Of a stretch of 34,971 bases of DNA, positions 1 to 34,971 are shown piece after piece. Source of the DNA: an uncultured Rhodospirillales bacterium (GTDB taxonomy: Bacteria > Pseudomonadota > Alphaproteobacteria > Azospirillales > Azospirillaceae); NCBI GenBank assembly GCA_903920145.1, contig CAIXKV010000020.1, forward strand, positions 1 to 34,971, written 5' to 3'. The stretch's first letter is position 1, and every line of letters starts with the position of its first letter. The position numbers and the translations under genes are program-made. A model generated the notes under the pieces. It did no database searches, was not told the DNA's origin, and worked only from the letters and a program-made list of their open reading frames with translations.

Positions 1-60
1 ATCGCTCGGATATCTCAACTTGTCCCGATTGTACTTCGGGCGGTTTTTCTCTGTCCACAT
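1..60 (-). CDS. IS5-family transposase, N-terminal fragment cut by the window edge
   Basis: Reading leftwards from an ATG at 58-60 gives 20 codons, MWTEKNRPKYNRDKLRYPSD, before the window ends. The 'RYPSD' start is typical of IS5-family (IS427-like) DDE transposases, which begin R-Y-P-S-D-L-T-D-x-E-W. The IS end lies about 77 bp upstream, at 120-137, which is normal spacing for these small elements. The rest of the gene is outside the window. The matching C-terminal end of the same kind of element is at the opposite window edge. Confidence 0.8.
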   Translation of the reverse strand, partial: MWTEKNRPKYNRDKLRYPSD

Positions 61-119
61 CGGTAGCCCCTCCTTCGGGCTGCCTGACAATGAATCACAA
101 CTGATTCTTATGATTCAAC

Positions 120-137
120 AACTTTCGGGACGGACAC
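120..137 (-). repeat. Terminal inverted repeat of the left IS5-family copy (5' end)
   Basis: Reading leftwards from 137, the sequence is GTGTCCGTCCCGAAAGTT. The same 18 bases start the IS end at 34836-34853, so these are the two inverted ends of one IS type. Element sequence lies to the left of 137. The bases just outside are TAA here and TTA at the other end. Confidence 0.8.
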
Positions 138-313
138 TAAGACCCAGCGGCCACAAAGGCCGGGCGATCAGGAGCCTACAACGAAGTGTAGCCGATTGGC
201 ACCTGTGATATCTGCTCTATCGCACCTACGCAGATGGCATCGATGACAATGCTGCGCGGCCTGATGAAGTTCGCTTTTTGATCTAACCAACTTTCGACAC
301 GCTGGAGGTGTCA
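138..313. other. Gap between IS end and first gene; possible 3' remnant of a disrupted gene
   Basis: No complete gene is visible. A short open stretch on the plus strand, after a stop at 206-208, reads ...RTYADGIDDNAARPDEVRFLI and stops at about 284-286. It may be the tail of a gene cut by the IS, but it is too short to assign. Confidence 0.25.
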
Positions 314-904
314 ATGACGATTTATGCTTTTGTGTCGTATGGCAGCGCCACTGATAACATAAAATGTGAATACAATGCGCGCTACGCGTTTGAAGAATAT
401 GACGAGTATGTTAATAATATTATTATGCTTCATAAACTTAACGGCGAGATAGTGTGGGAGGACTGCGGAGAATGTCCTGGCACAATGGTGCCTGCCCTCA
501 TTCCTGTGGCTTCACAACCTCATTATTTCAAGTTCTTAAAATCTACAACAGACGAGTTTTTTCTCTGGTTCTTAGGTTTTAGTGATTGTGATTGCTGGAT
601 ATTCATAAATACCGACTTACCGCCCGATGATATTCTACAGCGCTCCAACTGGGCTGCTTCCGATCATCGTAGTTTCGACGCGATTAATGAGCGTATTAAA
701 GATGGCACAGAAATACCGAGTTGGATTATTTCTGATGAAGGCATTAATGATATCCCAATAAGTAAGTTGCTTAGGAGAAGAAGAAAATATGCCACGTCAT
801 ATAATAAAACAAAGGCGGAGATATTTAGTAGCATAACAGTGATCTATCCAAACCAGTGGATAGACAACTTCCCTGACCTCGACACTAATCTTCGCCGACC
901 CTGA
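314..904 (+). CDS. Hypothetical protein, element cargo
   Basis: This 196-residue protein belongs to no family I recognise. The start is set at ATG 314 because GGAGG at 304-308 sits five bases upstream; a GTG at 308 overlaps that site and is less likely. The sequence is rich in aromatic and acidic residues, with a C-x-x-C pair (EDCGECPG) and a D-C-D-C stretch, but no signal peptide or clear membrane segment. The C-terminal third is basic (LLRRRRK). It is clearly AT-richer than the flanking DNA, with many AAT, ATA and TTA codons, which suggests separate acquisition. It stands alone on the plus strand between the IS end and the DUF3768 gene. Function is unknown. Confidence 0.6.
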   Translation: MTIYAFVSYGSATDNIKCEYNARYAFEEYDEYVNNIIMLHKLNGEIVWEDCGECPGTMVPALIPVASQPHYFKFLKSTTDEFFLWFLGFSDCDCWIFINTDLPPDDILQRSNWAASDHRSFDAINERIKDGTEIPSWIISDEGINDIPISKLLRRRRKYATSYNKTKAEIFSSITVIYPNQWIDNFPDLDTNLRRP

Positions 905-1107
905 TATAAGTCGCCTAGCAGCGGTTTGCCCGACCAACAGGGCCGTAGCCGCTGCCCGGCTGCGGCTGGCGCGTCCGGGCACCTGGGGCGCTACCAGCAC
1001 ACTGCCCAACTTTCAGCGCACTGGCACGCGCTCAATCATTGGTTGAATGGCTGTCTCGAACAGCGTAGGGGCTGGGCACTGCCCCACAGCACGCAGGAGC
1101 CCAGCCA
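905..1107. other. Intergenic region upstream of the DUF3768 gene
   Basis: GC-rich and without a supportable ORF. It holds AGGAG near 1094-1098, a likely ribosome-binding site for the next gene. No clear terminator is visible. Confidence 0.3.
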
Positions 1108-1440
1108 ATGCCCTCCACTAATAGTGGGAAGATACAAGCCCTGAATGATCGTTTCCGCCAAACCTTCCAGGGTGGTTCCGTAATGATGACCCGAGGTATC
1201 CAGGCCCTTGGCGAACAAGCCGTAGCCGATATCCTCAACAAAGTTCGCACTTTTGACGCCTTCACGCCCGATAATGATCCCTACCAGGAGCACGACTTCG
1301 GATCGTTTCAGCACGACGGACAGAAAATATTCTTCAAACTTGATTATTACGACCAGAAGGGAGAGTTTGCCTCTCCCAATCCAGCCGATCCGGCCAAAAC
1401 CAAGCGGGTGTTGACCGTGATGTTAGCCGAAGAGTATTGA
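1108..1440 (+). CDS. DUF3768 family protein
   Basis: A 110-residue protein with the pattern I associate with DUF3768: 'ALNDRFRQTFQGG', then 'VRTFDAFTPDNDPYQEHDFGSF', then 'FKLDYYD', ending in 'RVLTVMLAEEY'. These small proteins are common on alphaproteobacterial plasmids and islands and have no known biochemical role. The start codon at 1108 is followed at once by a copy of the element palindrome (1115-1127), which encodes residues 3-7 (S-T-N-S-G). Either the palindrome has become part of the N-terminus, or translation really starts further in, at the Met-Met pair (residues 26-27). The gene converges on the helicase gene, with no gap between the two stop codons. Confidence 0.85.
   Translation: MPSTNSGKIQALNDRFRQTFQGGSVMMTRGIQALGEQAVADILNKVRTFDAFTPDNDPYQEHDFGSFQHDGQKIFFKLDYYDQKGEFASPNPADPAKTKRVLTVMLAEEY
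1115..1127. repeat. Element palindrome, copy 1
   Basis: CCACTAATAGTGG, six-base arms around a single A. It overlaps codons 3-7 of the DUF3768 gene. Confidence 0.85.
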
Positions 1441-2970
1441 CTATAAGTGCCGATTTCTGATCCCTGCTAACGCTCTTGCGGCGCTAAATACATCCGGGGT
1501 GTATTGCGGTTCATCCTCGTCCTGGGAAATATCGGCTGATTGGTTGCTCATCAGCCGATATTTTATTCCTCCGTTGGTTTTCTTCCATTTAATCAGCCTA
1601 TCTTCCAACTTTTTCATCTCCGTGCCAAAGCGTTTCGATGTATACACGCCATTGCCATACCGACTACGATACCACGGCAGGAAGTTCTCTACATATAGGA
1701 GGCTGCTACGCTTCCAATCTGTCCATATTTTGCTTGGAAATGCCCCATAATCCCGCTGGTCATCCAATACCCATTGCTCAACAAGCGTCTTCTGGCGAAA
1801 CTCCTCCTGTTTGGCTTTTGTATAGTCCTTAAATGGTTTAAGTGGGTCATCGCCGGTCTCGTCCACACTTTTCCATAAGCCAAGGAAATCAACGCCGTTT
1901 ATGACCTGCCAGCCGGCTTCATCAAGGTTTGCCCAGTTCAGTTGAATAAAGCGCCGCATCCCCGTGCTATCCTTGATTAACTCATCCAAGGTCTTATTGG
2001 ATGCGCCGATTAGGCTTGCCGCGTTGATTTCGTTGAAGTCATCGTGGGTGTTGAGCACACGGCCGGATACCACTTCCTTCGTGATCACATTCTTCAGAGC
2101 ATCAACATCGGTCTTCTCATAGCCTTCCATCTCGTCGACGATTAGCACCCAACGCTTCCAGAGTTGTCGGTTGCGGCTGTCGGTGATTTCCTTCAGGTTC
2201 GGGTAGGAGATGTTTTCGGCAATGGGGCTGACAAAACGCTTGATGAACTGGGTCTTGCCCGTGCCCTGGGAGCCGTAGAGCACCGGCATTATGTGGTCAA
2301 ACACCGGCAAGCCGACCATCTTGCGCTTGACCTGCCAAATGAACTTGCGCACCACGGCGGTGGTGTATTCAACTGGGTCGTCCTCTGTGAAGCAGGTTTC
2401 TGCCAGGGACTTCCATACTTCGGCACGCGCATTGCCGTCATACTGGACGGCCAGTTTTAGGGCTTCTCGGCGACGGATGGAGTTGGCCGATAGGTATTCG
2501 GTGAAGGCGTAGTTGATTATGCTGTCTCGGAAGCCCAGATCGAGTTCAGCATTCAGAAGTTGAAGCCTAACCCTGATTGTGTCTGTTGCCTCAATCGTCG
2601 TGTCATCGGACTTGGTGAGAAAGTTGTTCAGTAGGATTTCGATGCCATTATAGACTATGTATTGCTCTACCAGTTCCGATGCGGTAGCGGGAGTGCCGCC
2701 AATGCGCTCAATCACCTTGATGTCCCAAAGGGCTTTATTTCGCAGATCGTTCAGTTTTTTCAGGGTTTTGCGTGCCTCTGATAACTGCCGCTCCAGTTGG
2801 CGCTTGTTCCTTTCACGCAAGTTCTCCGCTATGTGCTGGTTATCGTGCGCCAGTGATTGCTCAATCCGCACGATCTCGGCTTCAATGTTGGTTATGTCTG
2901 CGTCGATCTGGCGCACTTCGTCGTAAATGGATTGCGTGTCTGTTTCGACTTTTGTGTTCTGTTGGTTCAT
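1441..2970 (-). CDS. VapE-like AAA+/SF3-type replicative helicase
   Basis: This 509-residue protein starts with a predicted coiled coil (residues ~15-85), followed by a linker and a C-terminal P-loop ATPase. The Walker A motif is GSQGTGKT at 233-240, Walker B is WVLIVDE at 274-280 with the following E-M-E, a sensor-1-like 'IGASNKT' follows, and there is an arginine-finger-like 'GMRRFIQL'. This order matches virulence-associated protein E (VapE) ATPases, which act with a primase to open and unwind origins of phage satellites and integrative elements. Its ATG overlaps the primase stop by four bases (ATGA), so the two are translationally coupled. The likely target is the iteron region upstream of the operon. 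The exact family name is inferred from motifs. Confidence 0.8.
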   Translation of the reverse strand: MNQQNTKVETDTQSIYDEVRQIDADITNIEAEIVRIEQSLAHDNQHIAENLRERNKRQLERQLSEARKTLKKLNDLRNKALWDIKVIERIGGTPATASELVEQYIVYNGIEILLNNFLTKSDDTTIEATDTIRVRLQLLNAELDLGFRDSIINYAFTEYLSANSIRRREALKLAVQYDGNARAEVWKSLAETCFTEDDPVEYTTAVVRKFIWQVKRKMVGLPVFDHIMPVLYGSQGTGKTQFIKRFVSPIAENISYPNLKEITDSRNRQLWKRWVLIVDEMEGYEKTDVDALKNVITKEVVSGRVLNTHDDFNEINAASLIGASNKTLDELIKDSTGMRRFIQLNWANLDEAGWQVINGVDFLGLWKSVDETGDDPLKPFKDYTKAKQEEFRQKTLVEQWVLDDQRDYGAFPSKIWTDWKRSSLLYVENFLPWYRSRYGNGVYTSKRFGTEMKKLEDRLIKWKKTNGGIKYRLMSNQSADISQDEDEPQYTPDVFSAARALAGIRNRHL

Positions 2971-4106
2971 AATGTTGCTCCTATAATATATTGTTGTTTT
3001 GTAAACGTGCTGAACTTCCTGATTAGGTTTTGGCGGTCGTTCCTGATTTTCCAGGCCGCCTTCTGGGCATCGGTAGGCTCCACGACCGAGAGATGTCGGT
3101 CATACCAGCCGATGAGTTCGTCGAGATGCCGGCCGGTGAGATACTCGCCCCTGCCACCGGCACGAAGCGCGCCACCTGCCTGCGCGTGGATGGCGCTTTT
3201 GAGGTGGTCAAGGTCTGGCACCAGCCCCCGGCTCTTGCTGGCGGCGATGTAAAAGCCGATGGCCGCCATCAGGGGTTCGCGGTAGTTGCCACCGACGCCG
3301 ATCTCGCCCAGTTTCTCCTCAAGCCGGTCCTGGATATCGGCTGGGGTGTAGATGGTTGACAGGGATGCCGTCCAAACCGGCGCCGGTCGCGATGTCCGGG
3401 CTATGGGCTGGAGGTCAACGCTGCCACTGGCCTTCTCGACGAAGCCCCATCGGTCAGCGCCCAAGGGATCGTCCATTCCGACGAACAGCGGGTCCGCGAT
3501 GTAGTTGATCTGGCTGGACAGGAACACCCGGTCATCCAGCCACTTCAAGCCAAGGTGTTCATTCCAGCCCTTTGCCCAATCCCGCAGTTTGGCATCCGGC
3601 CACGGCTTGGTTGTCCAGTAGAACAGGTGGACCTTGAACGGAGCCCAACCCCGAACCCCGGCGCTGGAACTGAACTGGTAGAAGAAGGACGCATTGTGGA
3701 ACTCCGCCGGCAATCGCGCCACCACCAGCCGTTCCAAGTCGGCTACACTGGGCTGGACGCCGCCGGGGTTGTCCACATCATCGAAGTCCAGCATCAGCAG
3801 GTTCTTGCCGAAAGGGTCGGCTTCGATCGTCGCTTTGTCGCCGGTCAGGCTGTCGTCGTGAAGGAGGCGCCGACACGCCTTGCCCTGGAACTCCGGCTTG
3901 ATGTTGCCCCTGATGAAGCAAAACCTCCTTGATGCGGCCAGTTCCTTGAAGTCGTGATAAGTGTTTTCCAGGCTGTCGTATTCAATCTGCTCGTTGTTCA
4001 GCAAGTAGCCATTATCATAGGGCTGAACCGTAATGGCTCCGTCAGACCGGATAAACTGCTTACATAATAGTTTATGATCAGAAAATAAGTAGGTTATCAC
4101 ACACAT
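2967..4106 (-). CDS. Archaeo-eukaryotic-type primase-polymerase (PrimPol-like)
   Basis: This 379-residue protein is read from ATG 4106, chosen because GGAG lies about eight bases upstream; the open frame continues further 5' but without a better start. Archaeo-eukaryotic primase features are visible: 'LLMLDFDD' (acidic metal-binding pair, residues 107-110), 'SSSAGVRGWAPFKVHLFYW' (serine loop and K-x-H, 146-164), and a later 'LDDRVFLSSQINYIADP'. Such proteins lay down primers or copy DNA at an origin. It is the first firm gene of a two-gene operon with the VapE-like helicase and sits ~460 bp from the iteron region ori1. Together these form a self-sufficient replication module. The polymerase class is inferred from motifs, not from a search. 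Confidence 0.75.
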   Translation of the reverse strand: MCVITYLFSDHKLLCKQFIRSDGAITVQPYDNGYLLNNEQIEYDSLENTYHDFKELAASRRFCFIRGNIKPEFQGKACRRLLHDDSLTGDKATIEADPFGKNLLMLDFDDVDNPGGVQPSVADLERLVVARLPAEFHNASFFYQFSSSAGVRGWAPFKVHLFYWTTKPWPDAKLRDWAKGWNEHLGLKWLDDRVFLSSQINYIADPLFVGMDDPLGADRWGFVEKASGSVDLQPIARTSRPAPVWTASLSTIYTPADIQDRLEEKLGEIGVGGNYREPLMAAIGFYIAASKSRGLVPDLDHLKSAIHAQAGGALRAGGRGEYLTGRHLDELIGWYDRHLSVVEPTDAQKAAWKIRNDRQNLIRKFSTFTKQQYIIGATL

Positions 4107-4423
4107 AATATCGCTCCATTGTAATGCTTTCCGGATCGGATTTGGCAGTTCGATCCGGAAAGCGACATAGGTTTGGTGCGTGCGATATGCGTGTTGGGCG
4201 CTGGCGTGATACACAGATTGAACGGCCCATTCTCAATCTGAAACTTGTGTGGTATATTTTGACCATTGTTGTCTTCACCATATCGCATTACAAACCAAAT
4301 CACCGATGGCGCAAACTGCCTGTGCTTTCCATCGCTATATGTATTTATACTCGTAAATCTATTGATTTCAGTCCATATCAACAGCAAATAATATATCTGG
4401 ATACCGTTGCGATTTCGCAACAT
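4097..4423 (-). CDS. Possible small ORF in the replication-operon leader
   Basis: A 108-codon open frame whose stop overlaps the primase start by ten bases, as often seen in operons. The middle part ('INTYSDGKHRQFAPSVIWFVMRYGEDNN') has a protein-like composition. No ribosome-binding site precedes the ATG at 4423, however, and the last third runs through a 13-bp inverted repeat that may be regulatory. It belongs to no family I recognise and may not be translated. Confidence 0.3.
   Translation of the reverse strand: MLRNRNGIQIYYLLLIWTEINRFTSINTYSDGKHRQFAPSVIWFVMRYGEDNNGQNIPHKFQIENGPFNLCITPAPNTHIARTKPMSLSGSNCQIRSGKHYNGAILCV
4126..4163. promoter_or_regulatory. 13-bp inverted repeat in the replication-operon leader
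   Basis: GCTTTCCGGATCG (4126-4138) and CGATCCGGAAAGC (4151-4163) are perfect inverted arms around a 12-base spacer. The repeat lies 20 bp upstream of the primase start. No T-run follows on the minus strand, so an operator or an RNA attenuator is more likely than a plain terminator. Confidence 0.6.
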
Positions 4424-4470
4424 TTGCTTTTGTATCGCCCAATGATGGGTTGGTCATTGACGCCCACCGG

Positions 4471-4487
4471 CCCCACTAATAGTGGGG
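4471..4487. repeat. Element palindrome, copy 2
   Basis: CCCCACTAATAGTGGGG, eight-base arms around one A. It marks the left border of the ori1 repeat block. Confidence 0.9.
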
Positions 4488-4565
4488 CTGTCGCCCGTTT
4501 TCAGGCTCGTCATTGTGGCCGGGTCGGCTAATAAAAGGCGCGCTTGTGCTGGTGGAACAAAAAGA

Positions 4566-4879
4566 GTGTAGGATCAGAGCAAAAGTGTAGGATTAGTGTA
4601 GGGTAGAAAATCCGATCCTACACCCTTATTGTTATATAAATCAATGACTTATAGCAAAAGTGTAGGATGTGTAGGATTATTTAAGATTTAGTTTCAAAAA
4701 AATATTATTTCGAAAAAATATTTTCGCTTTTGTTTTTTTGCTCAAAATCACTAATAATCCTACACTTCCTTCACTTTCTCTTTTGTAAGTCAATAAGTCA
4801 TTGTATTTACAGGGCTTTTAGTGATCACTTCAGTGTAGGATCGGCTATTTCAATCCTACACCCGCTTTTGATCCTACAC
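4566..4879. other. Origin-of-replication-like iteron region, ori1
   Basis: Ten copies of GTGTAGGAT or its complement are visible: plus at 4566, 4585, 4596 (one mismatch), 4660, 4669 and 4833; minus at 4615, 4757, 4853 and 4871. The pair at 4660/4669 is in direct tandem. Between 4678 and 4752 lies a very AT-rich core with long A and T runs. The inner inverted repeat CAATGACTTA (4642-4651) / TAAGTCATTG (4794-4803) frames the core. Iterons on both sides of an AT-rich melting region are typical of helicase-primase-dependent origins such as those of SaPI-type satellites, and the primase/helicase operon starts ~460 bp away. Replication function is inferred. Confidence 0.75.
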
Positions 4880-4962
4880 TCTTCGGCATCCCGCCTTGTT
4901 ACTGGCGCTGGATCGAGGATGGTCGTAGCCAATCAGCGACCCCATCGTCGGTTGGCACCGCT

Positions 4963-4975
4963 CCACTAATAGTGG
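4963..4975. repeat. Element palindrome, copy 3
   Basis: CCACTAATAGTGG, at the right border of the ori1 repeat block. Its counterpart beside ori2 is at 16256-16268, offset exactly 11,293 bp. Confidence 0.85.
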
Positions 4976-5005
4976 GACAAGGCGCGGCCATTGGGCGATT
5001 TGGTT

Positions 5006-5018
5006 CCCACTATTAGTA
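5006..5018. repeat. Element palindrome, degenerate copy 4
   Basis: CCCACTATTAGTA keeps the ACTATTAGT centre but has a damaged right arm. It lies 30 bp from copy 3, so the two form a close pair upstream of the small gene at 5078. Confidence 0.6.
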
Positions 5019-5077
5019 GAGCTATAACTGGATCAGATAAATACCTGGACAATAACACTTGCCCAGGAGTAACGCAT

Positions 5078-5413
5078 ATGAGATTAACAAAAAAGGACAT
5101 TGCCGAGATATTGGAAGCCATTGAAAGAATAGAGGTTTATGCTCAAATGTTAAAGCGAGCACTATTTGATCTGGAAACGCGCGAACAGGAGCAACTTGAC
5201 GAACTCATTAGGCCAACATTTGGCACAAAACTACCAGATATAAAATCTCCAAAGGACAAGGAGATTGATAACGCCTGCCAAGCGATTGATATGGCGAATA
5301 AGCGCAAAAAGCAAGCGCAGTTGGCCCAGGCTCGTGATAATGTTCTGAAGAAGCAAGCCGACCTGCTTAATGTGGGCAAGCCGCCGATGGCAAAACACCT
5401 CAAGCGTCACTAA
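5078..5413 (+). CDS. Small charged helical protein, hypothetical
   Basis: This 111-residue protein is read from ATG 5078, preceded by AGGAG about eight bases upstream; the open frame extends to 4991 but would run through palindrome copy 4. It is rich in Lys, Glu, Gln and Ala and should be mostly alpha-helical or coiled coil ('DIAEILEAIERIEVYAQMLK', later 'RKKQAQLAQARDNVLKKQAD'). There is no signal peptide or membrane segment. It sits directly downstream of ori1 and converges on the small gene at 5464-5661. A DNA-associated accessory role is possible from position alone; I do not recognise the family. Confidence 0.6.
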   Translation: MRLTKKDIAEILEAIERIEVYAQMLKRALFDLETREQEQLDELIRPTFGTKLPDIKSPKDKEIDNACQAIDMANKRKKQAQLAQARDNVLKKQADLLNVGKPPMAKHLKRH

Positions 5414-5426
5414 CACTGATGGGAAG

Positions 5427-5456
5427 GGCCGCCTGCCCGGATTTAGACAGGCGGCC
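5427..5456. terminator. Bidirectional hairpin between convergent genes
   Basis: GGCCGCCTG (5427-5435) pairs perfectly with CAGGCGGCC (5448-5456). It lies between two gene ends facing each other (5413 and 5464). No strong T-run is present on either side. Confidence 0.6.
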
Positions 5457-5463
5457 GACCGGC

Positions 5464-5661
5464 TTAACGCTTGCTGTCAGGCGTTCTGTCGATCGACTTC
5501 CAACCGTGTCCCGGCTGCGTCGTGGGGGGCAGCCGGGTATTGTCCGGAACGGTCGCAAAGTTCGGCTTTTCGCCGCCACGAGGACCAACCTCTTGATAAA
5601 TGCCGCCGTCCCGGCCGGTATTACTGCCGGGTGGCAGGGAACCTCCGCTTTTCCCGCTCAT
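5464..5661 (-). CDS. Small conserved YjzC-like protein
   Basis: This 65-residue protein starts at ATG 5661 with AGGA about eight bases upstream (the frame is open to 5697). It carries 'PPGSNTGRDGGIYQEVGPRGG', a Gly/Pro-rich motif I associate with small YjzC-like proteins of unknown function, followed by a T-R-L-P-P-T and 'HGWKSIDRTPD' tail. No enzymatic residues stand out. It follows the hsd operon on the same strand but is separated from it by a strong terminator, so it is probably transcribed on its own. Family placement is tentative. Confidence 0.6.
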   Translation of the reverse strand: MSGKSGGSLPPGSNTGRDGGIYQEVGPRGGEKPNFATVPDNTRLPPTTQPGHGWKSIDRTPDSKR

Positions 5662-5760
5662 CGGATATCCTTTCATCCTGCGGGGTTGACACGGCACGGA
5701 TGAAAGGCGTTTTCTGTTGACGCCAGTCGGAAGGAGCGGCCCTCAACCGTGCGCCCTCCG

Positions 5761-5793
5761 AAAAAAGGGGGGCGTGGCACAGCCGCGCCTCCC
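5761..5793 (-). terminator. Rho-independent terminator of the hsd operon
   Basis: On the minus strand an 11-bp stem (positions 5768-5778 with 5782-5792, three-base loop) is followed by a T6 run (5761-5766). It sits ~100 bp after the hsdS stop. Confidence 0.85.
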
Positions 5794-5890
5794 TTCACTC
5801 TTCAGGCCCCCACAAGATAGGCCTCCTTCGCGGCGATTTCAACAGGGTATCGGCTTGCCCCCGATCTATTGCGGGTCGGCCGGGGCATGA

Positions 5891-7099
5891 CTACAACATG
5901 TTGTTGTTTGCGCCAAAAACCTGCGACATGAGCGATTGCGCCAGCCGCTCCGCTTCGTGTGTGGCTGCGTCGTTCAGCGTCGCCATAGCCTCTATCTCGG
6001 AAGCCCTCTCGGCAAACTCTTGCTGAAGACCAAGCGGCGGCACCAGTGTTGGCAGCCTCACAAGCTTCGCCTGCGATATGTTCTTCATGCTGTCGCTGGT
6101 CCCGGTCGCCATCCTGCTCATTGCCACGCGAGTATGGCGTTGTTGAAGGAAATGAAGCATGAAGAAAGGAAGGATAATGGACCTCTCTTTCCAAACAAAT
6201 CGCCAGAGTTTATCGGGAAGGAGGATGTTTGTGGGTTTCTCATGGACGAACGCTGTTGCACCCACCAAATCAACCGTATTTGCTCGGCTGAACAGAAGGT
6301 CTCCCATCCGAACAAAGTGATTGCTAGGCGGTTTGTAGTCGTTCGGCGCTGGTTTATTTTCAGAACTTAAAAAATATCCGGACGTGACCGCACTCACCTT
6401 CAAAATACGAAGCCCACTGCCAGCCACATCATCACCAGCCTGAAGGTTTTTGCCACCTTCAAACCTATCAATGATGTCCCCAAGAGCCTTGACCGGCCAC
6501 CCCTTCGGATTGGTCGCCGGATCGCCGAACATATCGACGAAGAGTGCCGGGATGATTTCGCGCACCTTCGTTTGAGCCTGTTCCCGCAACCTCCTAATGC
6601 TCGCGGCGTGGTCAAGGATGTCCACGATCCGGCGCTGCTCATCCAGCGGCAGCATTGGAACGCTCAAGCCTTCGATATATCCGGCTGAAAGGCTATGAAC
6701 GGTTGCCCCCTTCTTCACCCCGTGGGAGAGCACCTCGCTTTCACGGGACTTTAGCAGCCAAAAAATGTATTCGGGTAAGCAGCGGCGCGCATCAACAACC
6801 AGTGCCTTGATATCTTGATTGAAGGCAACCGGTCGCGATGTGATAGCAACGGGCAACCTTCGGACCAGTATGCCCGAACGAACAACAACAAGAATACTTT
6901 GTTCGGGCACGACCCGTGTAGCGGACCCGTTTACTGCGTCGGCCGAAATATGGTCCTCAGCATCACCGACAATGTCCGGCCCCATATCTTTTGGCGATAC
7001 CCATGGTATATCACCACGCCAATATGACGGCTCCGCTTTGCTTGGGGTTCCACCGCTATAGATGGTTGCGACCTGCCGCAACGGGACCGCCGCAATCAT
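5891..7099 (-). CDS. hsdS: Type I restriction-modification specificity subunit HsdS
   Basis: A 402-residue protein with the two-part layout of HsdS. A first target-recognition domain starts 'VPLRQVATIYSGGTPS' and 'GDIPWVSPKDM', followed by a conserved helical spacer ('LPLDEQRRIVDILDHAASIRRLREQAQTKV'). The second domain starts 'WPVKALGDIIDRFEGGKN', followed by a second helical spacer at the C-terminus. HsdS reads the bipartite DNA target for both methylation and cutting. Its ATG overlaps the hsdM stop by four bases, so expression is coupled. The recognition sequence cannot be read from the protein. No frameshift is seen. Confidence 0.93.
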   Translation of the reverse strand: MIAAVPLRQVATIYSGGTPSKAEPSYWRGDIPWVSPKDMGPDIVGDAEDHISADAVNGSATRVVPEQSILVVVRSGILVRRLPVAITSRPVAFNQDIKALVVDARRCLPEYIFWLLKSRESEVLSHGVKKGATVHSLSAGYIEGLSVPMLPLDEQRRIVDILDHAASIRRLREQAQTKVREIIPALFVDMFGDPATNPKGWPVKALGDIIDRFEGGKNLQAGDDVAGSGLRILKVSAVTSGYFLSSENKPAPNDYKPPSNHFVRMGDLLFSRANTVDLVGATAFVHEKPTNILLPDKLWRFVWKERSIILPFFMLHFLQQRHTRVAMSRMATGTSDSMKNISQAKLVRLPTLVPPLGLQQEFAERASEIEAMATLNDAATHEAERLAQSLMSQVFGANNNML

Positions 7100-8718
7100 G
7101 CCGCACGCTCCCGCAACTTATCGGCAAGAGCCCCGAGTTCCTCAATGATCTCCGTTTCGATCGCTCGCAACTCGTCGATCAACTCCAGCGGATCACGGTG
7201 TTCGACCTGGGTCTGGGATTGCGGTCTATAGCGGCCTGCCGACAGATTGAAGTCGTTGGCCCGGATCGTATCGACGGTCGCGAACCACCACTTCTCCGAC
7301 CACTCCGCCTTGGCGTCTCGGGTCTGCCAGTCAGCCCACGCCAAATCCCGTTGCCGAAAATCCTCCACCAGCGTCAGGAGATCGTCGGCTTCGATGGGCG
7401 TGTCGTGGTTGGCGTCCAGTTTATAGCCGTCGGCATCGGCATGGAGGAACAGCACCCGCTCCGTCCGACCACCCTTGCGGAACAACAGCACCGATGTCTT
7501 GACGCCCGAATACGGCTGAAATACGCCACCCGGCAGGCTGACGACGGCCAGAACGGTGTTGTTCTCGATCAACTGGCGGCGCAACTCCTTGTGCGCCCCG
7601 GTGCTGCCGAACAGCACGCCTTCGGGAACGACCACGCCGCACCGACCACCATCCTTCAGGCTGTTCATCATGTATTTTACGAACAGGAGTTCGGTCGCGG
7701 TGCCAGTGCCGACCCGCACGTCATCAACAATGCGGTCCTTGTCCAACTTTCCTGAAAACGGGGGATTGGCGAGCACGACATCGTAGCCGTTCAGCGGCAG
7801 CCCGCGTTCCGCCCGCTCCGCACGTTCCATGGTGCTGGTCAGGACATTGCGCTTCAGGATGTGAACATCGGACAGGCCGCGCAGCATCAGGTTCATGGTG
7901 GAAAGGCGCACCATGGCCGGATCGACATCGTTGCCGTAGAAGGTGGCGTGGCGAAGTTTGCTCAACAGCGGGGCGCTCAACTTGTCGCCGAAGCCGCGAC
8001 GGACGATCTTGCCGTCGAGTTCCGCTTCCCTGATCCCGGCAGCCGTCGAGTTCGCCAGCCGGATATGGTCATAGGCACCAACCAGGAAGCCAGCAGTTCC
8101 GGCGGCCGGGTCGTAGATGGTCTCGCCGACCTTGGGATCGATCATGGAGACGATCGCCCGGATGATGTGGCGCGGTGTGCGGAACTGGCCCAACTCGCCG
8201 GCCTGCTTGACCTGCTTCAGCACATGCTCGAACAGGTCGCCCTTGGTGTCGCCGTCCGCTTCATCGAGGTGGAGGTTGTCGATCAGGTTGACCACTTGGG
8301 ACAGGACGGTCGGTTCGTCAATCACCAAACGGGCATCGCGCAGGAAGTTGGTGGAGGTCTGTTCGGCGACCTCACGGTAAAACGCAAACACCTCGTCTCG
8401 CACCCAACGGACAAGGCCATCGCCGGTCATCTTGCTCCACACGCTCCACCGGAGACGGTCGGCCGGAACCTTGGTCATGCCCTGCGCGGTGGCGTTGAGC
8501 GGGTTGACCAAAGTCCACTCCCCGCCGAACATGCTATGGTATTCGGTCTTTTTGCCCCTGGCGATGTCCTTGTTGTCCTCGTCCAGACCCTCGACGAGAT
8601 AGAAGAAGAACAGGAACGCCATCTGCTCCGCGTTGGTCAGCGGGTTCGGGTAGCCGCCGCCATAAAGATAGTCGCGGATTTGCTCAACACCGCGCCGCAT
8701 TTCCGGGGTCATGGGCAT
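7096..8718 (-). CDS. hsdM: Type I restriction-modification methyltransferase HsdM
   Basis: A 540-residue N6-adenine methyltransferase subunit. Its N-terminal helical domain is followed by a SAM-binding motif I, DPAAGTAGFL (203-212), and the catalytic NPPF (318-321). Segments such as 'GQFRTPRHIIRAIVSMIDP' are typical of HsdM. With HsdS it methylates the host genome at the system's target. It starts 18 bp after the hsdR stop and overlaps hsdS, so the operon order is R-M-S. Length is normal and the catalytic residues look intact. Confidence 0.95.
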   Translation of the reverse strand: MPMTPEMRRGVEQIRDYLYGGGYPNPLTNAEQMAFLFFFYLVEGLDEDNKDIARGKKTEYHSMFGGEWTLVNPLNATAQGMTKVPADRLRWSVWSKMTGDGLVRWVRDEVFAFYREVAEQTSTNFLRDARLVIDEPTVLSQVVNLIDNLHLDEADGDTKGDLFEHVLKQVKQAGELGQFRTPRHIIRAIVSMIDPKVGETIYDPAAGTAGFLVGAYDHIRLANSTAAGIREAELDGKIVRRGFGDKLSAPLLSKLRHATFYGNDVDPAMVRLSTMNLMLRGLSDVHILKRNVLTSTMERAERAERGLPLNGYDVVLANPPFSGKLDKDRIVDDVRVGTGTATELLFVKYMMNSLKDGGRCGVVVPEGVLFGSTGAHKELRRQLIENNTVLAVVSLPGGVFQPYSGVKTSVLLFRKGGRTERVLFLHADADGYKLDANHDTPIEADDLLTLVEDFRQRDLAWADWQTRDAKAEWSEKWWFATVDTIRANDFNLSAGRYRPQSQTQVEHRDPLELIDELRAIETEIIEELGALADKLRERAA

Positions 8719-8736
8719 AAGGCTGGTTCCCGTCGT

Positions 8737-10875
8737 TCAACTGGCTTGTGATCGCGCCCCGGCTGTCCGCTCACCGTCGGCTGGCGCAGTAAACAGAGCA
8801 TCGTTGAGGCTGGCAAGCATCTCGTCCAACCGCTCTGCCCCACCAAACACCTGCCGCGCCCGCTGGATGCCTCCGTTCTCTGAAAAGGGGCTCTGCCGGA
8901 AATGGTAGGTTTCAAAACTTTCGAGGTCGCTGGCATTCGCCTTGATCTGGCTCTCGATGAGACGCAACAGCCGCATCTGGTCGCTATTGAAGGTCTGCCG
9001 TGCCAGCCACGCCTCGAACCTGATACCGAGCCCAACAGCCAACGCCTCGTCCTCCGGGGTTGGCGCGAAGTTGCCGCTGTCATCAATAACCCAGCCGCGC
9101 GTGGTCGGATCGATATGGTCATGGACATCAAGGGTCAACAACCGCCGGGACTCGCGGTTCGGGTCTCGTGGTTTGGACTGGGTTGTAAACCCGCCATCTG
9201 GCAGTTCATCCTCGTCATCGCCGTGGAAGTCAGCCACACCAACGAAATCGAACATGGTGAAGTTGACCTTCTTGATATGATCAGCCTTCCGGGTGCCACG
9301 GCCGCGCATCTGCTGGTAAAGAGTGGCGCTTCGGGTAAACCGCGCAAACACGAGGTTGACGGCTTCCGGATAGTCAAACCCCGTGTCCAGCATGTTGACG
9401 CTGACCAGGATCATGGGAAACTGCTCTTTCTTGAACCGTTCAATCCGCATCGCGGCATCGGCTGTGTCGTCGCCGCCCATGCCAGACACCACGAAGTCGG
9501 CATAGCGAACTTCCGGTGATGGCTTTTTGTCCGCAAAGGCTTGGTCGAACATCTGCGCCAACGCTTCGGCGTGCCGCTTGTTCACCGCAAACACGATGGT
9601 CTTGCCCCACTGCGGCGCACGGCGCACGCCGTCCTTCCCGGTGAAACCCTTTTCCAGGACATCGCGAAACTCCCGAACCATGGAGCGGTTGCGCTCCGGG
9701 ATCGTGAACTTGCGCTCCAGCGCGGACGGATCGACGGTGATGCTATCTTGCCCGGCGAACAGGACTTCGAACTCGTTTCGGGTCTGCTCGTCCATGGCCG
9801 ACCAATCCAACTCGTCGCGACGAACCTCGAAGCCGCCTTCAGCGGCTGTCCGCACGGTCATCGCCTTGTATATTTGATAGGGAACCAGATAGCCTTCCTG
9901 AACCGCCTGCCGTAGGGTGTAGCGGTAGGTTGGTTGCTCCACCTCGAAGAAGCGGAGGGTGTCCTTGATAAAGGCTCCGTCTTCAGGGTCTGGCAGGTTG
10001 TCAAGATCACGAAAGACGCAGGGTGTAGCGGTCAACCCGACCTGAACGCCGTCAAAGTGTTTGAGAACACCGCTCCACTTACCGTAGATCGAACGATGGC
10101 ACTCGTCTGAAATGACCAAATCGTAATAGCCAGATGAAAAGTTCGCGTATTCTCCGATAAAGGTTTGGAGGGTAGCGATAGTTATGACTTTCTCGTCCTT
10201 AAACTTGCCAGAACGCATAATGTGGCAGGGATAGTCGGGAAGATACTCTGCGAAAGCATCTTCTGTCTGTTTTGCGAGATTGATGCGATCCACAAGAAAC
10301 AAGACGCGGGTGATGGCATTTGCTTGGAACAGCCGCTTGATAAGTGCTGCCGCTGTGCGGGTCTTGCCGGTGCCGGTTGCCATCTCGACTAACATCTTGC
10401 GGCGCCCGAGGTTGATTTCGCGGCAAAGAGTATCTATACACTCCTTTTGATAAGGCCGTCCGGCGATATGTTTATCAATCGCAACGGTAAGCGGATCGAC
10501 GCGAAGTTTTTGTTTCGCGGCCCGGCGTTCAAGATCAGCCTGCGAAAATACCGTCTTGAGCGGCCGTGGGTGTGCCTCGGTCTCCCACTCCCAGAACCAA
10601 ACCTCTTCGCCGTTCGCAAGGAAGATGAACGGCACATTGAGTTGACGGGCGTATCCCAGGGCTTGGCCTTCGGCTTCGACAGGATTGATCGACGCGCGCT
10701 TGGCTTCCAGAACTGCCAGACTATGACCACGGCGGGAACACAGCGCATAGTCGGCCTTGGTTCCGTCGGGAAGCAGATACTCGAAATGAACGCTTCGCCC
10801 ATCGGTCAGGTTCCAACCGGCGTCTTTGAGTTGAGCATCGATTTTGACGCGGGAGAAGGCTTCGTTCGTCGCCAT
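8737..10875 (-). CDS. hsdR: Type I restriction endonuclease subunit HsdR (EcoEI-like)
   Basis: A 712-residue subunit, read from ATG 10875 ('MATNEAFSRVKIDAQL'); an upstream in-frame start at 10917 has no better ribosome-binding site. The PD-(D/E)xK nuclease site is D42 plus 'VLEAKR' (E57, K59). The translocase has Walker A 'GTGKT' (168-172), DECH (257-260), 'GLTATP', and the helicase motif 'QMRGRGTRKADH'. At ~700-800 residues it resembles the shorter EcoEI-type HsdR rather than the ~1,000-residue EcoKI type. It is the first gene of the hsd operon. The promoter should lie between 10876 and 11063, where palindrome copy 5 sits. Confidence 0.93.
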   Translation of the reverse strand: MATNEAFSRVKIDAQLKDAGWNLTDGRSVHFEYLLPDGTKADYALCSRRGHSLAVLEAKRASINPVEAEGQALGYARQLNVPFIFLANGEEVWFWEWETEAHPRPLKTVFSQADLERRAAKQKLRVDPLTVAIDKHIAGRPYQKECIDTLCREINLGRRKMLVEMATGTGKTRTAAALIKRLFQANAITRVLFLVDRINLAKQTEDAFAEYLPDYPCHIMRSGKFKDEKVITIATLQTFIGEYANFSSGYYDLVISDECHRSIYGKWSGVLKHFDGVQVGLTATPCVFRDLDNLPDPEDGAFIKDTLRFFEVEQPTYRYTLRQAVQEGYLVPYQIYKAMTVRTAAEGGFEVRRDELDWSAMDEQTRNEFEVLFAGQDSITVDPSALERKFTIPERNRSMVREFRDVLEKGFTGKDGVRRAPQWGKTIVFAVNKRHAEALAQMFDQAFADKKPSPEVRYADFVVSGMGGDDTADAAMRIERFKKEQFPMILVSVNMLDTGFDYPEAVNLVFARFTRSATLYQQMRGRGTRKADHIKKVNFTMFDFVGVADFHGDDEDELPDGGFTTQSKPRDPNRESRRLLTLDVHDHIDPTTRGWVIDDSGNFAPTPEDEALAVGLGIRFEAWLARQTFNSDQMRLLRLIESQIKANASDLESFETYHFRQSPFSENGGIQRARQVFGGAERLDEMLASLNDALFTAPADGERTAGARSQAS

Positions 10876-10985
10876 ATTGCCACCAGGGCCGTGGATTATG
10901 TCGAGAGAATACCACAATCACGGCGTAGAGGAAGGCGCGCGTCGGGGCCGATCACCTGGACACGTCATCAACGAGTTTCCAGTGC

Positions 10986-11000
10986 CCCACTAATAGTGGG
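10986..11000. repeat. Element palindrome, copy 5
   Basis: CCCACTAATAGTGGG, seven-base arms around one A. It lies ~110 bp upstream of hsdR, in the gap before the unknown gene at 11064, and is therefore a candidate operator for the hsd operon. Confidence 0.9.
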
Positions 11001-11063
11001 AAAGCGCGCCAGAACCAGGGCGTCCCGAGAGCCAAGCCAAGGCATGCGTCCTTATCGTCGTTT

Positions 11064-11588
11064 CTATCTGCGCGCACCTTTAGAGATGGCTTCAGAAGAA
11101 GCAGGCTGTGGATCTCCGGCAGCGTGGAGAATGCTTCCGTGTTCCTTTGACAATAATATTGGCCCACTCCTTATCTGGCCTATCACCTCACGACTAATAT
11201 CATCCGACCATTCAAAGCCAAATATCCACGCCCATATGCGTTGTTGTTTAAGTTGCGGTGTATCGATATCACTATTGTGCGCTCCTCGCGGAGCAAATCG
11301 CGTTCCGCTATTTACAACAAGATAGTTTATTTGCGGTATCGGTTCTCTTCCTCTCGATTGATTTAGGCAGTAAATAGCCCATTTAACAAGTCCAAGGGGA
11401 TATCGGAGATTTAGCGGTGTGTATTTTGTTCCCGTGACCTGCTCATTTACGATGGGAGCAATATCCCCGAATGTGATCTTTATGTTCTCAAAGACGACGC
11501 CAGATCGACCATGATCAGCCTGATCTCTAACGATCCTGATGAGATGCTTAAAGATGACGATTGCGGGCTCTCGATGATCGACGGCCAT
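11064..11588 (-). CDS. Hypothetical protein upstream of hsdR
   Basis: This 174-residue protein is read from ATG 11588, which has GGGGGAGAG just upstream; the frame is open to 11603. The middle reads 'LRYPLGLVKWAIYCLNQSRG..PIPQINYLVVNSGTRFAPRGA'. That is reminiscent of small proteins carrying a 'P-P-L-x-x-L-V-V-N' motif, but I cannot name a family. A later 'IWAWIFGFEW' is aromatic-rich. It lies on the same strand as the hsd genes with a ~190 bp gap, so it may be co-transcribed as an accessory gene. Codon use is more AT-rich than in hsdRMS. Confidence 0.55.
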   Translation of the reverse strand: MAVDHREPAIVIFKHLIRIVRDQADHGRSGVVFENIKITFGDIAPIVNEQVTGTKYTPLNLRYPLGLVKWAIYCLNQSRGREPIPQINYLVVNSGTRFAPRGAHNSDIDTPQLKQQRIWAWIFGFEWSDDISREVIGQIRSGPILLSKEHGSILHAAGDPQPASSEAISKGARR

Positions 11589-11828
11589 CTTGCTCTCCCC
11601 CATAAGCGCGGAACATCGAAGGGAAGGCTACCATAGCCCACATGGTCGGTGCCAGACCGCTCGGACAGCCCTGCCCAAAGAGCGCCAGAAAAAACCTCAT
11701 ATAATCCGCATTCTATGGGGTTCTGCCCCAAACCCGCACCAACACAGAGTTTCAATCAGGGGTTGATTTCGGCTCTGCCAGGAAACATAATAATAGGTAG
11801 GAAAACACAGCATTTAATGAGGTTCGCT

Positions 11829-12395
11829 ATGAAACAGGCACGCGTTCTGACGGAGCAGGAACAGAAGCGGTTGCTGGCCGTGGTAGCACAGGGCAAGCAC
11901 GCGGCCAGGAACCGGCTGGCAGTGATCTTGTCCTATCAGGCAGGGCTGCGGGTGGGGGAGATTGCTTCACTATTAGTGAAGGATGTCTACACGCCAGAGG
12001 GCATCGTGCGGGAGCAGGTGCGCTTGTCGGCGGAGATCACGAAGGGCGGCAACGCCCGTGTGGCGTTCGTAAACGCCAAACTCCAGAAGGAACTGGAGCG
12101 ATACCTTCCCACTATTAGTGGGAGAAAGCCCGATCAGCCGTTGCTGATGACGCAGAAGCGGACGGCGTTTAGCCCGAACACGCTTTGCCAGTTGATGGGG
12201 CAGTTGTATACAGCGGCCGGGCTTGATGGCGCGACCAGTCATTCGGGTCGTAGGTTTTTTATCACGAAGTTGGCCCATTCAGGTATCAGCCCGAAGGTGA
12301 TTATGACGCTGGCGGGGCACAAGCACCTAACGACAACGCAGCGCTACATCGAGGTCAATGACGACCTGATGCGCGCTGCGGTTGAAGTGCTGTAG
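11829..12395 (+). CDS. Short tyrosine recombinase (catalytic domain only)
   Basis: A 188-residue XerC/integrase-like enzyme read from ATG 11829; the frame is open to 11649 but that part has no protein character. All catalytic residues are visible: R41 in 'AGLRVGEIASL', K72, H138 and R141 in 'SHSGRR', H164 in 'LAGHKHLTTTQRYIE', and nucleophile Y173. The SAM-like N-terminal DNA-clamp domain is missing, as in FimB/FimE-type invertases. Two element palindromes lie inside the reading frame, encoding residues around 47-51 (SLLVK) and 94-98 (PTISG), without breaking it. It ends seven bases from the convergent gene at 12403. It is probably an active recombinase with an unknown target. Confidence 0.85.
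   Translation: MKQARVLTEQEQKRLLAVVAQGKHAARNRLAVILSYQAGLRVGEIASLLVKDVYTPEGIVREQVRLSAEITKGGNARVAFVNAKLQKELERYLPTISGRKPDQPLLMTQKRTAFSPNTLCQLMGQLYTAAGLDGATSHSGRRFFITKLAHSGISPKVIMTLAGHKHLTTTQRYIEVNDDLMRAAVEVL
11965..11981. repeat. Element palindrome, copy 6 (TT/AA variant, in coding sequence)
   Basis: CTTCACTATTAGTGAAG, eight-base arms around one T. The usual CC..GG next to the core is replaced by TT..AA on both sides, a compensating change that keeps the symmetry. It lies inside the recombinase gene. Confidence 0.85.
12107..12123. repeat. Element palindrome, copy 7 (in coding sequence)
   Basis: TCCCACTATTAGTGGGA, eight-base arms. It encodes PTISG in the recombinase, between the conserved lysine and the H-x-x-R box. 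Confidence 0.9.
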
Positions 12396-12402
12396 GGTGC
12401 TG

Positions 12403-12942
12403 TTATGCTGCCGTTTCCTGCTCAAGTTCGGAGATATGCTGTTCCCACTCTTCGATCATAGCGAGGTAGGGATCATCGGGCCGGGTTCCCTTGATGAAGG
12501 AAAACATCTTATAGAAGCCCTCAATCAGGTTCTTGTATTTCATCGACACAGGCAGGCACTCATTCGCGCCCGGCATAACAGCCGGCATCGAGACAGGCCG
12601 GCTACTTGCTTCGTCGCAGACCATTTTGATTTTCTCTTGAAGATTTAAAATGTTGACCGACAACCTAGCCAAAATATCCAACTCAACCATAGTTTCAAAG
12701 ATGATAATGTCAGGCCAGTAATCGCTCTTGTCAAGCAGCCAAGCGCTGATCATCACATCGGGGCTTCCGATCAGTTTATAAGTCCCAGACCCATAGGGCA
12801 TACCAAGCACCTTTCCAAACATCGTCGTATTGTGCGAGCCAAACTCCCAAATAGGGCTCCCATCCCACAAGGCGAACTTATTATCAACAACACCATTCCA
12901 GGTGTTGGCGATTTGATACTTGACGATCATATAGCAACCCAT
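12403..12942 (-). CDS. Hypothetical protein
   Basis: This 179-residue protein is read from ATG 12942 ('MGCYMIVKYQIANTWNG'), which has GGAGG about six bases upstream; the longer frame to 13017 would overlap the next gene. It shows a beta-rich first half ('GVVDNKFALWDGSPIWEFGSHNTTMFG') and a helical second half ending 'MIEEWEQHISELEQETAA'. No catalytic motif, signal peptide or membrane segment is clear. It lies 31 bp downstream of the 12974 gene on the same strand, so the two probably form an operon. I do not recognise the family. Confidence 0.6.
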   Translation of the reverse strand: MGCYMIVKYQIANTWNGVVDNKFALWDGSPIWEFGSHNTTMFGKVLGMPYGSGTYKLIGSPDVMISAWLLDKSDYWPDIIIFETMVELDILARLSVNILNLQEKIKMVCDEASSRPVSMPAVMPGANECLPVSMKYKNLIEGFYKMFSFIKGTRPDDPYLAMIEEWEQHISELEQETAA

Positions 12943-12973
12943 TTTAGCCTCCGTATGGTTGGTTTTTGCGTGT

Positions 12974-13609
12974 TTAGTCGTCCTTGCGCTTGTCATGGTT
13001 CTTGAGCCACATTTCAACGATAGGCGGAAGTTTCATTTCACTCTCGTCAGGCTGAGAAAGCCTATCAATAGCCCACTTAATCGCAGATTGTTGCGCCGAG
13101 TTGCGCTTGTTTTTATTACTTTGCTTGATGCTACCCTTTCCCCAACCTTTTTCGGAATACTCGTCGTAAAACTCGTTCGGGATGGGCGGGGGATAATCTT
13201 CGATACGTTCGAACGGAGACCACTTGTCTTCAACCCGGTCAGACCGAGTGAACAGGTTTTGATCTGACAGGCTCAGTTGCTCGAAGCGTTCGATAATGGC
13301 TTCACTTTTAGTGAAAATCTTCCTGCGCAACTTCTGTGTTTGATCATACGGCTTTTTAGCAATCAGGTTCGAAAAACGGATGAGTTTCTTGATGTCCTCC
13401 CAGAGTTTCTCGGCATCAGCTGAAGCGTTATCTTTGAACGTGTTGTAAGTCATAGAACCGTCGATAGTCTGTACTTCTTCCTCGGTCAGCAGGCCCCGCA
13501 GAAGGGCGATTTTAATGACGGCTTCCTCGTCGGTTTCCAAGTTCTCCAGCATTTGCCGAAGTTTGGCGATCTTGAACCGCTTTGCGATGTCATCTTCAGG
13601 AATAGCCAT
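12974..13609 (-). CDS. Hypothetical charged protein
   Basis: This 211-residue protein starts at ATG 13609 with a weak GGAAG site upstream. It is highly charged and mainly helical ('IAKRFKIAKLRQMLENLETDEEAV', 'KKLIRFSNLIAKK'), with a basic, Asn/Gln-rich stretch ('KGSIKQSNKNKRNSAQQSAIKWAID') and a charged C-terminus. It may bind nucleic acid, but that rests only on composition. It is followed at 31 bp by the 12403 gene. A degenerate palindrome lies inside it at 13301-13315. Family unknown. Confidence 0.6.
   Translation of the reverse strand: MAIPEDDIAKRFKIAKLRQMLENLETDEEAVIKIALLRGLLTEEEVQTIDGSMTYNTFKDNASADAEKLWEDIKKLIRFSNLIAKKPYDQTQKLRRKIFTKSEAIIERFEQLSLSDQNLFTRSDRVEDKWSPFERIEDYPPPIPNEFYDEYSEKGWGKGSIKQSNKNKRNSAQQSAIKWAIDRLSQPDESEMKLPPIVEMWLKNHDKRKDD
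13301..13315. repeat. Element palindrome, degenerate TT/AA copy 8
   Basis: TTCACTTTTAGTGAA: six-base arms TTCACT/AGTGAA match, but the centre is TTT instead of AWT. It lies inside the 12974 gene and may be a chance match. Confidence 0.45.
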
Positions 13610-13638
13610 TGGTCATCTTCCGAGTGAAGGAGGGAAGA

Positions 13639-13664
13639 TCGGCGGGCTTTGAGACCCGCCGATT
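13639..13664 (-). terminator. Hairpin after the AT-hook gene
   Basis: ATCGGCGGG pairs with CCCGCCGAT around an eight-base loop. It lies between the 13681 stop and the 13609 start on the minus strand. The T-run is weak. Confidence 0.5.
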
Positions 13665-13666
13665 TC

Positions 13667-13679
13667 CCACTATTAGTGG
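13667..13679. repeat. Element palindrome, copy 9
   Basis: CCACTATTAGTGG, directly after the stop of the frameshifted AT-hook gene and next to the hairpin at 13639-13664. Confidence 0.85.
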
Positions 13680-13680
13680 C

Positions 13681-15010
13681 TTACGCGGCTTTGCGGAGCG
13701 TCTTGCGCAGTTCCTCGATCGCCTTCTCGTTAGCGACCGGGATACCCAACTTGCGAGCGAGGCCCGACACCGCACCCTTGACCGCAGCGTTGGTCTCGTC
13801 GAAGTCCAGCGGCCCGATGATCTCCAACTCGCCGTTGATGACCCGAGCAGCCAGGATCACCATCCCAGCAGTCGCGGTGATCACCTCCGGCTTCGGCACC
13901 GTCGCGACGGGCACGATCTCCTCGTTGGTAGCGATCAGCACCGCATCGTCCTCGCTCATAACGATCCGCGCCGTCGGCTTGGTCGGCCGGGTCAAGCCGC
14001 GCTCGAAGTTGATGATGCCGAACAGCTTCTTGCCGTAGCCCTTCTCTTCAAAGGCTTCGATGAAGTCGGCAACATCCGCAGGCAAAACTCCCTTGCGGTT
14101 AAGGTGCTTCAAGACGTAGGCATACTTTTCAGCACTGCGGTTGTGAACCCACTTGGTCAAGTTTTTCAGACCAGCGAACTCAACCGCTTCGGCGCTGAAG
14201 TCGAACTTTCCCCAGAACAAGCGGGCCGCCTGGAAGTAGAAGGCGCCTTCCCCGTAGTTGAAGATCAATCTGCCGACGCTGACCAGCCTTGATCAGTTCA
14301 GCCAAACCCTCGTTGGTCTCGACCGCGTTAGTCAGGTATTCGTGAACCATCGCGATCTGGACGTAGGTGCGGCGGTGGCCGAACTCCCGGAACTCCTCCA
14401 GCGAAGCCTCAACCGCGTTGACGCGGCTGATCAACTCCTCAAGCGAGCGGTAGGGCTTGGCGAGATCCAGATCAGCCGCCTTACCACGCTTCACGATGTT
14501 GTCCAGTTCCGAGTGGGTGGTCGGCGTCAGGACCGGAACCGTCGAAACGACCGGCTGCCGCACCATCGGCAGAGGCGCCTTAGTCCCACTATTAGTGGGA
14601 GCCGGGCTGTTGCTGTTGACCGGAGCCGGGACCGTGCTCACCGAAGGGGCGGCCACCTGCGCCTTCTTCGGGCGACCGGGCTTGCCCTTGGTCTTGGTCG
14701 TGAAGGTCACGACCCGCGTTTCGGTCGTCGTCTCCGGGACGACCGGGGCGTCGGGGGTGGCCGTGATGACCGGCGTATCGGTGTTAGCCTGAAGGGCCTG
14801 CCGCGCCTTCACCTTCGCGATGATTTCCTTCGCGGTGGGCTCGCGGGTTTCGGGGGCCACCACTTCAGTGGTGGTCGGGACCGGCTGCGTTTCCAGCCGC
14901 ACAAGGTAGGCACCATTGGCGTAGCCGAAGTTGGTGCCGAGGGAGAGGTCGAACGCCTGCTTGGTTTCGGTGGCAGGAGCGACGTTCTGATTGCTGATGA
15001 TCTTACGCAT
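13681..15010 (-). pseudogene. Pro/Thr-rich AT-hook protein with a frameshift (two frames)
   Basis: Frame one runs from ATG 15010 ('MRKIISNQNVAPATETKQAF') to about 14275, then drifts into a Leu/Arg-rich tail ending at 14180. Frame two continues naturally from about 14275 ('LIFNYGEGAFYFQAARLFWG') to the stop at 13681; its only start there would be a TTG. Joined, they give one protein of ~440 residues. It has an ordered N-terminus, a disordered Pro/Thr/Val-rich middle (residues ~42-165) holding an AT-hook-like KGKPGRPKK (108-116), and a helical C-terminal domain. DNA binding is a reasonable inference. A palindrome encodes PTNSG at ~138-142. The break may be a real mutation, recoding, or a sequencing error; no classical slippery heptamer is seen. 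Confidence 0.65.
14584..14600. repeat. Element palindrome, copy 10 (in coding sequence)
   Basis: TCCCACTATTAGTGGGA, eight-base arms, inside the disordered region of the AT-hook gene. Confidence 0.9.
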
Positions 15011-15380
15011 AACTTTTTTCCTTTCGGAGCATTGACTGATATGGGATAGTGTGTAGGCAAACTTGATACTGACCGTTTTGCGTAGAGCCAGGACACCTCC
15101 ATCGTGGTTATCGGATTGCCAAATAGACGAAACAAGACATTGAGCGGATGCTTTTGGGAAAGGCGCGCTATCACTACATGTTCCGGCGCTATAGTGAAGG
15201 CATGGCTTCCCCGTTCGCTGCCAACTGCCAGTTAGGCAGGTTGTGCGGTATTTTTACTTATTCACAATGTCCAACAACCCGCATGCGTTTTTTTAGTTAG
15301 AACGTAGCGTTCTGCTACTGGCACTTTCTCGCACGCATTGTAGATCAGCTTGCTTCTTCAATCTGGTTCGCTTCGGGCAC
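15011..15380. other. Promoter-side intergenic region of the AT-hook gene
   Basis: No gene is visible in ~370 bp. The segment next to 15010 holds an A/G-rich ribosome-binding region (GAAAGGAAAAAAG). Two similar 7-mers, GCGCTAT, lie 24 bp apart near 15164 and 15188. Nothing else is clear. Confidence 0.3.
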
Positions 15381-15416
15381 AAAAAAAAGACGCGCCGGGG
15401 TTGCCCCCGACACGCC
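15381..15416 (-). terminator. Rho-independent terminator
   Basis: On the minus strand a 12-position GC-rich stem (15389-15400 with 15405-15416, closed partly by G-U pairs) is followed by T8 (15381-15388). It ends the transcript of the small minus-strand ORF at 15465. Confidence 0.75.
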
Positions 15417-15464
15417 CTGTTGCGCACTGCGCTTACCGGACAGATCTATTTGCTAAGGCACAGC

Positions 15465-15707
15465 CTACATATTCCGGCCGCCTATGTAAAGGATGAACAA
15501 ACGCCTCGCGGGCATAGCAAATATGTAAATACCGAATGCCATATGGCCTGAATATTGCTTGATGACATCTTTATCGGGCATTTTATCACTGTGGTATTTT
15601 ATATGCTTTCTCGTAGGTGTCCAACATTTTATCCATCTTTGTCGCAAACTCATCCGGCTTGCCCCACTATTAGTGAAGCCGACTTCCCGGTTGGCGTAGC
15701 CAACCAT
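15465..15707 (-). pseudogene. Small ORF disrupted near a palindrome copy
   Basis: An 80-codon frame starts 'MVGYANREVGFTNSGASRM' and ends 'LYIGGRNM' at 15465, but the part after the palindrome is poor in protein character. A one-base shift at the palindrome's right edge instead gives 'GKPDEFATKMDKMLDTYEKA', ending 'YKIPQ' with a stop near 15572, which looks like a natural small-protein C-terminus. The likely original is a ~37-residue (or longer) protein in the second frame, broken at palindrome copy 11. A terminator follows at 15381-15416. Function unknown. Confidence 0.4.
15665..15675. repeat. Element palindrome, copy 11 (mixed arms)
   Basis: The CACTATTAGTG core is intact, but the flanks are CCC on the left and AAG on the right: half of the GC variant joined to half of the TT/AA variant. 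It lies inside the small broken ORF. Confidence 0.7.
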
Positions 15708-15761
15708 CTTCCTGCCATCAGCGATCGGTTTGGTCTGTGGCTGATGAATGGCCCGGCACTG

Positions 15762-15780
15762 GTCCCACTAATAGTGGGAC
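15762..15780. repeat. Element palindrome, copy 12 (longest)
   Basis: GTCCCACTAATAGTGGGAC, perfect nine-base arms around one A. This is the best copy in the window, at the left border of the ori2 repeat block. Confidence 0.92.
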
Positions 15781-15858
15781 GAATGGACCTAAATGGCGCC
15801 CATTATTGCGGCCGTGTCGGCTAACAAAAGGCCCATTGATGTGGTGGAACGAGAAATA

Positions 15859-16172
15859 GTGTAGGATCAGAGCAAAAGTGTAGGATTAGTGTAGGATCAG
15901 AAAATCGATCCTACACCATTTTTGTTATATAAATCAATGACTTACAGCAAAAGTGTAGGATGTGTAGGATTATTTGATGTTTTCTCGAATATTTTGTGTT
16001 TTATGAAAAATATTTTTGTTTTTGTTTTTTTTACTCCAAATCACCCATAATCCTACACTTCCTACACTTTCGCTTTATTAAGTCAATAAGTCATTGTATT
16101 TACAGGACTTTTTGTGATCACTTCAGTGTAGGATCGGCCATTTCAATCCTACACTCGCTTTTGATCCTACAC
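15859..16172. other. Origin-of-replication-like iteron region, ori2
   Basis: GTGTAGGAT or its complement occurs at 15859, 15878, 15889, 15953, 15962 and 16126 (plus) and at 15908, 16050, 16146 and 16164 (minus), with one extra variant at 16059. The AT-rich core spans ~15971-16045. The inner inverted repeat is CAATGACTTA (15935-15944) / TAAGTCATTG (16087-16096). The spacing is identical to ori1. No primase or helicase gene lies beside this copy; the integrase gene does. It may be used in trans by the replication proteins encoded at 1441-4106. Confidence 0.72.
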
Positions 16173-16255
16173 CCTTCGGCATCTCGCCTTATTACAGGCG
16201 CAGGGATTGGGCTGGTCGTAGCCAATGAGCGGCCCATCATCGGCCGGCAATGCCC

Positions 16256-16268
16256 CCACTATTAGTGG
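16256..16268. repeat. Element palindrome, copy 13
   Basis: CCACTATTAGTGG, between ori2 and the integrase C-terminus. It is the positional equivalent of copy 3. Confidence 0.85.
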
Positions 16269-16369
16269 CGCAGTCGGGGCATACGGCGGCACCAGTCAGC
16301 CCTTCCGCTTGCCCTTGGTCGGCACCAGCGCCAACTCCTGCCGAAGTGGATCATCGGCCGGCAGCGCCT

Positions 16370-17698
16370 TCATATCCAGAAGCCCAAGTTGTCCGACATC
16401 GGCCAGCCCCTGAGGCGGCAATAGCCCCTTGCTGCGAAGATAGGCGCGGGTCTGCTCGATGGTGCCCTGCTTGTGTAGTGCTCCTTCAGGACATCCGTGC
16501 TGTTGCCCATCTGCTCTTCCAGCCAGGGGTAGTCCTTTCCTTCGGCCAGTGCGAAGGTGGCGTAGGTATGGCGCAGGCTGTAGGGCGTATAGGGCATCTC
16601 GTCGGCCCTGATCGGAAAGTGGCACCGCTTGACCACCTCGCGGAACATATCGCTGAAATGCCGATGCGGCGTTCCATCCGGCAGGCTGAACACGGCTTCG
16701 GCAGGACTGAAGGTCTGCCCGTGTGCGCTTGCGAACCCGAGTCGGCGCGCCTTCATCGTATCGAACCGCTTCCTGACGCGATCATCGAACACGACCTGCC
16801 TTTGGCCGGTTTTGGTCTCGGGATGAACCGACAGGATATTGGTGTCGGTGTGGATGTCGTTCCAGGTCAGTTTCAGCGGCTCGTGGGGCGGCCGGATGCC
16901 GGTGTGCCGACAGATGAACACATAATCGCACAGGAGTTCACGGCGCACCCGAGTGAACTCGTTCTTGGCCTCCTGGAGATATTTTTCTGCCTCTGCCATA
17001 AACTTGTCGAAATCGCCACCGAGAAAAGCAGGCCGAGGATTGGCTTTGGGGTTCTCGGGCTTGACCTCTGGCACAGCGAACTTGCCGAAATACCCACGCT
17101 TTCGGGCATATTCCAGAATACCGCGAAGGGTTGGATATTCACGGTTCAAGGTGTGTGGAGATGGCTCTTCGTCATAGTTGGCCCGCTGTTTTCCAGATAT
17201 AAGAATGCCCTTCTGGCGCTCCTCGCTGTTATCCTCTTCGACATCAAGCCAGAAACAGCGGCGCCAGAACTTGTAGTCGTCGATCATTGCCTCATCGATC
17301 TGACCGACGCTAATAACCTTGCGCTTGTCGTGAAAGTATGGAACCAAAAACTTGCGGATATTGGCCGCTTTGTTTTCCTTGTCTTTAGCCTGGGTTGCCA
17401 GCCACTCCTCAGCGACCTCCTTGAAGTCTTTCCGGTAAAGGTCAAGGTCAGTGAGATCATACCAGCGGCCGGTCGGGTCTTTCAGGTAAGCGGCGTATGC
17501 TTGGAAGGCTTTGTCCCTGGCTTCTTTTTCGCTACTGGTCTTCAGTGATCTGGGAATGAAGTTGTTTCCGACCTTGTAGAGATACCAGGTCGGCTTCCTC
17601 TGGACGCTTCGTTGAGCGATCCAGAGTTCGTCGGTCAGAACCTTGATGTTGGTGTAGGCTGGGACTGCCTGTGGCGTCGGTGCCGCCTTCTGTGCCAT
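16370..17698 (-). CDS. Tyrosine integrase with a late frameshift
   Basis: A 442-codon phage-type integrase: an N-terminal arm-binding and SAM-like region (to ~residue 200), then a catalytic domain with R in 'RHTGIRPPHEPLKL', K in 'ETKTGQRQVV', the R-II box 'YTPYSLRHTYATFAL' and the nucleophile in 'MGNSTDVLKEHYT'. Just after that tyrosine (near 16480) the frame becomes unnatural ('SRAPSSRPAPIF...'). A +1 frame instead gives 'KQGTIEQTRAYLRSKGLLPP' and ends 'ALVPTKGKRKG' at 16296, which looks like the original C-terminus. One base therefore seems lost. All catalytic residues remain, so activity is uncertain rather than excluded. It lies ~0.7 kb from tRNA-Ala and probably catalysed integration there. 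Confidence 0.85.
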   Translation of the reverse strand: MAQKAAPTPQAVPAYTNIKVLTDELWIAQRSVQRKPTWYLYKVGNNFIPRSLKTSSEKEARDKAFQAYAAYLKDPTGRWYDLTDLDLYRKDFKEVAEEWLATQAKDKENKAANIRKFLVPYFHDKRKVISVGQIDEAMIDDYKFWRRCFWLDVEEDNSEERQKGILISGKQRANYDEEPSPHTLNREYPTLRGILEYARKRGYFGKFAVPEVKPENPKANPRPAFLGGDFDKFMAEAEKYLQEAKNEFTRVRRELLCDYVFICRHTGIRPPHEPLKLTWNDIHTDTNILSVHPETKTGQRQVVFDDRVRKRFDTMKARRLGFASAHGQTFSPAEAVFSLPDGTPHRHFSDMFREVVKRCHFPIRADEMPYTPYSLRHTYATFALAEGKDYPWLEEQMGNSTDVLKEHYTSRAPSSRPAPIFAARGYCRLRGWPMSDNLGFWI

Positions 17699-17766
17699 CT
17701 GTATGCCCTGTTAGCATTTCCATTATGCTTACACGACGGGCAATCGGCCGCAAGGGCAAGCCTGCT

Positions 17767-17779
17767 CCACTAATAGTGG
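17767..17779. repeat. Element palindrome, copy 14
   Basis: CCACTAATAGTGG, ~70 bp upstream of the integrase start. It is the last well-formed copy; a degenerate half (CCCACTACTAAG) is at 18108-18119. Confidence 0.85.
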
Positions 17780-17839
17780 GGCACTCGATCACGGCCAAGG
17801 CAAGGCCGGCGCCTCCAGTCGGGGATTATCCCACCCGAC

Positions 17840-18025
17840 CTATTTCCGAACCCAGATCACGAGCGAGCACACGGCAGCGATGGCACCGATGACCAGGAGC
17901 GGGACCACATAGGGAGCAATCATCTCGGCAAAGGTCGCGCCAATCGCAAGGCCGAAGCACCAGACGGCCAGTTTGATGACGCCGACCTCCCACCAAGCCA
18001 GCACCACCGATTTGAAGATGCGCAC
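17840..18025 (-). CDS. Small membrane protein, hypothetical
   Basis: A 61-residue protein starting at GTG 18025, chosen because AGGAGG lies five bases upstream. It shows two hydrophobic segments, 'VVLAWWEVGVIKLAVWCFGLAIGATF' broken by one charged turn and 'VVPLLVIGAIAAVCSLVIWV', and ends with R-K. A two-helix inner-membrane protein is likely. It lies between the integrase and the presumed right end of the element. Function unknown. Confidence 0.6.
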   Translation of the reverse strand: MRIFKSVVLAWWEVGVIKLAVWCFGLAIGATFAEMIAPYVVPLLVIGAIAAVCSLVIWVRK

Positions 18026-18366
18026 GGTTGCCTCCTGTGGGTTCGAAGCGGTTCACAGCGTCCAGACCCCGATCGCCTTCCGCGTCGGCGCCCGGCGTCC
18101 CAAGCGCCCACTACTAAGCCGCTCGGCCGTGACCACACTTTGTAGATTTTTTGTATAATCGCGAGATGTTGCTGTTCTTGATATGTTCCTAAATATATGC
18201 GTAATGTTCATTACAATACCAGTCGCACCGTAGCCAATCTAAGATATTCACTGAGCATAATCAGTTTATGTATACAAATATGTATATTTTCTCGGTCCCG
18301 GCCCGGCCGCCAAGCTATTGAAAACGCTCGACGATCTGACCTGAGTAGTATCGCGCGGAGATAGAA
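18026..18366. other. Region between the last element gene and the tRNA; probable element right end
   Basis: No gene is visible. Base composition changes from GC-rich to AT-rich near 18130. A 16-bp inverted repeat TATACAAATATGTATA (18271-18286) and a degenerate palindrome half (18108-18119) are present. The element boundary should fall here or in the tRNA 3' end; I could not find the partner repeat at the left side of the window. Confidence 0.4.
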
Positions 18367-18371
18367 AAACT

Positions 18372-18402
18372 AAAAAGGAGTTAGCGCCTAAACGCTAACC
18401 CC
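18372..18402 (-). terminator. Terminator downstream of tRNA-Ala
   Basis: On the minus strand GGGGTTAGCG pairs with CGCTAACTCC (six-base loop) and is followed by a T5 run and a second T-run. It lies ~10 bp after the tRNA 3' end. Confidence 0.85.
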
Positions 18403-18412
18403 TTGATTTTGT

Positions 18413-18488
<76 letters not shown>

Positions 18489-18740
18489 AAACTCTGGGGG
18501 TGTTATAAGGACGACAAACCGACCTTACACACCACAAAACCCGTGATCGATACTCCAACACTCCCAAGCCCACAACCTCGGCGCACGACGTTTTTCCGTC
18601 ACCCACCCGACCGTCGCAACCGCTTGGGGCGGCACCGACCGTGTGGCGAGGTTTTACGTGAGGGACGCTGGTGGTGCAAGGAAAAAATTGGGGGGGCGGC
18701 CTATTTTTTTTAAGCCCCCCGAACCTCACGTCGTTCCAGA
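18489..18740. terminator. Intergenic region with the TIGR02300 gene terminator (hairpin 18691-18720)
   Basis: GGGGGGC (18691-18697) and GCCCCCC (18714-18720) form a minus-strand hairpin followed by a T6 run (18682-18687 on the opposite strand), 20 bp after the stop at 18741. The rest of the gap holds the tRNA promoter and no gene. Confidence 0.75.
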
Positions 18741-19118
18741 TCAACGGTCCTCGTCGGACGGATCGACGTCAACCACCTCGCCCATATCGTCCTCGCCCAG
18801 TTCGGACGTATCTTCGATCAACACATCCTCTTCATCCTCGGCGTCCTCTCCAATATCCTCGACCGGCAGAACGCTTTCGGCGTCCTCCAGCTCGACAACC
18901 TCGTCATCCACACCAACCCCCAGCCCGCCGCCCAGGGGCAACGAACTTTTCTTCACGTCGTCGGCAGGAATCGGACGGGCACGACGCGACTTCAAGAGGG
19001 CTTCGGGATCGAATTCTGCCGCACAGGTCGGGCAGGTCGGCGGGTCTTTGCGCAAATCATAGTAGCGCGCACCGCAACTCGGGCAGATGCGTTTAGTGCC
19101 CCATTCCGGTTTCGCCAC
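18741..19118 (-). CDS. TIGR02300/FYDLN-type acidic zinc-ribbon protein
   Basis: A 125-residue protein starting at GTG 19118 with GGAGG upstream. The N-terminus 'KPEWGTKRICPSCGARYYDLRKDPPTCPTCAAEFDPEAL' holds two C-x-x-C pairs (a zinc ribbon) and the Y-Y-D-L-R-K signature of the TIGR02300 family. The C-terminal half is almost entirely Asp/Glu/Val ('VVELEDAESVLPVEDIGEDA'). The family is nearly confined to Alphaproteobacteria and has no settled function. It lies divergently from aroA, as commonly seen near aroA in this class. Confidence 0.92.
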   Translation of the reverse strand: MAKPEWGTKRICPSCGARYYDLRKDPPTCPTCAAEFDPEALLKSRRARPIPADDVKKSSLPLGGGLGVGVDDEVVELEDAESVLPVEDIGEDAEDEEDVLIEDTSELGEDDMGEVVDVDPSDEDR

Positions 19119-19390
19119 GCTTGATCCTCCGTTTGGTCTACGGCTTTGGGTAAATCAGAGGGCCCTTTGCCATGTCGGGCACCGCTTGTCAAAAAAAATT
19201 CGCAGGGCCGGGTCAATCGGCTGGTCTTAACCGAGAGGTTGGCGCCTCGTGTCGTTTCGTGTTACCTGAATTTGGGGGCAACGATCACCGTTATTTTGGG
19301 CTGCCCCTGCTGTTTTCCTCGTTCGCCCACGCCTGCCCGCCATCCCGCCCCACCCTCACCTCCCGACACGACCGGAATCAAGGTTCACCC

Positions 19391-20767
19391 ATGTCCCATT
19401 CCCTCCCCTGCCCTCAGGCATCCACCGCCCCCCCCCAGGGGCTTTGTTCGTTGGCAGTGGCGACCGTTGGCGGCTGTGCCCGGATTCCGGGCGACAAGTC
19501 GATTTCTCACCGGGCGCTGATGTTGGGGGCGCTAGCTGTGGGTGAAACCGAGATTGAGGGACTGCTTGAAGGCGACGACGTTCGGCACACGGCAGCCGCC
19601 ATGTCAGCCCTAGGCGCCCATGTCAGCCCTGGCGTCGATGGCGGCCTTTGGCGAGTTCGCGGCGTTGGCATTGGCGGCTTGGTCGAACCCAGCCAAGTTC
19701 TGGACATGGGCAACAGCGGCACCGCCGCACGCCTGCTGATTGGCGTTGTCGCCAGCCATCCCATCACCAGCTTTTTTACCGGCGACGCCTCACTTAACCG
19801 ACGCCCCATGGCGCGGGTGACGGCGCCGTTGGAGCGCATGGGAGCCAGCTTTGTCGGACGCGCGGGCGGGCGGCTGCCATTGGCGGTAATCGGCACCCAT
19901 CATCCGGTGCCCATCGAATACCGATTGCCGGTAGCCTCGGCTCAGGTCAAATCAGCAATTCTATTAGCGGGCCTGAATGCACCGGGCATCACCACCGTGA
20001 TCGAAACCCACCCCACCCGAGACCACAGCGAGTTGATGTTGCGCCATTTCGGCGCTACCGTGACCACCGAGTCGCTAGCCAATGGCGCCCTGGCGGTGTC
20101 GGTCACCGGCCAGCCCGAATTGGTCGGTCGTCGAGTGCGAGTTCCTTCCGACCCCAGTTCCGCTGCGTTTCCGGCGGTGGCGGCCCTGCTCCATCCCGGC
20201 TCTGAATTGACCCTCACCGCCGTTGGAATGAATCCCCGCCGCACCGGCCTCTACCAAACATTGCAAGAAATGGGCGCCGACTTGCGTTTCGAAAATCCAC
20301 GCACCGAAGCTGGCGAGCCCGTGGCGGACTTGGTCATTCGAGGTTCGGCGCTGCGGGGGGTCGATGTTCCGCCCGAACGGGCCCCTTCGATGATCGACGA
20401 ATATCCGATTCTGGCTATCGCTGCCGCCTGCGCTCAAGGAACCACCCGGATGTTTGGGTTGGCCGAGCTGCGGGTCAAGGAAAGTGATCGATTAGCCATG
20501 GTCGCCGATGGCTTGACTGCGTGCGGTGTATCGGTAGAAACCGGCCCCGAAAGCCTGTTTGTCCACGGGACAGGTCGGCCCCCCCGAGGTGGCGCCGCCA
20601 TCGCCACGGCCATGGACCATCGGATTGCCATGAGCTTTTTGGTGTTGGGGACTGTCAGCGCCGAACCTGTCGCCATCGACGATGGCCGTTTCATCGAGAC
20701 CAGCTTTCCCGGCTTTGCCGCTCTGATGAACAGTCTGGGGGCCAAAATCGAGGTGATCGGATGCTGA
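19391..20767 (+). CDS. aroA: 3-phosphoshikimate 1-carboxyvinyltransferase (EPSP synthase)
   Basis: A 458-residue enzyme joining shikimate-3-phosphate and phosphoenolpyruvate in aromatic amino acid synthesis. The start is set at ATG 19391; the open frame to 19172 shows no coding character. '[15 protein letters not shown]' (from ~residue 32) and '[13 protein letters not shown]' are the substrate-binding boxes, and '[13 protein letters not shown]' and 'RVKESDRL' are also present. The PEP-site glycine in 'GNSGT' is retained, so no natural glyphosate-resistance change is obvious there. A run of nine C lies near codons 13-17, a possible slippage or assembly-error site. It is usually followed directly by cmk in this class, but here a parA-like gene intervenes. 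Confidence 0.95.
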
Positions 20768-20790
20768 CCGATGATCTATTATGCCATCGC

Positions 20791-20845
20791 GCCTTGATGG
20801 TCCCCATCAAGGCGCCCTTAGACGCTAGGCGGGCGCGTGGGCGCA
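20791..20845 (-). repeat. Chromosomal intergenic repeat, inverted copy C
   Basis: The hairpin GCCTTGATGG/CCATCAAGGC (20791-20813) is followed by GCCCTTAGACGCTAGGCGGG, matching the reverse complement of the copies at 24842 and 34706 with a few changes. It lies in the gap between aroA and the parA-like gene. Confidence 0.7.
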
Positions 20846-21049
20846 CGGGCGCACGGGGGATGCCGTCGTAAGCTTGGACCGGCACCGTATCATTGTCATG
20901 GCTCACAGGTCTTAATCGCGTTATGGTGAGATAGTCGGATGATGCAAAGTCCGATCGGGTAGAGTTCGGGCTGGCTTTCAACACGGCCATTCTCTGCCCG
21001 GACTCGGTTTTAGAAACACCTTCGTTCGAGCCACCGTCCGGCATATCTC

Positions 21050-22042
21050 ATGAAAACGGTCGCTTTCTTTAATAATAAAGGCGGCGTCGGTAAGACTTGT
21101 TTGGCTTATCATCTGGCTTGGACGTTCGCCGACCATGGCATCTCCGTCATCGCTGCCGATCTCGATCCACAATCAAATTTGACGTCGGTCTTTCTGAGTG
21201 AGAAGCGTCTTGAAAACATTTGGGGGGCCAACGATCATCGCCATAGCTTGATGTGGAGCCTTGGCCCCATTCTGGAAGAAGTCGGAGATATCAAGCCGCC
21301 CTGGATTGAAAAAATAAATGAAAGAATTTCTCTAATCGTTGGAAATCTCTCTTTATCCTCTTTTGAGGATAAATTATCGACTCAATGGCCACTATGCTTG
21401 GACTGTGATCCTGCGGCCTTTCGAATTACATCAGCTTTTTATCGAATTCTTGAGGCCGCAGCCAACCAAATGAATGGTACCGATATTGTCCTCATGGATG
21501 TCGGTCCTAATTTAGGAGCGATCAATCGTTCCGCATTAATTTCCGTTGATCATGTGGTTATTCCCTTAATCCCGGATTTATTCTTTCTTCATGGATTGCG
21601 GAATCTTGGGCCAACGCTGCGTAATTGGAGAGAGGGGTGGAAGGAACGATTGGAACGATATACAGAATTAGATTTATCGTTACCAAGAGGCCTTTTATCC
21701 CCAGAGGGCTATGTGGTTATGCAATACTCGGTCCGCCTGGATCGCCCCGTTCGGGCTTATGAGCATTGGATGAAGCAAATTCCTATCGAATACCGATATG
21801 CGGTACTCAATGAGACGGTCAATACCCTTCTCACTGTTGATAACGACCCGCATTGCCTGGCACAAATCAAGAATTATCGCAGCCTGATGCCGATGGCCAT
21901 GGAGGCCAAAAAGCCGATGTTCCATCTTCGACCTGCCGATGGAGCGATTGGTTCTCATCAGCAGGCGGCGCTTCAGTGCCGTGACGACTTTACCGCTCTG
22001 GCACGACAAATTGGCCAACGCATCGGTCTTAGAAAGTTCTGA
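21050..22042 (+). CDS. ParA/MinD-like P-loop ATPase, orphan
   Basis: A 330-residue protein with the deviant Walker A KGGVGKT (residues 10-16) preceded by 'MKTVAFFNN', then 'VIAADLDPQSNLT' (A'-type motif) and 'DIVLMDVGPNLGAINRSAL' (Walker B region). ParA proteins move plasmid, chromosome or protein cargo by ATP-driven patterning on the nucleoid. No parB or parS-like site is next to it. It is inserted between aroA and cmk, usually neighbours, and is clearly AT-richer than both (for example 21300-21600), pointing to acquisition. Its stop is four bases before cmk, so it could drive cmk transcription. The cargo is unknown. Confidence 0.88.
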   Translation: MKTVAFFNNKGGVGKTCLAYHLAWTFADHGISVIAADLDPQSNLTSVFLSEKRLENIWGANDHRHSLMWSLGPILEEVGDIKPPWIEKINERISLIVGNLSLSSFEDKLSTQWPLCLDCDPAAFRITSAFYRILEAAANQMNGTDIVLMDVGPNLGAINRSALISVDHVVIPLIPDLFFLHGLRNLGPTLRNWREGWKERLERYTELDLSLPRGLLSPEGYVVMQYSVRLDRPVRAYEHWMKQIPIEYRYAVLNETVNTLLTVDNDPHCLAQIKNYRSLMPMAMEAKKPMFHLRPADGAIGSHQQAALQCRDDFTALARQIGQRIGLRKF

Positions 22043-22046
22043 CCTC

Positions 22047-22703
22047 ATGACCTCTCTTCCTGTTATCGCCATTGACGGCCCTGCGGCCAGCGGCAAAGGC
22101 ACGTTGGCACGACGGCTCGCCGCTGGTTATGGCTTTGCCCACCTTGACACCGGCTCGCTGTATCGGGCAGTCGGCTTGTCGGTGCTGCGAGCCGGAGGCG
22201 ATCCCGCTGACGAAGGGCAAGCCTTAAGCGCAGCACAGGCGCTATCGCCGGGCGACTCGGTGTTAACCGACCCGGCATTACGCGGTGACAACGTGGCCCA
22301 CGCGGCGTCCCTGGTGGCCGCTATGGTTGAAGTCCGCGCTGCATTGCTCAAGTTTCAGCGTGATTTTGCGACTCGCCCGCCGGGTGGCCGGGGCGCCGTG
22401 CTCGACGGTCGCGATATTGGCACCGGAATTTGCCCGAATGCCGAGGCCAAACTGTTTGTGACCGCCAGTGTCGAGGTCCGGGCCGAACGGCGCGTGAAGG
22501 AGTTGCAGGCGGCAGGGCTCCACGCTATAGTGGAAATCGTCCTGGAGGACATGAAGGCCCGTGACGAGCGTGACAGTCGGAGAGCGGTAGCCCCGCTTCG
22601 ACCGGCTGTTGATGCGTTTGTGCTGGATACCTCGGCGCTCGACGCCGATCAGGCGTTCTCTGCGGCGCTGACCTTCATCCGCTCGAGGATTGGACCGGCT
22701 TAG
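22047..22703 (+). CDS. cmk: Cytidylate kinase
   Basis: A 218-residue kinase phosphorylating CMP/dCMP. The P-loop is GPAASGKGT (11-19), followed by 'LDTGSLYRAVG' (NMP-binding), 'VLDGRDIGTGICPNAEAKLFVTAS' and 'RRVKELQ'. ATG 22047 is chosen because the longer open frame overlaps parA. It lies four bases after the parA-like stop. The ~190 bp gap to rpsA holds no gene. Confidence 0.95.
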   Translation: MTSLPVIAIDGPAASGKGTLARRLAAGYGFAHLDTGSLYRAVGLSVLRAGGDPADEGQALSAAQALSPGDSVLTDPALRGDNVAHAASLVAAMVEVRAALLKFQRDFATRPPGGRGAVLDGRDIGTGICPNAEAKLFVTASVEVRAERRVKELQAAGLHAIVEIVLEDMKARDERDSRRAVAPLRPAVDAFVLDTSALDADQAFSAALTFIRSRIGPA

Positions 22704-22894
22704 AGGCGTCCGCCGGGACAGTCGAACGGGTCTTTGTTCGGGGTTGCCCTGGGCAAGGGGTCTTTTATGGACGCAATCCATCCAAGCCGTCGGGCATGAG
22801 GTCCGGCGCGCGGTTCTGTGGGGTCTGAGCCCGTCCCTTGTCGCCGGGCGGCGGGAGTCTTCAAGAGCCGTATCGGTCAACCCAAGGAGACTCA

Positions 22895-24622
22895 ATGGCA
22901 CAAACACTGGCAAAAGGTGGCGAAGACAAGGGCTTTAGCGAAAGCTTCGCCGCATTGCTCGAGGAGTCGCTCGGCACCAGCGACAGCCTGGAAGGAACCG
23001 TCGTCAAGGGCCGCATCGTCGCCATCGAGGGCGATCAAGTCCTGATCGACGTCGGCCTTAAATCCGAAGGCCGGGTGCAGCTCAAGGAATTCGCGGGACC
23101 GGGCGGTCCTGCCGAACTCAAGGCCGGCGACACCGTCGAGGTCTATCTTGAGCGCATGGAAGACAAGAATGGCGAAGCGGTTCTGAGCCGCGAGAAGGCC
23201 AAGCGCGAAGAAACCTGGACTCTGCTGGAAAAAGCGTTCAACGACCAAGCTCGGGTCACGGGCGTCATCTTCGGGCGGGTCAAGGGCGGCTTCACCGTCG
23301 ACCTTTCGGGCGCCGTGGCTTTCTTGCCAGGCAGCCAAGTGGACATCCGGCCAGTGCGCGACATTTCGCCGCTGCTGGGAACGCCACAGCCGTTCCAGAT
23401 TCTCAAGATGGACCGCTCGCGCGGGAACATCGTGGTGTCGCGTCGCGCCGTGCTCGAAGAGAGCCGGGCCGAGGCTCGATCCGAGCTGGTAGCCAACCTC
23501 AAGGAAGGTCAGGTTCTCCAGGGTGTTGTCAAAAACATCACCGACTACGGCGCGTTCGTGGACTTGGGCGGCGTCGATGGTCTGTTGCATGTGACCGACA
23601 TCGCTTGGCGCCGGATCAACCACCCCTCGGAGGCCTTGCAGATCGGCCAGACCGTTACGGTCCAGGTCATCCGCTTCAACCCCGAGACCCAGCGTATCAG
23701 CTTGGGCATGAAGCAGCTCGAGGCCGATCCGTGGGAAGGCGTCGAGGCCAAATACCCGATTCAGTCCCGGTTCAAGGGACGTGTCACCAACATCACCGAC
23801 TACGGCGCCTTTGTGGAGCTGGAGCCTGGGATCGAGGGCTTGGTTCACGTCTCGGAAATGTCCTGGACCAAGAAGAACGTCCACCCCGGCAAGATTGTAT
23901 CGACCTCTCAAGAGGTCGAGGTCATGGTGCTGGATGTGGATCCCAACAAGCGCCGGATCAGCCTGGGCCTCAAACAGTGCCTGGACAATCCGTGGGAAAG
24001 CTTCTTGGAGAAGTTCACGCCAGGCACCGAGTTGTCGGGCGAAGTCAAGAACATCACCGAGTTCGGCCTGTTCGTGGGCTTGCCCGGCGAGATCGACGGC
24101 ATGGTTCACATGTCCGACCTCGATTGGAACAAGTCCGGCGAAGAAGCCATCGCCGAGTACAAGAAGGGCGATCAGGTTAAGGTCAAGGTGCTCGACGTCG
24201 ATGTCGAGAAAGAGCGGATCAGCCTGGGCATCAAACAGCTTCAGTCCGATCCGTTCGAAGCCGCAGCCGCCGGCATGAAGAAGGGCGATGTCGTCACCTG
24301 CACCGTGACGGCCATCACCGATGGTGGCATCGAAGTGGCGGTCAGCGACGGCTACAACGGCTTTATCCGCAAGGCCGACCTGTCGCGCGATCGTTCGGAG
24401 CAACGTCCCGAACGCTTTGCCGTGGGCGAGAAGATCGACGCCAAGGTCACTCAGATTGACCGTGGCGGACGTCGGATCAGCCTGTCGGTGAAGGCGCGCG
24501 AGATGGAAGAGGAGAAGCAGGCCATGGCCGAATATGGCTCCTCTGATAGCGGCGCCAGCCTTGGCGATATTTTGGGTGCGGCGTTGCGCCGGGCCCAAGC
24601 CAAGGAAAAGGACGAAGAGTAG
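22895..24622 (+). CDS. rpsA: 30S ribosomal protein S1
   Basis: A 575-residue protein with six S1/OB-fold repeats. Typical repeat segments are visible: 'IEGDQVLIDVGLKSEGRV', 'VFGRVKGGFTVDL'-like, 'ITDYGAFVDLGGVDGLLHVTD', 'ITDYGAFVELEPGIEGLVHVSE', 'ITEFGLFVGLPGEIDGMVHMSD' and 'GYNGFIRKADLSRDRSEQRPE'. S1 binds mRNA on the small subunit and is essential in Gram-negatives. The start at ATG 22895 follows AAGGAGA. A strong terminator lies 55 bp downstream. The order cmk-rpsA is conserved in proteobacteria. Confidence 0.97.
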   Translation: MAQTLAKGGEDKGFSESFAALLEESLGTSDSLEGTVVKGRIVAIEGDQVLIDVGLKSEGRVQLKEFAGPGGPAELKAGDTVEVYLERMEDKNGEAVLSREKAKREETWTLLEKAFNDQARVTGVIFGRVKGGFTVDLSGAVAFLPGSQVDIRPVRDISPLLGTPQPFQILKMDRSRGNIVVSRRAVLEESRAEARSELVANLKEGQVLQGVVKNITDYGAFVDLGGVDGLLHVTDIAWRRINHPSEALQIGQTVTVQVIRFNPETQRISLGMKQLEADPWEGVEAKYPIQSRFKGRVTNITDYGAFVELEPGIEGLVHVSEMSWTKKNVHPGKIVSTSQEVEVMVLDVDPNKRRISLGLKQCLDNPWESFLEKFTPGTELSGEVKNITEFGLFVGLPGEIDGMVHMSDLDWNKSGEEAIAEYKKGDQVKVKVLDVDVEKERISLGIKQLQSDPFEAAAAGMKKGDVVTCTVTAITDGGIEVAVSDGYNGFIRKADLSRDRSEQRPERFAVGEKIDAKVTQIDRGGRRISLSVKAREMEEEKQAMAEYGSSDSGASLGDILGAALRRAQAKEKDEE

Positions 24623-24677
24623 GAGTCCGGCAAGGCCGGAGCCAACGGCTCCGGCCTTGCTTGCGGCTTGGGGACAG

Positions 24678-24711
24678 GGTCCGGGACGCTTCGGCTTCCC
24701 GGACCTTTTTT
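24678..24711 (+). terminator. Rho-independent terminator of rpsA
   Basis: GGTCCGGGA pairs with TCCCGGACC (ten-base loop) and is followed by T6. A second GC-rich hairpin (GGCCGGAGCC/GGCTCCGGCC) lies just upstream at ~24633-24657. Confidence 0.9.
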
Positions 24712-24841
24712 CGTGGAATCCCAACGCGCTTATGAGGTTTGCCTAGCCCTCTCCCCTATTCCTATAAAGGGAGAATTGGCCTTCTTGGTCTTAAGACTGC
24801 CAAGGGCTCATGCCGGCGAGCTATAACGATGACACACTGCC

Positions 24842-24961
24842 GGTATCGGGCCGCGACGGCGGCCCCGCGTCCTCGTGGACGCGAAGCCAAGGGCGCGGAG
24901 GCGCCCGCCCGGCGTCTGAGGGCAGCCTTGATGAGTCACCATCAAGGCTTGATGGTATCAT
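24842..24961 (+). repeat. Chromosomal intergenic repeat, copy A
   Basis: It starts GGTATCGGGCCGCGACGGC and ends with the hairpin GCCTTGATG/CATCAAGGC (24924-24948). Positions 24901-24948 are identical over 48 bases to 34762-34809. It lies between rpsA and the cytochrome c gene and may also act as a transcription stop for the latter. Confidence 0.85.
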
Positions 24962-24982
24962 GCCATCAGGGCTCGACGATAC

Positions 24983-25375
24983 CTATTGAGAGTTAGCCTT
25001 GAGATAAGCAATAAGATCAAGGCGCTCCTTGGGCGCACTAATTCCTGTAAAAGTCATTTTTGTTCCCGGAACCATGATCTCCGGACTTTTAAGAAATCGC
25101 TCCAAAGATTCGTCGTTCCAAATCAAGTCCAACTTCTTCATCGCCCCTGAATAAGCCAAATAAGGATATGAAGCTGAATGGCGATTGAAAACCCCGTGCA
25201 AACTGGGACCAACCCAGTTTTTATCAGCATCGGGGGTGTAGTGACAGCTTGTACAGGTTCTTTTGAAAACCTTCTCACCATTAGCAGCGTCTTGGGCATA
25301 AGCATAATGATCAAATGCCACAATCATCTGACTTAAAGCGAGAACCACTCCAGCAAAAACCGCTCTACCCAGCAT
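24983..25375 (-). CDS. Class I cytochrome c, periplasmic
   Basis: A 130-residue c-type cytochrome. A signal peptide ('MLGRAVFAGVVLALSQMIVA', probable cut after A-Y-A near residue 27) precedes 'ANGEKVFKRTCTSCH' with the haem site CTSCH (41-45); the axial Met is in 'PGTKMTFTG' (M107). This is a c2/c550-like single-haem protein that shuttles electrons. An in-frame GTG three bases upstream is an alternative start. It follows the Sco gene on the same strand at ~60 bp and may be co-transcribed. The adjacent oxidase is a quinol oxidase that does not take electrons from cytochrome c, so its partner is elsewhere. Confidence 0.9.
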   Translation of the reverse strand: MLGRAVFAGVVLALSQMIVAFDHYAYAQDAANGEKVFKRTCTSCHYTPDADKNWVGPSLHGVFNRHSASYPYLAYSGAMKKLDLIWNDESLERFLKSPEIMVPGTKMTFTGISAPKERLDLIAYLKANSQ

Positions 25376-25435
25376 CACACGCCCCTAGCCTTGCTGTTAC
25401 TCATTCATGACTAAAGAAGATGGTAGCCGCTTGTT

Positions 25436-26050
25436 TCATAGATGCGTTAGCGCCGATTTCAGTCCTTTTGCTAAAGCTTCAACCGTAATGTCATGATCGA
25501 AGACTTTAATGACGGTCCCGTGATCATCGGTCACGAAAAAGAAGGCGCTGTGATCCATACTGTATGTCTCGGGAGTAGCACCAGGAACCTTGCGATAATA
25601 AACACGAAAAGTCTTAGCGGCTGCGGCAATCTGATCTGAAGTTCCGGTCAGTCCAATCAGCCGAGGGTAAAATAACGACACATAGTCGCGCAAACCATCG
25701 ACGCTGTCGCGTTCAGGATCGACGGTGATGAAAAGGGGCTGAACGCGCATGGCATCCGGGCCAAGGCGATCAAGGGCACTTGCAATGGTCCCCAGATTGG
25801 TTGGGCAAATATCCGGGCAAAAACGATACCCAAACGCAATCACCAGCAACTTACCAGGCCAACTCGCCGGCGTTACCGTCTGACCATTGGTTCCGAGCAG
25901 GGTGAAAGAGCCACCAATAACCGAAGTGACTTGATGGTTAGCGTTGGGGTCCGGAGTCATGCTCATCAGCCCCAGCAACTTCGCCCCAATGATCAACAGC
26001 ACGATCATTCCCCCCAAGAGAGAAAGAGTACTGCGATTAAGATAACGCAT
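25436..26050 (-). CDS. SCO1/SenC family copper chaperone or thiol protein
   Basis: A 204-residue protein anchored by one N-terminal membrane segment ('LLGGMIVLLIIGAKLLG', ~11-27) with a periplasmic thioredoxin-like domain. The copper ligands are visible: C78 and C82 in 'FGYRFCPDICP', and the distal His in 'YSMDHSAFFFV'. 'LFITVDPERDS' is a family hallmark. Sco proteins deliver copper to the CuA site of cytochrome c oxidases or reduce its cysteines. Here it lies beside a cyo operon whose subunit II lacks CuA, so either it serves another oxidase or has a role in CuB or redox homeostasis. Confidence 0.92.
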   Translation of the reverse strand: MRYLNRSTLSLLGGMIVLLIIGAKLLGLMSMTPDPNANHQVTSVIGGSFTLLGTNGQTVTPASWPGKLLVIAFGYRFCPDICPTNLGTIASALDRLGPDAMRVQPLFITVDPERDSVDGLRDYVSLFYPRLIGLTGTSDQIAAAAKTFRVYYRKVPGATPETYSMDHSAFFFVTDDHGTVIKVFDHDITVEALAKGLKSALTHL

Positions 26051-26273
26051 AACAATCGCCCCGCGAAACCAGAAGGAATAAAACCAAAAAGCACTAGATC
26101 ATTATAAAACAAAATATTCGATTATGTTCCACCCCCAAAACCAGTCCGGAGCGGACGACGAATCCTCGCCGACCACCCCGGATAGCTCTAGCGACGTACA
26201 GAATACTGGCCGCCAACACATGGCTGAGGACTAAACAGGGGAGCAAGCCAACCCACCCCCCTGTTTAACTCAG
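26051..26273 (-). terminator. Gap between cyoD and the Sco gene with operon terminator (hairpin 26233-26266)
   Basis: AAACAGGGG (26233-26241) pairs with CCCCTGTTT (26258-26266) just after the cyoD stop, on the minus strand. The remaining ~180 bp should hold the Sco promoter; an AT-rich stretch lies near 26095-26125. Confidence 0.6.
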
Positions 26274-26651
26274 TTATTGACCACGGAACGATTCGGTACC
26301 GGGCATGGGCATCATGTTAATTTCCTGATGCACCATAATCCAGATCGAGCCAATCATAGAAAGCACCACGACCATCACGGTGAAGACAGTCGTGATCACC
26401 GTCCAGCCGCCTTCGGCACTGGAATTCACGCGCAGGAAGTAGACCAGATGCACGACAATCCGGGCAATGGCAATCGCCAAAAGCACCAGCGCCGTGACCT
26501 GAATCCCACCAATCCCGCCAACCGCAACCAACCCAAGGGCAACGGCGCTGAGGATAGCCGCCAGACCAAGCCCGGTCTGATAGCCCCGCAAGGTACCATA
26601 GGACTGGCTATCCACATGCGCGTCAGCGTGGCTATGTGCATCAGCGCTCAT
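26274..26651 (-). CDS. cyoD: Cytochrome o ubiquinol oxidase subunit IV
   Basis: A 125-residue small subunit with a His-rich N-terminus ('MSADAHSHADAHVDSQSYG') and three membrane helices. 'LVYFLRVNSSAEGGW' and 'GSIWIMVHQEINMMP' match CyoD. The start at ATG 26651 overlaps the cyoC stop by four bases (ATGA), so translation is coupled. CyoD helps assemble CuB in subunit I of the bo3 oxidase. Confidence 0.93.
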   Translation of the reverse strand: MSADAHSHADAHVDSQSYGTLRGYQTGLGLAAILSAVALGLVAVGGIGGIQVTALVLLAIAIARIVVHLVYFLRVNSSAEGGWTVITTVFTVMVVVLSMIGSIWIMVHQEINMMPMPGTESFRGQ

Positions 26652-27286
26652 TTCAAGACCCCCATCAGGTAGACGAATACAAAGACGCAAACCCAGGTGA
26701 TGTCGAGGAAGTTCCAGAACATGCTGAAACACAACACCCGTCTCCGGTTCGCCTCAATCAGGCCGTGCTGAAAAACCTGCAACGCCAGCACCCCAACCCA
26801 AACCACGCCCACGATCACATGGATGGAGTGGGTGATGATCAAGGTGATGAAGGAGGACAGGAAGGCGCTGGTTTGATACGTCGCGCCAGCCTGTTGCAGG
26901 TGCTCGTACTCAGTGACCTGATTGTAGAGGAAGCAGATACCCAGCAAAGCGGTGACGCCAAACCACTTCAGCGCAGCGCCCGCTTGCCCCTTCCCCGTCT
27001 CCAACATGCCAAGGCCGCAGGTGAACGAAGAGAGCAGCATAATCGCCGTGTTAGCCGCTACCAACGGCAACCGGAATAAATCGCTCGGCGAAGGGCCACC
27101 CGCGTAATGCCCCCCCAACCAAGCGTAGATCGCGAACAGCCCCGCAAACAGGAGCACGTCGCTCATCAGGAACATCCAGAACCCGATCACGGTGCTGCCG
27201 CCGTCGTGATCGTGCTCCTCCGTCAGGTGAAAGACCGGGGCTCCTGTCCCGTCCTTCACGCCGGTCATGGTCGTTGTCGTTGTCAT
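26648..27286 (-). CDS. cyoC: Cytochrome o ubiquinol oxidase subunit III
   Basis: A 212-residue, five-helix subunit III. 'GFWMFLMSDVLLFAGLFAIY', 'LLLSSFTCGLGM'-like and 'HSIHVIVGVVWV' are family segments; the C-terminus 'FWNFLDITWVCVFVFVYLMG' is highly typical. It starts eight bases after cyoB and overlaps cyoD. It is an inner-membrane subunit with no redox cofactor, involved in stability and proton uptake. Confidence 0.95.
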   Translation of the reverse strand: MTTTTTMTGVKDGTGAPVFHLTEEHDHDGGSTVIGFWMFLMSDVLLFAGLFAIYAWLGGHYAGGPSPSDLFRLPLVAANTAIMLLSSFTCGLGMLETGKGQAGAALKWFGVTALLGICFLYNQVTEYEHLQQAGATYQTSAFLSSFITLIITHSIHVIVGVVWVGVLALQVFQHGLIEANRRRVLCFSMFWNFLDITWVCVFVFVYLMGVLK

Positions 27287-27294
27287 GGTCTTGG

Positions 27295-29301
27295 CTAACC
27301 TTGCTGGGCAAGAAGACGGGTCCGCTCACCTTCCGTGCGAGCAACCTGATCTGCCGGAATATGGAACGAGCGGTTATAGTTGAAGGTGTGGCCGATCGAA
27401 ACCAGCACCATCAAGCCGAAGCTGACGGCGGCTACCAACCACATGTACCAGACAATCGCGAAGCTAAAGATCAGGGTCAAAACCGATACGATAATACCGA
27501 CGCTGGTATTACGAGGCATATGGACGGCATTAAACCCATCCAATGGCCGGCTATAACCATGGTCCTTCATGTTTGCCCAGGCATCGACATCATGAGCCAC
27601 AGGGGTGAAGGCGAAGTTGTAGTCCGGCGGCGGTGAAGAGGTCGACCACTCCAGAGTCCGACCATTGCCCCACGCGTCACCGGTCACGTCACGAAGAGCT
27701 TCGCGGTTACGAATGCTGACATAGATCTGGATCAGGAAGCACAGCACGCCGATGAAGATCAACAGAGAGCCGATCGCAGCGATGATGAACCAAATCTGCA
27801 AGGACGGATCGTCAAACACGCGGGTCCGACGAGTCGTGCCCATCACACCAGCAATGTACAGAGGCATGAAGGCAACAAAGAAACCGCCGGTCCAGAAATA
27901 GGCCGACAATCTCCCCCAGAACGGATCCAGCCGGAAGCCGAAGGCTTTGGGGAACCAGAAGTCAATAGCCGCCATCATCGCAAACACGATAGCGCCGATA
28001 GCGACGTTATGGAAGTGCGCGACAAGGACCAAGCTGTTATGCAACTGGAAGTCAAGAGCCGGGATGGAGCACAGCACGCCCGACAAACCGCCGAGCAGGA
28101 AGGTGAACATAAAGGCAACGGTCCAGACCATCGGCGTTTCCATGCGGACACGCCCACGATACATGGTGAAAAGCCAGTTGTAGACCTTAACGCCTGTTGG
28201 AATGGCGATAAGCGCCGTCATCAAGCCGAAGAAGCCGTTGACGCTGGCACCCGAACCCATCGTGAAGAAGTGATGGAGCCAAACGACGAAGCCAATGACG
28301 GTGATGCTGACCGTCGCATAGACCATCGAGGTGTAGCCGAACAGCCGCTTGCCGCACAGAACCGGAACGACTTCCGAGAACACGCCAAGGGCTGGCAGGA
28401 TCAGGATGTAAACTTCAGGATGGCCCCAAACCCACACGAGGTTGACATAGGCCATCGGGTTACCACCGAGATCAGTGGTAAAGAAGTGAGTGCCGATCAA
28501 GCGATCAAGAGTCAGCAGCGTGATCGAGATGGTCAGGAATGGGAAGGACAGAACGATCAGCGCGTTAACGCACAAAGAGGTCCAGCAGAAAATCGGCATG
28601 CGCATAAAGGACATGCCAGGTGCGCGCATCTTGATGATCGTGGCAAGCAGATTAATGCCGCCGATCAACGTGCCAGCACCCGAGATTTGCAGTGCCCAGA
28701 GGTAGTAATCGACACCAACGCCAGGGCTTGCATCAAGACCCGACAGCGGCGGCTCGCCGACCCAGCCCGCTTGCGAGAACTCGCCCACAAAGAGCGAAAC
28801 GTTCACAAGGATGGCCGCGACCGCCGTCAACCAGAAGCCCAAATTGTTGAGGTACGGGAATGAAACGTCGCGCGCCCCGATTTGCAGCGGGATCACGAAG
28901 TTCATCACGCCAACAATCAGCGGGGTGGCCACGAAAAAGATCATGATCACGCCGTGGGCGGTGAAAATCTGGTCGAAATGGTGCGCCGGCAAATAGCCGT
29001 CGGAACCATTAAACGCCATCGCCTGTTGCAAACGCATCATCACGGCATCTGCGAAACCGCGCAGAAGCATGATGAGGGCCAGCACGATGTACATGATGCC
29101 AATGCGCTTGTGATCGACGGTGGTAATCCAGTCGCGCCACAAGGGAACCCAAAGGCGGAAATAGGTGAGTGCGCCAGCAACCGAAAGACCAGCCAGCACC
29201 ACGACAGCAAAGGTGGCCACGAGAATCGGCTCATGGATCGGAAACGCGTCAAGCGTCAGCCGGCCGAAAATCGGGTCAAGGGGAGGGGAATCGGCGGACA
29301 T
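27295..29301 (-). CDS. cyoB: Cytochrome o ubiquinol oxidase subunit I
   Basis: A 668-residue haem-copper oxidase subunit with ~15 membrane helices. The active-site residues are visible: 'WGHPEVYILILPA' (CuB His and the cross-linked Tyr), 'HHFF' (two CuB His) and 'LVAHFHNVAIG' (haem o3 and low-spin haem ligands). The length agrees with E. coli CyoB (663). It reduces O2 to water and pumps protons, taking electrons from ubiquinol. It lies in the order cyoA-cyoB-cyoC-cyoD with small gaps. Confidence 0.97.
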   Translation of the reverse strand: MSADSPPLDPIFGRLTLDAFPIHEPILVATFAVVVLAGLSVAGALTYFRLWVPLWRDWITTVDHKRIGIMYIVLALIMLLRGFADAVMMRLQQAMAFNGSDGYLPAHHFDQIFTAHGVIMIFFVATPLIVGVMNFVIPLQIGARDVSFPYLNNLGFWLTAVAAILVNVSLFVGEFSQAGWVGEPPLSGLDASPGVGVDYYLWALQISGAGTLIGGINLLATIIKMRAPGMSFMRMPIFCWTSLCVNALIVLSFPFLTISITLLTLDRLIGTHFFTTDLGGNPMAYVNLVWVWGHPEVYILILPALGVFSEVVPVLCGKRLFGYTSMVYATVSITVIGFVVWLHHFFTMGSGASVNGFFGLMTALIAIPTGVKVYNWLFTMYRGRVRMETPMVWTVAFMFTFLLGGLSGVLCSIPALDFQLHNSLVLVAHFHNVAIGAIVFAMMAAIDFWFPKAFGFRLDPFWGRLSAYFWTGGFFVAFMPLYIAGVMGTTRRTRVFDDPSLQIWFIIAAIGSLLIFIGVLCFLIQIYVSIRNREALRDVTGDAWGNGRTLEWSTSSPPPDYNFAFTPVAHDVDAWANMKDHGYSRPLDGFNAVHMPRNTSVGIIVSVLTLIFSFAIVWYMWLVAAVSFGLMVLVSIGHTFNYNRSFHIPADQVARTEGERTRLLAQQG

Positions 29302-29334
29302 TAGTGTTCTGACCTTGATGGTTGATAGGGGCTG

Positions 29335-30273
29335 TTAGTTGGAGGCGACGTGCGGCTGACACAAACCATTGCCCTTCTTGAGGTCAAGAGCCCTCATCGT
29401 GCTCAGGCACATCTTGCCAGGCTCGACGCACATGTCGAGAATCTTCCCATAAAGCTGGGGATCGACGCTCGCATAGCGATGAACCGGCTCGTTCTCACTC
29501 GGCACTGCAAGCTGAAGATAGCTGGCAGAATCAAGAGCGGCTCCCGACGCACGGGCATCCGCAACCCACTTGTCAAAGTCCGAGTTGTTCATCCCATGGA
29601 AGACAAAATGCATGCCAGAGAAACCAGCACCGCTGAACCTGGACGAATACCCCTTGTAATCGCCCGGTTGATTGATGACGGCATGGAGTTCTGTTTCCAT
29701 CCCAACCATCGCATAGATCTGACCGGCCATCGCAGGGATCATGAACGAATTCTGTACCCTGGACGAAGTAATGCGGAACTCGATAGGCTGATTGACCGGC
29801 GCTGCCAGATCATTGACCGTCGCGATGCCTAGCTCCGGATAAATGAACAGCCACTTCCAATCCAGGGCCACAACCTCCACCTTCAGAGGCTTGGTTCCCG
29901 GAGGAACCGGCTGGCCCGGCGCAATACGGGTGATCGGATGATAGGGATCAAGCGTATGGGCCGTCGTCCAGGTTGCCACGCCAAGGAACCCAATGATGAT
30001 CACGGGAACGCCCCAAATGACCACCTCCAGCTTCGTCGAATGATGCCAATGGGGCTCATAGCGCGCCTTGGTGTTCGACGCCCGATAGTGCCAGGCAAAA
30101 AGCGCCGTTAAAAACGCAACCGGGACGATGACGATCGACATCAGCTCGATTGCGTAGAGAAGAAGATCACGTTGCTGTACAGCCACGTCGCCAGACGGGT
30201 GCAGCACCACAGCATTGCACGCGCTCAGAATCGCGACGAGCGGCAGCAGGGCGATGATACGATGAGGTTTCAA
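29335..30273 (-). CDS. cyoA: Cytochrome o ubiquinol oxidase subunit II (lipoprotein)
   Basis: A 312-residue subunit II. The start is set at TTG 30273: GAGAGGA lies five bases upstream, and from there the protein begins with a normal lipoprotein signal ('KPHRIIALLPLVAILSAC', lipobox L-S-A-C); the longer frame to 30435 would bury it. Two membrane helices follow, then a periplasmic cupredoxin domain. The CuA ligands of cytochrome c oxidases are missing: 'YSSRFSGAGFSGMHFVF' has no cysteine pair. It is therefore a quinol oxidase. No cyoE (haem O synthase) is seen in the window. Confidence 0.92.
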   Translation of the reverse strand: MKPHRIIALLPLVAILSACNAVVLHPSGDVAVQQRDLLLYAIELMSIVIVPVAFLTALFAWHYRASNTKARYEPHWHHSTKLEVVIWGVPVIIIGFLGVATWTTAHTLDPYHPITRIAPGQPVPPGTKPLKVEVVALDWKWLFIYPELGIATVNDLAAPVNQPIEFRITSSRVQNSFMIPAMAGQIYAMVGMETELHAVINQPGDYKGYSSRFSGAGFSGMHFVFHGMNNSDFDKWVADARASGAALDSASYLQLAVPSENEPVHRYASVDPQLYGKILDMCVEPGKMCLSTMRALDLKKGNGLCQPHVASN

Positions 30274-30633
30274 GACGGTCCTCTCTATGAAGGGAAAGGT
30301 CACGATGAAGCAACGGGTGCTTTTGTAACCTAGTAACCTTGACAGGTATCGTAGCACGAGGTTTCGGGTTGGTTCCGGCGTAAATACTAACCGGACCCTG
30401 TTAACCGGACCACAGCACGAGGGGGGGTGCGACATTTTGCCACCCCTCCCGTGACCAGTCTACGGCACAAGAAGCGGCGAACGCCAGCATCGCTCTCTGT
30501 CGGTCCCGCAACAAGGACGCGGACGTTATCTCATACAAGACGAAGACTGAGCAGACATATTTTTGTCCTGTACCTGGGTGATTATTAGGATAAGAATCTT
30601 ATTTAATAGGATATAAGCATATTATGTCCTCGA
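30274..30633. other. Promoter region of the cyo operon
   Basis: No supportable gene is present. A 13-bp inverted repeat ATAAGAATCTTAT lies at 30590-30602 in an AT-rich stretch, plausible as a promoter or operator. The divergent MFS gene starts further right, at 30967. Confidence 0.4.
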
Positions 30634-30709
30634 GCCTTGATGTTGATGTTGCCTCGTCAAGGTTGCCTTCAGGCGCACGAGTGCCCAGAGCCGCCATTGC
30701 GGCCCGATA
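30634..30709 (-). repeat. Chromosomal intergenic repeat, shortened inverted copy D
   Basis: It matches the reverse complement of copy A at both ends, with GCCTTGATG and TCAAGGTTGCC on the left and CCGCCATTGCGGCCCGATACC on the right. The middle is shortened. Confidence 0.6.
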
Positions 30710-30779
30710 CCCATTCTCGATGAATGGGAAAACCATCAACATATCACCTCGATGAATTCCATTCATCGAGCATGGGTAT
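30707..30779. repeat. Long imperfect hairpin in the cyoA-MFS gap
   Basis: Positions 30707-30727 and 30759-30779 are inverted repeats of 21 bases with one mismatch (ATACCCATTCTCGATGAATGG against its partner). A nested perfect 10-bp repeat CTCGATGAAT/ATTCATCGAG lies at 30748-30770. The hairpin directly abuts repeat copy D. It could be part of the repeat family or a regulatory structure for the MFS gene, 190 bp away. Confidence 0.65.
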
Positions 30780-30966
30780 TCTCTCAGATTTCCGGTATCA
30801 TGAGGAATAAAACTAGCCTCTTTGTCGTAAATCTAGAACTAGATCATTTGGCTAATACCAACGAAGCTGATCTCCACTACGTCTCGTATTTAGGCTGAAA
30901 AGTCAGCACGGTGGCGAATGACTTCGTGCGATTACTGTCGTTCCAGTCAGAGAGCGGGGTAAGGCC

Positions 30967-32304
30967 ATGAGCACAGTTAACATAGCGACAACGCTATTTG
31001 CGCAGAATCCAAGTCACAGATATGAGTATGCGCAACCTGATGATGTCAATCCTAATGAAATTGCCATTTGTGTCGTGATTGGGCGAACCGCAGAATTCTT
31101 TGACTTCTTCGTGTACGCCATCGCCTCAGCTTTGGTTTTTCCAAAGCTGATATTCCCGTTTCTTGACCCTCTAGCCGGGATGATTGGTTCATTTGCGATA
31201 TTCGCCCTTGCGTTTATTGCGCGACCATTTGGTACGGTGATCTTCACCGGGGTTGATCGTCATCTCGGACGCAAGGCTAAACTGATAGCCGCTTTGCTGC
31301 TGTTGGGCGGCTCGACGATGGCCGTTGCCTTTCTGCCAAGCTTTGGTCAAATCGGGGTCGGAGCCATCATGATCCTGGCCGTGATCCGCATTGGTCAAGG
31401 GCTGGCCATGGGTGGGGCCTGGGATGGACTGGCCTCCTTGCTGGCACTCAATGCACCCGAGCGCAGCCGGGGTTGGTACGCCATGATCCCACAATTGGGG
31501 GCGTTTTTGGGGTTGCTCGTCGCAAGCGGCCTGTTCAGCTATTGCGTCACTTATATGTCGCCACAAAATTTCATGGACTGGGGCTGGCGATATCCGTTTT
31601 TCCTGGTGGCCGCAATCAACATCATCGCGTTGTTTGTCCGTCTGCGCATGTCGGTGACTGCCGGATATGCAAAGCTTTACCAAAACCATGAGCTTCAGCC
31701 GACAACCATCAAGAATACCGTGCGCTCCCAGTGGCATACCATTCTGATCGGGGCCTTTGTCCCACTAGCAAGCTTTGCGCTGTTTCACATTGTCACTGTG
31801 TTCCCATTCTCGTGGATCGTTCTATTCACCACCGAAAATACCGGATCCTTCCTACATCTTCAAATGATCGGAGCCGCCGTGGGTGTTTTGGCGGTGGTAG
31901 CGTCGGGCGTAATTTCAGACATGGTGGGACGGCGCGTGTTGCTGGGCGTCACGGCCGGAGCCATCGCCGTTTTTAGTTGCTTCGCGCCGACGCTGCTCAG
32001 TGGGGGCGAAGACAGTATCATGCTCTACATGGTGCTTGGTTTTTTGCTGCTGGGCTTGTCTTTCGGCCAAGCGTCGGGAGCCATTGCTTCCAACTTCCCT
32101 TCACTCTACCGTTATACCGGATCCGCGCTCACCACTGATCTTGCATGGCTGTTCGGTGCAGGCTTTGCGCCTCTGGTTGCGCTGCTTTTGGCCAGCCAGT
32201 TCGGGTTGATGATGGTCGGGGTTTACTTGTTCTCAGGCGCCGCCTGCACGCTGGCGGCACTAGCCCTAAACCGCAAGCTCGCCGTTCAGATCACGGACCG
32301 TTAG
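30967..32304 (+). CDS. MFS transporter, metabolite:H+ symporter (MHS)-like
   Basis: A 445-residue transporter with 12 predicted membrane helices. The MHS-like start 'GRTAEFFDFFVYAIASALVFPKLIFP' is followed by the loop 2-3 signature 'GVDRHLGRKAKLIAALLLLGG' (G-x-x-x-D-x-x-G-R-K). 'DMVGRRVLLG' is the matching loop 8-9 motif. Members move organic acids or osmolytes with protons; the substrate cannot be told here. It stands alone, preceded by a GGGGTAAGG-type site and the hairpin region. Confidence 0.88.
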   Translation: MSTVNIATTLFAQNPSHRYEYAQPDDVNPNEIAICVVIGRTAEFFDFFVYAIASALVFPKLIFPFLDPLAGMIGSFAIFALAFIARPFGTVIFTGVDRHLGRKAKLIAALLLLGGSTMAVAFLPSFGQIGVGAIMILAVIRIGQGLAMGGAWDGLASLLALNAPERSRGWYAMIPQLGAFLGLLVASGLFSYCVTYMSPQNFMDWGWRYPFFLVAAINIIALFVRLRMSVTAGYAKLYQNHELQPTTIKNTVRSQWHTILIGAFVPLASFALFHIVTVFPFSWIVLFTTENTGSFLHLQMIGAAVGVLAVVASGVISDMVGRRVLLGVTAGAIAVFSCFAPTLLSGGEDSIMLYMVLGFLLLGLSFGQASGAIASNFPSLYRYTGSALTTDLAWLFGAGFAPLVALLLASQFGLMMVGVYLFSGAACTLAALALNRKLAVQITDR

Positions 32305-32325
32305 CAACATTGATACGTTCTCTCC

Positions 32326-32365
32326 CCCTCGGCGCATGCCACAGGTCCACGAGGCACGCCGAGGG
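32326..32365 (+). terminator. Hairpin after the MFS gene
   Basis: CCCTCGGCG (32326-32334) pairs with CGCCGAGGG (32357-32365), 22 bp after the stop. There is no T-run, so termination is uncertain. Confidence 0.45.
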
Positions 32366-32813
32366 AAGGTCAGGACGTTGGACATAGGTTTATTTTCTGG
32401 ATACGCGGAGTACAATCAGACGGCACCGTCATCGGAACCAACCGCTCGGTGCCGTGCCCCTCGGACAAAACCACGAGAACAGCAGGCAACTGCCAGCCCT
32501 TTTTGGGGTTCCTTTAGCCTCCATGGCGTGTTTTTATGGGTCGCGGCAATCGTAAATAGCTCAAGATAAACCGGGATGGTTGCGGCGTCATGGGTCGGGA
32601 ACGAATCATACCCCTAGGTCGTGGCGGGTCTCTCGGGCCCCCAAAAGGACGGGAGTCCGTATCCTTCTGCGCTCCAAACACTCCGCAGGCCACATCATAG
32701 AGTTCTGCCCAGGCTCCCCAAGGCGTTGAGGGGCCAAAAGGTCGGAGGGAGCGGGTGCGCCCAGGAAAAGGCTTACCTCCGCGCCTTTCGAAGCCCCCCC
32801 CTTCTCGCCCCGC
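32366..32813. other. Intergenic region between convergent MFS and Nramp-like genes
   Basis: No gene with coding character is seen. A 9-bp inverted repeat ACGGCACCG/CGGTGCCGT lies at 32420-32455. Several short GC-rich palindromes and a run of nine C near 32796 are present. Both flanking genes end here. Confidence 0.4.
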
Positions 32814-34082
32814 TTAACCGCCAAGAGCCCCGGACAGGCCGGCATAAAGTCCAAAGCCCGCCGTCATGATAACCACGCCCCCCACCACCCAGGCATAAGC
32901 ACCACTGAGACGATAGGGAGCCGGCAGGGCCCGACGCGCCAGCATGAACAAAAATCCAAGCACGATCGGTAACAGCATGGCGTTCATGACCTCAACCGCC
33001 ACCGAGAGGCTGACCAGATTGACCCCCGAGCAGACGACCAAAGCCGCAAAGACCAAGGCCGCCGTGAAAATCCCGTAAAACCAGGGCGCTTCTCGGGGAT
33101 GATCCGACAGCGAACGACGATAGCCGGCCACTTCACCCAAGCCCCAAGCTGCCGTCAAACAGACGACGATGGTGGCTACCAGAGCCGCACCACTGATACC
33201 AAACGCAAACACGATCCGCCCACTGACGTCTCCCAGAAACGGCGTCAGAGCGTTGGCGATCTGCGGGACATCATCCAGGCTGGCGTCTGGTTTGGCCTGA
33301 CCGATGGTCGCCGCCACCGCAATCAATACTGCCGCCATCACCAACTGCGTCACAATCGCACCGAGCGCAGTGTCCCAACGCAAAACCTTCAGATGTTGCA
33401 CCGTCAACCCTTTATCGACCACGGCAGACTGCTGATAGAACACCATCCAAGGCATGATCACGGCGCCAATATTGGCTGCCGCCAGATACAAGAAGCCGTT
33501 ATCGCCAAGAGGCACTTGGGTGAGCTGGGTGCTGAGTTGAGTCATGTCCGGCGCGGCCTGCCAAGCCACCCCCAGAAACACCAGCTCAAAAAGTCCGAAC
33601 AAAATCGCCACCCGTTCCACCGAACGGTAGGAACCGCTGTAGACCACAAACAGGATCATGGCGATGGTCAGGCCCAGGGTGAGCCAAACCGGAACTCCAA
33701 ACAACTGCGCCACCCCAGCCAAGCCGCTGAACTGGGTCACCAAAGCTCCCAGACAGGCCACCGCCATGGTCGACACCGAAAGCCAAGCCCAGCCCCGACC
33801 AAAGCGTTCCCGAATCAGTTCGCCATGACCACGTCCCGTCACGACGCCCAAACGAACCGTCAACTCTTGGACGATAAACAGGATTGGAATCAAAATAATC
33901 TGCAACAACAGCAGCTTGTAACCCCATTGGGCACCGCTTTGCGCCGCCGTGATGACACTGCCAGCATCAGTATCCGCCAACATCACCACCAAACCCGGCC
34001 CCGCAATCGCCAGCACCCGCCACCAACCGGCACAGGGGCCTCCCTTAATCTTCGTAGTCACGTCATCGGAGCTTACGGTCAT
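32814..34082 (-). CDS. Nramp-family metal transporter with altered metal-site motifs
   Basis: A 422-residue protein with 11 predicted membrane helices and the Nramp (MntH) fold pattern. In classical Nramp proteins helix 1 carries D-P-G-N and helix 6 carries M-P-H, and both bind Mn2+/Fe2+. Here helix 1 reads 'MLADTDAGSVITAAQSGAQWG' (D-T-D-A-G, 37-41) and helix 6 'IMPWMVFYQQSA' (209-220), so the Asp and Met remain but the Pro/Gly/Asn and the His are changed. It may be a subfamily with a different ion, for example related to the NRMT magnesium transporters; that is an inference. It is transcribed alone, from a region with an AT-rich inverted repeat. Confidence 0.85.
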   Translation of the reverse strand: MTVSSDDVTTKIKGGPCAGWWRVLAIAGPGLVVMLADTDAGSVITAAQSGAQWGYKLLLLQIILIPILFIVQELTVRLGVVTGRGHGELIRERFGRGWAWLSVSTMAVACLGALVTQFSGLAGVAQLFGVPVWLTLGLTIAMILFVVYSGSYRSVERVAILFGLFELVFLGVAWQAAPDMTQLSTQLTQVPLGDNGFLYLAAANIGAVIMPWMVFYQQSAVVDKGLTVQHLKVLRWDTALGAIVTQLVMAAVLIAVAATIGQAKPDASLDDVPQIANALTPFLGDVSGRIVFAFGISGAALVATIVVCLTAAWGLGEVAGYRRSLSDHPREAPWFYGIFTAALVFAALVVCSGVNLVSLSVAVEVMNAMLLPIVLGFLFMLARRALPAPYRLSGAYAWVVGGVVIMTAGFGLYAGLSGALGG

Positions 34083-34390
34083 AACTCAGAATCCCTTGCG
34101 GCCTTGGGTGAATGGGTCATCGGCTCCGAACGGCCCTCACCGGAGACGACGAGCCCATCTTATGCAATTAAGAACGATTTGCAATAGCGGAAACGCTGCA
34201 ATGCAAGAGGTCTTGTTTTTATAATCAATGATTATGAATTGATGCCGCTATTGTCTCCAAAATCCCCGCCACATCTCTTGATTGTGTTAGTAATTTTTTT
34301 ACTTATTGCATTCATCCAGGACTGCGGTATCATGCGGTTATCGCAGATTTCACCCAGAGTCTCACCCAGGGCTCGATCGGGAGCATTCCT
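34083..34390. promoter_or_regulatory. Divergent promoter region with a 15-bp inverted repeat (34221-34235)
   Basis: ATAATCA-A-TGATTAT is a perfect seven-base-arm repeat around one A, in an AT-rich stretch between the Nramp-like gene (start 34082, leftwards) and the RMF-like gene (34391, rightwards). AT-rich repeats of this kind are bound by Fur-family and MntR-type regulators, which fits a metal transporter; the regulator is not identified. No other gene is seen. Confidence 0.5.
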
Positions 34391-34573
34391 TTGGCCGAAC
34401 GAAAGGACGCCGAAACATTCGAGCGTGGCTGGGCCCTTCATGCCTTCAGGGAGGGTGTGGAGGCCGCAAGGCGGAAGCGCCCCATCCTTACCAATCCCTA
34501 CCGCCCCGGAAGCGATCGGGCGTTGCTCTGGGAAAGCGGGTGGAAAGAAGGATATAACCTTTATTGTCAGTGA
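34391..34573 (+). CDS. Ribosome modulation factor/CrpP-fold small protein
   Basis: A 60-residue protein starting at TTG 34391, with CGGGAG about seven bases upstream. The pattern F-E-R-G-W-A-x-x-A-F-R-E-G, then N-P-Y-R-P-G, then 'LLWESGWKEGYN' fits the Rmf/CrpP fold, in which two short helices end in a W-x-x-G-W-x-x-G box. RMF proteins pair ribosomes into inactive dimers in stationary phase; relatives have other roles. It is followed by its own terminator, which supports expression. The family is inferred from pattern only. Confidence 0.7.
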   Translation: MAERKDAETFERGWALHAFREGVEAARRKRPILTNPYRPGSDRALLWESGWKEGYNLYCQ

Positions 34574-34622
34574 TGATTGCACAACGCCTTAAACAAAAGA
34601 GACCAGGCAACAGATACAGGGC

Positions 34623-34652
34623 AACCGCGCAACCGTTGTGGGCGCGGTTTTT
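34623..34652 (+). terminator. Rho-independent terminator of the RMF-like gene
   Basis: AACCGCGC (34623-34630) pairs with GCGCGGTT (34642-34649) and runs into a T5 stretch. Confidence 0.85.
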
Positions 34653-34705
34653 GTTTGGCTGTTAGGATGTAAGACCAACGGCCTTAGACAATGATCCGTG
34701 CCGTT

Positions 34706-34820
34706 GGTATCGGCGGCGACCGCCGCTGCGCGCCCCATGGCGCGAAGCCAAGGGCGCGGATGCGCCCGCCCGGCGTCTGAGGGCAGCCTTGATGAGTCAC
34801 CATCAAGGCCCGATGGTATC
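34706..34820 (+). repeat. Chromosomal intergenic repeat, copy B
   Basis: Same family and orientation as copy A, with GGTATCGGCGGCGACCGCC at the start and the GCCTTGATG/CATCAAGGC hairpin near the end. It lies next to the right-hand IS end. Confidence 0.85.
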
Positions 34821-34835
34821 AGACCAACGGCCTTA

Positions 34836-34853
34836 GTGTCCGTCCCGAAAGTT
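34836..34853 (+). repeat. Terminal inverted repeat of the right IS5-family copy (3' end)
   Basis: GTGTCCGTCCCGAAAGTT, identical to the reverse complement of 120-137. Element sequence lies to the right. The outside bases are TTA. Confidence 0.8.
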
Positions 34854-34971
34854 TATGAGGGATTGCAGAGTTTTCTGAGCATGAGGCGGATAGAGGCGAA
34901 GCGAAGGAAGGCGAGAGAACTGAGGTTGAGGTTTTCCCAATCTTTAGCAAGACGACGGCAGCGATTTAACC
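34853..34971 (-). CDS. IS5-family transposase, C-terminal fragment cut by the window edge
   Basis: Reading leftwards from the window end gives '..RCRRLAKDWENLN' and then 'LRFASIRLMLRKLCNPS', with a stop at 34853-34855. 'RRxAKDWExLN' and the 'RLxLRKLCNPS' tail are typical ends of IS5-family transposases. The stop overlaps the terminal inverted repeat. It is the missing far end of the type of element begun at 1-60, in the same orientation. Confidence 0.85.
   Translation of the reverse strand, partial: LNRCRRLAKDWENLNLSSLAFLRFASIRLMLRKLCNPS

Follow-up and report, generated by a model that had tools for sequence, protein, structure and literature searches.

Two palindromes are read through in frame by a short tyrosine recombinase gene in the window, the 34,971-nucleotide stretch of DNA that was analysed and that is contig C20 of its own 4.26-Mb genome (269 contigs). 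The locus raises the question of what such palindromes do inside codons, and whether they or another sequence are the target of the enzyme. Judged from sequence comparison, the chances are about even that the palindromes are dispersed operators of a putative island regulator and that the recombinase is a dif-type resolvase. The evidence suggests that the in-gene palindrome is a DNA control site within protein-coding sequence and not an inserted repeat. A regulatory site preserved as DNA in coding sequence, at one codon in two island lineages that differ in site sequence, would be a clean natural case of dual coding, and the island palindromes would offer a handle on the master regulator of a defence-carrying island family.

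The recombinase and its candidate site

The recombinase locus contains the following features.

11693..11722: candidate crossover site AACCTCATATAA-TCCGCA-TTCTATGGGGTT, dif-like, at -136 from the ATG
11813..11824, plus strand: half-site TTTAATGAGGTT just before the ATG, overlapping the likely Shine-Dalgarno sequence
11829..12395, plus strand: tyrosine recombinase, catalytic domain only, 188 aa (PF00589, homologue alignment, AlphaFold)
11966..11980: in-frame palindrome 1, TTCACTATTAGTGAA, at codons 47-51 (S-L-L-V-K), in this copy only
12107..12123: in-frame palindrome 2, TCCCACTATTAGTGGGA, at codons 94-98, the codon column also used by 6/6 Magnetospirillum recombinases

The ORF at 11829-12395 matches PF00589 (Phage_integrase) in Pfam with an E-value of 4.9e-25 over residues 6-178. 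In an alignment of 16 homologues R41, K72, R141, H164 and Y173 are invariant and H138 is nearly so; these six correspond to the RKHRHY catalytic set. A complete active site had been claimed in an earlier reading of the sequence alone (the sequence-only reading), and the retained residues and the Pfam match bear it out. Among solved structures the protein aligns solely with the C-terminal part of XerC-like 4a8e (chain 103-273), and its N-terminal domain is therefore absent. Pfam, the structure match and the predicted model all have the protein begin at the catalytic domain, with the core-binding domain ahead of it missing, in agreement with the earlier claim that an N-terminal clamp domain is lacking. 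A core-binding domain before the catalytic domain is described as a trait of simple or complex tyrosine recombinases (PMC8138268). The AlphaFold model has a pLDDT of 74 and a low-confidence C-terminus, which probably accounts for the rmsd of >10 in a Foldseek search where XerA/XerD were best (TM ~0.55). The likeness to invertases that had been proposed holds only in part. The recombinase is equal in size to the catalytic-only FimB/FimE invertases and their models align nearly end to end with it, but the scores of 31.9 and 29.5 are far under the cut-offs of 221 and 222. Unlike FimB/FimE, there is one candidate site per gene, and neither the loci nor the whole genomes contain an inverted pair flanking a switch segment; with a single candidate site, inversion is disfavoured. 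Homologues with 62-82% identity come from Azospirillum, Roseomonas, Rhizobium, Magnetospirillum and others, and short relatives are widespread, a relative of any degree being carried by 1137/72,556 plasmid records.

Upstream of the recombinase ATG, a 12-6-12 inverted repeat with arm consensus AACCTCATAAAA occurs in 18/20 close homologues (each of two pairs was counted once: L015 and L049 represent a single locus, and L150 has the recombinase region of L046). It is located at -135 to -137 or at -153 to -157, and the arms are kept while the spacer differs between loci. In 15 homologues this dif-like site outranks all other inverted repeats in the 250 bp upstream, with a shuffle p of <0.05 in 11, 0.067-0.097 in three and 0.43 in SO1a; in SS4_3, KUZ and L052 it was recognised by arm consensus alone. 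It was not found upstream in L055, in L057 or in the two distant plasmid relatives, and under a shuffle test of complementarity only, the site falls short of p < 0.05 in 11/22 upstream regions. A degenerate pattern searched genome-wide has one match in the own genome and two each in A. lipoferum and P. carboxyditropha (G467, G471), and 5/5 matches are upstream of a recombinase copy, one copy being truncated. Two further genomes with deviating arms gave no match to this pattern. Within the loci, partner sites with a score >30 were absent except upstream of recombinase copies and at L050 7966, which is an alternative reading of the near-ATG half-site. In the window that half-site, TTTAATGAGGTT, overlaps GAGG, which may be read as the likely ribosome-binding sequence.

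The target of the recombinase is probably the upstream dif-like 12-6-12 repeat and not the palindrome. Palindromes as sites of the enzyme were considered and rejected, the palindrome being variable or absent among homologues that keep the upstream site. Because there is one site per gene and no partner, a dif-type resolvase is preferred over an invertase or a cassette shuffler; a single site fits resolution, and integration elsewhere is also compatible with it. With its adjoining site, the recombinase could be a minimal resolvase. As a separate observation, the loci L044 and L045, from two genomes, share a stretch at ~7000-8558 with 87-100% identity in each 60-nt block; the likeness runs to the final nucleotides of the recombinase gene, beyond which they are unrelated. 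Within the shared stretch the two have different letters at three neighbouring positions of the dif-like spacer.

Palindromes in the gene and across the islands

Both palindromes were confirmed to be in frame in the recombinase gene, at codons 47-51 and 94-98, the core of the second (CCCACTATTAGTGGG, 12108-12122) being read as P-T-I-S-G. They had been described as one of each sequence variant; variants do exist, but they differ in their flanks (TTC..GAA vs CCC..GGG), and CACTATTAGTG and CACTAATAGTG are merely the two strands of a single odd palindrome. The idea that the palindrome invades tolerant loops in lengths divisible by three, with PTISG as a possible insertion, was not upheld by alignment with homologues. 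Codons 47-51 are ungapped against close homologues, and the loop at codons 94-98 is no longer, and sometimes shorter, than in palindrome-free close homologues (rows L015, L016, L019 and L020 were left out of the codon alignment, and L016 was entered in a separate comparison of codons 94-98). With no extra codons at the site, insertion of a palindrome into the gene was ruled out. Nor do palindrome-free homologues have the same residues in unrelated codons, the case named in advance as speaking against the earlier reading: their residues differ. The residue stretch at palindrome 2 is variable among other homologues, and the predicted model places it where a helix ends and a loop begins. A generally conserved mRNA hairpin at codons 94-98 was also rejected, homologues without an iterated palindrome showing only weak stems of 4-6 bp there; in L047 and L048 a 13-nt palindrome or near-palindrome occupies the site.

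The in-frame copies belong to a much larger set. With up to two mismatches, CACTATTAGTG has 32 matches in the window, most sites being scored on both strands, vs 3.85 expected and a maximum of 8 in 100 shuffles, a density that is therefore not due to chance. Exact CACTATTAGTG occurs at 18 sites in the own genome, 12 on C20 (all left of 17.8 kb), four on C108 and two on C263. The palindrome is taken as an island signature because 18/18 sites are on these three contigs, all of which carry island genes. In a family search of the other 81 genomes, CACTATTAGTG was present once or twice in nine and absent from 72, and CCACTATTAGTGG was found in 3/385 genomes of the class, with 13 copies in the own genome and one in each of two others. 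Viral contigs gave CCCACTATTAGTGGG in 15, with one match each that was judged to be chance, and TGTCGTGTWACACGACA in three. All three palindrome contigs have genes of PADLOC-type defence families (SspF and PDC-S19 on C108/C263). C108 carries paralogues of the VapE-like gene (79% identical) and of the DUF3768 gene (89% identical), and a DUF6641-like gene is common to C108 and C263. At the start of the DUF3768 gene the palindrome occupies equal codons in C20 and C108 with altered flanks. Flank changes are paired in the window lineage: at the position adjoining the 11-mer 13 sites are C-G, four are T-A and one is mixed (Fisher p 0.0016).

The left 18 kb of the window resembles an integrated island beside tRNA-Ala (18413-18488), with the following features.

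1116..1126: palindrome in the DUF3768 gene, codons 3-7 (equal place in the C108 paralogue, altered flanks)
1441..2970, minus strand: VapE-like / P4-type replication protein, 509 aa (C108 paralogue 79% identical)
4474..4484: intergenic palindrome, left of an AT-rich repeated unit (motif search)
4964..4974: intergenic palindrome, right of the AT-rich repeated unit (motif search)
5008..5018: degenerate intergenic palindrome CACTATTAGTA (mismatch search)
5891..10917, minus strand: type I restriction-modification cargo hsdS, hsdM, hsdR (Pfam, PADLOC)
10988..10998: palindrome 71 bp upstream of the hsdR ORF start (motif search)
13303..13313: degenerate palindrome CACTTTTAGTG within a 211-aa ORF (mismatch search)
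13668..13678: palindrome 59 bp upstream of the 211-aa ORF, which is on the minus strand (motif search)
14587..14597: palindrome within overlapping ORFs of 276 aa (minus) and 263 aa (plus) (motif search)
15665..15675: intergenic palindrome with mixed flanks CCCC..GAAG (motif search)
15766..15776: intergenic palindrome, left of the second AT-rich unit (motif search)
16257..16267: intergenic palindrome, right of the second AT-rich unit (motif search)
16370..17698, minus strand: island integrase, 442 aa (PF00589, E 3.9e-08), near tRNA-Ala 18413-18488
17768..17778: palindrome 70 bp upstream of the integrase start (motif search)

Three ORF starts (hsdR, the 211-aa ORF and the integrase) thus have a palindrome 59-71 bp upstream. 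The AT-rich units (4505-4942 and 15798-16235) are ~440 bp long, 83-86% identical and contain internal inverted repeats of the AAAGTGTAGGATGTGTAGGATTAT type; each is flanked by two palindromes 490-491 bp apart, and the units are possibly a replication origin or control region. The ORFs at 14180-15010 and 13681-14268 (both minus strand) overlap in different frames, have no Pfam or NCBIfam match and may be one frameshift-broken gene; the former contains an AT-hook-like motif, GKPGRPKK. Outside the island, a solitary ORF for a ParA-like ATPase (KGGVGKT; 21050-22042, plus strand) is apparently flanked by aroA and cmk, and an 86-bp direct repeat (24880-24965 and 34741-34826) is 94% identical.

The window palindrome is absent from the loci of close recombinase homologues. 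A search of these loci for iterated palindromes gave CGTGT-W-ACACG in three Magnetospirillum-type loci only; these islands have their own dispersed palindrome, TGTCGTGT-W-ACACGACA, unlike that of the window. Genome-wide, the three Magnetospirillum-type genomes contain 20, 20 and 6 copies of CGTGTAACACG on two, five and one contigs, and 30, 23 and 10 places match the relaxed form TGTCGKGNNNCMCGACA, 3/10 of those in the third genome being off the island contig. The other 12 genomes searched have TGTCGKGNNNCMCGACA at one and two places in two and none in ten. Six recombinase genes were found in the Magnetospirillum regions, each of 567 bp and gap-free with 59% of columns invariant, and the palindrome is in frame in 6/6. 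Its centre is at nt 286 of these genes vs nt 287 of the window gene, within a single codon column. Among the 551 stretches of 17 nt in the six genes, the palindrome is the best conserved, with 16/17 columns invariant and the centre base (A/T) as the sole varying column. Third codon positions are invariant at 6/6 inside the palindrome vs 41/183 elsewhere, which argues that the in-gene palindrome is selected as DNA; this applies to the Magnetospirillum copies, the window lineage being represented by one recombinase. The tree forces at least two changes of the label "palindrome in gene", so the window and Magnetospirillum in-gene copies are not one clade, although the placement of the window gene is weakly supported.

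Where genes were called by a simple script, 34 of 47 Magnetospirillum sites are intergenic, four are over the stop of one small gene, six are at the recombinase codon (one of them recognised separately) and three are elsewhere in genes. From the intergenic majority and the three sites elsewhere in genes it follows that the copy in the recombinase is more than one random coding match among many. Other palindromes are directly after integrase stops. The Magnetospirillum half-sites covary (Fisher p 1e-5, with 8/60 sites mixed), and in both lineages the flank variants are paired changes. Two side observations concern these and related islands. A contig of Magnetospirillum sp. SS-4 has three related islands in a row (L139-L141) with three recombinases, each with a different 6-bp dif-like spacer. 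An inverted repeat, CCGTA-N1-5-TACGG, recurs in islands L053, L140, L144, L145 and L044, with some copies near cargo ends.

Regulation weighed against other roles

Operators of an island regulator are favoured because the sites are near ORF starts or integrase stops, the half-sites are symmetric and the sequence is lineage-specific. Like lambda-type operators, the odd palindrome places its two half-sites about one helical turn apart. In the proposed mechanism, an island-encoded dimeric DNA-binding protein would recognise the odd palindrome, and the scattered copies would serve as operators and transcription roadblocks that hold the island silent. At the in-frame copy the same regulator would halt or dampen recombinase transcription from inside the gene. 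The recombinase would act as a single-enzyme resolvase at the adjacent dif-like site and resolve multimers of the excised, replicating island. Counted against operators is the location of many palindromes at gene ends rather than promoters. Of the two explanations offered in the sequence-only reading, spreading and autoregulation, a regulatory role is the better, but pure autoregulation is too narrow because the palindrome is island-wide and lineage-dependent while the candidate site of the recombinase is constant. A cognate repressor was not recognised among the island proteins scanned, which come from broken contigs. DUF6641 is common to both palindrome lineages and is also in loci without iterated palindromes (L045, L050 and L150); its predicted fold had 0 matches in the PDB at E <= 0.001. 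In the own genome DUF6626 is confined to a palindrome-free contig. A literature search on island palindromes returned nothing on the window motif, and another returned no text naming DUF6641, DUF6626 or DUF3768.

A rather doubtful alternative is that the in-frame palindrome is an accessory site, from which an island DNA-binding protein, positioned at a defined spacing from the core, would permit or prevent recombination, the other palindromes being operators. The centres of the dif-like core and of the in-gene palindrome, in the window palindrome 2, are 407.5 bp apart in 7/7 palindrome-bearing genes of two lineages, which is the pattern expected of an accessory recombination site, and one codon column is common to both lineages. 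Compared with Magnetospirillum, both elements of the window are shifted by 1 bp, the core towards the ATG and the palindrome deeper into the gene, and the distance is kept because these shifts cancel. However, the distance is largely a consequence of the ungapped gene and of conservation upstream, so that its constancy may be incidental; an iterated palindrome is also missing from the gene in 11/18 homologues that have the core site. If the in-frame copy were an accessory site, the lineages would have converged on one codon since distance matters, and co-resident islands sharing a recombinase family would be controlled apart via a private palindrome and a private 6-bp spacer.

It is unlikely that a partition and silencing protein of ParB/KorB type nucleates at the palindromes, with the in-gene copy as one loading site among many. 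Plasmid RK2 carries about twelve KorB operators, and like these the island palindromes are symmetric, belong to a mobile element and occur both close to promoters and away from them. Unlike RK2, there is no KorB/ParB homologue among the island proteins scanned (part of the ORFs, with contigs broken). A partition protein also leaves the codon-exact recombinase copy unpredicted, and to our knowledge a fixed in-codon site within a recombinase has no counterpart in the KorB system. The scatter of a symmetric site over the island does agree with KorB, which uses OB sites near and >1 kb from promoters (PMC11790492). Quite unlikely is an RNA or single-stranded hairpin with a role in transcript stability, replication or transfer, in which pairing and not protein recognition is conserved. 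The stems are 8-9 bp with a 1-nt centre and the half-sites covary, which also fits such a hairpin, but 8/60 Magnetospirillum sites are mixed at the covarying position and the near-identical sequence at every site suits a protein site better.

Rickettsia RPE and HIP1 are self-spreading palindromic repeats, and the many copies, several of them within genes, and the two flank variants would suit a repeat of this kind fallen into tolerant positions. This is nevertheless very improbable: unlike RPE-like mobile palindromic repeats, the in-frame copies are not insertions relative to homologues, the site is more conserved than its host gene in six related genes, and one codon column is used in two lineages with at least two changes forced. 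Hardly any credence is given to the palindromes as recombinase crossover sites that shuffle cargo modules. Three Magnetospirillum islands regain homology exactly at a cargo-adjoining palindrome, but that boundary coincides with the end of the neighbouring gene. Most homologues are without an iterated palindrome yet keep the upstream dif-like site, and the palindrome changes between lineages while the dif-like site is constant.

Comparison with known systems

As dispersed operators, the palindromes resemble the stoperators of cluster A mycobacteriophages (L5, Bxb1) in being element-specific and dispersed over the island. Stoperators are present in many copies across the element, mostly outside promoters, where the repressor blocks elongation, with a consensus that varies between related elements (PMC6550527), and are asymmetric sites of a monomeric repressor (PMC9283540). 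Unlike stoperators, which are asymmetric and mostly in one orientation, the island sites are symmetric odd palindromes, and the repressor is only putative here.

For the recombinase, the nearest comparison is with XerS/difSL and XerH/difH, where one tyrosine recombinase has a dif-like site beside its gene (PMC5357621). The window likewise has a single recombinase with an adjoining dif-like site, with arms of ~11-12 bp and a 6-bp spacer. XerS (356 aa) and XerH are full-length and chromosomal, whereas the recombinase here is island-borne and without the N-terminal domain. TnpI/IRS of Tn4430 has a core site and an extra binding motif near the recombinase gene, and the window also combines a core site with an additional motif adjoining the gene. 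Unlike Tn4430, no Tn3-type transposase was seen, and the extra motif is a half-site over the ribosome-binding region.
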